Source: a virus. From it: a stretch of DNA of 36,181 nucleotides. Both the position numbers and the translations under genes were made by a program. A model generated the notes under the pieces. The model searched no databases. It was not told the DNA's origin and saw nothing but the letters and a program-made list of their open reading frames with translations. Position 1 is the first letter of the stretch. The number at the start of each line of letters is the position of its first letter. Below are positions 1 through 36,181 of the stretch, piece by piece. Where the stretch lies: positions 1-36,181 of IMG/VR virus record IMGVR_UViG_3300046534_000729; one strand, given 5' to 3'.

Positions 1-127
1 AATAAATTTAAACGACATTAAACCAATTATGACACCAGCAATAGACCCGGGTAAAAAGAATATCTCAGGGGTTATTTGTAGATACCAACCCGCACTAGCA
101 ATTATTATATTTAAAAAAATCCCAATA
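1..127. repeat. Terminal direct repeat, copy 1 (circular contig overlap)
   Basis: Bases 1-127 are identical to 36055-36181. An exact 127-base overlap at contig ends is what a de Bruijn assembler with k=127 leaves on a circular or circularly permuted molecule, so I read it as an assembly overlap, not a biological terminal repeat. It gives a unit length of 36,054 bp. The repeat sits inside a coding frame that continues correctly across the joint. Confidence 0.9.
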
Positions 128-159
128 AAAATAATCCCGACTATCTTGATGGACATCAT
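1..159 (-). CDS. Small two-helix membrane protein, 5' part (gene crosses the contig joint)
   Basis: A frame starts with ATG at 159 (or 156) and runs to base 1 (53 codons), then continues at 36054 to a TAA at 36028-36030, giving 61 residues. Two hydrophobic segments are seen, about residues 5-22 (IVGIIFIGIFLNIIIA) and 34-50 (FFLPGSIAGVIIGLM), so it should sit in the inner membrane. Family not recognised. The start follows an SD, GAGGATTGAATAATGAT, whose first bases are the end of the upstream gene (stop TGA 163-165); the same leader precedes the gene at 36006. Only the N-terminal part lies here because the window is cut through the gene. Confidence 0.75.
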   Translation of the reverse strand, partial: MMSIKIVGIIFIGIFLNIIIASAGWYLQITPEIFFLPGSIAGVIIGLMSFKFI

Positions 160-162
160 TAT

Positions 163-357
163 TCAATCCTCGTTTAGTTTTAATCTTACCCATCTACTAC
201 AGCTTTGACCTGACTTAGCCGCTTTGTCTTTCCATCGTTGAAGCTCAGGACTATTACAGCGTACCTTCAAAGTAGCGCTTAATGCTTTATCTAAAGGCAA
301 CTTAGCGTGTTGATTGTCCATCAAGTAGGTCGTATCTTTCTTTTTAGTTTCTTTCAT
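163..357 (-). CDS. Small basic hypothetical protein (64 aa)
   Basis: 64 residues, Lys/Arg-rich, with the end pattern SGQSCSRWVRLKLNED. The C-terminal half (KVRCNSPELQRWKDKAAKSGQSCSRWVRLKL) resembles the helix-turn-helix spacing of small ribbon-helix-helix or plasmid-type DNA-binding proteins, but no family is recognised with certainty. The ATG at 357 follows a GGGTATG leader just below a GC-rich hairpin (366-383) that is repeated in front of the 55-aa gene at 34796. Its last codons and stop form the SD of the following membrane protein gene. Confidence 0.65.
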   Translation of the reverse strand: MKETKKKDTTYLMDNQHAKLPLDKALSATLKVRCNSPELQRWKDKAAKSGQSCSRWVRLKLNED

Positions 358-365
358 ACCCAGAA

Positions 366-383
366 AGCCTCAATTAAGAGGCT
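366..383 (-). terminator. Repeated leader hairpin, copy 1
   Basis: AGCCTC, a 6-base loop AATTAA, then GAGGCT forms a perfect 6-bp stem. Read on the minus strand it is followed by a short T run and then GGGTATG, the SD and start of the 64-aa gene. It could act as a weak terminator/attenuator or as a leader hairpin that gates translation. Two more copies lie at 487-503 and 34805-34822. Confidence 0.5.
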
Positions 384-434
384 ACCAACTGCTGTTGGAT
401 TTGTGGGTAGATTAGCTCATAATTAAAGTTCCTC

Positions 435-466
435 AGTTCTCGTTAAAAAGAGTTCTCGTCAAAAGG
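435..466. repeat. Two tandem 16-bp repeats
   Basis: agttctcgttaaaaag (435-450) is followed at once by agttctcgtcaaaagg (451-466): 14 of 16 bases agree. The pair lies in the non-coding gap between leader hairpins 1 and 2. It may be a protein-binding pair, or debris of a duplication; nothing in the sequence decides. Confidence 0.6.
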
Positions 467-486
467 AGTATACCTTACACCCAAAA

Positions 487-503
487 AGCCTCAATTAAGA
501 GGC
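487..503 (-). terminator. Repeated leader hairpin, copy 2
   Basis: AGCCTC AATTAA GAGGC repeats the copy at 366-383 with a 5-bp core stem. On the minus strand it is followed by TTTTTGGG, so it resembles a weak intrinsic terminator after the 51-aa gene (535-690). Unlike the other two copies it has no gene start directly after it; the next 100 bases towards copy 1 hold no frame longer than a few codons. Confidence 0.5.
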
Positions 504-534
504 CGTTTGGTTATTGTCTTATTCCGACTATCCG

Positions 535-690
535 TTAATTGACTTCTTGATAATCATTTGCTTCAAGCCACATTGGATAAATATCTGCGTCTACATCTTT
601 AAATAAATTACTTTCCTTAAAAAAAGCCCTGATGCATTCAACGCCGTTGTGATCGTAAATTGTTTTAGTGCTTTCGATTGTTTGGCTCAT
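535..690 (-). CDS. Small hypothetical protein (51 aa)
   Basis: A 51-codon frame from ATG at 690 to TAA at 535, too short for most ORF cut-offs. A clear SD (GGAAGAAAGAAAATG) precedes it. The product begins MSQTIESTKTIYDHNG and is acidic and soluble, with no membrane segment or motif that I recognise. It lies between the HELxE-type gene (779-1087) and hairpin copy 2, in the same leftward unit. Confidence 0.6.
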   Translation of the reverse strand: MSQTIESTKTIYDHNGVECIRAFFKESNLFKDVDADIYPMWLEANDYQEVN

Positions 691-778
691 TTTCTTTCTT
701 CCGTTTCGTTAGTTGATAAAGCCCATTATATAGACTTGTGGCTACAGGTCAACAGGTTATTTGATTCGTTTACGCAAC

Positions 779-1087
779 TCACGAAATAAACTGATGTAGC
801 GCACTAGAATACATATTCATCATTGTTGTGAATTGCCGGTGATCATAAACAAAAATGTAATCGCTACTGCAATCAGGACGGCTCAATCTAACATGCATTT
901 CGCAAGCGCATATCTCCATTAGTTCGTGCGATAAAACGGCTAGAACCTCAATTTCTGTATTTGTTTTAACCCCAATTTCAATAGAGTTGTCGTAAAAGTC
1001 AAAGCAACCTCCGTTATGTGTTTTATCCCACTTTATACAAAATGGGCGGCAATTTATAACTATTGATTTGATTCGTTTAATTTTCAC
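779..1087 (-). CDS. Hypothetical protein with SHELMEI motif (102 aa)
   Basis: 102 residues with GTG start at 1087 overlapping the TGA of the upstream gene as GTGA, which implies translational coupling. A motif LSHELMEIC around residues 53-61 resembles the HExxE/HExxH zinc site of small phage-encoded metallopeptidase-like proteins, but no third ligand can be assigned by eye. Cys-rich after the motif (CACE). It follows the replication genes in the leftward operon. Function unknown; a peptidase role is only a possibility. Confidence 0.75.
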   Translation of the reverse strand: MKIKRIKSIVINCRPFCIKWDKTHNGGCFDFYDNSIEIGVKTNTEIEVLAVLSHELMEICACEMHVRLSRPDCSSDYIFVYDHRQFTTMMNMYSSALHQFIS

Positions 1088-1728
1088 AATTCACCCTTAC
1101 AGGCGCTTGCTAGTTGACTTGCCCTTTCTTCGCTTGTCATCGTTTCGGCTTTTTTCGCTAGCGTTAATAATTTACCCGGGTTTATCTCGAGTGGTGCTGG
1201 TAATAATTTATCGACTTGCGCCCTAGGCAATAACCCTTGAACCACTGCTTGCTCTAGCGCATCCCTACGACCGTCAATATCAAATCCAATGCTAGGCCAC
1301 CACTTGACCGCAACACCTTCACGCCTGCTATCACCTATGTTTCGGTCATACGCGGACTTAAACGCCATCCTAGCGCCTACCTTATCGCCATCGTAATAAA
1401 TGTCTCGTGCTTGTTCGAGTGCGCCTGAAATATCATCATTCATAACGACCGTTTGATATTCATCAAATGATCTGATTGCGATTGCCCATGCCTCATCAGC
1501 CGAAGGTCTACCGTCTCTCGAAGTCAGCCTTTGGATGATGTCGGCAGGCTTTGGTGGGAATTGACCAGTAGCCAGGTAATCAGCAATAGCGACTTTTATA
1601 TCATACAGTTCGTATTTTTCCAGAACTCGAAAGGTTAACCCTAACGCTGCGTCTGTCGGCGTTACGTTGTAAACTTCACTAGCTGCGCGCCATACTGGGC
1701 CAAATTGGTCAAAATCATTTTTATTCAT
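1084..1728 (-). CDS. Replication-module protein, probable initiator/helicase-loader partner (214 aa)
   Basis: 214 residues. The N-terminal half (FGPVWRAASEVYNVTP, then YDIKVAIADYLATGQF and PPKPADII) matches the helical pattern of conserved phage proteins encoded next to replication initiators, often annotated as helicase loader-like. The second half has the recurring segment GARMAFKSAYDRNI and VKWWPSIGFD, seen in the same phage family. No Walker motifs are present, so it is not a P/DnaC-type ATPase. ATG at 1728 overlaps the end of the initiator gene by 4 bases, typical for a coupled pair. A role in loading host helicase is inferred from position. Confidence 0.7.
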   Translation of the reverse strand: MNKNDFDQFGPVWRAASEVYNVTPTDAALGLTFRVLEKYELYDIKVAIADYLATGQFPPKPADIIQRLTSRDGRPSADEAWAIAIRSFDEYQTVVMNDDISGALEQARDIYYDGDKVGARMAFKSAYDRNIGDSRREGVAVKWWPSIGFDIDGRRDALEQAVVQGLLPRAQVDKLLPAPLEINPGKLLTLAKKAETMTSEERASQLASACKGEL

Positions 1729-2456
1729 AATTCAAATCCTAGGTGTTTTTTTACACGGTCAACTTGCGCCTGAGCCTCGTTGTTGGTTTGCTCAATGGTT
1801 TTAATATTACCGGCAGGTGGTTTGTCAGAGTTTTTCATAAATCGATCAATCTGCGAGGATGTTCTAAATATCAATTCAATTGAATCGTATCTTTCCCCCC
1901 TGTCATTATCTCCCATGTTGTGCGGGGTAAGTGAGCAACCATGAATAGCCTTCTTTAAATCTTCACTCGAGTAATGGGATAGATTCTTTTTTATCAAAGC
2001 CTCACGTTTATTATCGTAAGCGGCTTTTGGGTGATCCATTATTGATTGCCAATAAACAAAAACATCCTTAGCGTGGTTTCGCTTTAGCGGGACAATAGTA
2101 TTCTCTATTCTACTATTATCTTCTATACTCTCTTCTTCTCTTCTCTTCTCTTCTCTAGGGATTTCTTGTAAATTATCGTACAAATCCGTACGGATAATAA
2201 AACCCGATGTAATCAATTGATTTATATCAACTTTCTTTAATTTGGTTAATTGTGCAAGCCATTTATCATTACCCTCGACCTTGCCGCCAGTTTTAGAAGC
2301 GACTAACCATAGTTTTAATAGTTGAAGTTGCAATGATTCAGATAATTGATTAAACGAGAAGTCGTCTAAAAGTGAGTTATGGAGCTTAATCCAATGCAGA
2401 GGGCGGTCATCTTTATACTGCTGGAATTGTGACCAGTTCTTAATTTCGTATTTCAA
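1725..2456 (-). CDS. Phage replication initiator (lambda O/DnaD-like), 243 aa
   Basis: The N-terminus (NWSQFQQYKDDRPLHWIKLH, then SFNQLSESLQLQLLKLWLVA) is the winged-helix start typical of phage replisome organisers that bind the origin. The C-terminal part from about residue 130 carries a second helical domain. Between them lies a charged linker (EEKRREEES) encoded by a 29-base purine tract on the coding strand (2128-2156), a candidate origin, as lambda places its origin inside O. Start codon is TTG at 2456 behind a strong SD (AAGGAGATTGATTTG). It overlaps the next gene by 4 bases. Confidence 0.75.
   Translation of the reverse strand: MKYEIKNWSQFQQYKDDRPLHWIKLHNSLLDDFSFNQLSESLQLQLLKLWLVASKTGGKVEGNDKWLAQLTKLKKVDINQLITSGFIIRTDLYDNLQEIPREEKRREEESIEDNSRIENTIVPLKRNHAKDVFVYWQSIMDHPKAAYDNKREALIKKNLSHYSSEDLKKAIHGCSLTPHNMGDNDRGERYDSIELIFRTSSQIDRFMKNSDKPPAGNIKTIEQTNNEAQAQVDRVKKHLGFEL
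2128..2156. other. Homopurine/homopyrimidine tract, candidate replication origin element
   Basis: 29 bases of unbroken pyrimidine on the plus strand, built of TTCTC/TCTTC units, inside the linker of the replication initiator gene. Lambdoid phages keep their origin inside the initiator gene and next to an easily melted or bent stretch. No iterons with a clear consensus were found beside it, so the origin call is inference. Confidence 0.35.
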
Positions 2457-2597
2457 ATCAATCTCCTTTAGTTCAGCCGACTTGGTGATAATTCCGAGCA
2501 GGTTGACTATGGGGTTAGTCGGGGCGGTACAAATCGACTGACTAAAAGAGACTGATCTATACCTGCATTTGCGCTTATCACGGCGCGTCTTTGTATT

Positions 2598-3305
2598 TTA
2601 CTCGTTTATCCTATCTTTTGCAATGTTAAAGTAAGTCTCGTCTAGCTCTATGCCGATAAAATTACGGCTAAGGTTTTTAGCTGCTAGGCCAGTAGTGCCG
2701 CTGCCCATTGTGAAGTCTAGGACTGTCTCGCCTTCGTTGGTGTAGGTTTTGATTAGGTACTCCATCAAGGCGACTGGTTTTTGTGTTGGGTGTACACTTC
2801 CGCGACGAACCTTGTCAAACTCAATTATGTTTGTGGGGTTTTTGTGGGTGTAGGTCTTTTTTAATGCTTTTAATTTTTGGTTGTTCGTTGTTTCGCCTTT
2901 AGACATTCCCCCTCCTTTTATCGGCTTTTCTCTCAAAACCATTTGAGCGTTATACACTGTCTTTCCAGCGCAAAAAACTATTGCGTCCTCACTTCTACGC
3001 ATTGGCTGAAATCTTGCGTAGCTCATGCCGCTAGGTATTTTTTTATCCCAAACCCAGCAATACTTAAACATCTTCATATTTGAACTAATAAGTGTTGTAG
3101 TAAACGGTTGGCTAGCCGTCATAACAATAGCACCATTAGGCTTAATAACGCGCTTCAAATGCTTCCACATTGGATCTAGTGGTATGATTGAATCCCACTT
3201 ACAAGCGGTTGTGCCGTACGGTGGATCGGCCAGAACCATATCAACCGAGCCGTCTGGTATCTCTTTCATTCGTTCAAGGCAATCACCTTGTAATAGTTTA
3301 ATCAT
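2598..3305 (-). CDS. Orphan DNA adenine methyltransferase, beta class (235 aa)
   Basis: DPPY is at residues 27-30 and the AdoMet-binding motif DFTMGSGTTG at about 197-206. The order DPPY before FxGxG is that of beta-class amino-methyltransferases, and DPPY favours N6-adenine. The segment VHPTQKPVALMEYLI is a standard feature of this family (VHPTQKP). It methylates host and phage DNA at an unknown site. No restriction endonuclease gene is nearby, so it is probably an orphan enzyme protecting phage DNA or marking it. It stands upstream of the replication initiator with a 141-base gap. Start ATG 3305. Confidence 0.9.
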   Translation of the reverse strand: MIKLLQGDCLERMKEIPDGSVDMVLADPPYGTTACKWDSIIPLDPMWKHLKRVIKPNGAIVMTASQPFTTTLISSNMKMFKYCWVWDKKIPSGMSYARFQPMRRSEDAIVFCAGKTVYNAQMVLREKPIKGGGMSKGETTNNQKLKALKKTYTHKNPTNIIEFDKVRRGSVHPTQKPVALMEYLIKTYTNEGETVLDFTMGSGTTGLAAKNLSRNFIGIELDETYFNIAKDRINE

Positions 3306-3338
3306 AATCTTTGCCTAATTAGTTAATCGTTTAGCGGG

Positions 3339-3590
3339 TTATATTTTCAATTCCCATTCAAACCAATAATTGTTTTGGCTCAAACTGTATTTTACAGATA
3401 CCAAAGTGACTACATCGTACGAAATCACCTTATCTACTAACTCTGAACCCAAATCATCTAATGGCGATTCGAGTGAACTTCTAAGATCATCTATACGCCT
3501 TTCCACTCTGAGTCCGTAGGTTTCACCGTGCCTAGTTGGTTCTGGTAGGTTTCGCATTGAATTAAAAAGCATTTTAAAACTAATATTCAT
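3339..3590 (-). CDS. Hypothetical protein (83 aa)
   Basis: 83 residues, soluble, no motif recognised. The N-terminal half is basic (MRNLPEPTRHGETYGLRVERR) and the C-terminal half looks like a beta-rich segment ending WFEWELKI. It is the first gene after the terminator at 3612-3637 in the leftward unit, and so would be expressed only when transcription passes that site. Confidence 0.6.
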   Translation of the reverse strand: MNISFKMLFNSMRNLPEPTRHGETYGLRVERRIDDLRSSLESPLDDLGSELVDKVISYDVVTLVSVKYSLSQNNYWFEWELKI

Positions 3591-3611
3591 AATCTATTTA
3601 CCTGCTGAATT

Positions 3612-3637
3612 AAAAAGGTGCGGCCCTAAGACCGCAC
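3612..3637 (-). terminator. Intrinsic terminator, leftward
   Basis: On the minus strand GTGCGG, an 8-base loop, CCGCAC and then CTTTTTAATT. The 6-bp GC-rich stem followed by five T is a good rho-independent terminator. It comes after the third gene of the leftward early unit (Cro-like, YopX-like, 92-aa protein) and before methyltransferase and replication genes, the position of lambda tR1. Confidence 0.75.
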
Positions 3638-3681
3638 AAACATCAACCACCGCATGAGGAGTGTAACGATGGCTGGTACTG

Positions 3682-3960
3682 CTAAAGCTGTTCTGTCATT
3701 GGGGTGTAGTTATAATGCGTCAATTTATCTTTTTCATCCGTTATCGCATGACAAACAACACCAGCTGAACTAAAAGCTACCCAACATTGCTTTTGCTTTG
3801 GCTTGGCTCTGTACTCCAGTGTTGAAAAGTCCCAATTAGGCTCACAGGGCATACTGGTAAAACAGTCTTCTTCATCGAAGTCATGCGGCCTTATTTGCAT
3901 AGTTTCACCATCAATACTGGCCTGCAACGCTGCGATCATCTCTTCTTCTGTTTGTCTCAT
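3682..3960 (-). CDS. Conserved phage hypothetical protein (92 aa)
   Basis: 92 residues: an N-terminal helix (EEMIAALQASIDGE), then NWDFSTLEYRAKPKQKQCWV. The WDF-x(4)-YR-x-KP pattern is common in short phage proteins of unknown role from gammaproteobacterial phages. The start is fixed by the leader GAGGCGTAGAAAATGAG, in which TAG is the stop of the preceding YopX-like gene. It is the last gene before the leftward terminator at 3612-3637. Confidence 0.75.
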   Translation of the reverse strand: MRQTEEEMIAALQASIDGETMQIRPHDFDEEDCFTSMPCEPNWDFSTLEYRAKPKQKQCWVAFSSAGVVCHAITDEKDKLTHYNYTPMTEQL

Positions 3961-3963
3961 TTT

Positions 3964-4386
3964 CTACGCCTCTATTAGTTCAGGGTGCTGATGTATGTTG
4001 CCGATTACTTCAATATCGCTTTCTTTAAGGTATTGAGATCCTAAAGGGTTCCCGTTTTTTATCTTAAATGAAGGCGCTTCGTAAACTATCGCAACATTTT
4101 TATTCTTAGTTTTACTAAAATAATACGGTGGGGTATTTGGATAATGTTTACCTTTCTTATCTGCAAACATTGTACCGGCCCAATACGAGACAATATCGCC
4201 CTCATAAATTTCAACGCCGTTCTTGTCTTTGAGTCCTGTGTATTGCATGAGTACATCACCATAATCGCCAGCCATCAATGCTGAAAGATATGCGGACTGG
4301 TGCTGATCATTTTTTACTTTTGAATTATCAAAATAAACCATTTCTTCATTATGTGTATGCCATGCTCTAAATTTAATCTCTCTCAT
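3964..4386 (-). CDS. YopX family protein (140 aa)
   Basis: Starts MREIKFRAWH and contains LMQYTGLKDKNGVEIYEGDIV, which is the signature of the YopX family (phage and plasmid proteins with a beta-barrel-like fold and unknown role). The C-terminal IGNIHQHPEL is also typical of the family. ATG at 4386 overlaps the TGA of the Cro-like gene (ATGA), so translation is likely coupled. It is the second gene of the leftward operon. Confidence 0.9.
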   Translation of the reverse strand: MREIKFRAWHTHNEEMVYFDNSKVKNDQHQSAYLSALMAGDYGDVLMQYTGLKDKNGVEIYEGDIVSYWAGTMFADKKGKHYPNTPPYYFSKTKNKNVAIVYEAPSFKIKNGNPLGSQYLKESDIEVIGNIHQHPELIEA

Positions 4387-4556
4387 TTTCTACGCCTCAA
4401 ATAGTTATAGAGTGTGTCGATCTTATCTTCTGATCGATACTCATTGTTTTTCAGTTGATATAACCAGCTCTGCGTTAGCCCTGTATCTTTAGCTATTTGC
4501 TTAACTGATAACCTGGTGTTCTGGATTAGGTGAACGGCCTTTTCTTTTCTTGTCAT
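4383..4556 (-). CDS. Cro-like small helix-turn-helix regulator (57 aa)
   Basis: A 57-codon frame from ATG 4556 to TGA 4383. Residues about 16-40 (LSVKQIAKDTGLTQSWLYQL then KNNEY) form a clear helix-turn-helix with the QIAKDTGLTQ turn typical of phage Cro/CI-type DNA binders. The C-terminus is basic (YNYLRRRK). It is the first gene of the long leftward unit, next to the divergent promoters, as cro in lambda. No SD is present; the predicted start of transcription from the TTGACA/TAAATT promoter falls on the ATG, so the mRNA is probably leaderless. Likely represses both divergent promoters. Confidence 0.85.
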   Translation of the reverse strand: MTRKEKAVHLIQNTRLSVKQIAKDTGLTQSWLYQLKNNEYRSEDKIDTLYNYLRRRK

Positions 4557-4562
4557 TGTGCT

Positions 4563-4590
4563 AATTTACAGCATTGTATAAATATGTCAA
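4563..4590 (-). promoter_or_regulatory. Leftward early promoter (PR-like)
   Basis: Perfect -35 TTGACA at 4590-4585, a 16-base spacer, and -10 TAAATT at 4568-4563 (4 of 6). Transcription would start close to 4556, the A of the Cro-like ATG. The operator-like element at 4565-4582 covers the -10 and spacer. Confidence 0.65.
4565..4582. promoter_or_regulatory. Operator candidate O1
   Basis: TTTACAGCATTGTATAAA, an imperfect palindrome (TTTA/TAAA ends). It shares TTTACAG and GTATAAA with the element at 4598-4610 and overlaps the -10 of the leftward promoter; a likely binding site of the 57-aa regulator. Confidence 0.5.
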
Positions 4591-4591
4591 C

Positions 4592-4620
4592 TTATATTTT
4601 ACAGTATAAACAAATATAAT
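4592..4620 (+). promoter_or_regulatory. Rightward early promoter (PL-like), weak -35
   Basis: A perfect -10 TATAAT at 4615-4620; the best-spaced -35 (4592-4597, TTATAT) is poor, which would suit a weak or activated promoter. Start of transcription about 4627, giving a leader of about 55 bases before the SD-driven ATG at 4682. Confidence 0.55.
4598..4610. promoter_or_regulatory. Operator candidate O2
   Basis: TTTACAGTATAAA, near-palindromic, the same two half elements as O1 without the 5-base middle. It lies in the spacer of the rightward promoter, just upstream of its TATAAT. A third partial copy, TTTACAT, is at 4623-4629. Confidence 0.5.
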
Positions 4621-4681
4621 AGTTTACATGCTGGGAATTAGGGCGCATACTTATCGGACATTAAAAAACGAGGAAGCGCAA

Positions 4682-5062
4682 ATGAGTAACTATCCAGACG
4701 ATATGAATAATTATGACCATGACCGACGTTCGCCAAATTATGATAATAGTAAAGAAGACCTTTACCAGACAGAGCATGAAAGCAGGTGTAAAGAGTTTAG
4801 GGTGAGAATGGATAATTTCTATCATACGCCGGTTGAAGGCGCTGACATTGTCGCCGTCTTTCAGGAAACATTGAACGATATAGTTCATGGCAATGACAAC
4901 TTGCCGGAAGAAGAACACAAGTCGCTCATGTATTCGCTCGGTCTTATAATTGGATGTTTAAAAGATCAGCCGACTCTCTGGAAAATAATAGATATCAACA
5001 TTGATATGGTTGTTTCAGACGCAGTTACCGAACAAATGGACGACGAATTAAATGACTGTTGA
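4682..5062 (+). CDS. Hypothetical acidic early protein (126 aa)
   Basis: First gene of the rightward operon. I take ATG 4682 (MSNYPDDM) because it has a good SD (GAGGAAGCGCAAATG); an in-frame ATG at 4628 has none and sits at the predicted transcript start. The product is acidic, soluble, begins with an Asp/Asn/Tyr-rich segment and continues with helices (IVAVFQETLNDIVHG, SLMYSLGLIIGCL). Family not recognised. Its place matches lambda N by position only; it is not basic and not Arg-rich, so it does not look like an N protein. Confidence 0.7.
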   Translation: MSNYPDDMNNYDHDRRSPNYDNSKEDLYQTEHESRCKEFRVRMDNFYHTPVEGADIVAVFQETLNDIVHGNDNLPEEEHKSLMYSLGLIIGCLKDQPTLWKIIDINIDMVVSDAVTEQMDDELNDC

Positions 5063-5147
5063 ACAGCGAGCATTGCAGTTAATTAAAAAACATGGTTACG
5101 ATTACGAAACAGCGTATTTAATCGCACAGCAGGAGAAACGAACATGA
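5052..5147 (+). CDS. Very small hypothetical protein (31 aa)
   Basis: A 31-codon frame between two accepted genes: ATG at 5052 lies 8 bases inside the end of the previous gene and its TGA (5145-5147) overlaps the next ATG (5144) as ATGA. The product MTVEQRALQLIKKHGYDYET... is a plausible soluble helix. The tight overlaps on both sides are the main evidence that it is translated. Confidence 0.45.
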   Translation: MTVEQRALQLIKKHGYDYETAYLIAQQEKRT

Positions 5148-5401
5148 ATAGTAATAGTAATATGCCAGCAATGCCGCAACCTATCGCGGCTAATAATGAT
5201 GGGGTTTTAGATACTAATGAGTATAGATCAGGTAACGAAGGACTAACCAAGCGCGAGCACTTCGCAGGGTTAGCAATGCAAAGCTATATGATTATGTGTG
5301 CGGGCGCTAATTATGCTCACGTTCATGCGGAAGAGGCGGCACAAGAAGCTGTAGAATACGCAGACGCCCTATTAGCTGAACTAGACAAGGTGAAATTATG
5401 A
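5144..5401 (+). CDS. Conserved phage hypothetical protein (85 aa)
   Basis: The middle (GLTKREHFAGLAMQSYMI) matches a motif common in short phage proteins, usually written GLTKREYFA..AMQ, followed by an Ala/Glu-rich helix (EEAAQEAVEYADALLAEL). The role of this family is unknown; it is usually found in early operons near recombination genes, as here. Coupled by ATGA overlaps to both neighbours. Confidence 0.75.
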   Translation: MNSNSNMPAMPQPIAANNDGVLDTNEYRSGNEGLTKREHFAGLAMQSYMIMCAGANYAHVHAEEAAQEAVEYADALLAELDKVKL

Positions 5402-5790
5402 GTAAGCAATGGATATACCGAAACGGGAATAAGCCTTTCGGTGTGACAGAAATTAAAAAACCACGTACAAACGATTTTTGGATTATAGCAGTCGATGAAG
5501 ATAGCTATATTACTCATCATAGTAAAAACGGGCTAAGGTTAAATGTTATTGGTCATGATCCATTCGACCTAATCCCATACGAGCCTTACAGCGACTACAA
5601 AATTAATGATGAGGTTTATGGTCGGGATGATGAACGGGACGAGGGCAAGAATGCACATTTTGCTAGATTAAGCGACGATGGAAGACCTCAAACATTTCCT
5701 GGTGGTTTAACTTCATTTACTTACAGGCCACTTAACTGTGGTTTAGTAACATGGAATTTTTGCGAGAAAGCCGACAAAGGGGATAAATAG
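5398..5790 (+). CDS. Hypothetical protein (130 aa)
   Basis: 130 residues, beta-rich looking and soluble, no motif recognised. ATG 5398 overlaps the previous stop by 4 bases. Contains an acidic middle (DEVYGRDDERDEGK). No domain assignment; likely an early accessory protein. Confidence 0.65.
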   Translation: MSKQWIYRNGNKPFGVTEIKKPRTNDFWIIAVDEDSYITHHSKNGLRLNVIGHDPFDLIPYEPYSDYKINDEVYGRDDERDEGKNAHFARLSDDGRPQTFPGGLTSFTYRPLNCGLVTWNFCEKADKGDK

Positions 5791-5791
5791 C

Positions 5792-5980
5792 ATGAGCAAT
5801 AAATGGATATTAGGTAAATTACAATGCATCACTAGAGAAGAAGCAACAGCAAACTATGAAAAGGCTGTACGTGATGAAAAGATAAAACGCCAGCAATTTG
5901 ATAATCGATACAGGACTAGACTATTGTCAGTGCTTCGAGCTGGTCAAACATTAATCAAAAAAGGGGCAATAGAGTTATGA
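5792..5980 (+). CDS. Small hypothetical protein (62 aa)
   Basis: 62 residues, basic, mostly helical (EEATANYEKAVRDEKIKRQQ). It starts one base after the previous stop and ends in an ATGA overlap with the following gene, so it belongs to the same operon. No family recognised. Confidence 0.6.
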   Translation: MSNKWILGKLQCITREEATANYEKAVRDEKIKRQQFDNRYRTRLLSVLRAGQTLIKKGAIEL

Positions 5981-6474
5981 GCGAAAAAACACACTACAGG
6001 AAAGTATTTAAAAGCGATCACCTGGGCGTAGCTGATTTAGAAGATTTTCTCGAAGCTGGTTCAAACATGACGTTTACAGTGTCGCACGTTTTGCAACATC
6101 AGAATGAGCAGGTAGCAGGTAAGAAGATAAATTGCAATGTAGCGTATTTTGTTGAAAAGATTAAACCGTTAGTGCTTAATTCTGGAAATTCTAAAGTTAT
6201 GAAAAGTTTTGCGAAAAATAGCCCGTTTGTTGAAGATTGGAATAATATCCCGATCACGCTGTACATCGATCATAGCGCAAGATTGAAGGGCGAAGTCGTC
6301 GGAGGTGTTCGGATTAACCCGACCGCACCAAAAGGCAAACAAACGCTAACACCAGACAGCCCCAATTGGCAGTCAGCAGTCGATGCTTATAAAAGGGATG
6401 GTAACCTAGATGCGGTGCTTAAACGCGCTCACATAGCCCCTGAGCACGTCACGCTGATTACTGGTGCTGAGTGA
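5977..6474 (+). CDS. Recombination-module protein of unknown function (165 aa)
   Basis: 165 residues beginning MSEKTHYRKVFKSDHLGVAD and containing GKKINCNVAYFVEKIKPLVL and LYIDHSARLKGEVVGGVRI. Proteins with this pattern are found in many phages directly upstream of YqaJ-type exonuclease genes, as here (TGATG overlap at 6472-6476). The usual partner of such an exonuclease is a single-strand annealing protein, but I see no clear RecT/Bet/Erf motif, so I do not name it as one. Confidence 0.65.
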   Translation: MSEKTHYRKVFKSDHLGVADLEDFLEAGSNMTFTVSHVLQHQNEQVAGKKINCNVAYFVEKIKPLVLNSGNSKVMKSFAKNSPFVEDWNNIPITLYIDHSARLKGEVVGGVRINPTAPKGKQTLTPDSPNWQSAVDAYKRDGNLDAVLKRAHIAPEHVTLITGAE

Positions 6475-7223
6475 TGTTTCACGATATAGCCCAAAACACT
6501 GATGAATGGCTAGAACTTCGAGGCGGTCACTTGACCGGCTCGGCAGTTTCAAAGGTGATGGCAAGCCCTATTAATTATCAGGTATTAATGCTTGGCAAAG
6601 ATTCCTATGGAATTGCCAATATGAAGACAAAAAAGATTTATTCAAAAAAATACGCTAATAAAATTGAAGCTGAAAAGAAGATGTTGGAAATGAATCAATC
6701 TGATTTAAAAAAGTCTTTCGGAGATCCTGCCAAGCAACTAGCGGTTGACATAGCACTCGAGCAAATAACGGGCAAATCAATATCAAGCGGCTATTCAAAC
6801 GAACACATGGAAAGAGGCCATGAGCAAGAGCCAATAGCAAGGCAGCTATACGAAAGCAAATACTTTTGTGATGTTACGAACGGTGGTTTTTTTGATAACG
6901 GCTTTACCGGCTGTTCACCTGATGGAATAGTAGGTAATGGCTTGATTGAAATTAAATCAGTTATTCCTTCTGTCCATTACAAGCGCATTAAAAATGGTGG
7001 GTTTGATTCGGCATATCGATGGCAGCTAATGTTTAACCTAAAGGAGTCGGGGAAAGAATGGATTGATTTTATCAGCTATTGCGCCAACTTTACCGAGGAC
7101 AAGCAACTTTACGTTTACCGCATCTATGCAAGCGAACAAGCCGAAGACTTTGAAAAGATGGATAATAGAATAGCTGATTTTCTGACTTTGGTTTATGAAG
7201 TTAAGCAGGACATACAAGAATAG
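6474..7223 (+). CDS. YqaJ/lambda-type recombination exonuclease (249 aa)
   Basis: A PD-(D/E)xK nuclease of the YqaJ/lambda-exonuclease family, which digests one strand of double-stranded ends for annealing-based recombination. Visible motifs: LRGGHLTGS near the N-terminus, RGHEQEP about 114-120, then catalytic D150 (CSPDG), E159 and K161 (LIEIKS), and Q184 (WQLMF). Length fits the family. ATG 6474 overlaps the previous stop as TGATG; an in-frame GTG lies 3 bases earlier. It is the last gene before a new promoter at 7236-7263. Confidence 0.9.
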   Translation: MFHDIAQNTDEWLELRGGHLTGSAVSKVMASPINYQVLMLGKDSYGIANMKTKKIYSKKYANKIEAEKKMLEMNQSDLKKSFGDPAKQLAVDIALEQITGKSISSGYSNEHMERGHEQEPIARQLYESKYFCDVTNGGFFDNGFTGCSPDGIVGNGLIEIKSVIPSVHYKRIKNGGFDSAYRWQLMFNLKESGKEWIDFISYCANFTEDKQLYVYRIYASEQAEDFEKMDNRIADFLTLVYEVKQDIQE

Positions 7224-7235
7224 TTTAATTAACTA

Positions 7236-7263
7236 TTGATTTGTACCCCCATTTAGATATAAT
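7236..7263 (+). promoter_or_regulatory. Internal rightward promoter
   Basis: TTGATT at 7236-7241, a 16-base spacer and a perfect TATAAT at 7258-7263, in the 68-base gap after the exonuclease gene. It would start transcription near 7270 and drive the small-protein cluster 7292-8397 separately from the early promoter. Confidence 0.6.
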
Positions 7264-7291
7264 GGGCTTATTGAAACGGGAGGTTTAACCG

Positions 7292-7399
7292 ATGACTGAT
7301 AAAGAATATTCAGACCTACTAATCCAGTGCTATAAGTCAGGCCAGATTAGCGAGGAACAATACCGGCGACACGTTGAAGCTGGTGAAATAATTGAATAA
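7292..7399 (+). CDS. Very small hypothetical protein (35 aa)
   Basis: 35 codons, ATG 7292 with a strong SD (GGGAGGTTTAACCGATG) and the promoter at 7236-7263 directly upstream. The product MTDKEYSDLLIQCYKSGQIS... is a short helical peptide, and the pattern SGQISEEQYRRHVEAGEI resembles a two-helix stub seen in phage accessory peptides. Function unknown. Confidence 0.6.
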   Translation: MTDKEYSDLLIQCYKSGQISEEQYRRHVEAGEIIE

Positions 7400-7411
7400 G
7401 GGAGTAATGTT

Positions 7412-7810
7412 ATGAATGATGAATTACAAAATGAAGTAGTAAAGCTAATTTCAGGAATACTCGAAACAACAAGCAAAGCTGGGGATTTTCTAGCTAGTGA
7501 AATGCCAGAGTATTTATCACAATTAATACTCTGGTATGGGTTTTATAATCTTATACTATTTATAGTAGGGCTGTTGCTTTTAGTTACGTTTATAGTTATA
7601 GATTTTAAATATGGGAAGTATATGTATAGGAGTGATGAGTGTACAGGGGATGATTTTTGGCTTGGATACGTTTGTTTAGGTTCCGTATTAAGGACTGTTA
7701 TATACGTACCAATATCTATTACTCTTTTAAACTTAACGTGGTTACAAATATATATAGCACCAAAAGTGTGGCTGGTTGAATATGTAGCTACAATCAGCAA
7801 TCTAAAATAA
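7412..7810 (+). CDS. Membrane protein of unknown function (132 aa)
   Basis: Two clear hydrophobic segments, about residues 43-64 (YGFYNLILFIVGLLLLVTF region) and 82-107, with a polar N-terminal helix before and a short Cys/Asp-rich loop (YRSDECTGDDF) between. Start ATG 7412 has SD GGGAG. Nothing identifies the family. Its place in an early cluster of membrane peptides makes host takeover or superinfection exclusion possible, but this is inference. Confidence 0.7.
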   Translation: MNDELQNEVVKLISGILETTSKAGDFLASEMPEYLSQLILWYGFYNLILFIVGLLLLVTFIVIDFKYGKYMYRSDECTGDDFWLGYVCLGSVLRTVIYVPISITLLNLTWLQIYIAPKVWLVEYVATISNLK

Positions 7811-7857
7811 CAAAATTTTGGCGTAGAATATCATTATCGTGATGCGCCTTGATCGGG

Positions 7858-7925
7858 GCCTGATACGAACTCAGGCGAATCTATGTTCCGCTATGTAGGT
7901 GACTCATCATAGCGGTTACCACCTA
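7858..7925 (+). ncRNA. Structured RNA leader with two hairpins and possible pseudoknot
   Basis: The 136-base gap before the 37-aa gene holds two perfect hairpins: GCCTGA/TCAGGC (7858-7863 with 7871-7876) and CCGCTATG/CATAGCGG (7888-7895 with 7908-7915). The second loop carries AGGTG (7897-7901), complementary to CACCT (7920-7924) just after the hairpin, so an H-type pseudoknot can form. No T run follows, so it is not a terminator. It ends about 12 bases before the SD GGGAG. It matches no riboswitch that I know. Confidence 0.5.
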
Positions 7926-7946
7926 ATTTAATAGGGAGATGTTGTT

Positions 7947-8060
7947 ATGCATGAATTTTTAACTGGACTATTTACGATAACAGGGCTGGTTTTTTGGACG
8001 CTTGCCTTCGCGTGGTTTGTTGGTTGGTTTGCTGCAAAAAACGGAATAAATAAAACTTAA
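7947..8060 (+). CDS. Single-span membrane peptide (37 aa)
   Basis: 37 codons, ATG 7947 with SD AGGGAG, directly after the structured leader. One transmembrane segment, about residues 7-30 (TITGLVFWTLAFAWFVGW), and a short basic tail (KNGINKT). Tiny membrane peptides of this kind in phages include holin modifiers and exclusion or toxin peptides; the sequence alone does not decide. Confidence 0.6.
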   Translation: MHEFLTGLFTITGLVFWTLAFAWFVGWFAAKNGINKT

Positions 8061-8078
8061 CACCCCAATAGAGGAAGT

Positions 8079-8228
8079 ATGAAACTAAACGAAAAAGTAA
8101 CGGCGATAGTCGAAAACGGGCTAAACAAGGTCAGTCAGTCGGCACTCGAGTCGGCGATTATTATGCTGGTCAAGGCTGAGGTTCAGGCGCTTCGAGATCA
8201 ATTAGAAGATAAACAACATAGGAGATAG
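8079..8228 (+). CDS. Small helical protein (49 aa)
   Basis: 49 codons, ATG 8079 with a strong SD (GAGGAAGTATG). The sequence (MKLNEKVTAIVENGLNKVSQ..., ending ALRDQLEDKQHRR) is an amphipathic helix or coiled coil with no membrane segment. It lies between two membrane-peptide genes. Family not recognised. Confidence 0.6.
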   Translation: MKLNEKVTAIVENGLNKVSQSALESAIIMLVKAEVQALRDQLEDKQHRR

Positions 8229-8232
8229 ATTA

Positions 8233-8397
8233 ATGGAAACTTATTTAATGAATTTTTTAATGGCTGCTATTTTATTTGGCTGCTGCTTTTTACTTAACTT
8301 AAAAGCTGGGGAAACGCCTACCAGACTAATTAGTTATTTAGGGTTAATGGCATGTATTGGTTTAATGTTTGGGAGTTTGTTCAGCGCGTTTAGTTAG
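8233..8397 (+). CDS. Small two-span membrane protein (54 aa)
   Basis: 54 codons, ATG 8233 with SD AGGAGATAG. Two hydrophobic segments, about residues 5-23 (LMNFLMAAILFGCCFLLNL) and 34-52 (SYLGLMACIGLMFGSLFSAF), joined by a short polar loop. It is the last rightward gene; its TAG (8395-8397) overlaps the stop of the convergent late gene by 3 bases, and no terminator is visible between them. Confidence 0.6.
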   Translation: METYLMNFLMAAILFGCCFLLNLKAGETPTRLISYLGLMACIGLMFGSLFSAFS

Positions 8398-8891
8398 AAA
8401 ATAAACCACTCGAACTCGACGCCTAAACCATCGTACCCGTTGCGGTCTTTACCCAGGACGCAACTGTGATGGGTGTATTTGCCATTTATCGCAAATACTT
8501 TATTTTGCGACATAAATATATTATGTCTAACACCCATGTTCGACGTGCCTTTATCGTCAGCTCCTCCCGCTACGCATTGAGGGGAGACGCCGCGGGTGAT
8601 GTCTATACCGATAAAAATACTTGTGCTATTAAACCATGTGCCATTAGTCAATGATTCAGCTTTTGCTTGGCTAAACAGGGCGCTAACAACAAAGATAATA
8701 AATGCTATGAAAATTATCCCGCCGACACCTAGACCTGCTGAGGCTGCCGACCCTAAACCCTCATTTTCGCGCCATTCTTTAAATGAATTTTTCCGGACCT
8801 TGAACACATAGAAAGCATACGAAGCTATCATTGTTAATATAATAGCCAGTGCTGTGACTGACTGCGATAGGAATTCTAATAAGGCGTCCAT
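8394..8891 (-). CDS. Membrane-anchored protein with HHS-containing beta domain (165 aa)
   Basis: Last gene of the late unit. I take ATG 8891 (MDALLEFL) because it forms TAATG with the previous stop; a GTG at 8906 is the alternative. Two membrane segments at about residues 9-30 and 54-74 precede an exported-looking region that is probably beta-rich and ends VEFEWFIF, an outer-membrane-like C-terminal aromatic. The segment KYTHHSCVLGKDRNGYDGLG recurs in phage proteins of unknown role. The HHS triad recalls PagL-type lipid A deacylases, but the rest of that motif is absent, so I do not assign an enzyme. Confidence 0.65.
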   Translation of the reverse strand: MDALLEFLSQSVTALAIILTMIASYAFYVFKVRKNSFKEWRENEGLGSAASAGLGVGGIIFIAFIIFVVSALFSQAKAESLTNGTWFNSTSIFIGIDITRGVSPQCVAGGADDKGTSNMGVRHNIFMSQNKVFAINGKYTHHSCVLGKDRNGYDGLGVEFEWFIF

Positions 8892-9304
8892 TATGATACA
8901 GGCCACCGACTATCATCTTTATAGTCTTGAGGGATAGGGTCGATTGCCTCGATAACGTCAGACGCCGTTCTAATTGCTTGTATGCTTCCCCATATAATTT
9001 CACCCGCATTCCAGGCCGATGTCTGTTCTGTAGTCCAGTTACCCTCGCCAACTTTAGCCAGTACCGCTGCCTGCGCTGTTAGATTGCGTTGTTTCCACTC
9101 AGGGACCAGCGCCACAATTCGTTTATTTGCTTCTGACTTAACATCGTTTAAAGTAACAGCAACACTAACCTCAACTATCGAAGCTCCAATGCTAGCCAGA
9201 TAAACAGCAGAGGGGAAATCACCAGCATATTGAAGCCTAGTATTTTGTATTTTAAATTGATTAGCTGTCACCCTTGACCCATCCGTAAATTCAATTATTT
9301 TCAT
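8891..9304 (-). CDS. Tail-fibre accessory/assembly-like protein (137 aa)
   Basis: Directly follows the tailspike gene with a TAATG overlap. The C-terminal half (WKQRNLTAQAAVLAKVGEGN, then EQTSAWNAGEIIW and IRTASDVIEAI) matches the C-terminal helical region of small phage tail proteins and fibre-assembly proteins, in which the helix follows a short beta N-terminus (MKIIEFTDGSRVTANQF). A role in folding or attaching the tailspike is inferred from order. Confidence 0.65.
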   Translation of the reverse strand: MKIIEFTDGSRVTANQFKIQNTRLQYAGDFPSAVYLASIGASIVEVSVAVTLNDVKSEANKRIVALVPEWKQRNLTAQAAVLAKVGEGNWTTEQTSAWNAGEIIWGSIQAIRTASDVIEAIDPIPQDYKDDSRWPVS

Positions 9305-11331
9305 TATAGAATACCTCCTAATGTTGAGATAACTTGGTACGATGTTCCACTATCTACCGTTACGATAGTAACTGCTGTTTTTTCGCTAACTGACAAAGGA
9401 AGAGCTGGTGCCTCTAATGTTGCTGGAAAAACTAAAGTTGCAACTTGTGAGCTGTTGTATTGAAACACTGTATCGGCTGTCTGTCCTACCGCATACATTT
9501 TAGTTCCATCAGGTTTGAAAACAACTGAATTCAAGGCTGTCTCTTCTGATTCAAAACTAAATGTTACGCTGTCGTAGCTTGCCGAACTTACGACCCACGG
9601 GGTTGATAATGTGTATTGATACATGCTATCACTTAGTCTTCCTGCGATATACATTTTTGTTCCATCAGGTTTAAAGAAAACAGATCGCGGGTTATTTTCT
9701 TGCGAAGCAAAGCTAAACGAAACGCTATCGTAACTTGCTGTGTTCATCGCCCAAGGAGTTGAAAGTGTGTATTGATAGATGGTGTCGTTAGTGTTACCGA
9801 TCATATACATTTTAGACCCATCGGGTTTGAAAAATATAGCTTGTGGGACTGCGTCTTGAGAATTAACGCTGAAGGATAAACTCTCGTAGCTCGCTGAACT
9901 TACCACCCATGCCGTTGATAGCGCATATTGATAGACAGTATCATTTTGACCAATGATGTATATTTTCGTCCCGTCAGGTTTGAAAAACATATCAAAAACT
10001 ACCGCCTCTTGCGTGTTGAAATCGAACGAAACACTATCATAAGTAGCCGAACTTACAACCCACGGGCTGGCTAATGTATATTGATCCACTGTGTCGTTTT
10101 GAGTGCCGACCATGTACATTTTTGTCCCATCGGTTTTAAAAGCTAAAGCGTTTGGGGCAGAATCCTCAGAAGCTACACTAAACGAAACGCTATCATAAGA
10201 TGCATTTGCTACGTCATAACTAACTACAGCCTCATAGTCTATAATTAAATCGACCTTCGCGACTGCCGCCGGCGTTGCAAATGTATAGGTAACTGTTGCC
10301 GCATCCGCCGTTGAAAGTTGTATTTTGTTTGAACTAAAATCAATCGATTGTGAAGCTCCGGTTGTCGATGCTGTTGTTAGAGTACGAGAAACCATCGCTG
10401 TTCCGTCCTGCTTTACGACATTAACTCTAATAACGCCAGCCAAATCTTTTACAGCAAAGATTCTATCTCCTGCCTCGGCTGTGTAATCTACACCACCATT
10501 TATATTCATAGTGGTGGCGTGAAAAGTTAAAGGCCATGCGCCAGAAGGCAATAACAACATTTGCTGGCCTGTCGTCATAGTTAGGCTTGTTGCTGTTGCT
10601 GTGCCTGTAATTACTACAGCATTACCCGTTGCTGCCGTTAGGTCTGTCGCTGTCGCAGAAGCAATATCAGCACCAGCCGATAGGGTTTGAACGCCAGTAA
10701 ATTGCTTGTTGTTTAAATTTACATCACCACCAAACACCGGCGTTTTGTCGTCAAACAATTCTGTTGTAAGCAATTGTGCCTCAAACCAATTATCAGTCGC
10801 ATTAAAAATTAAGAATAACTTTTGGCTTGCTTTTAAATCACCGACCCCGATCTGCTCATCATGGTTTTTTCTTACTGATGTAACAGGAGTTGAATCAATT
10901 TTTAATGTAACATTGCCGGTATTAATAGCGGGCACTGTAATAATGTAGGTCTGATTATCAACCAGTGATGTTATAATCGGAACACCAACGGCGGTTATAT
11001 CGTTAACGCCTAACGACTGAGTAGTCAGAGAAACTACGCCTTGAGTTTCTATACCGTTGTCTAGTTCTTGATACTTTTGGACATCGGCAGAGCTGCGGAT
11101 CTCATATGAGTATTTGCCACTCGTCCACATCTTAGTTGATACACGACCATCAGCGCCAATAATCAAAGGCTGGGCTAGTGCTGCGCCTGTTAACGCCCTA
11201 ACACCGTACACAGCTTTAGGGTTAGCGATAGGATCAACCCCAACATCACCAATGTATACTTTACCGCCGACCAAAAAAGATTTGGTAGTTGGGTCGAGAT
11301 GTTGCTGGTCTTCGTCGAATATTGCTGGCAT
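9304..11331 (-). CDS. Tailspike / receptor-binding protein with P22-type head-binding domain and propeller-like repeats (675 aa)
   Basis: Residues about 15-95 (GGKVYIGDVGVDPIANP, then AQPLIIGADGRV and YEIRSSADVQKYQELDNG) match the head-binding domain of P22 tailspike gp9. A linker with fibre-like sequence (FGGDVNLNNKQFTGVQTL) follows. From about residue 375 to 630 there are five repeats of about 50 residues, each with ASYDSVSFS, FKPDGTKMY and QYTLSTPWVVSS, a pattern of surface-exposed beta-propeller blades. P22 itself has a beta-helix endorhamnosidase here, so the receptor part has been replaced. The last ~45 residues close the chain. It should bind the cell surface; no catalytic residues are evident. 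Confidence 0.85.
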   Translation of the reverse strand: MPAIFDEDQQHLDPTTKSFLVGGKVYIGDVGVDPIANPKAVYGVRALTGAALAQPLIIGADGRVSTKMWTSGKYSYEIRSSADVQKYQELDNGIETQGVVSLTTQSLGVNDITAVGVPIITSLVDNQTYIITVPAINTGNVTLKIDSTPVTSVRKNHDEQIGVGDLKASQKLFLIFNATDNWFEAQLLTTELFDDKTPVFGGDVNLNNKQFTGVQTLSAGADIASATATDLTAATGNAVVITGTATATSLTMTTGQQMLLLPSGAWPLTFHATTMNINGGVDYTAEAGDRIFAVKDLAGVIRVNVVKQDGTAMVSRTLTTASTTGASQSIDFSSNKIQLSTADAATVTYTFATPAAVAKVDLIIDYEAVVSYDVANASYDSVSFSVASEDSAPNALAFKTDGTKMYMVGTQNDTVDQYTLASPWVVSSATYDSVSFDFNTQEAVVFDMFFKPDGTKIYIIGQNDTVYQYALSTAWVVSSASYESLSFSVNSQDAVPQAIFFKPDGSKMYMIGNTNDTIYQYTLSTPWAMNTASYDSVSFSFASQENNPRSVFFKPDGTKMYIAGRLSDSMYQYTLSTPWVVSSASYDSVTFSFESEETALNSVVFKPDGTKMYAVGQTADTVFQYNSSQVATLVFPATLEAPALPLSVSEKTAVTIVTVDSGTSYQVISTLGGIL
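9440..10204 (-). repeat. Five tandem ~150-bp coding repeats in the tailspike gene
   Basis: Each unit encodes about 50 residues with the landmarks YDSVSFS, FKPDGTKMY and QYTLSTPW. Adjacent units differ by many substitutions, but the FKPDG and STPWVVSS blocks are near identical. The copy number could change by recombination and so alter the receptor domain. Confidence 0.75.
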
Positions 11332-11370
11332 TATTTAGTACCTGTTGTGATTATTAGTGTAGGATGAGGC

Positions 11371-11529
11371 ATGGACAATTTAATAAATACATTTTGCAAG
11401 GCTGAATTCCTGTGTTATGCGTCTGAGCCTAATTGGATCGGCGTTATATTAATTGGCGGCATTATTATATATGGTTCGATACTTATGGGAGTTGTAATCA
11501 CTACTGTTGTTCGCCCTGGTCCCTACTAG
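11371..11529 (+). CDS. Single-span membrane peptide on the opposite strand (52 aa), possible moron
   Basis: A 52-codon frame on the plus strand in the 169-base gap between the tailspike and third ejection gene, both on the minus strand. It overlaps the last 29 bases of the latter. ATG 11371 has an SD (AGGATGAGGC). One hydrophobic segment, about residues 22-47 (WIGVILIGGIIIYGSILMG), follows a polar N-terminus. In P22 the same junction (between gp16 and gp9) holds the reverse-strand immI genes including the membrane exclusion gene sieA. A superinfection exclusion role is inferred from place and membrane nature. No clear promoter was seen. Confidence 0.55.
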   Translation: MDNLINTFCKAEFLCYASEPNWIGVILIGGIIIYGSILMGVVITTVVRPGPY

Positions 11530-13684
11530 ACGAAGCAATAGCGTCATCAATTAGCTGTGACATCGCCCTAGCTGCTGCTGGTGAGTCTGGATTAAACGAT
11601 CTAATCTCTCTTACTCTAGGTAACCACTTTGTATCAAACATTACTTCTGTTATAGCCTTAACATTTCTATCAAATAAACTAGTATCTCCAGCCGTTTGAA
11701 TCATCTGTATTGGCTTAGTAATAACGTCCCTTAAAACCCCCAATTTACCGCGCATGTTTTGGATTATTTCAGTAAATGAAGCTGTTGGGCTTCCTGCTGC
11801 CCTTCCCTTTTCTGCTCTGGACAGGACTTTTTCAAGGTATTTAAAATTTGACCTTTGAGATTGATTCATCGATCTCAATAAAACTTCACGTTGATTTGGG
11901 TTTGATCCGAATAGCTTTCTCTTTAATAACCCTGGCATGTTTGCAACGCTATCTGTTCCTGCATCTTTAATTTCTTGACCAACGGAACTTACTCTAAAAT
12001 CAAGCTCATTTCTAACTATATCGCGCCAAGCTAAAGGATCGACATCTTCAATTGCCTTTCGAGCTATTGCTATATCCCCCACGTTTGTTCTAGGGTTGAA
12101 TATCTCCGACGAAATGTTTTTTAATTGAGCATCAGAAACATTTGCTATTCTTTGCACTAATGATGCTTGTATTGCATCGACTGAACCAGATTCCCTAATA
12201 AATATTTTTGATGCCTCGTCAAATGGGGGGTGCGCTTCTTTCATAGCTGTTAATAGCTTATTTTTTAATGCTACTACTTCACCTTTTACCGATGGATCGA
12301 CTGCCTTTTCAGATACTGGTGATGCATTAATGATAGCGTCCATTTCCTTTTTAACACGTTGCAACTGTCTAAAAGTTAAAAACTGCTTGCCTTCTCGCGG
12401 AGTTAAGAACTTACTAATTTTGGTTATAGTAGATTCTAGCTCTCCACTAATTACCGACTCGTCTAGTAATTCATCTATGTTAGTTTTAAGGGGGCCTAAA
12501 TTAACATTTGCTCCAGCGCCTATCTCATCAGCCTCCGCTATAACCTGCCCAAATTGTGATGCCTCTTTTCTAGCTAGCTTTGTTGCATCGATAGCGCTAT
12601 TGGCTGCTGTTCTTATTCGTTGTGGCGCTCCAAAAGTCACAGTAGGCGAGGCAATAGTATCAAGCAATTTGAAAGTGGCGTTAAACGCTTGATCATTTTG
12701 TTTGTTAAGCCTTTTTAATGCTGTGGCAGAACCGGCGTCTAATTGAGGTAATACCCGCTGTTGATTTAATTGCGAAGGGACACGTGTTTGCTGTGCTGGG
12801 AATAATCCGACATTTTCACCTGTTAATGCTTCTATTGCTTCGACCGCTTCTCTTGCCTCATCAATCGATGGTGCTGCTTCGGATAATTCACTAGGTGAAA
12901 CGCTTATCTCGCCTGCTTGCCTTGATTGCCTTAACGCCTGTATTGCTGGAAAAACTAACTCAGCCACAAAACCCAATGATGTCGCTACTGCTACTTCTTC
13001 TTTGCTGAACTCACCGCCAAGTTGAGATTGCAGCCCCTCCATTCCTGATTGAGTCAAGCCCGCTCCTGTAGCCCCTACAGCAGCCTTTGTGATTAAGCCT
13101 GTAGGTATCGTCGCCAATGACGCACCAGGAAAGAAAGCCGCGCCTGTAGCCCCTACTTGGGCAGCATCAATCACCGAAGGCCCAGGAGGGTTAATCACAG
13201 ACTGAACGCCGTTTTTGTTATTGCTTGCTAATATATTGCCTTTTTCATCTTCGGTTATACCAATATGGGGCAGTATATTTGTAATAATCTTCCCCAATTC
13301 TCTAGGGTCCATTGTAACGGCTGTAGCGGTTGATATTTTAGCAATGTCAGCAAGCGATTCACCAGCCAATATTCCGCTTCTAACTAATTCAGGCAGTTCA
13401 CGCGTTGCCCTTGTTTCGTTACCGCCGCTATCATCTGATGGAGGACGAACATTAAACGCTTGTGATCCAAAATCAGGAGGGCCACCCACTTGATTAACGG
13501 GGTCCTGATTAATGACAGGTTGTTCGGTAGCTTGCTGTAGTTCGTCAATAACCGGTGGATCTTCTACCTTTGGTTGTACTGGCATCGGTAATCCGGTTTT
13601 AAAGTCTAGTATTCGCCCACCATAAACCCCGCCTTCATTTTCGTCCGGTAATGCGGCGGTGCTACTAAAATCTAAAACTGCCAT
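11501..13684 (-). CDS. DNA ejection protein candidate, gp16-like position (727 aa)
   Basis: The third of three consecutive large genes between tail and tailspike, where P22 has ejection proteins gp7, gp20 and gp16. The N-terminus is Pro/acid-rich and disordered; about residues 170-245 are Gly/Ala-rich and weakly hydrophobic (PGPSVIDAAQVGATGAAFFP), suited to membrane insertion; the rest is long-helical (residues 340-600). Such proteins leave the virion with the DNA and form a channel through the envelope. No lytic transglycosylase motif is visible. ATG 13684 overlaps the previous stop as TAATG. Confidence 0.65.
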   Translation of the reverse strand: MAVLDFSSTAALPDENEGGVYGGRILDFKTGLPMPVQPKVEDPPVIDELQQATEQPVINQDPVNQVGGPPDFGSQAFNVRPPSDDSGGNETRATRELPELVRSGILAGESLADIAKISTATAVTMDPRELGKIITNILPHIGITEDEKGNILASNNKNGVQSVINPPGPSVIDAAQVGATGAAFFPGASLATIPTGLITKAAVGATGAGLTQSGMEGLQSQLGGEFSKEEVAVATSLGFVAELVFPAIQALRQSRQAGEISVSPSELSEAAPSIDEAREAVEAIEALTGENVGLFPAQQTRVPSQLNQQRVLPQLDAGSATALKRLNKQNDQAFNATFKLLDTIASPTVTFGAPQRIRTAANSAIDATKLARKEASQFGQVIAEADEIGAGANVNLGPLKTNIDELLDESVISGELESTITKISKFLTPREGKQFLTFRQLQRVKKEMDAIINASPVSEKAVDPSVKGEVVALKNKLLTAMKEAHPPFDEASKIFIRESGSVDAIQASLVQRIANVSDAQLKNISSEIFNPRTNVGDIAIARKAIEDVDPLAWRDIVRNELDFRVSSVGQEIKDAGTDSVANMPGLLKRKLFGSNPNQREVLLRSMNQSQRSNFKYLEKVLSRAEKGRAAGSPTASFTEIIQNMRGKLGVLRDVITKPIQMIQTAGDTSLFDRNVKAITEVMFDTKWLPRVREIRSFNPDSPAAARAMSQLIDDAIASSSRDQGEQQ

Positions 13685-14955
13685 TATTGCTTAAACCTCC
13701 TGATAGCTTCATCAATCGAAATATTATGAAATACTGCTGTGTCTTGAAGGTCTCTAAGTGATATGGCTTTTTTACCTATTTTAATAGCCTTCCCAAAGTT
13801 AAAGTCGTATGTTTCTGGATCGCCACCCGCACTAACATGCGTTTGAAACTGCTCGGCCTGCTCTCTAACAAAGTAGTTATTTCTTTGCAGGGCTGCAATT
13901 CTAGCTCTATTGGCAGACTGTGAATCCCCTAGTTTACCAGCAATATCCTCAGTAACCCTAAACTCAAAATCAGTCGTCGGGCCTTTAAACTTTTGTAGTT
14001 GGTCTAATGATAATCTTTTTAACGATGATTCCAATCCTGCCTCATTTGAAACATCAATAGATGGAAATATTTTAGATAATTGCAACTTAGCTGACCCCGA
14101 AAAACCTTGAGTGGAATTTTCAACAAGCTTTGCCGCTTCTCTAAGCCCTACCGATGACATCTGCGCCCCTCTACGACTATCGCCAAAGGTTTTAGTCATA
14201 GCAGATATTCTACTTGACCTGAATTTCGCATCAGCAACCTTTTGCGCGGTAGTAACGGTTCTATTTGCATCAACATTTTTTCTATCGGCGTCAGACTTTG
14301 CCGCTGCCGCCATCAAAGCTACTCTCTCCTCACCTTCAACAACTTCGCCTCTCGTATTCTTATAAATCACTTCACGGTTAGGAAGTATCATCCGTTCACC
14401 ACCAGTAAAAAAATCAGATTTAGCAGAGGCATTATTATTGCCTTGCTGTGGATTCATCAACTCTAATGCCTCACCAACCCGCCCAGTCTCAGCAGATAAC
14501 CCGTCAAGCTGACCTTGCACCAGCATATTGAACTCATCGAAACTACCCGCGTTCATTGCTTTTATAAATGGAGCCGCGTTTGCGCCAAGTTCAATTTGTT
14601 CAGCCGCAAATCTGTTAAAAGCTGACCTTTGAGCGTCTTGCTCTGGGACAGTGCCGCCAGCCATTTTAAATACACGCGTCAACCCTAGTAAAGATTGATC
14701 CAATCGGATCTTATGATCGCTAACCGCCTGCGCCTTTTGTGATTCCTGACTTGCTGCTTGATCGGCTCGTTGGTTTTGAGCTTGAATCAATTGATCTTGA
14801 CGTTGATTAGATTGCTGCGTTACTTGATCTTGCCGCTGGTTTTGCATTGCTTGACCGAGAAGCGCTGCGGATAAGTCGTTACCAAAGTTGTTATTAGCAA
14901 CGCCGCCGCCTGTGGGGAATCGAACACCAAAATCCCGTCCTGATAATATAGCCAT
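13684..14955 (-). CDS. DNA ejection protein candidate, gp20-like position (423 aa)
   Basis: 423 residues; residues about 35-75 are a Gln/Arg-rich helix with repeated NQRQDQ / NQRADQ units. The rest is helical and polar without a motif. Order (second of three, after the 452-aa repeat protein) and composition fit P22 gp20, an ejection protein with Gln-rich helices. Two bases separate it from the previous gene and it overlaps the next as TAATG. Confidence 0.6.
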   Translation of the reverse strand: MAILSGRDFGVRFPTGGGVANNNFGNDLSAALLGQAMQNQRQDQVTQQSNQRQDQLIQAQNQRADQAASQESQKAQAVSDHKIRLDQSLLGLTRVFKMAGGTVPEQDAQRSAFNRFAAEQIELGANAAPFIKAMNAGSFDEFNMLVQGQLDGLSAETGRVGEALELMNPQQGNNNASAKSDFFTGGERMILPNREVIYKNTRGEVVEGEERVALMAAAAKSDADRKNVDANRTVTTAQKVADAKFRSSRISAMTKTFGDSRRGAQMSSVGLREAAKLVENSTQGFSGSAKLQLSKIFPSIDVSNEAGLESSLKRLSLDQLQKFKGPTTDFEFRVTEDIAGKLGDSQSANRARIAALQRNNYFVREQAEQFQTHVSAGGDPETYDFNFGKAIKIGKKAISLRDLQDTAVFHNISIDEAIRRFKQ

Positions 14956-14957
14956 AA

Positions 14958-16316
14958 TTATAACCCCTTAAATATTCCACCGACAGCGCCGCCAATAGCC
15001 CCACCAATAGGACCGCCAAAATATGATCCTACGCCAGCACCAAGCGTTGACAGTGTATCATTTCTATTCTGATCTTGCGCTTGTTGACGTTGCAAATTAA
15101 AGCCTTCTTCACCGAGTATACCACCCGCTTCGGCTTCTGCTGAATCTCTAATTCCTTGAGCGTTAAACCCGCCAATTCCACCAAGCAATGCTGCTATCTG
15201 ATCGTTTAAACCTTGATCTCGAGCCCTGTCGCCTTGACTACCCACAAAATTAAGCTCATTAATATCACGCTGTCCGGCATCCGTTCGTGCTGCAAATGCA
15301 TCTTGACCGGCAAAGTTACGTTGGTCTACATTCTGCTGACCTTGGAAGTTACGACTGTCTAAGTTCTGCTGGGCTTGGAAATTCCGATTATCAATAGCTA
15401 ACTGCCCTTGGAAATCTCTATCAGCCATAGCTTGTTGGCCCTGGAAGTTTCTACTGTCAACGGCATCTTGACCACGGAAAACTCTATCCGCTTCTAGGTT
15501 GCTGCCTTGAAAGTTTCGACTGTCAACATTGCTTTGCCCTTGGAAGTTTCGGTTTAATGCTGCGCCTTCACTCAAACGACCTGACTCAGCAAGGCCAGCC
15601 TGTCGATTAAATAATTGGCCTTCAAGTTGTAGCGCTAGGTCTGCTGGTATTGCGGATGCTGCATCTATTGCCGCACCTGACCGGGTTAGTCCACCCGCTG
15701 ATAATTGGCCCTGTACTGCCCGCTGTCTCTCGTCTACCAGGCCTTGAAACTGATTACCACCAATAATATCGTCAAGCCTCTGACCAAAGCCCGAAGCTGT
15801 GGAGCCTTGTTGGACGCCCTGTAAACCTTGTAAACCTGCTGTCGTAAATGCTGACTGATCTTCTCCAGCAAAGTTGCCCTCAGATTGAAAAGGTGTTCTA
15901 TCTTGAAAATCACCTTGAGCGCTAAAAGGGCTTCTATTTTGAAACGCGCCCTCTGGGGTAAACGAACCTTGATTAAAATTACCTTCTCGTTGAAATGGGG
16001 TTCTACTTTGAAAGTCACCTTGAGGAGAAAAAGCACCGCCAGCACCATTTTGTAAGCGCGCTATCATATCTCGAACGCCTGCTATCTCAGCGTTGGAAGC
16101 ACCTGTTGCCGCGACAGATTGTAATAATCCAGCTTGTTGAAAGACTGAAAGTTGTTCTTCTTCCTCCACTGTCAACGGTGGTACATTGCTGTTTACTGGT
16201 ACGAACTGACCTTCACGATTACCTTCACGATCACCCCCACTAAAACTATTATTGCCGCCGCCGCGAGTTCCATCGCCAAAACCACCGCCGCGCGTAGCTC
16301 CACTACCAATTGCCAT
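14958..16316 (-). CDS. Repeat-rich ejection/virion protein, gp7-like position (452 aa)
   Basis: 452 residues of three parts: a Gly-rich start; residues 96-149 with an F-x-x-x-G/R pattern (GDFQSRTPFQREGNF repeated as GDFQDRTPFQSEGNF); residues 257-344 with eight 11-residue repeats of NFQGQxxxDSR; and a glycine-zipper C-terminus (YFGGPIGGAIGGAVGGIF). A glycine zipper suits membrane insertion, and the position is that of P22 gp7. Start ATG 16316 with SD GGAGATGAACA. Confidence 0.6.
   Translation of the reverse strand: MAIGSGATRGGGFGDGTRGGGNNSFSGGDREGNREGQFVPVNSNVPPLTVEEEEQLSVFQQAGLLQSVAATGASNAEIAGVRDMIARLQNGAGGAFSPQGDFQSRTPFQREGNFNQGSFTPEGAFQNRSPFSAQGDFQDRTPFQSEGNFAGEDQSAFTTAGLQGLQGVQQGSTASGFGQRLDDIIGGNQFQGLVDERQRAVQGQLSAGGLTRSGAAIDAASAIPADLALQLEGQLFNRQAGLAESGRLSEGAALNRNFQGQSNVDSRNFQGSNLEADRVFRGQDAVDSRNFQGQQAMADRDFQGQLAIDNRNFQAQQNLDSRNFQGQQNVDQRNFAGQDAFAARTDAGQRDINELNFVGSQGDRARDQGLNDQIAALLGGIGGFNAQGIRDSAEAEAGGILGEEGFNLQRQQAQDQNRNDTLSTLGAGVGSYFGGPIGGAIGGAVGGIFKGL
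15285..15548 (-). repeat. Eight tandem 33-bp coding repeats
   Basis: Encodes residues 257-344 of the 452-aa protein as eight 11-residue units (consensus NFQGQ-x-x-x-D-x-R) in exact register with no indels. The unit TTGGAAGTT...CT is visible directly in the DNA (for example ttggaagtttcgactgtcaa). Copy number is likely variable between relatives. Confidence 0.85.
15870..16031 (-). repeat. Imperfect coding repeats, GDFQ/GNF type
   Basis: Residues 96-149 of the 452-aa protein. Five or so units of 10-15 residues with F(S/T)PQG, GDFQ(S/D)RTPFQ and EGNF landmarks; less regular than the 33-bp array downstream in the same gene. Confidence 0.6.
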
Positions 16317-16336
16317 TGTTCATCTCCGGTTGAATA

Positions 16337-17938
16337 TTAAATTGCTGAGTAATCTATTAATGTCGCTGTTTTCGTTGTGCCACCAACATTGATTTTAACC
16401 ATGACATCACCGGCGTCACCGCTTCCACTTCCGTCAGATAACCATTGAACTGAGTTGCCGGTACTAGGATCGCTTGGGTCTGCTGATAATGATGATTGTG
16501 TGATGCCACCTGAAAAGATCGGACTAGCTGCTGACGTTACGCCTAAGCTAGTCCTGCTGGCTGCTGCGTCGAGTACGTCTGATAAGTTGTTGCCTACCAG
16601 TAACGCACCTGACAGGCCGCTAGAGACGCCGCCTTGGATGCCTAGGGCATATTCAACAAACGCCGTTGTAATCGTTGCGCCTGTATTGCCCGTGTTAGTA
16701 GCTACTGATTCGATGAACCACCAGCCAAGAAACGTGCTGTTTTTTATTCTTGGATTTAATACGTAGTCTTCAGTTAATACGCCAGCTTTAGCCAAAACTA
16801 AGTTGGCATAATTACCTTGACCGTATTGCATAGCAAACGCACCGTTGCTAAATCTTACTAACCTATGACCTACCCAAGTAGTTGAGCCAAGTGCGGTCAA
16901 TACTCCGTTATTGTCCCAAAACTTAGGAATGACGGTAGTAGTAGATGATGCAATTGTCGTTCGCTCTACTAAAATAAATGACGCTTGCGAAACTAATGAA
17001 AAGCTTTTTATGTTTGGGTTATAAATATCACCAGTGCCGCCAAACTCTAGAATTTGACCTGCTGAAACATCAAAGCCTAAATCTGTAGCTCGGCCTGTAA
17101 CGACCATATCTTTTTTAAATGGCACGCCTTGAGCAAGTAAGAAATCATAAACATCTCGCAGGCTATTTATTACATTAACAATAGGATTATTGGAATATTC
17201 AAATCCAATGATTGTGTTGCTAACAGTATTAACCGCTATCCTAATTAGGAATATATTTCTTGTTCGTTCCTGTCTGGTTGGCGTTGTGATTTGCTGTTGA
17301 AGCGCACCATCTTTATTAATATAAACATACGTTGATTCAGCCGTTAAATCGCTAACTGTGATGCCTGACGTGCCGGTATAATGAATATCAAAATAACCTT
17401 GATCACTCTTTATCTCGCCAAATATATCGGGCATATCAAATGTCGTACCGCCGAAAGGTACTGAGGCAACGTAAGTTCTGTCTACACCTGTTCCCCTGGT
17501 CTTTAAAACCGCGTGATCTATATCGTCGGCAAAAGTTTGTAGGTCGGTTGTATGTGCAACGATTAAGCTGGAATCATCAAGCGTTTGCCCAGCATCTAAC
17601 TCATTGAGCGCTGCTTGAACATTAGTTGACGAAATATTGCCGGCTGGCGTATTTGTTACGTTAATAGCTGCGGACGTTGTGCCGGTTCCGACAATAATCC
17701 ATGCCGAACCATTGGATATAGCTAGTGAATAACCATCAGGATGATCAGTAATTATAATCGAACTCTCAATGCTTTTAGTAGCATCCGGCAGGTTAGCCAT
17801 CGCATAGGCATTGACCTTGCCTGTATTTAATACGAAGTCGATAGACTCTAATAGCGATTGAAGTTGAGATATCAACCTACCGTTTTCGACTACGACCTGA
17901 CCAGATATAGGCGTATCTTTTATGGGGTTATTGCTCAT
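16337..17938 (-). CDS. Tail fibre/needle-position protein (533 aa)
   Basis: Placed where P22 encodes tail needle gp26, after gp10, but much larger (533 aa versus 233). N-terminal helix-rich part (ENGRLISQLQSLLESIDFVL), a beta-rich middle, then near residues 440-475 the fibre motif NLSDVLDAAASRTSLGVTS, which is common in trimeric tail fibres, and a C-terminal beta tip. ATG 17938 overlaps the gp10-like stop as ATGA. It could combine the plug with a fibre or be a separate fibre. Confidence 0.6.
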   Translation of the reverse strand: MSNNPIKDTPISGQVVVENGRLISQLQSLLESIDFVLNTGKVNAYAMANLPDATKSIESSIIITDHPDGYSLAISNGSAWIIVGTGTTSAAINVTNTPAGNISSTNVQAALNELDAGQTLDDSSLIVAHTTDLQTFADDIDHAVLKTRGTGVDRTYVASVPFGGTTFDMPDIFGEIKSDQGYFDIHYTGTSGITVSDLTAESTYVYINKDGALQQQITTPTRQERTRNIFLIRIAVNTVSNTIIGFEYSNNPIVNVINSLRDVYDFLLAQGVPFKKDMVVTGRATDLGFDVSAGQILEFGGTGDIYNPNIKSFSLVSQASFILVERTTIASSTTTVIPKFWDNNGVLTALGSTTWVGHRLVRFSNGAFAMQYGQGNYANLVLAKAGVLTEDYVLNPRIKNSTFLGWWFIESVATNTGNTGATITTAFVEYALGIQGGVSSGLSGALLVGNNLSDVLDAAASRTSLGVTSAASPIFSGGITQSSLSADPSDPSTGNSVQWLSDGSGSGDAGDVMVKINVGGTTKTATLIDYSAI

Positions 17939-19518
17939 CGGGTTTCAATAAACAACTTAGTGCCGGAGAAGTTAATATCTTCACCAGTTTGCAATCTGTA
18001 GCCCATAAATCGATTGTATAAGCCTAGTCCACCTGGATAGTTCCAATCAAGTTCAGTCGTGTAATGACCTTGTAACCCTGTGCTTTCCGAAACGTATGGA
18101 CCATAGAGAACATTGTCATCAGACATCGCCAGAAAGACTGAGCCGACACCTGTGTTATAACCTTGGGACATATGGTACTGAATAGCCTGAGCATTGAATG
18201 ACCCACCCTGTTCGATACCATCATCAATAATTCTAATGAATGTATTTCCTGAGTCCTTGTTGACATTACCCAAAACGCTAAAGTTACCAGCATAAAATGA
18301 ATAGTATTTGGATTCAAATTCCTGTATGTAACCAGCTCTCCAAGGCTCGCTCTCACCATTGATTAGTGTGTCTAATCCATGCCAGTTTCCCTTGAAGAAG
18401 CCAAACGAATCATTAGCAAGTGTGAAGTAAACAACATCGTGACCGCGCCAAATGTAACGGCCTGTGATTACTTCGGATAGCTCTGTCTCAGTGTAAGTTA
18501 TCAGTATTTCGTCTATCGCTTCGTTTGATATCTTTGTAGCTGTGCCAGCCATCGATGCGAATATTGCAGGTACTTGGCCTTTTTTCTTACCAATAAAAAA
18601 TACTGCTGTTGATCCTGTTCCGCTGTCTTGAGTTTCTACCACGCCGCCAATAATGCCGACATCGATCCGGCCTGTTTGTGGCTGGAATGGTACTGGAGTA
18701 GTACCACGATCTAAAAATGATTGAGTCGAGTTATCACCAGCAATATATAGAATATTATTTAGCTGATAGGACTCATTGTTATTGTCGGGTAATTGTTCAG
18801 CGTCAAAGAATGAATTAGTCTGAACCGTTCCAGCCGCGCCAACGTCAGAAAAGAAAGCCACGCTTCCACTAGTTGGAATGTATAGAAATCTGCCGTTAAT
18901 GTGGGTTACCGAATTACATGGTACAAAGTTACTATTCCCAGATATGTCAGATAATACTAGTGAGAAACTACCCGTTTCGCTGGTCCCGTAAGATACACCC
19001 GTTATGGTAAAGGTTGTGGACGTACTAGCTGAGACGATGCCAGTTACGTTGTAAGCCGTGTTTGTTATAAAGCCTGATAGTGTAACAGTATTACCTACGG
19101 CTGGTGTAGCGCCTGCGTGAGTGAAGTTAGCGGCCCCGCCTGAGTCCGATACACTGGAAACAGCTATCAATGTGGTTGATTTACTGAGAGCATAGATTGC
19201 ACTGCCCTTAACAACGATAACGGCATCATTAAAGCCGTTGGCTGTTCTGATGTCTGCTGTACCTGTAACCTCGCCAATAACAGTATAAGCGCCGGTCAAC
19301 AGATTAGTAATTTGTATTAATGATTGAGACGCTACAGCATACAATCCACCGTTCCACTCAAATGCTCCACGCGCTACAAGTCCTGAGTTAGATATTAAGC
19401 TAAAGCCTGGACGCTGGACTATCTGCCCGTTGTCGTTAAAGCAATTTCTCAACGCCTTACGTGTGAAAGGAAGCTCGGCTGTCCCTTGTAATCCTAATGG
19501 AAACGCTACCTCAGCCAA
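17935..19518 (-). CDS. Packaged DNA stabilisation protein, P22 gp10-like tail hub (527 aa)
   Basis: The N-terminal RPG pattern (NDNGQIVQRPGFSLIS), the propeller-like course and GTGSTAVFFIGKKKGQVPAI, ATKISNEAIDEIL are features of P22 gp10, which forms the hexameric tail hub under the portal. An insert of about 60 residues near residues 135-195 (FTHAGATPAVGNTVTLSGF, then STTFTITGVSY) is a small beta domain found in many phage structural proteins. I prefer TTG at 19518, which has the SD AAGGTGAGACCA; the frame also opens at TTG 19536. It overlaps the gp4-like gene. Confidence 0.8.
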   Translation of the reverse strand: MAEVAFPLGLQGTAELPFTRKALRNCFNDNGQIVQRPGFSLISNSGLVARGAFEWNGGLYAVASQSLIQITNLLTGAYTVIGEVTGTADIRTANGFNDAVIVVKGSAIYALSKSTTLIAVSSVSDSGGAANFTHAGATPAVGNTVTLSGFITNTAYNVTGIVSASTSTTFTITGVSYGTSETGSFSLVLSDISGNSNFVPCNSVTHINGRFLYIPTSGSVAFFSDVGAAGTVQTNSFFDAEQLPDNNNESYQLNNILYIAGDNSTQSFLDRGTTPVPFQPQTGRIDVGIIGGVVETQDSGTGSTAVFFIGKKKGQVPAIFASMAGTATKISNEAIDEILITYTETELSEVITGRYIWRGHDVVYFTLANDSFGFFKGNWHGLDTLINGESEPWRAGYIQEFESKYYSFYAGNFSVLGNVNKDSGNTFIRIIDDGIEQGGSFNAQAIQYHMSQGYNTGVGSVFLAMSDDNVLYGPYVSESTGLQGHYTTELDWNYPGGLGLYNRFMGYRLQTGEDINFSGTKLFIETR

Positions 19519-19948
19519 TGGTCTCACCTTTTTCAAAGTAAGTTCGGCTAGTCGGGTAAGTGTTGTTGCCTTGACCTTTTGCCAATGTCTCTCTAACTAC
19601 TTGTTTCGGTATCACTGTTACTCGGTATTTTCTTCGGATCATTCGAGCGCCTTTGATCGCGTTGGCTCTAAGCTGTGGTGAAATCTGTGCGCCTTGGTGG
19701 TCTGGTTCTAACAAAATAGCAAGGTTATCAACGATGTAATTAGTAATCCCTAGCGGCTCTGATAGCTCATCAGTAATAGCGCTCAAGGGCACAGCTCCAG
19801 TGTCCATGCTGTCGTCTTGCAGTGCTGCTATATACGAGTTTAAAACTACTCGACCATTTTCTAACGAGTCAGAATTAGCCGGTTTGAGCTTAGAGTTCGC
19901 GCCTATTTTAGCTAAAGCTCGCTGGACAATATAAGTGCCTATTGACAT
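19511..19948 (-). CDS. Head-tail adaptor / tail accessory factor, P22 gp4-like (145 aa)
   Basis: 145 residues. The start (IVQRALAKIGANSKLKPANS), DSLENGRVVLNSYIAALQDD and IVDNLAILLEPDHQGAQISP match the helical pattern of P22 gp4-type adaptor proteins that bind the bottom of the portal and start tail assembly. ATG 19948 overlaps the preceding 53-aa gene stop as TAATG. Confidence 0.8.
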   Translation of the reverse strand: MSIGTYIVQRALAKIGANSKLKPANSDSLENGRVVLNSYIAALQDDSMDTGAVPLSAITDELSEPLGITNYIVDNLAILLEPDHQGAQISPQLRANAIKGARMIRRKYRVTVIPKQVVRETLAKGQGNNTYPTSRTYFEKGETIG

Positions 19949-20109
19949 TACTTCGCCTTTTTATGATTCAGTTTAATTTGTGGTCTTTTTTCAATTTGTG
20001 GTTGCTTACCGATTTGTTTATAACCAATCGATTCTAAATATTTGATGGTTTCTTCTTTGTCGTTTGTTTCTAATTCTTGGCCGCTTGGCCTATCCCATTT
20101 GATTGTCAT
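19948..20109 (-). CDS. Small conserved virion-module protein (53 aa)
   Basis: A 53-codon frame missed by length cut-offs: ATG 20109 with SD AAGGTGATGAT, TAA at 19948 overlapping the gp4-like start. The product starts MTIKWDRPSGQELETNDKEE; the W-x-RPSG-x-E-x-ETND pattern is typical of a small protein family between coat and adaptor genes in podophage genomes. The C-terminal half is very basic. Function unknown. Confidence 0.7.
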   Translation of the reverse strand: MTIKWDRPSGQELETNDKEETIKYLESIGYKQIGKQPQIEKRPQIKLNHKKAK

Positions 20110-20120
20110 ATCATCACCTT

Positions 20121-20142
20121 AAAAATGGGGCTTCCTTGCCCC
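20121..20142 (-). terminator. Intrinsic terminator after the coat gene
   Basis: On the minus strand GGGGC AAGGAA GCCCC followed by ATTTTTA, between the coat gene stop (20151) and the 53-aa gene. The stem is only 5 bp, so it probably drops rather than stops tail-gene transcription, favouring coat protein. Confidence 0.65.
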
Positions 20143-20150
20143 TATGTTGA

Positions 20151-21416
20151 TTAAGCTACGCCAAAGCCTTGACCAGCGAAGAAAGGATTGAGCACACCAA
20201 ACGCTGGCAGTAAGTCGAAACGTACTGTCTGCTTGTTGGCTGAACCATCACTGTACTTCGAACATCTCATTTGCAAGCCGTCAACAGTAGTCGCTAGCGT
20301 GTCAGTAGAGTGAAGCTTCTGCAATGGCACTGAGGCAATCGCGAAAGCGTCTGGATGCCAGAACATATTAGGCTGGTAAGTAGAAGAAGCCGCGCCCAAA
20401 ATGGTTACAACGTCATCGGTAGTTGGTGAGCTATCAACCGTATTGTACGCACCACTAGCTTCGAAAATAGCCGGGCCACTTATTACGACAGTACCGTTAC
20501 CCGATCCATCTAAGGTTACATCGGCCACTACTGTTCCAGTGAATACAACATTCGCACCGGATGAATCGATAATAGGCTGTCGAGTTGACAGATTAAGACG
20601 GTTACGGCCTGTAATCTGGATTTGCTCTCCTGCCTTAATTACCAAGCCGTTAGTAAACGACTTCAACACTAACGACTGTTGCATAGTGTCCTTATGTGCT
20701 GCATAAGTAACATTAGGCGCAGAAGTCAAAGCACCGACACGATCCGCGCCAGCTTGTGAAGAATAAGTTGCTAGTGTATTAGCTGTCTTTACTGAGAATC
20801 CAGCAAAGTTCTCCATCACTGTGGCTTTTTCATTAGCCATGCTTACGGTAGGGTTGACACCTAAGCCACGTTGCGCATCAGCTAAAGCCGCTTGACTGTA
20901 TGAGTTCATGAAGTAGCACCAAGGCTTATTCTGTGGAACACCTGTGGACTCCATCAAAGCGCCTGCGTTAGCGATCTCTGACCATGCATCGACACCCTGA
21001 CCAACTGTGCCTTGAAGCAAAGCTGTATTTTTCATCGCAAATGCGGCGAACTTAGTTTCTAAGTCAACAACCATTCGACGACCAATACTGTCAAACATTT
21101 CTGTTGTAGTACCCATTTTCAAGGCTTCGTCCACTTCATTGTAATCAACTGCTACAGTAATATAGTTCTGTACCGTAGCTGATGCTTTGCCGTTGATAAT
21201 GTCTGACCGAGATGTAGAGATATTGCCGTCTGCTGTGCTAATGACGTTGTAATCAGTCGGGCGCTTAATATCAACAACTGTGCCTGATTGTGGATTAAAT
21301 TGACCGGCAAATAGCTGGGTGTTTACGTTCTTTGAGATTACGCGTTCAGAATTGAATGGGTCAATCGTTTTTTCCATTACCTTCCGCGTAAAATTACTGT
21401 CAAAATTATTAGCCAT
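20151..21416 (-). CDS. Major coat protein, P22 gp5-like (421 aa)
   Basis: 421 residues (P22 coat is 430). Internal features such as ERVISKNVNTQLFAGQ, VDYNEVDEALKMGTTTEMFD and the insert region IQITGRNRLNLSTRQPII fit the P22 coat family, an HK97-fold protein with an inserted I-domain. It is preceded by an acidic scaffold gene and followed by a small terminator, the usual place for the most abundant virion product. ATG 21416 with SD CAGGAAAA. Confidence 0.85.
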   Translation of the reverse strand: MANNFDSNFTRKVMEKTIDPFNSERVISKNVNTQLFAGQFNPQSGTVVDIKRPTDYNVISTADGNISTSRSDIINGKASATVQNYITVAVDYNEVDEALKMGTTTEMFDSIGRRMVVDLETKFAAFAMKNTALLQGTVGQGVDAWSEIANAGALMESTGVPQNKPWCYFMNSYSQAALADAQRGLGVNPTVSMANEKATVMENFAGFSVKTANTLATYSSQAGADRVGALTSAPNVTYAAHKDTMQQSLVLKSFTNGLVIKAGEQIQITGRNRLNLSTRQPIIDSSGANVVFTGTVVADVTLDGSGNGTVVISGPAIFEASGAYNTVDSSPTTDDVVTILGAASSTYQPNMFWHPDAFAIASVPLQKLHSTDTLATTVDGLQMRCSKYSDGSANKQTVRFDLLPAFGVLNPFFAGQGFGVA

Positions 21417-21430
21417 GATTTATTTTCCTG

Positions 21431-22294
21431 TTATGAGAATGTAACCCCGTGGACCGAGTTAGATTTACTAACACCGCGTCCTGGGTCGACCGTTGTTTCA
21501 GGGTCTAGAGTTTTTTTCGAAGCTGGTTTAAGACTCGGGTGAATCTTGAACGTCAGCGCGTTAGCAAAGGCTTTCGTTGGATTTGTTTTCCGTAGCTTTG
21601 CAATATCGGCGGCAAGGTTCGGATTAGCTCCCATCGATGCTAAGATCAAGTGAGCGTCATCAGAACTAGCCATTAGTACATTGGCAAAGTCTTCACCAAT
21701 AATGTCAACGGCACTACCTTCAAGCTCGTCGTAATTACTGACTTTCAAAGTGTCGGCGCGTTTATAATGCTCGCGTCTAATCTCGTCTGTCTGAGTGTCT
21801 TGTGTGGTTTGTGCTGTTTGCTGCGTTGCATGCTGTACTAGTTTGTACGCCTCTTCGCTTGCAATCCGTTTGATTTCAGATTGATTGTAAGCTCGTTGCG
21901 CCGCCTTATATTCAGCATCCGTACCTTCATAGGTATCGTAGTCTGGTTCAATGGGGGCTGATGCGTTCTTTGCGTCTTGCTGGTCCCGAAGCTGGTACAG
22001 TCTCAACTGTTCCCTTAATGCTTCTGATTCAGCTTCCGCGTCAGCCTTAACATTTTTAAGACGTTTATCAAATCTACTTAGCCTTCTAGCTGGCGGCTTC
22101 CCAGCTTCCTCGACTTCAATTTTAATCGGGCCGTCTTCGTCAACATCTAAAACCTTTTCTTCGGTATCTGTCGATTCGACTGCTAACTCAATAGCTTCGC
22201 TTTCGTCTTCAACTTCGGGTTCAATTTTAAATGTCGGATCAACTGCTTCGACTTCTATTTCTATCTCGGTTTCTTTCGCCTGAACTTCGCTCAT
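21431..22294 (-). CDS. Scaffolding protein (287 aa)
   Basis: A very acidic, highly helical protein directly before the coat gene: residues about 5-70 are Glu/Asp-dense (EIEIEVEAVDPTFKIEPEVE), a basic patch follows (RRLSRFDKRLKNVKA), then a long Gln-rich helix and a basic C-terminal tail typical of coat-binding scaffold ends. I start at ATG 22294 (MSEVQAKE), which has SD GAGGCAAAAA; the frame opens at 22312. P22 scaffold (303 aa) has a similar length. It directs coat assembly and leaves the procapsid. Confidence 0.8.
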   Translation of the reverse strand: MSEVQAKETEIEIEVEAVDPTFKIEPEVEDESEAIELAVESTDTEEKVLDVDEDGPIKIEVEEAGKPPARRLSRFDKRLKNVKADAEAESEALREQLRLYQLRDQQDAKNASAPIEPDYDTYEGTDAEYKAAQRAYNQSEIKRIASEEAYKLVQHATQQTAQTTQDTQTDEIRREHYKRADTLKVSNYDELEGSAVDIIGEDFANVLMASSDDAHLILASMGANPNLAADIAKLRKTNPTKAFANALTFKIHPSLKPASKKTLDPETTVDPGRGVSKSNSVHGVTFS

Positions 22295-22356
22295 TTTTTG
22301 CCTCATTAGCATGGAGTGGTTTGTCTTCGGAAAAACGTCCGGTGGCGTATCAATCG

Positions 22357-22375
22357 CACTAGCCGCGAGCTAGTG
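22357..22375 (-). promoter_or_regulatory. Hairpin in the scaffold mRNA leader
   Basis: CACTAGC CGCGA GCTAGTG is a perfect 7-bp stem with a 5-base loop between the terminator at 22393-22418 and the scaffold start at 22294. No T run follows. It may mark an RNA processing or regulatory site in the leader; P22 scaffold regulates its own synthesis after transcription, which makes this worth noting. Confidence 0.4.
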
Positions 22376-22392
22376 GTCTTTAATTTGGGTAT

Positions 22393-22418
22393 AAAAAAGG
22401 CCCGCATATAGCGAGCCT
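22393..22418 (-). terminator. Intrinsic terminator before the scaffold gene
   Basis: On the minus strand AGGCTCGC TATAT GCGGGCCT then TTTTT. An 8-bp stem with one G.T pair and six T. It lies between the 343-aa gene and the scaffold gene, so it splits the late unit into packaging/portal and capsid parts. Confidence 0.75.
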
Positions 22419-22440
22419 GTGTTTAATGTTTGGGGTAAAG

Positions 22441-23466
22441 TTATTTATTTTTCATTCGGTTGCTAATAGCATCATCGATTGACTTTAAAGCATCTTCATT
22501 ATTTGCGTGTGAATTAGGGTGTATTAACACGTCATGCCCAGCCGCCCTTGCATTAACAGGTGCGTGATCTGAAAATCTAACGGTAGCACCAGACGGGTGA
22601 GTCCAATAGTTTGAAAATGAGCTAGTGTTCCCGCTATCAAACCCTCCATCACTTCGCGAATTACTGGAATGCGTCTGCTTAAAACCCATACTATCTAAGT
22701 CAAAATTAGATGGAATAGGTGCCCAAACTTTGGTTTTTTTGATTGGCGTGTTGGCTTTTTGCATGGTTAGCATGTTGTTTTTAACATTTTGATATAACCC
22801 GTCAACAGTTTTATGCTTCCCTTTTTTACGCGCCTTTTTAACACCACTATCATATTGCGTAGGGTGTTGCGCTTGCACCTGATTAAGCCAATCTTGCTTT
22901 TCTGTTTGTGATAGTTTCATTCCCGCATTATCCATAAGGTCAGGCTTCACGCCAATCATACCAGCCTGATTACTCATTGGGCTGCGTAAGCTCTGGTCTA
23001 GCGCCTCACTGAAGAATCGTGACGCGCCTTTACCCGCTAACCTAGCCGCTTGCCCTGCTAATGCGCCAGAGGGTATCAGCTCGGCTCCTGCGAGTGCTGT
23101 GTCCATTACACTATTGTTACGGTTTAGATTCGCGTTATTGGCAAAGTTAGCGACTCCACCCAATGCAAGCCCTGAGAGCTGGCTTAAATCTTCGGCTGCA
23201 TACTGGCCAATATTAGATAGACGATTGCCTTCCTGTATATCGGGCGTAAAACCCCCTGACATAAAGTTTAAGAAGCCATCCATTGACGGCTTATTGCTAT
23301 CGACGGGATTTATTTCTTGCTGTCTTGCTTGCACCCCACCGATCGATCTAAATAATGGCTGACCTTGCACACTGTTGCGCTTCAAAATGGTTGATATAAA
23401 TCCTGAACTTGCACCGTCTGGAAATTCCACGATAGTTCCGTCAGGCAATTCAACCTCAATTGACAT
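22441..23466 (-). CDS. Virion-associated protein between portal and scaffold (341 aa)
   Basis: Starts with IEVELPDGTIVEFPDG, an N-terminal motif common in large phage ejection and internal virion proteins. A Gly/Ala-rich helical middle (ALAGAELIPSGALAGQAARL) and a basic stretch (KKARKKGKHK) follow. The C-terminal ~90 residues contain YWTHPSGATVRFSDHAPVNA, similar to domains at the ends of phage polyvalent proteins and MuF-type virion toxins. P22 has no gene here. It may be an internal head protein delivered with the DNA. Start ATG 23466; an in-frame ATG lies at 23472. It overlaps the portal gene by 11 bases. Confidence 0.65.
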   Translation of the reverse strand: MSIEVELPDGTIVEFPDGASSGFISTILKRNSVQGQPLFRSIGGVQARQQEINPVDSNKPSMDGFLNFMSGGFTPDIQEGNRLSNIGQYAAEDLSQLSGLALGGVANFANNANLNRNNSVMDTALAGAELIPSGALAGQAARLAGKGASRFFSEALDQSLRSPMSNQAGMIGVKPDLMDNAGMKLSQTEKQDWLNQVQAQHPTQYDSGVKKARKKGKHKTVDGLYQNVKNNMLTMQKANTPIKKTKVWAPIPSNFDLDSMGFKQTHSSNSRSDGGFDSGNTSSFSNYWTHPSGATVRFSDHAPVNARAAGHDVLIHPNSHANNEDALKSIDDAISNRMKNK

Positions 23467-25579
23467 TATCAAGGCCGCCCGTCTGAGCGTTAAACCTCAT
23501 TCGTGTTGGTTTTACTTGGGCGTTCTGTGTGAATCGATTAAAACTATCAGCCGCCGCGCCTTCTCGCATTTTGCCGTTAATATCTACTACGATCTCGGCT
23601 GTGTCTGCTTTGACTTTCTCAGTCTCGGCTTGGATCTTGCCAACGTCTGCCATCTCTTTAGCTGTCTTCGCTGTTTGACCGTCTGCTCTAGCTGTGGAGT
23701 ATTTAGCATTGCCTAGTGCTTCTTCTGCTGCTGCGTCCATTAGCTTCTTGTTAGGGTCTTCTTTCTGCTGGCTCTGCTGTAGCGCTTGCTTTTCTTCGTC
23801 CGTCTCAGCATCTATCAAGCCTTGCTCAATCATGTTTCGACGGTTCAATTTCTTTAGTGGTTCAAGTCCAATGCCTTGCTGGTTGCTTATCCACATACTG
23901 ATTGCTGCTGACTGTAGAGGTGATTCAGGAGGTAGCTTTTCAAGTAATCGTTCAATCGAGTCAACAGTAGCTTCCTGCTGTGTTTCATACATTGGGCCAA
24001 CGTCAACGGTCGTGCTGAATCTACCTTGCGATAGGTCGTTAATGTTAATTGAATTGGCATTCTGTGGATCCAGAAATACTTTGTTTAGCTCAACATTAGT
24101 TAGTGTCCCGTCAGCACTGATTGACTTCTTCATCATTGATCGAGTGTAGATGTCAGCAGCCTTGGACCGATAGACCCTGCCAACTTGTCCAAGTGATTCG
24201 ATAATATGATTACTAATAACCTGAGTCGTTGAATTCTCACGAGCAAATACGGCTTTCATCGCCACGCCTGAAAGGTCAGGGTTCTTCGAGTCTTGATTCT
24301 CACCAGACTTTTGCAGCATGTGATTAGTAATAACCCCAATAGCCGCCATTGCTGATTGATCAACTACTGGTGGGTCAATCTTACCTACTGGACCAACTGC
24401 TATTAAATTGCCGTTATCATCAAAGGCAGGGTTGATAGTCTGATACGCTTTGTCGGTATTGTCGGCTAGATTAGCCTCGCGTCCATCAACTTGATCTTCA
24501 AGGTATATATTAATACTATCGGCGCTAGCTGCTGAGGTCTCAGTCAACTTGCTGATCATCGTATTTAATGCGCGGTTGCCGTCCATCAACTTACGGACTA
24601 AGCCCCATGTATGCTCTTTACCATCAATAAACACGCGATAAGCATAGAAAGGAATAATAGGTAAGAACTTGCCCGATATACGTTTAGGTTCCTCGATGAA
24701 TTCCTGCCCGGTAAAGATAGACTTCATTACAGTTTGTCGAGTTATCTTTCTATCGCGTACAAACTCCCAACCAAAAGCCTTTAGCTCTTCCTTTACATTG
24801 TCGGTCACGTCTGCTTTCGGATATGCTTTAATCTTGTTTAACTTTACATTCTGATAAACGCTAACATCTTCACGGTTCTTTTCAATTTCCCATCGTTCAG
24901 CTATGTATATTAATTCTTGAGAGTACCAATCAAAATTATTACCGTACTGGTTAGCGGGACGATAAGCGCTAGCTTTCGCTGTGCCTGGGTACTTGGCATC
25001 AAATGCTTTGGGTGTGTAGCCTGTTAATTTAGTCACCCACCGAGCATCAGATTTATTAGCTTCTTTAGCGTTCGAGTCGAACATGACCTGATCATATGCA
25101 CAATGGACGGTCTTAAATATTATTTCTTGATTCTCATTCTCTGGATCTTCTTCATCAACAAATTGCTCTGATAGCTGAATAGCTCCCATGCCACATGCCG
25201 CCGCTTCAAAAATTGCATTGTCTTGTGCTGGCTTGCCGCCGTTCTCTCGAAAGTCACCGCGATAAATGCCTGTCAATAATTTAGCGTCATCGTCAGACGT
25301 TGCCATATCGTCAGGCTCATAGATAACACCGGCCCTGTTCTTTGTCCACTCACCGACAAACTTGAACAGACGTTCTGATGTCATATCAAATTCTAAACGT
25401 GCGCGGTCACTGTCTTCGCTGTGAGTCTTTTCTAAATAGTCTTCCCACATGCCGCCGGTAACGCCAATAAACCGAATGTCTTTGCCCTGGTCTTCGCGCT
25501 GTTTCTCTGTTATTTCATAGTCGTCGCTAACGTCTTGTTTGAACTGTTCGAGTTTGATACCTTTCTTTTCTTCATTCAT
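23456..25579 (-). CDS. Portal protein, P22 gp1-like (707 aa)
   Basis: 707 residues (P22 portal 725). Landmarks of the family: DDAKLLTGIYRGDFRENGG, AACGMGAIQLSEQFVDEEDP, VMFDSNAKEANKSDARWVTK, FLPIIPFYAYRVFIDGKEHT and a C-terminal long helix rich in Gln/Ala/Lys (barrel) from about residue 600. It forms the dodecameric vertex ring through which DNA passes. TerL precedes it; its ATG at 25579 overlaps the TerL stop by one base. Confidence 0.9.
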   Translation of the reverse strand: MNEEKKGIKLEQFKQDVSDDYEITEKQREDQGKDIRFIGVTGGMWEDYLEKTHSEDSDRARLEFDMTSERLFKFVGEWTKNRAGVIYEPDDMATSDDDAKLLTGIYRGDFRENGGKPAQDNAIFEAAACGMGAIQLSEQFVDEEDPENENQEIIFKTVHCAYDQVMFDSNAKEANKSDARWVTKLTGYTPKAFDAKYPGTAKASAYRPANQYGNNFDWYSQELIYIAERWEIEKNREDVSVYQNVKLNKIKAYPKADVTDNVKEELKAFGWEFVRDRKITRQTVMKSIFTGQEFIEEPKRISGKFLPIIPFYAYRVFIDGKEHTWGLVRKLMDGNRALNTMISKLTETSAASADSINIYLEDQVDGREANLADNTDKAYQTINPAFDDNGNLIAVGPVGKIDPPVVDQSAMAAIGVITNHMLQKSGENQDSKNPDLSGVAMKAVFARENSTTQVISNHIIESLGQVGRVYRSKAADIYTRSMMKKSISADGTLTNVELNKVFLDPQNANSININDLSQGRFSTTVDVGPMYETQQEATVDSIERLLEKLPPESPLQSAAISMWISNQQGIGLEPLKKLNRRNMIEQGLIDAETDEEKQALQQSQQKEDPNKKLMDAAAEEALGNAKYSTARADGQTAKTAKEMADVGKIQAETEKVKADTAEIVVDINGKMREGAAADSFNRFTQNAQVKPTRMRFNAQTGGLDNVN

Positions 25580-26922
25580 TAGAAATAGCCTGCTTTTTTA
25601 GGTATCACCGACTGCTTACGCTCTCTGTTTCTTTTTGTCATAGATGGGAATAACTCCGTAATCATCCAGACAAGTGCGTCCACTCTGTCCGGGCTGTAAC
25701 CCTGTTTACTTCTATCAAAATCACTTGTGAAATTTACCATTTGATCTTCTAGGATATCCAGTGAACCTACATGATGAACTCTGCCTTGCTCATATAAAGC
25801 CGCGACGGGTTCCGCTCGTGTTACTTTGCCCCGTGAAGCTCTAACTTGCTTCACATTGACATTGGGCTCGACGGTCCGAATTGTATCTTCGACCATATCG
25901 CCACCATTATTGGATTCAGCTACTATCACGTCGGCTGATTCAGAATGAAAAAGACTGACTGCTATCTTTCCCCACTCACTCGGAGACATTCGCTTGCTTG
26001 AGTCATTCCAGACATACGCATGACCATCAGTACCCCGGCCACCGCATATAATGCCTGTCTCGTCTGAGCCTTCTTTGTTTGTAACTGATGGGTCAACAGC
26101 AACAACGACTCGCTCCATATCTGGTAAAGAATTCGCGCTCTTTCTATGTTCGTCAATGTCATTCCGCTTCCACAATGCGCCTGGCATATCTTCGAGTAGT
26201 TCAGCGTTTAATTCCTGCCGACCTATTCGAGTGCCTTCGTACTGTGTAATGATTGAAGAGAAAAACGACTTGGCAAGATTAGACTTGTTGTCGTATGTGG
26301 ACCCCTGTGTGACGATTGTTTGGGGATCTTCCATTATTGTCTTGAGTAACTTTAACGGCCTTGGCGTAGTCGTGATAATCGCCTGTGGCCTAGTACCGAG
26401 TCTTAAACCAAACTTAGCTTGATCCCATGCGTCCATGTATCGCCATGCTGCTAACTCATCGGCCCATAACTTACCATGTTGCTTACCACGCAATCGATCT
26501 GGTTTGTCTGCTGTAAAGATTAAACTCGTTGCACCGTTTGGCCATTCAAGTTTAGATTCGTGCTTTTTATAGTACGGTCGTTCGTCTGGTGAGCATATGG
26601 CAAGTATGCCGCTCTCACCTTCTACCATAATATCTCTAGCGTCATCGGCAGTAGCACCGATCAAGTTTACATATTGATTAGTCTTAACCCACTCCCTGAC
26701 TGCCTCTGCGCCCGTTCTAGTCTTGCCAAATCCTCGGCCTGCTAGTATTAACCAATAAGCCCAATCACCTTTAGGAATTTCTTGTGCTGGTCGTGCCATC
26801 CAGCCAAACCATTGATACTGTAGTTCCTCGGCCTGATCTTCTGATAGCTGGCTTAGTACCTCTTCTCGCATTGAGATAGGCATAGCCGCTAATTGATCAA
26901 TCAGTGACAGACTTTGCTTCAA
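25579..26922 (-). CDS. Terminase large subunit (447 aa)
   Basis: ATPase part: Walker A AGRGFGKT at about residues 61-68, Walker B LWADE at about 152-156, coupling motif TTTPRP near 184-189. RNase H-like nuclease part: D277 (VAVDPSV), E336 (VAESNNGGD) and D415 (SPDRVDALVW). It pumps DNA into the procapsid and cuts it. The type is that of T4/GTA-like terminases. I take TTG 26922 as start because an SD (AGGA) lies 6 bases upstream; the frame opens at 26928. It overlaps the end of the small subunit gene. Confidence 0.9.
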   Translation of the reverse strand: MKQSLSLIDQLAAMPISMREEVLSQLSEDQAEELQYQWFGWMARPAQEIPKGDWAYWLILAGRGFGKTRTGAEAVREWVKTNQYVNLIGATADDARDIMVEGESGILAICSPDERPYYKKHESKLEWPNGATSLIFTADKPDRLRGKQHGKLWADELAAWRYMDAWDQAKFGLRLGTRPQAIITTTPRPLKLLKTIMEDPQTIVTQGSTYDNKSNLAKSFFSSIITQYEGTRIGRQELNAELLEDMPGALWKRNDIDEHRKSANSLPDMERVVVAVDPSVTNKEGSDETGIICGGRGTDGHAYVWNDSSKRMSPSEWGKIAVSLFHSESADVIVAESNNGGDMVEDTIRTVEPNVNVKQVRASRGKVTRAEPVAALYEQGRVHHVGSLDILEDQMVNFTSDFDRSKQGYSPDRVDALVWMITELFPSMTKRNRERKQSVIPKKAGYF

Positions 26923-27349
26923 TTGCAATCCTGATAGCGTCTAACGCTGTTCCGTCTTTGGTTTCAACCTTTGCGTTTATATCTGTCTCAGTCTTATCCT
27001 TCCAACCAAAATTGTTTTTAAGGTTAAAGATCACACCTGTTACATTATTACCAAACAGTCTTTGCTCGTTAAAAGCCTCGACTCTATTCTTGGCCTTTTT
27101 TATAGTGTCGGAGAATTCGTCTCTTTCTGTGTAATCAATTAATAAATCTCTAGTAGTATCAAGCGCTAAACATAGACCCGTGATTGTTGGGTAAGCGTCC
27201 TCAGTGAAGTCTAAAGCACTTTCACTCTCTTCTGACACTTCGCCACCGGCTTGCAGTAAACGCCTTGTAGTGCAGGTCTTGAAATACTTATCGATCAGCT
27301 CCTGCATTATCTCTGGAGTCTCAAACTTTAAAGGTCTACCGGCTGGCAT
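26897..27349 (-). CDS. Terminase small subunit, P22 gp3-type DNA-packaging protein (150 aa)
   Basis: The sequence GRPLKFETPEIMQELIDKYF, then TITGLCLALDTTRDLLIDY, RDEFSDTIKKAKNRVEAFNE and GVIFNLKNNFGWKDK is the classical pattern of gp3-like DNA-packaging proteins: a helix-turn-helix domain followed by oligomerisation helices. It recognises the packaging (pac) site, commonly within or near its own gene, and feeds DNA to the large subunit. TAATG overlap with the previous gene. Confidence 0.9.
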   Translation of the reverse strand: MPAGRPLKFETPEIMQELIDKYFKTCTTRRLLQAGGEVSEESESALDFTEDAYPTITGLCLALDTTRDLLIDYTERDEFSDTIKKAKNRVEAFNEQRLFGNNVTGVIFNLKNNFGWKDKTETDINAKVETKDGTALDAIRIAIEAKSVTD

Positions 27350-27570
27350 TACTTGCTTACGCCTATCATTTTATAGAAATTATTGTATGAATATTTTTCT
27401 GCTTTTAATGGATTGTCTTTTAATACAGCAAGGTAAGATTCAATTTCAGCTATTGTAAAATCACCCTCTATTTGGATCTTCCCATTATCCTTTACATGGC
27501 AATAATGGCTGTTGCAATTGTTATCGCTAAACTCTTCTAGCTTAGAATTTATATGTTCTATGTTATCCAT
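27349..27570 (-). CDS. Small hypothetical protein (73 aa)
   Basis: 73 residues, soluble; a mixed helix/beta protein with NNCNSHYCHVKDNGKIQIEG (Cys and His could bind metal, but spacing is not a known motif). ATG 27570 has the SD AGGTGA; the frame opens 9 bases earlier at GTG 27579. It precedes terminase and may be a packaging or host-nuclease-related protein; no family is recognised. Confidence 0.6.
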   Translation of the reverse strand: MDNIEHINSKLEEFSDNNCNSHYCHVKDNGKIQIEGDFTIAEIESYLAVLKDNPLKAEKYSYNNFYKMIGVSK

Positions 27571-27811
27571 TACCTTCACCTATTGCGTCAACATATGTCG
27601 CTGGCCTTTTAAAACTTAAAGTTCCATCGCCATTATCTGTAAAGTTAGCCATCTTCATAGCAAACTCAGCCGAATAAATATAATCTTCTTGGTGTAGCAC
27701 CTTATTTATGAATAGACTTTGTGAAGCAGCGTATTGATTATTGCTTGCCTGTTCATCCATTATATTAGCCGCCTTTATTAATTCGTCATATGAAATAACT
27801 TGCTTATCCAT
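27563..27811 (-). CDS. Hypothetical protein (82 aa)
   Basis: 82 residues. Start ATG 27811 (MDKQVISYDELI) is chosen for the TAATG overlap and SD AAAGGGTGG. The C-terminal segment (FAMKMANFTDNGDGTLSFKR) is beta-like. Family unknown. Part of the chain of overlapping genes between lysis and terminase. Confidence 0.6.
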   Translation of the reverse strand: MDKQVISYDELIKAANIMDEQASNNQYAASQSLFINKVLHQEDYIYSAEFAMKMANFTDNGDGTLSFKRPATYVDAIGEGNG

Positions 27812-28083
27812 TATGTCCACCCTTTAGATATGTACAGCTTAACCGGTTCACGTGTGTCGTCCTCAGTATCGCTTGACCTTAGATAGATAAACCATTGACC
27901 AATTGCGAGTGCTGCTGTTTCGGCGCTTGTTAATATACGCTTGTTGCTTGTGATCGTTCCTGTAATGGCTGGTGTGTCCCCAGGGTATTGCATGACGTTA
28001 AACACGTTAGTTAATTTAGACGCTTCAACATCAGTTAAGCCGGTCGTAAATGTAAATGTTTCTCCCTGCCTAACTGAGTTCAT
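27811..28083 (-). CDS. Small beta-rich hypothetical protein (90 aa)
   Basis: ATG 28083 (MNSVRQGETFTFTTGL) with SD AGGAACAACC is the probable start; the longer frame opening at 28254 is a shadow of the membrane protein gene 28092-28271. The pattern (FTFTTGLTDVEASKLTNVFN, then TITSNKRILTSAETAALAIG, ending REPVKLYISKGW) looks like an Ig-like or baseplate-type beta sandwich, but I do not know the family. Late gene by position. Confidence 0.65.
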   Translation of the reverse strand: MNSVRQGETFTFTTGLTDVEASKLTNVFNVMQYPGDTPAITGTITSNKRILTSAETAALAIGQWFIYLRSSDTEDDTREPVKLYISKGWT

Positions 28084-28091
28084 GGTTGTTC

Positions 28092-28271
28092 CTATTTGAT
28101 TTGGATATAACTTGGATCTGTCTTGATTAGATGCGTTTCCATTGAATTGACAATTGCGCCATATTCTTGGACCCATCCTAAAATTTGGTTTTCGTTTGAC
28201 TCGTTCTGAAATACAATTATGAGTAGAAGCGCTATGACTATAAGTTGTAGCCATCTAGCATCTAGTTTCAC
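28092..28271 (-). CDS. Single-span membrane protein of the lysis region (59 aa)
   Basis: A 59-codon frame with GTG start at 28271 that overlaps the TGA of the Lys-rich peptide as GTGA. One N-terminal membrane segment (WLQLIVIALLLIIVFQ, residues 7-22) and about 37 residues outside. This is the topology of a short i-spanin or of a membrane-anchored lysis accessory. No o-spanin lipoprotein was found as partner, so the role is open. Confidence 0.6.
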   Translation of the reverse strand: MKLDARWLQLIVIALLLIIVFQNESNENQILGWVQEYGAIVNSMETHLIKTDPSYIQIK

Positions 28272-28357
28272 GTTTTCTTGACCTTCTTGTATTCTTTTTT
28301 CTTGACGTTCTTAAATTCTTTCTTCTTTACATCTTTAAACTGTTTCTTTTTAGCCAT
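28268..28357 (-). CDS. Lysine-rich repeat peptide (29 aa)
   Basis: 29 codons, ATG 28357 overlapping the stop of the preceding holin-like gene by 8 bases. The product consists of three 8-residue units, KKKQFKDV, KKKEFKNV, KKKEYKKV, plus KKT: 16 of 29 residues are Lys. It is flanked by coupled overlaps on both sides, which argues that it is translated. It may bind nucleic acid or membrane; nothing more can be said. Confidence 0.55.
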   Translation of the reverse strand: MAKKKQFKDVKKKEFKNVKKKEYKKVKKT

Positions 28358-28547
28358 TTATAAACCCCAAAAATTCCTTATAAAATGTGATTAGTAACAT
28401 AATACCGACAAAGCCATAATGCACTTTCTCCAGTGTAGTTAAGCGAGAGTCGTGATTATCAAGCCTTTCTGTTTGCCTTTTCTGCTGGTCTTCGATTGCT
28501 ATAATTGCACCAGCTCTCTTACCGGCTTCAAAGTCAGTATCAGACAT
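28350..28547 (-). CDS. Holin-like small membrane protein, XhlA-like layout (65 aa)
   Basis: An N-terminal coiled coil (EDQQKRQTERLDNHDSRLTT, residues 18-37) followed by one membrane segment near residues 46-64 (GFVGIMLLITFYKEFLGFI). This is the layout of XhlA/hemolysin-type lysis proteins. It directly follows the three-span holin candidate and probably assists or tunes it. Confidence 0.65.
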   Translation of the reverse strand: MSDTDFEAGKRAGAIIAIEDQQKRQTERLDNHDSRLTTLEKVHYGFVGIMLLITFYKEFLGFING

Positions 28548-28910
28548 TTATCGGCCTTTTACGCTGTTTGTTGCATTAACGCCAAAAGAGGCTGAAACTA
28601 TCGCGCCCCAACTAGCTGTGATCGGCAGGAATAACTCGACTAGCATGGTCATTGCTTCTTTTGCTCCCTCTGTGTTGCCAATTCCAAACGCTACCATAAA
28701 ACCCAACCCAACCATTGATACCAAATAAAACCCGTATGCTCTACACGCAAATCTTGATAAGTCGCGGCGCATCTTGCCGTTTGGGTCGAGCGTTTTAATC
28801 ATTAGCGATTTAGCTTCCGCGCTTTCCATATCAGTTTCAATGAATTCTGAGGCTATACGCTCAACACTACTAACAATGCCGCCGCTGAATAGATTAGCTA
28901 AAAATCCCAT
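28548..28910 (-). CDS. Holin of the 3TM/GTA type (120 aa)
   Basis: The residues FACRAYGFYLVSMVGLGFMV (about 51-77) and the C-terminal ELFLPITASWGAIVSASFG (about 92-110) give two strong membrane segments, preceded by a weak amphipathic N-terminal segment (FLANLFSGGIVSSVERIA). The charged stretch DPNGKMRRDLSRFACRAYGF is typical of the 3TM holin family encoded beside amidase genes in podophages. It should form the inner-membrane hole that lets the amidase out. TAATG overlap with the gene upstream. Confidence 0.75.
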   Translation of the reverse strand: MGFLANLFSGGIVSSVERIASEFIETDMESAEAKSLMIKTLDPNGKMRRDLSRFACRAYGFYLVSMVGLGFMVAFGIGNTEGAKEAMTMLVELFLPITASWGAIVSASFGVNATNSVKGR

Positions 28911-29161
28911 TATATGTCACCGGTAGGGTTACAGTTTTTCAAATAGCCATCTTCTTTAAAAGCTACTGTGCAATTATACATAGCTTCAAATCTTGTTTTC
29001 TTATCCTGTGTTAAGCATTTAGTCAAATAACCTTCTTTTGCTGGCTTACACATTAAAAACTTTTCGCCGTCATCAAAAAAGAATAAGTCGCTTTTCTGGT
29101 ATAGGAAGTCAGCAGCGCTTAACGATGTACTGAATAATAGTATTAACAGTAATTTAATCAT
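28910..29161 (-). CDS. Secreted Cys-rich protein of the lysis cassette (83 aa)
   Basis: ATG 29161 overlaps the amidase stop as ATGA and opens with a signal peptide (MIKLLLILLFSTSLSAAD), likely cut after SLSA. No lipobox is present, so it is not a typical Rz1 lipoprotein. The mature part has four Cys in two related units (C-x(4)-KEGYLTKC and C-x(4)-KEDGYLKNC), so two periplasmic disulphides are probable. Roles could include lysis timing (an antiholin-like sensor) or exclusion; unproven. Confidence 0.65.
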   Translation of the reverse strand: MIKLLLILLFSTSLSAADFLYQKSDLFFFDDGEKFLMCKPAKEGYLTKCLTQDKKTRFEAMYNCTVAFKEDGYLKNCNPTGDI

Positions 29162-29553
29162 ACTGTATTGCTCCACCATTCCTTCACGTTAAAGCCTGGA
29201 CAATCGGGCTTATTTACTGGGTCGATGTCACTATGACCAAAAACAACCGATCCTTTATGTTCATATGTCAAACCTTTGACTAATTGCTTCAATGAAAGCA
29301 TTTGAGCCTCGGTAGCGTCACCACCCATGCCAATTAAGCAGATACCTATCGATCCAGTGTTGTGGCCTCCAGTGTGAGCGCCGGTCCAATAATCGGGCCT
29401 ACCTTTCTGTATCTCGCCATTTTCTATAATTACATAATGATAGCCAATACCTGACCATCCGTTTTCCTTGTGCCAATTATGGATCTCACTTGCATCGTCA
29501 CCCCTGCCTTGTGGTGATGCTGAGCAGTGTACAACGATAGATGTGATAGTCAT
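29158..29553 (-). CDS. N-acetylmuramoyl-L-alanine amidase, T7 lysozyme-like endolysin (131 aa)
   Basis: Amidase_2 fold. Metal ligands H9 (VVHCSAS), H107 (FGHSD) and C118 (DCPGFNV), with Y38 (GIGYHYVI) and K115 (NKPDC) as catalytic residues, in the same places as in T7 lysozyme. It cleaves the bond between N-acetylmuramic acid and L-alanine in peptidoglycan. I start at ATG 29553, matching the length of the T7 type; the frame is open to 29664, but the upstream part reads through the terminator region. First gene behind the Q-controlled terminator. Confidence 0.9.
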   Translation of the reverse strand: MTITSIVVHCSASPQGRGDDASEIHNWHKENGWSGIGYHYVIIENGEIQKGRPDYWTGAHTGGHNTGSIGICLIGMGGDATEAQMLSLKQLVKGLTYEHKGSVVFGHSDIDPVNKPDCPGFNVKEWWSNTV

Positions 29554-29652
29554 TATTTTCTCTGTTGGATTCGCCCGTGCTGCGATAGTTAGGTGCTGAC
29601 CGCTGGTGCTGGCCGCTTCTGGATTTGTTGGCAGACGGGCTGAAATTGTAGC

Positions 29653-29682
29653 AAAAAAAAGCACTGCGCATGGACAGTGCTT
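29653..29682 (-). terminator. Intrinsic terminator upstream of the lysis genes (tR'-like)
   Basis: On the minus strand AAGCACTG, an 8-base loop, CAGTGCTT and eight T: a perfect 8-bp stem with the last A/T pairs merging into the T run, the strongest terminator in the window. It lies 112 bases after the end of the 73-aa gene and about 100 bases before the amidase start, as lambda tR' lies between PR' and S. Confidence 0.85.
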
Positions 29683-29740
29683 GGGTCTTGCCGGGTAACT
29701 TGTTGTTTAGTGGGTAAAAACGCACCGTAATAATAAAAGT

Positions 29741-29769
29741 AACATATTTTTTAGAATATTGCAAATAAA
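29741..29769 (-). promoter_or_regulatory. Candidate late promoter (PR'-like)
   Basis: TTTATT at 29769-29764, a 17-base spacer and TATGTT at 29746-29741. Both boxes are weak matches (3 and 4 of 6). It would start a transcript of about 80 bases that ends at the terminator at 29653-29682, like the short lambda PR' transcript. TTGCAA at 29765-29760 is an alternative -35. The evidence is mostly positional. Confidence 0.35.
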
Positions 29770-29793
29770 CTTAAATTAGGTAAATTTGCGCTA

Positions 29794-30015
29794 TTAATAA
29801 TCTTGTTCCTCTGCTTTGGTGGAAGATTTTGACTTTTTGTCTTTAAGCAATTTCAGCTTACTACTCAATTCTACCCATTGGCAATGAGCCTTATGGAATT
29901 TATCTGTGTAATAAGCTCGGCCATATTCTTTTTCGGTTATTTCTAATTTATCAGTTAGCGCCTTTTGAACATCAACCTTAATTTGTAGTCTTCCAATCCT
30001 ATAATCTAAAAACAT
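29794..30015 (-). CDS. Small hypothetical protein (73 aa)
   Basis: 73 residues, basic, mostly helical, ending with a Lys/Ser-rich tail (LKLLKDKKSKSSTKAEEQ). SD AAAGGGGAATAAAATG is strong. It lies between the Q-like gene and the late terminator. No family recognised. Confidence 0.6.
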   Translation of the reverse strand: MFLDYRIGRLQIKVDVQKALTDKLEITEKEYGRAYYTDKFHKAHCQWVELSSKLKLLKDKKSKSSTKAEEQDY

Positions 30016-30027
30016 TTTATTCCCCTT

Positions 30028-30381
30028 TTAATTGTTTACCGTCATTTCTTCTGCTACGAAATACTCTAGCTTTGCTATTGCTATCCAATAGCTAGCTTTA
30101 AAATCTTTCTTGCTACATCGACACCATTTAGCGCGACAAGCATCAGTTCTAAATCTGTGCTTATGCATAGCCTCTAGTGACCGTCTAAGCGGTTGTGCCA
30201 TGTTACCTATGGCTATGCCTATCAATTCTACTTCGTCTGTCTCAGTGCTTATAACTGGCTCTCTCGACGTTTGACCGCTGTACTCTTTCAGGTACACGCA
30301 TTCAGTATGCCAGGGTTTGATCCTTCGGGTGTTAGATCCCCACTTTTTCAATAAACTTTCGAGATATGGTGATATTTTCAA
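30028..30381 (-). CDS. Antitermination protein Q-like (117 aa)
   Basis: The layout matches the Q family of phage 21/82 type: an N-terminal LESLLKKWGSNTRRI (Q: LerWG-W), a charged linker, then TDEVELIGIAIGNMAQPLRR with D/E-x-x-xI-x-x-A and a C-terminal putative helix-turn-helix (CRAKWCRCSKKDFKASYWIA). Q binds near the late promoter and makes RNA polymerase ignore terminators. Here the gene is followed by exactly such a terminator and the lysis genes. I favour TTG 30381 with SD AGGGGCATATCA; the longer frame to 30444 has no convincing SD. Family assignment is by pattern only. Confidence 0.6.
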   Translation of the reverse strand: MKISPYLESLLKKWGSNTRRIKPWHTECVYLKEYSGQTSREPVISTETDEVELIGIAIGNMAQPLRRSLEAMHKHRFRTDACRAKWCRCSKKDFKASYWIAIAKLEYFVAEEMTVNN

Positions 30382-30403
30382 TGATATGCCCCTATTGTCA
30401 ATG

Positions 30404-30700
30404 TTATGTTTCGGCAGGTCCGTTAGTAAAACCAAATACCCCATACTCTTCTAAATGAACAATGTATGTATCCCATCCAATACGCTTATCAATTCCGCTT
30501 CCGTATTTTTCTATTGTTGTTTTGCTGCAATCATATTTTCCTACGCCATATTTATCCATCTCGGCTTGTAAGTCGTCTATCAGCATTTGTTTTGAGCTAT
30601 ACCCCTTAACTTCCGACATTGCACTATCTAAAGAGCCTCTTTGCGGTCGAAAAAGAAACATAACATCTTCATCAATTTGACTTATTTCGTTTTTTTGCAT
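30404..30700 (-). CDS. Hypothetical protein (98 aa)
   Basis: 98 residues, soluble, N-terminus polar (MQKNEISQIDEDVMFLFRPQ), then a helix (SSKQMLIDDLQAEMDKYG) and an aromatic-rich C-terminus (WDTYIVHLEEYGVFGFTNGP). Start ATG 30700 with SD AGGGGTATAGACA. No family recognised; lies in the nin-like region between the zinc-ribbon gene and Q. Confidence 0.6.
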   Translation of the reverse strand: MQKNEISQIDEDVMFLFRPQRGSLDSAMSEVKGYSSKQMLIDDLQAEMDKYGVGKYDCSKTTIEKYGSGIDKRIGWDTYIVHLEEYGVFGFTNGPAET

Positions 30701-30723
30701 TGTCTATACCCCTGTTGTTAGTG

Positions 30724-30915
30724 TTACAAAGCCTTAGCCTGCGCCGCTATCATTCTGCTATTTGGCACAACGCCTTGGCATTTATCGCATCCAAAATTCG
30801 GGTTAAGGCTGTAGGTGCAAGCATTCATTTGAATATGCGCTTTATATACTTCACCGCAACATTTGCAAGTAACAATCATTAAGCCTATTCCTACTTCTTG
30901 TTCTGTTAATCTCAT
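30724..30915 (-). CDS. Small zinc-ribbon-like protein (63 aa)
   Basis: 63 residues with CKCCGEVY near the N-terminus and GCDKCQGVV near the C-terminus: a CxxC...CxxC arrangement fitting a zinc ribbon. Small zinc-ribbon proteins of this size are common among the nin-region genes of lambdoid phages. Start after the NinG stop with the leader AGGTGAATAGATAATG, a variant of the repeated gene-junction cassette. Confidence 0.6.
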   Translation of the reverse strand: MRLTEQEVGIGLMIVTCKCCGEVYKAHIQMNACTYSLNPNFGCDKCQGVVPNSRMIAAQAKAL

Positions 30916-30918
30916 TAT

Positions 30919-31503
30919 CTATTCACCTATCCGCTGTTCGTGATGCTTGATCTTCTGTTTAAAGTATTTTTCTATATCCTTATAATCTTCGCATGTGCGC
31001 TTCATTGCGCCGCCTTTTAAGCTATCCAATCTTAACACCCTATCAATGCCTATCTTTTTGATTAGATTGCCCCTGTAGTCGTCTGAGTCGCCACCCTTGT
31101 ACATATTGCAATAGATCCGTTGGTAGTGAATATTATCTTCATCGTATCTGATTCTTGAGTTATTTCCTGATTCGTGATAATGACCAGCATTGCCATATCC
31201 ACCAATTGGCTTATTACAACAAATGCAAAGAAAACCTTTGTCGCGAATCTTTATCCATAAATGACAAGCATCCTTAGCCGCTTTCTTTCTTGTTTTAATA
31301 TCGTTGTCGTAATAGTCCCGATCTTGCCTTGCATTAATTTTCTTTTTTTCTTTCTTTGCCGACTTGATTAAATTGTCAGTTTTGGTCATGCCGTAAGCGT
31401 AAAGGCATTCTTTGCTGTGAAACTTGCCGGCCGTTACTACTATCATAGTATCTGATGGGAAGTAGCACTTACAATTTGTGCATCTATGCTTGCCGACTGC
31501 CAT
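30919..31503 (-). CDS. ninG: NinG (Rap) family recombination protein (194 aa)
   Basis: Pattern of NinG: an N-terminal zinc-binding part (CTNCKCYFPSDTMI ... CLYAYG), a Lys-rich middle, then CHLWIKIRDKGFLCICCNKP, AGHYHESGNNSRIRYDEDN and YCNMYKGG. The C-terminal part has an HNH-like core (GHYH and N-x-H). Lambda NinG/Rap is a Holliday-junction-type endonuclease acting in Red recombination, in keeping with the YqaJ exonuclease on the rightward operon. Length (204 in lambda) agrees. SD AAGGGGTAAGTA. Confidence 0.88.
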   Translation of the reverse strand: MAVGKHRCTNCKCYFPSDTMIVVTAGKFHSKECLYAYGMTKTDNLIKSAKKEKKKINARQDRDYYDNDIKTRKKAAKDACHLWIKIRDKGFLCICCNKPIGGYGNAGHYHESGNNSRIRYDEDNIHYQRIYCNMYKGGDSDDYRGNLIKKIGIDRVLRLDSLKGGAMKRTCEDYKDIEKYFKQKIKHHEQRIGE

Positions 31504-31538
31504 TACTTACCCCTTATTTGTGTTTTATGGTGTTATGT

Positions 31539-31712
31539 TTACTTGTCCATCCAGTTAGTACAGCCATAGGCCATATCATAAGTACCCTCTTGTAGCTTCT
31601 TGCATCGTTTACAAGCGCGTAGTGGGTAAAAGCTTGATTTTGTCTTCAAATTATTAGCGTTTTCCCACTTATGCCAACCAAAAAAACATAAAAACCTAAA
31701 TTTTGACTTCAT
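31539..31712 (-). CDS. Small Cys-containing protein, DUF1660-like (57 aa)
   Basis: A 57-codon frame, ATG 31712 with leader CGGGGTAAGTAATGAAG. The start FRFLCFFGWHKWENANN with a later CKRCKKL resembles the short DUF1660 type (C-x(2-3)-GH-x-W then C-x-x-C), which may bind zinc. It lies between the 37-aa membrane peptide and ninG. Identification is tentative. Confidence 0.55.
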   Translation of the reverse strand: MKSKFRFLCFFGWHKWENANNLKTKSSFYPLRACKRCKKLQEGTYDMAYGCTNWMDK

Positions 31713-31825
31713 TACTTACCCCGCGTTGATTTAATTGCTATATCGCAGACCTGAACCGCTACAATCACAAATGCTAATACTAGTAGCCAATCGTAATAAT
31801 CTGCGACAAATATGTAAATTTTCAT
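31712..31825 (-). CDS. Single-span membrane peptide (37 aa)
   Basis: 37 codons with TAATG overlaps on both sides (NinB-like gene stop/ATG 31825; TAA/ATG 31712), which makes translation very likely. One membrane segment (YDWLLVLAFVIVAVQVC, residues 11-27) and a short basic tail (IKSTRGK). Function unknown. Confidence 0.6.
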   Translation of the reverse strand: MKIYIFVADYYDWLLVLAFVIVAVQVCDIAIKSTRGK

Positions 31826-32136
31826 TAGCACTTACCTCCATTATGGTGATTAGGCCAATCAACTGTAACCCCATGCTTCTCGCCGGTATGCCTGATTAAG
31901 ACTTTCCAAACTTCTTGTATCTCGACAGTGCTTAATTCGCTCGATGTCTTTTCGTACATGACCATTGCGATAGGATTGAACATAAACTTTTTAACCGAGG
32001 ATTCTGTCCAAGGTATATCGAAAGCCGGTTTTAATACCTTTCGCATATCCAAACCAGCATCGTTAAACTTATCGCCCAAACTTCTTAAGCCTTGGTGAAG
32101 GCTGCCGTTTTGTGGGATAGAGCGCTTTTTACTCAT
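31825..32136 (-). CDS. NinB-like recombination protein (103 aa)
   Basis: ATG 32136 (MSKKRSIPQN) with SD AAGGAG is chosen over the frame opening at 32160, and overlaps the previous stop as TGATG. The layout RSIPQNGSLHQGLRSLGDKF, GLDMRKVLKPAFDIPWTESS, then SSELSTVEIQEVWKVLIRHT and GEKHGVTVDWP recalls NinB (SxDQN-x-x-L ... F-E-L-x-G-E-x-GV-W). NinB binds single-stranded DNA in lambda. Shorter than lambda NinB (146 aa); its NinG neighbour supports the call. Confidence 0.55.
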   Translation of the reverse strand: MSKKRSIPQNGSLHQGLRSLGDKFNDAGLDMRKVLKPAFDIPWTESSVKKFMFNPIAMVMYEKTSSELSTVEIQEVWKVLIRHTGEKHGVTVDWPNHHNGGKC

Positions 32137-32321
32137 CACATAGACTCCTTGTTGCCCCAAAATACCGCGTTCTGCTTTGCCAACTTTCGCTTTAATCGCT
32201 CAACTTCAATTTTTAGATCGTTATTTTCTTTGGTAGTTGCTGCGTGTTGCCTTGCTGCTATTTCAAGACCTTTTTCAAATCTGTTTGATAACTGTTCCCA
32301 TTCTGCCGCTGTTTTTTTCAT
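32136..32321 (-). CDS. Small coiled-coil protein (61 aa)
   Basis: 61 residues, almost all one charged helix with heptad spacing (NNDLKIEVERLKRKLAKQNA). SD AAGGTGTAATAGC. Reminiscent of small dimerising phage regulators or structural helices, but nothing more specific can be said. Confidence 0.6.
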   Translation of the reverse strand: MKKTAAEWEQLSNRFEKGLEIAARQHAATTKENNDLKIEVERLKRKLAKQNAVFWGNKESM

Positions 32322-32325
32322 GCTA

Positions 32326-32601
32326 TTACACCTTTCTATCGTTGCTGTCGTTATCCTTTAGTGCTTCCCACTCAGCGAATAGGAAATCTCTAGATCTTAT
32401 ATCTAGCATATCCAATGCTTGATCTAGTTTTTCGTCAAACTCATTGATGAGATTTTGCTTTAGCCATAGCTCATCAAGTGCCTCAGTTAATGCTTTTGTT
32501 ATGTCTTTTTTAGATAAAGGGTAGGTGTAGTCTCTTTCCCCTAGCATAGATGCAGTTTTTTCAACAGACGCTTCACCACTTGGTAGCTCATATTTACTCA
32601 T
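32326..32601 (-). CDS. Hypothetical protein (91 aa)
   Basis: 91 residues, helical and acidic (EALDELWLKQNLINEFDEKL). Start ATG 32601 overlaps the previous stop as TGATG; the frame itself opens at TTG 32604. An N-terminal stretch (SMLGERDYTYPLSKKDITKA) is unlike anything I recognise. Part of the small-gene string between SSB and ninG. Confidence 0.6.
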   Translation of the reverse strand: MSKYELPSGEASVEKTASMLGERDYTYPLSKKDITKALTEALDELWLKQNLINEFDEKLDQALDMLDIRSRDFLFAEWEALKDNDSNDRKV

Positions 32602-32738
32602 CAACCCGTCCTATCGTTGTAGTCGGTTTCGTCGTCATTATCTGGCATATCCGTTTGATAGAAAAAGAAAGCGCACAATGCCAGTAATCCGACCGTAAGC
32701 AAAATTATAGTTGTTGCCGCTATTATCCAGAATGTCAT
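32601..32738 (-). CDS. Single-span membrane peptide (45 aa)
   Basis: ATG 32738 (MTFWIIAATT) is preferred because it overlaps the previous stop as ATGA; the open frame extends to 32801 but the added part reads through the previous gene. One membrane segment (FWIIAATTIILLTVGLLALC) and an acidic tail (DMPDNDDETDYNDRT). Function unknown. Confidence 0.6.
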   Translation of the reverse strand: MTFWIIAATTIILLTVGLLALCAFFFYQTDMPDNDDETDYNDRTG

Positions 32739-32941
32739 TTTGTAATCTCGCATAGTTGCTTGGCTTCTGCTAAAGAACCGGCTGGGCCTAAGTTTTCCCA
32801 TCGTCGCTGGATTGACGCTTGATACCTGTTATCTTGCTTGGTGATTAAATACGGGCCCGACTTAATGCAGTGCATACCGCCAGACCTTGTTGGTTCTTCC
32901 CAAACGAGGGTCATTTTTTCATCTAAGTTGACGTTTCCCAT
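32735..32941 (-). CDS. Hypothetical protein (68 aa)
   Basis: 68 residues, soluble, beta then helix (MTLVWEEPTRSGGMHCIKSG, ... GPAGSLAEAKQLCEITK). The tail AxAK-x-x-C resembles small phage proteins that follow SSB. SD GAGGCCGGTCAT. Family not assigned. Confidence 0.6.
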   Translation of the reverse strand: MGNVNLDEKMTLVWEEPTRSGGMHCIKSGPYLITKQDNRYQASIQRRWENLGPAGSLAEAKQLCEITK

Positions 32942-32955
32942 ATGACCGGCCTCTG

Positions 32956-33417
32956 CTAGTAAGCTCTAAAATCAATTGGGCCGAAGGGAATATCATCCTC
33001 AAAACCATCTACACCACCGCCAGACCCGCCCGCTGCTGGTGCTTGCTTATTGCCAGCTTCAAAAGTATGTGGCTGTCTCTGCGCTGGTGCGGATGACTGA
33101 CCATCACTCTTACCGCCAATCAAGTCCAAATCATCAACGTTAACCTTGAGCGTTTTTTGCGTTGTGCCGTCTTCTCCCTTCCACTCGTCAAGTGTTAGTT
33201 GACCACTGATGCATACTTGAGCGCCCTTCGTCAAATATTGTGGAAGCTGCCCTTCTGCGCGTTTCCCAAATAGAGCGCAATTGGCCCATGTTGTTTTTTC
33301 CTTATCGCCAAAGCCAGACTTGACCGCTACAGAAAAAGAGCAAACACTCATTCCGCTTTGAGTTACTTTTACTTCTGCGTCTTTGCCTAAATTACCCGTA
33401 AATATAAATTTGTTCAT
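32956..33417 (-). CDS. ssb: Single-stranded DNA-binding protein (153 aa)
   Basis: The OB-fold pattern is complete: MNKFIFTGNLGKDAEVKVTQ, SVCSFSVAVKSGF, TTWANCALFGKRAEGQLPQY, GAQVCISGQLTLDEWKGEDG and KTLKVNVDDLDLIG. A disordered Gly/Gln/Pro-rich tail follows, with the acidic tip DDIPF that recruits host repair and replication proteins; here eight residues (GPIDFRAY) extend past the tip, so interaction with the host partners may be modified. Start at the conserved junction AGGAGAATAGAACATG. Protects ssDNA at replication and recombination. Confidence 0.92.
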   Translation of the reverse strand: MNKFIFTGNLGKDAEVKVTQSGMSVCSFSVAVKSGFGDKEKTTWANCALFGKRAEGQLPQYLTKGAQVCISGQLTLDEWKGEDGTTQKTLKVNVDDLDLIGGKSDGQSSAPAQRQPHTFEAGNKQAPAAGGSGGGVDGFEDDIPFGPIDFRAY

Positions 33418-33420
33418 GTT

Positions 33421-33879
33421 CTATTCTCCTTTTGATTTGAAAAGTTCTTTTATATTTTTTATAGCCAATGAATAGTCGCCGTCATCGTAACCATGCGGGT
33501 CTATATTTGATCCAAAAACTATAAGTATATCCATTAATTTTTTATCTTGATCAGGAAGAGTATCTCTATATTGTTTATTTTTTCTAAAATTAAAAGAATC
33601 ATGTATCATGTTCTCTTCTCCCTCGAAGTCGTAAGTTAGTTTAAAAATATCAGGCTTGCAGGGGTAATATTCACCCTTGACTCCTTTTATAATGTAATCA
33701 CCTTTATCCACTCGCATAGATCCTTCTAGCGTTTCAATTCTGAGATTAATAATTAAATCTGGCGTGTCTCTGTGACCGTCACAAGACATCATTTTGCATC
33801 CAATTTTATTAAAGGTGGTTCTTGATTCGTTCCATACCCATGCCTCGATTACTACTGGCTTCTTTCTAAACTTTGGCAT
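33421..33879 (-). CDS. Conserved phage protein of unknown function (152 aa)
   Basis: ATG 33879 (MPKFRKKPVVIEAW) with leader AGGAGAATAGAACAATG. The frame opens at 33969, but that part is a shadow of the next gene. The segments FRKKPVVIEAWV, MRVDKGDYIIKGVKGEYYPC and KPDIFKLTYDFEGEE form a well-known phage domain of unknown role (often found near replication genes). The C-terminal 45 residues are a helical extension. Ends in GE followed by TAG inside the next junction cassette. Confidence 0.8.
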   Translation of the reverse strand: MPKFRKKPVVIEAWVWNESRTTFNKIGCKMMSCDGHRDTPDLIINLRIETLEGSMRVDKGDYIIKGVKGEYYPCKPDIFKLTYDFEGEENMIHDSFNFRKNKQYRDTLPDQDKKLMDILIVFGSNIDPHGYDDGDYSLAIKNIKELFKSKGE

Positions 33880-33883
33880 TGTT

Positions 33884-34093
33884 CTATTCTCCTTCAAGTA
33901 AACCACAACCAACAGCGCAGTCATAACAATGTGGTAAGCCATCATCGTCAAGAATATTATCTTCCTCACAATTGCCGGTAGGTTCTTCGCATTTTGAGCA
34001 AAGTTCTAATGTTCCAGGGTAGTTTCTATTATTCCATTTTGCGTGATCTGATTGACTCATTGCGTGTCTTTTGCCGACAGGCCATGTATTCAT
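33884..34093 (-). CDS. Cys-rich, putative zinc-binding protein (69 aa)
   Basis: 69 residues. NYPGTLELCSKCEEPTGNCE followed by CYDCAVGC: four to six Cys as CxxC...C...CxxC, a metal-binding arrangement found in short phage proteins with the start (N)YPGTxxLCxxCGEPTGxCE. Start at ATG 34093 in the AGGAGAATAGAACATG cassette; the stop TAG lies in the next cassette. Function unknown. Confidence 0.7.
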   Translation of the reverse strand: MNTWPVGKRHAMSQSDHAKWNNRNYPGTLELCSKCEEPTGNCEEDNILDDDGLPHCYDCAVGCGLLEGE

Positions 34094-34096
34094 GTT

Positions 34097-34399
34097 CTAT
34101 TCTCCTAAACGGTTTATTTTTAAGCTGGCTGACTCGGTAAACTTTTGGTTTAACAAGTCGGATATTTCTTTAGCTGACTTGACTAACTCGTCATAGCTAT
34201 TTGACCCAGACGACCTTAACATTTCTTCACCGAGACTTTTAACGCATTGCTCAAGATCACCATAAAACGACTTTGATACCCATTCGACCGATACGACCTT
34301 AGTTTCTTTGTCGGTTACGTTCTGAGATTTCTTGATCATCCATTGTCGAGTGTCTGATGCTATCGCGTAGGTGTCTGATACTGGTATAAAGTTACTCAT
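34097..34399 (-). CDS. Hypothetical protein (100 aa)
   Basis: 100 residues: a beta-like N-terminal part (ISDTYAIASDTRQWMIKKSQ type sequence) and a helical C-terminal part (DLEQCVKSLGEEMLRSSGSN). No family recognised. ATG 34399 and the terminal GE-TAG both lie in junction cassettes. Confidence 0.6.
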   Translation of the reverse strand: MSNFIPVSDTYAIASDTRQWMIKKSQNVTDKETKVVSVEWVSKSFYGDLEQCVKSLGEEMLRSSGSNSYDELVKSAKEISDLLNQKFTESASLKINRLGE

Positions 34400-34425
34400 G
34401 TTCTATTCTCCTGGTTGGTTGCTAA

Positions 34426-34625
34426 TTAATCAAAGTATATAAGTAGTGAGCCGTCTAGGTCTCCAGTTATTCCCCTGCTTGGGAGACTCCACGGGACATA
34501 CTGAAATAAGTATGTTTCTGCTTTCGCTTCATCAGCCAAAGGATGTGTAATCAAATGCAGGGCCAGATGCTTCTATGTCAACGGCTCTGAGAAGCCCACG
34601 GCTTATATACTCTGTTTGTTGTCAT
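34426..34625 (-). pseudogene. Broken gene remnant or structured RNA spacer
   Basis: A junction cassette (GGGAGAATAGACCATG) opens a frame at 34625 that ends after 15 codons (MTTNRVYKPWASQSR). Two further frames continue in coding-like fashion: about 34577-34523 (AVDIEASGPAFDYTSFG) and 34529-34426 (ADEAKAETYLFQYVPW, then SLPSRGITGDLDGSLLIYFD), each after a +1 step. This looks like a gene of about 65 codons broken by two indels. Hairpins at 34459-34487 (GTCTCC/GGAGAC) and 34496-34515 (ACATACT/AGTATGT) offer an RNA-structure reading instead. Confidence 0.45.
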
Positions 34626-34628
34626 GGT

Positions 34629-34796
34629 CTATTCTCCCGTTAATTTGTTTTCGCGAAACTCAGCCAACTTATCGACCAGATATTGTTTTTCGTCTGGTGT
34701 TACGTCAGGTCGATAATAGACAAAGCCTTGGTCAGCTTTACGCTTTCGTAGTGCTTTGTTGTCTGCTGCTCTGGATTTTGGTTTATTTGTTTTCAT
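34629..34796 (-). CDS. Small basic protein, possible ribbon-helix-helix-like regulator (55 aa)
   Basis: 55 codons, ATG 34796 with SD-like AGGGTATG below leader hairpin copy 3. The N-terminal 20 residues are strongly basic (KPKSRAADNKALRKRKADQG), then FVYYRPDVTPDEKQYLVDKL. The RKRK-A-x-x-GF-V-x(4)-V-T-P pattern resembles short Arc/CopG-like or plasmid antitoxin-type DNA binders. Ends in GE, with TAG inside the next cassette. Function inferred only loosely. Confidence 0.6.
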   Translation of the reverse strand: MKTNKPKSRAADNKALRKRKADQGFVYYRPDVTPDEKQYLVDKLAEFRENKLTGE

Positions 34797-34804
34797 ACCC
34801 TAAA

Positions 34805-34822
34805 AGCCTCATTTAAGAGGCT
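34805..34822 (-). terminator. Repeated leader hairpin, copy 3
   Basis: AGCCTC ATTTAA GAGGCT, then on the minus strand TTTTAGGGTATG, the start of the 55-aa gene. Same element as at 366-383 and 487-503. It lies directly downstream of the tRNA-like locus and might end that RNA. Confidence 0.5.
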
Positions 34823-34879
34823 GGTTAAACTTATTAATCTGCTGGGGTTCTGGAGTTTATAATTAATAAAGTGCTTAGT

Positions 34880-35040
34880 TTGTGGCTACTGTGAGCAGGA
34901 AGGGATCGAACCAACGACCTTCCAGCTAAATGGTTATGTCAGGCTATAAACCCCTATATCACCAAAAGCACTGGACGCTCTCCCATCTGAGCTACTGCCC
35001 AGCCCCGCAACATGTATGGGGACGTTTACAGTAACCACAA
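34880..35040. repeat. 13-bp inverted repeat enclosing the tRNA-like RNA
   Basis: TTGTGGCTACTGT (34880-34892) and ACAGTAACCACAA (35028-35040) pair over 13 bp with one G.U in the RNA. The arm at 34892 abuts the tRNA-like 3' acceptor strand; on the other side 26 bases intervene, in which CCCC and GGGG (CCCCATACATGTTGCGGGG) form a small hairpin. The long stem would hold the whole domain. Confidence 0.65.
34892..35001 (-). ncRNA. tRNA-like RNA with a 45-nt anticodon loop
   Basis: On the minus strand: acceptor TGGGCAG (35001-34995) pairs fully with CTGCTCA (34898-34892); TA; D-arm GCTC-AGATGGGA-GAGC; anticodon-arm stem TCCAG (34975-34971) with CTGGA (34925-34921); variable loop AGGTC; T-loop TTCGATC. 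Both arms have the conserved tRNA bases. Two features are abnormal: the anticodon loop has 45 bases instead of 7, so no anticodon can be read, and the T-stem has two mismatches (GTTGG/CCTTC). It is a disrupted or intron-bearing tRNA, or a tRNA mimic. The surrounding 13-bp stem and a promoter upstream support expression as a stable RNA. Confidence 0.6.
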
Positions 35041-35087
35041 TCTAAACACTCTATTTCTTTCTGCCTTTTCGCTGTTTCAATACCCAC

Positions 35088-35116
35088 ATAGTATAGTATC
35101 GCGAGACACAGTGCAA
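35088..35116 (-). promoter_or_regulatory. Promoter for the tRNA-like RNA
   Basis: TTGCAC at 35116-35111, a 17-base spacer and TACTAT at 35093-35088 (TATACT at 35095-35090 lies 15 bases away and overlaps). No coding frame of size follows for 290 bases apart from the tRNA-like RNA, so the likely product is a structured RNA with an approx. 45-base leader. Confidence 0.5.
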
Positions 35117-35179
35117 GGGTTATTTAATGTTTATTTTTCCTGCTCTGCTTTGTGCATCCTAAAAGTAAATACAATTGAT

Positions 35180-35326
35180 TTATAGTAATTGTTTTTGATC
35201 TTTTGCTAAGTGCCAAGAGATGCGGATATTGCACTTTACGCAATATTTATAATTGAGAGTAGCCACCAGTGCTAAGTTGGTGTTTTTGCACTGTGGACAC
35301 TCTTTTGTGGTTTTATTAAGTGGCAA
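35180..35326 (-). CDS. Zinc-ribbon protein with upstream in-frame stop (48 aa)
   Basis: TTG start at 35326 (SD AAAAAGGCATAACC), 48 codons, TAA at 35180. CPQCKNTN at residues 10-17 and CVKCNIRI at 29-36 form a zinc ribbon, followed by WHLAKDQKQLL, the usual end of small phage zinc-ribbon proteins. The same frame extends upstream to ATG 35362 with SD GAGAGGACTGAAGCA, but codon 11 is TAA (35330-35332), two codons before the TTG. The original product was probably about 60 aa; now it is either restarted at TTG or inactive. Confidence 0.6.
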   Translation of the reverse strand: MPLNKTTKECPQCKNTNLALVATLNYKYCVKCNIRISWHLAKDQKQLL

Positions 35327-35329
35327 CGG

Positions 35330-35362
35330 TTATGCCTTTTTCTTCGTCGGTTTGACTACCAT
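35330..35362 (-). CDS. 10-codon leader frame of the zinc-ribbon gene
   Basis: ATG 35362 with a strong SD, then VVKPTKKKA and TAA. It is in the same frame as the zinc-ribbon coding sequence that restarts at TTG 35326. Probably the cut-off start of that gene (CAA to TAA change would suffice). Whether it functions as a coupling leader peptide cannot be decided here. Confidence 0.4.
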   Translation of the reverse strand: MVVKPTKKKA

Positions 35363-35366
35363 TGCT

Positions 35367-35606
35367 TCAGTCCTCTCTGGGTTGAAAGTTTAATATTAAG
35401 TTGTTGATAGCGGCGATTTGCCTTTCATCGCATTGTAAAAATATGTCTATTTGAGTAAGAACACCTATGTTTAAATGCTCTGGCTTTTTTACTTCTACTG
35501 TTGACCAACGCCATTTACAAGAAACGCATTCATACCGGCGGCGACGATAGCCAGCAAAAGGGCGCGAATCAACACATTTTGATTTTTCATGCGCGCACTT
35601 CTTCAT
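35367..35606 (-). CDS. NrdR-like zinc-ribbon protein (79 aa)
   Basis: The N-terminal 38 residues (CAHEKSKCVDSRPFAGYRRR, RYECVSCKWRWSTVEV) match the zinc ribbon of the ribonucleotide reductase regulator NrdR: C-x(n)-C, DSRP, RRRRYEC-x-x-C, RW-ST-E. The ATP-cone of NrdR is absent; instead there is a 40-residue helical tail. Short NrdR-ribbon proteins occur in many phages and are thought to bind DNA, but a role in nucleotide control is unproven. Start ATG 35606. Confidence 0.75.
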   Translation of the reverse strand: MKKCAHEKSKCVDSRPFAGYRRRRYECVSCKWRWSTVEVKKPEHLNIGVLTQIDIFLQCDERQIAAINNLILNFQPRED

Positions 35607-35643
35607 GCTGTGTTAATATTTTCTTCGGTGATCGTTCTTTCAA

Positions 35644-36006
35644 TCATTGGTCTATACCTCTTTCTTCGTCAGTTAGTGCGCGGTAATACGCATATTGATC
35701 TCCTGCACAATAAACAGAAAATTTCTCACCCGTTCCAAACCTCAAAAACTTGTCGAAGAAGGGTTCAATATCTTCGTAATCCCAAACCGCTATTACTTCG
35801 TTAGGTTTAGGTATGTACTCTCCTACTTCAATTAGGTCTTCTTGAGGCGTCTTGCTCCTTCTATACGCAACCCCTGCCAATGTGTAGGTTTCACAATTAC
35901 CATTGGTTAAAGTTACAACAGGGTAAAATCCAGTCGCTTCAATAGATAACACCTTTACAGTGTCGCCTTGACCATTTGTATACTTCTTATCCATGCTAAT
36001 TATCAT
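35644..36006 (-). CDS. Hypothetical protein (120 aa)
   Basis: 120 residues. ATG 36006 is chosen for the SD GAGGATTGAATA; ATG 35994 is the alternative. N-terminal SH3-like beta run (YTNGQGDTVKVLSIEATGFY ... VTLTNGNCETYTLAG), then Asp/Glu/Phe-rich C-terminus (WDYEDIEPFFDKFLRF). Resembles small KOW/SH3-like phage proteins with no known role. No family assigned. Confidence 0.65.
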   Translation of the reverse strand: MIISMDKKYTNGQGDTVKVLSIEATGFYPVVTLTNGNCETYTLAGVAYRRSKTPQEDLIEVGEYIPKPNEVIAVWDYEDIEPFFDKFLRFGTGEKFSVYCAGDQYAYYRALTDEERGIDQ

Positions 36007-36027
36007 TATTCAATCCTCAATATAAAA

Positions 36028-36181
36028 TTATAAGTCGCCGTAAATAACGTCAAGAATAAATTTAAACGACATTAAACCAATTATGACACCAGCAATAGAC
36101 CCGGGTAAAAAGAATATCTCAGGGGTTATTTGTAGATACCAACCCGCACTAGCAATTATTATATTTAAAAAAATCCCAATA
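36028..36181 (-). CDS. Small two-helix membrane protein, 3' part (gene crosses the contig joint)
   Basis: This is the 3' end of the 61-residue membrane protein that starts at 159. Bases 36055-36181 duplicate 1-127, so only 36028-36054 (the last eight codons, FILDVIYGDL region, and TAA) is new. It ends 22 bases before the next leftward gene (start 36006), whose SD is GAGGATTG. No function can be assigned. Confidence 0.75.
   Translation of the reverse strand, partial: IGIFLNIIIASAGWYLQITPEIFFLPGSIAGVIIGLMSFKFILDVIYGDL
36055..36181. repeat. Terminal direct repeat, copy 2 (circular contig overlap)
   Basis: Exact second copy of bases 1-127. The reading frame of the small membrane protein started at 159 continues through base 1 into 36054 and stops at 36028, which supports joining the ends at this repeat. 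Confidence 0.9.

Follow-up and report, generated by a model that had tools for sequence, protein, structure and literature searches.

A conserved tRNA-like phage RNA with a long outer clamp that very probably functions without decoding

Near one end of the virus record IMGVR_UViG_3300046534_000729 (36,181 bp, analysed at full length and hereinafter referred to as the window), an RNA with the arms of a tRNA was noticed in which the anticodon-type stem encloses 45 bases. The initial annotation offered three readings of this locus, namely a tRNA broken by insertion or fusion, a tRNA interrupted by a short intron of an unusual kind, and a tRNA mimic, and the question is which of them holds. The window has an exact direct terminal repeat of 127 bp (1-127 and 36055-36181) and therefore probably represents a complete genome. 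The gene content is phage-like, with genes for TerL, portal, major head protein, SSB, RecE-like exonuclease, DNA methyltransferase, and NinG. The RNA is encoded on the minus strand, inside a non-coding gap of ~380 bp with small co-directional ORFs on either side.

The segment 34861-35055 folded with z = -7.0, and none of 200 shuffles was as good. The tRNA likeness was also borne out by Infernal: cmscan placed the tRNA family at 34891-35001 on the minus strand with 35.6 bits, above the gathering score of 29 (E 1.4e-5 when 1 kb was searched, and 5e-4 when all families were run against the whole window). The features of the locus are as follows, with alignment A3 and model R1 described below.

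35180..35606, minus strand: two small upstream co-directional ORFs, of 48 aa (35180-35326) and 79 aa (35367-35606)
34865..35055, minus strand: whole RNA (clamp, P2 hairpin, tRNA-like domain); fold z -7.0, R1 score 169 bits, six-member covariation
35028..35055, minus strand: clamp 5' arm, AATAGAGTGTTTAGATTGTGGTTACTGT; 27 pairs and one mismatch with 34865-34892
35024..35027, minus strand: A-rich junction AAAC, after a conserved GU (alignment A3)
35002..35023, minus strand: 5'-side P2 hairpin, found in all six members; its loop, AUACAUGUUGC, contains the self-complementary ACAUGU (35010-35015)
34995..35000, minus strand: acceptor helix 5' strand GGGCAG, pairing with 34893-34898; 6 pairs, 5 with double changes
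34977..34992, minus strand: D-arm GCTC-AGATGGGA-GAGC (cmscan tRNA alignment)
34921..34975, minus strand: long arm replacing the anticodon arm, TCCAG (34971-34975) and CTGGA (34921-34925) around 45 nt
34899..34915, minus strand: T-arm GTTGG-TTCGATC-CCTTC with tandem U.U (cmscan; 5/5 paired in the other five members)
34893..34898, minus strand: acceptor helix 3' strand CTGCTC (fold and covariation)
34865..34892, minus strand: clamp 3' arm, with A34892 in the innermost pair beside the acceptor helix (U-A in all six members)
34629..34796, minus strand: next co-directional ORF, 55 aa, no assigned function, 68 nt past the clamp

The D-stem (4/4 pairs), T-loop, acceptor helix, 5-bp anticodon-type stem, and 45-base loop were all found as first described, as were the two T-stem mismatches (3/5 paired, tandem U.U). 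The centroid of the window fold favours a different pairing in the T-stem half, and the 45 nt of the long arm hold internal hairpins. The acceptor helix had been described as a perfect 7-bp stem; it is present, but comprises 6 bp in the folds, including one G.U. A72 could pair either with U1, as the seventh acceptor pair, or within the innermost clamp pair, and the folds place it in the clamp. The outer stem likewise exists, but consists of 27 pairs and one A.A mismatch rather than 13 bp. An extra hairpin between clamp and acceptor (P2, 35002-35023) was missing from the initial annotation, and no site was found at its candidate promoter (35088-35116), with 6 promoter sites in the region against 5.7 expected. 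The remark that a plain tRNA would not need the outer stem was supported. In a comparison with 677 ordinary viral tRNAs, the clamp score of the window was 52.4 against a mean of 17.6 (sd 3.7), and none of these tRNAs had a comparable clamp except one apparent false call in a repeat.

Relatives were sought in IMG/VR. A first scan, which required tRNA D- and T-arms separated by 52-82 nt, yielded at least 119 stretches, and narrower scans combined with a test for clamps beside the acceptor yielded the members, namely five further viral contigs of the same design (L319, L320, L375, L397, and L411). Two of the six members are 89% identical. Because IMG/VR was scanned by DNA patterns only, with the D- and T-arm letters largely fixed, the family size is a lower bound and the invariance of the D-arm and T-loop does not count as evidence. 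Two additional IMG/VR pattern scans, one based on TCAC and the other on the P2 motif, added nothing to the family. No counterpart of the window RNA was found among relatives by TerL or MCP (23 and 40 records searched for tRNAs, respectively), no member was found in 398 Pseudomonadota genomes in a weak search that scored only 7 candidates per genome, and nucleotide searches of INPHARED phages and PLSDB returned no copy.

All six members folded into a common architecture (z -7.0, -5.3, -8.0, -3.3, -4.6, and -6.4). The clamp has 19-27 pairs, of which the final two are always G-C and U-A. It is followed by an A-rich junction, the 5'-side P2 hairpin, and the 6-bp acceptor helix, which is stacked on the clamp along the 3' strand. 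The P2 loops resemble AUACUAGU or AUACAUGU. Every member has tRNA D- and T-arms and, where the anticodon arm would be, a long arm closed by a helix of at least 5 bp.

Covariation was assessed in A3, a MAFFT alignment of the six members in which the clamp, acceptor, D, and T stems were tested. Pairing was kept in 96.3% of pair cells, and double changes occurred in 18 of 27 pairs. None of 500 shuffles reached any of these measures, and sliding the partner by 1-3 columns reduced pairing to 35-48%. Within the clamp, 10 of the 12 inner pairs showed double changes. A model-fitted alignment, which leans towards its own model, gave double changes in 29/45 pairs; there the closing helix of the long arm was 100% paired, with double changes in all five pairs. 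Model R1, built from the window, L319, and L320, scored the three unseen members at 92.8-96.3 bits, compared with 57.5 bits for the best of ~384 other matches, mostly ordinary tRNAs. Across the six phage loci, compensating changes thus preserve the clamp, acceptor helix, P2, long arm, and T-stem. The initial annotation had named stems without covariation or conservation as a refutation of its reading, and this outcome did not occur. The features defining the family (GU/AC-ended clamp, P2, 6-bp acceptor helix, D-/T-arm, long arm, and covariation) were found together.

The six RNAs all exceed the gathering cut-off of the Rfam tRNA family (RF00005; 33.8-41.6 bits) and retain the tRNA elbow formed by the D- and T-arms, while a long hairpin substitutes for the anticodon arm. 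The 7-nt anticodon loop with U33 of RF00005 was absent, the loop of the window being 45 nt long. CCA is encoded in none of the six; the 3' side continues straight into the clamp, positions 72-73 are paired there in every member, and no single-stranded, CCA-ready 3' end is present. Nor did any join within a member yield a normal anticodon loop. Taken together, these three properties make a charged decoding tRNA unlikely. By comparative sequence evidence, the RNA is very probably a conserved functional RNA that does not decode, and the mimic branch of the initial annotation is supported.

We consider it rather probable that the window RNA is a tRNA-derived, non-decoding phage RNA, the first described of a small conserved family, which is excised by way of its clamp and acts through its elbow. 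No description of a clamped tRNA-like RNA was found in the open-access literature searched. The gene would be transcribed within an early operon, and host RNase III or a similar enzyme would cut the 19-27-bp clamp and free the RNA. RNase III typically cleaves helices of roughly two turns, and the clamp therefore probably serves to free the RNA and to protect its ends. The freed RNA would be stable, its paired ends resisting exonucleases. By its tRNA-like shape, the elbow would bind a host protein that grips tRNA elbows, as competitor, decoy, or recruiter; candidate targets include a processing or modifying enzyme, a synthetase, or a tRNA-cutting defence nuclease. That the elbow binds a host tRNA-gripping protein as competitor or decoy is a tentative proposal made by analogy. 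Equally speculative is the fullest form of this reading, a new family of early phage ncRNAs, stripped of the anticodon, with a clamp of 20 bp or more and a dimerising loop, that may tie up a tRNA-binding enzyme or a defence nuclease of the host.

The genomic setting is relevant to expression and to an alternative, in which the element has no life of its own and works in cis as a processing, stability, or translation-control signal for neighbouring genes. In the window, the RNA is co-directional with early genes such as those for SSB and NinG, and the upstream 48-aa and 79-aa ORFs are zinc-ribbon-like (CxxC pattern, judged by eye). Co-directional early genes accompany the RNA in other members too: a gene for an O-like replication protein lies downstream of it in L319, a replication protein gene is present in L375, and a Lar-like anti-restriction gene follows immediately in L397. 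L320 adjoins a tRNA cluster. This placement and orientation in early regions suggests early co-transcription. A cis element would equally be expected where the RNA lies, namely among early ORFs of the same direction and, in the inspected members, 19-336 nt ahead of the following ORF on its strand, and a long clamp would naturally be cut by RNase III. However, the downstream genes belong to no common family and lie at differing distances, and a complete tRNA elbow with a 6-bp acceptor helix exceeds the needs of a processing signal. We therefore hold a purely cis-acting role to be unlikely.

The P2 loops bear on a second alternative. A self-complementary hexamer was present in five of the six (ACUAGU three times, ACAUGU, and UCUAGA) at one aligned place; L375 has no palindrome, and the single loops are mostly not significant. 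On sequence grounds, these palindromes are suggestive of a kissing dimer, and loops that carry the hexamer may kiss to form one. The RNA could accordingly be imagined as a self-associating structural or packaging RNA, like the phage nanocage RNAs or the phi29 packaging RNA. The phage RNAs GOLLD and ROOL form homo-oligomers via kissing loops and are often encoded near tRNAs (PMC12286853), and the position of the L320 RNA beside a tRNA cluster is consistent with such a likeness. The clamped RNA resembles them as a phage-coded structured RNA with putative kissing-loop association. In contrast, GOLLD and ROOL are much larger (many GOLLD RNAs exceed 800 nt) and have unrelated structures, whereas the clamped RNA is tRNA-derived and, at ~190 nt, several times smaller than GOLLD. 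The palindromes allow dimers at most, several members lie in early operons, and the RNA shows no link to packaging genes. A structural or packaging role thus appears quite improbable.

Splicing to a working tRNA is a still weaker candidate, which we judge very unlikely. ARAGORN found no tRNA in default mode; in intron mode it called a tRNA-Lys interrupted by 38 intron bases, in which position 33 is A. The same collection does contain phage tRNAs with 40-57-nt inserts whose excision gives perfect anticodon arms. In an excision test, the best scores of the members were 5-9.5 against 12-13.5 for these true insert tRNAs, with shuffle P of 0.02-0.28 and 0.00, respectively; the window RNA is not of this kind. 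No cut of any member gives U33 with a perfect stem, and the short-intron reading of the initial annotation fails because a canonical anticodon arm could be restored in none of them. In addition, the long arm is base-paired between its two halves, and position 73 onward lies in the clamp in all six members, which lack CCA. To our knowledge, no self-splicing intron is this small.

A decayed tRNA pseudogene or a two-tRNA fusion in one phage, to which the two T-stem mismatches and the nearest relatives without a counterpart might point, is hardly credible, since five other contigs share the architecture with compensating changes, covariation across six loci rules out a one-off broken or fused tRNA, and a decaying gene would not retain 27 clamp pairs.

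Other identities were also tried and rejected. Among the families of Rfam 15, only tRNA was listed for the members at E ≤ 0.5-1. An alanine identity was considered because the joined sequence best matched tRNA-Ala and has G3.U70; it was dropped because the pair is absent from L375, L397, and L411 and because T70 had been a selection criterion for the first two relatives. A phage attachment site was dismissed because both tRNA halves are present, though diverged, and none of the window ORFs was noticed to encode an integrase. Transposon terminal inverted repeats were not supported either, as no target duplication was seen by eye at the clamp ends.

Compared with tRNA (RF00005), the tRNA-derived RNA proposed here has the D-arm, T-arm, acceptor helix, and order of parts in common, and differs in the long hairpin for the anticodon loop, the lack of CCA, the acceptor that runs into a 19-27-bp clamp, and the 5'-side hairpin. 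In tmRNA, a tRNA-like domain is retained and the anticodon arm is replaced. Unlike tmRNA, the clamped RNA has a true, intact D-stem and the normal order of parts and lacks both pseudoknots and a conserved tag; G3.U70, present in the window, is unconserved among members, and neither Rfam nor ARAGORN gave a tmRNA match. The tRNA-like structures of plant viruses are viral RNA that mimics tRNA (reviewed in PMC5723415). Those structures lie at genomic RNA 3' ends and are charged, whereas the clamped RNA is an internal early-region gene of a DNA phage without a CCA end. The T5 phage tRNAs, tRNA-Tyr and tRNA-Lys, counter tRNA-cutting defences (PMC11555353). They share with the clamped RNA a phage tRNA scaffold and a proposed role against host tRNA-targeting factors, but are ordinary decoding tRNAs with anticodons, while the clamped RNA cannot decode.

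Phage tRNA genes are usually read as codon supply or defence rescue. A conserved phage tRNA body without decoding points to the tRNA shape itself being used against, or with, host proteins. The clamp and the long arm together are easy recognition marks. Gene finders miss such loci or would call them broken tRNAs, and phage genomes may therefore contain further members that have escaped annotation.

Several other tRNA-related loci were met in the scans. Many viral tRNA genes (L004, L010, L012, L014, L020, L026, L029, L034, L062, L064, L068, L080, L083, L119, and others) are interrupted after nt 28-29, within the anticodon-stem 5' strand, by inserts of 40-57 nt; excision restores a perfect anticodon arm, often that of Asn (GTT) or Thr (TGT). 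Two motifs recurred in these inserts, a hairpin followed by ACAGCAA and a terminal GTTAT or GTTACTT, and the inserts resemble short tRNA introns of a kind not yet described. In seven further viral tRNA genes for Ile, His, Lys, and others (L047, L048, L071, L092, L382, L399, and L402), inserts near position 37/38 pair with the anticodon region in a bulge-helix-bulge-like manner, and L092 and L382 also have a clamp that directly prolongs the acceptor stem.

A relative of the window by major head protein (G062, L238) encodes a different tRNA-like RNA on the minus strand at ~1410-1660, upstream of an exonuclease-like gene (named by eye) in a recombination operon. Its clamp of 20 bp with one mismatch directly prolongs the acceptor, ACCA is encoded, and the anticodon arm is short; it was left out of the six-member family. 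In the TerL relative L124 (L145 1501-1578, record G004), a tRNA-Lys(TTT) 3' half with CCA, near an integrase-like fragment, is probably the attP of that phage. Finally, the record of L320 contains a tRNA-Leu-like gene lengthened to 124 nt, which adjoins a tRNA-Arg gene (L335, 1894-2017, minus strand).
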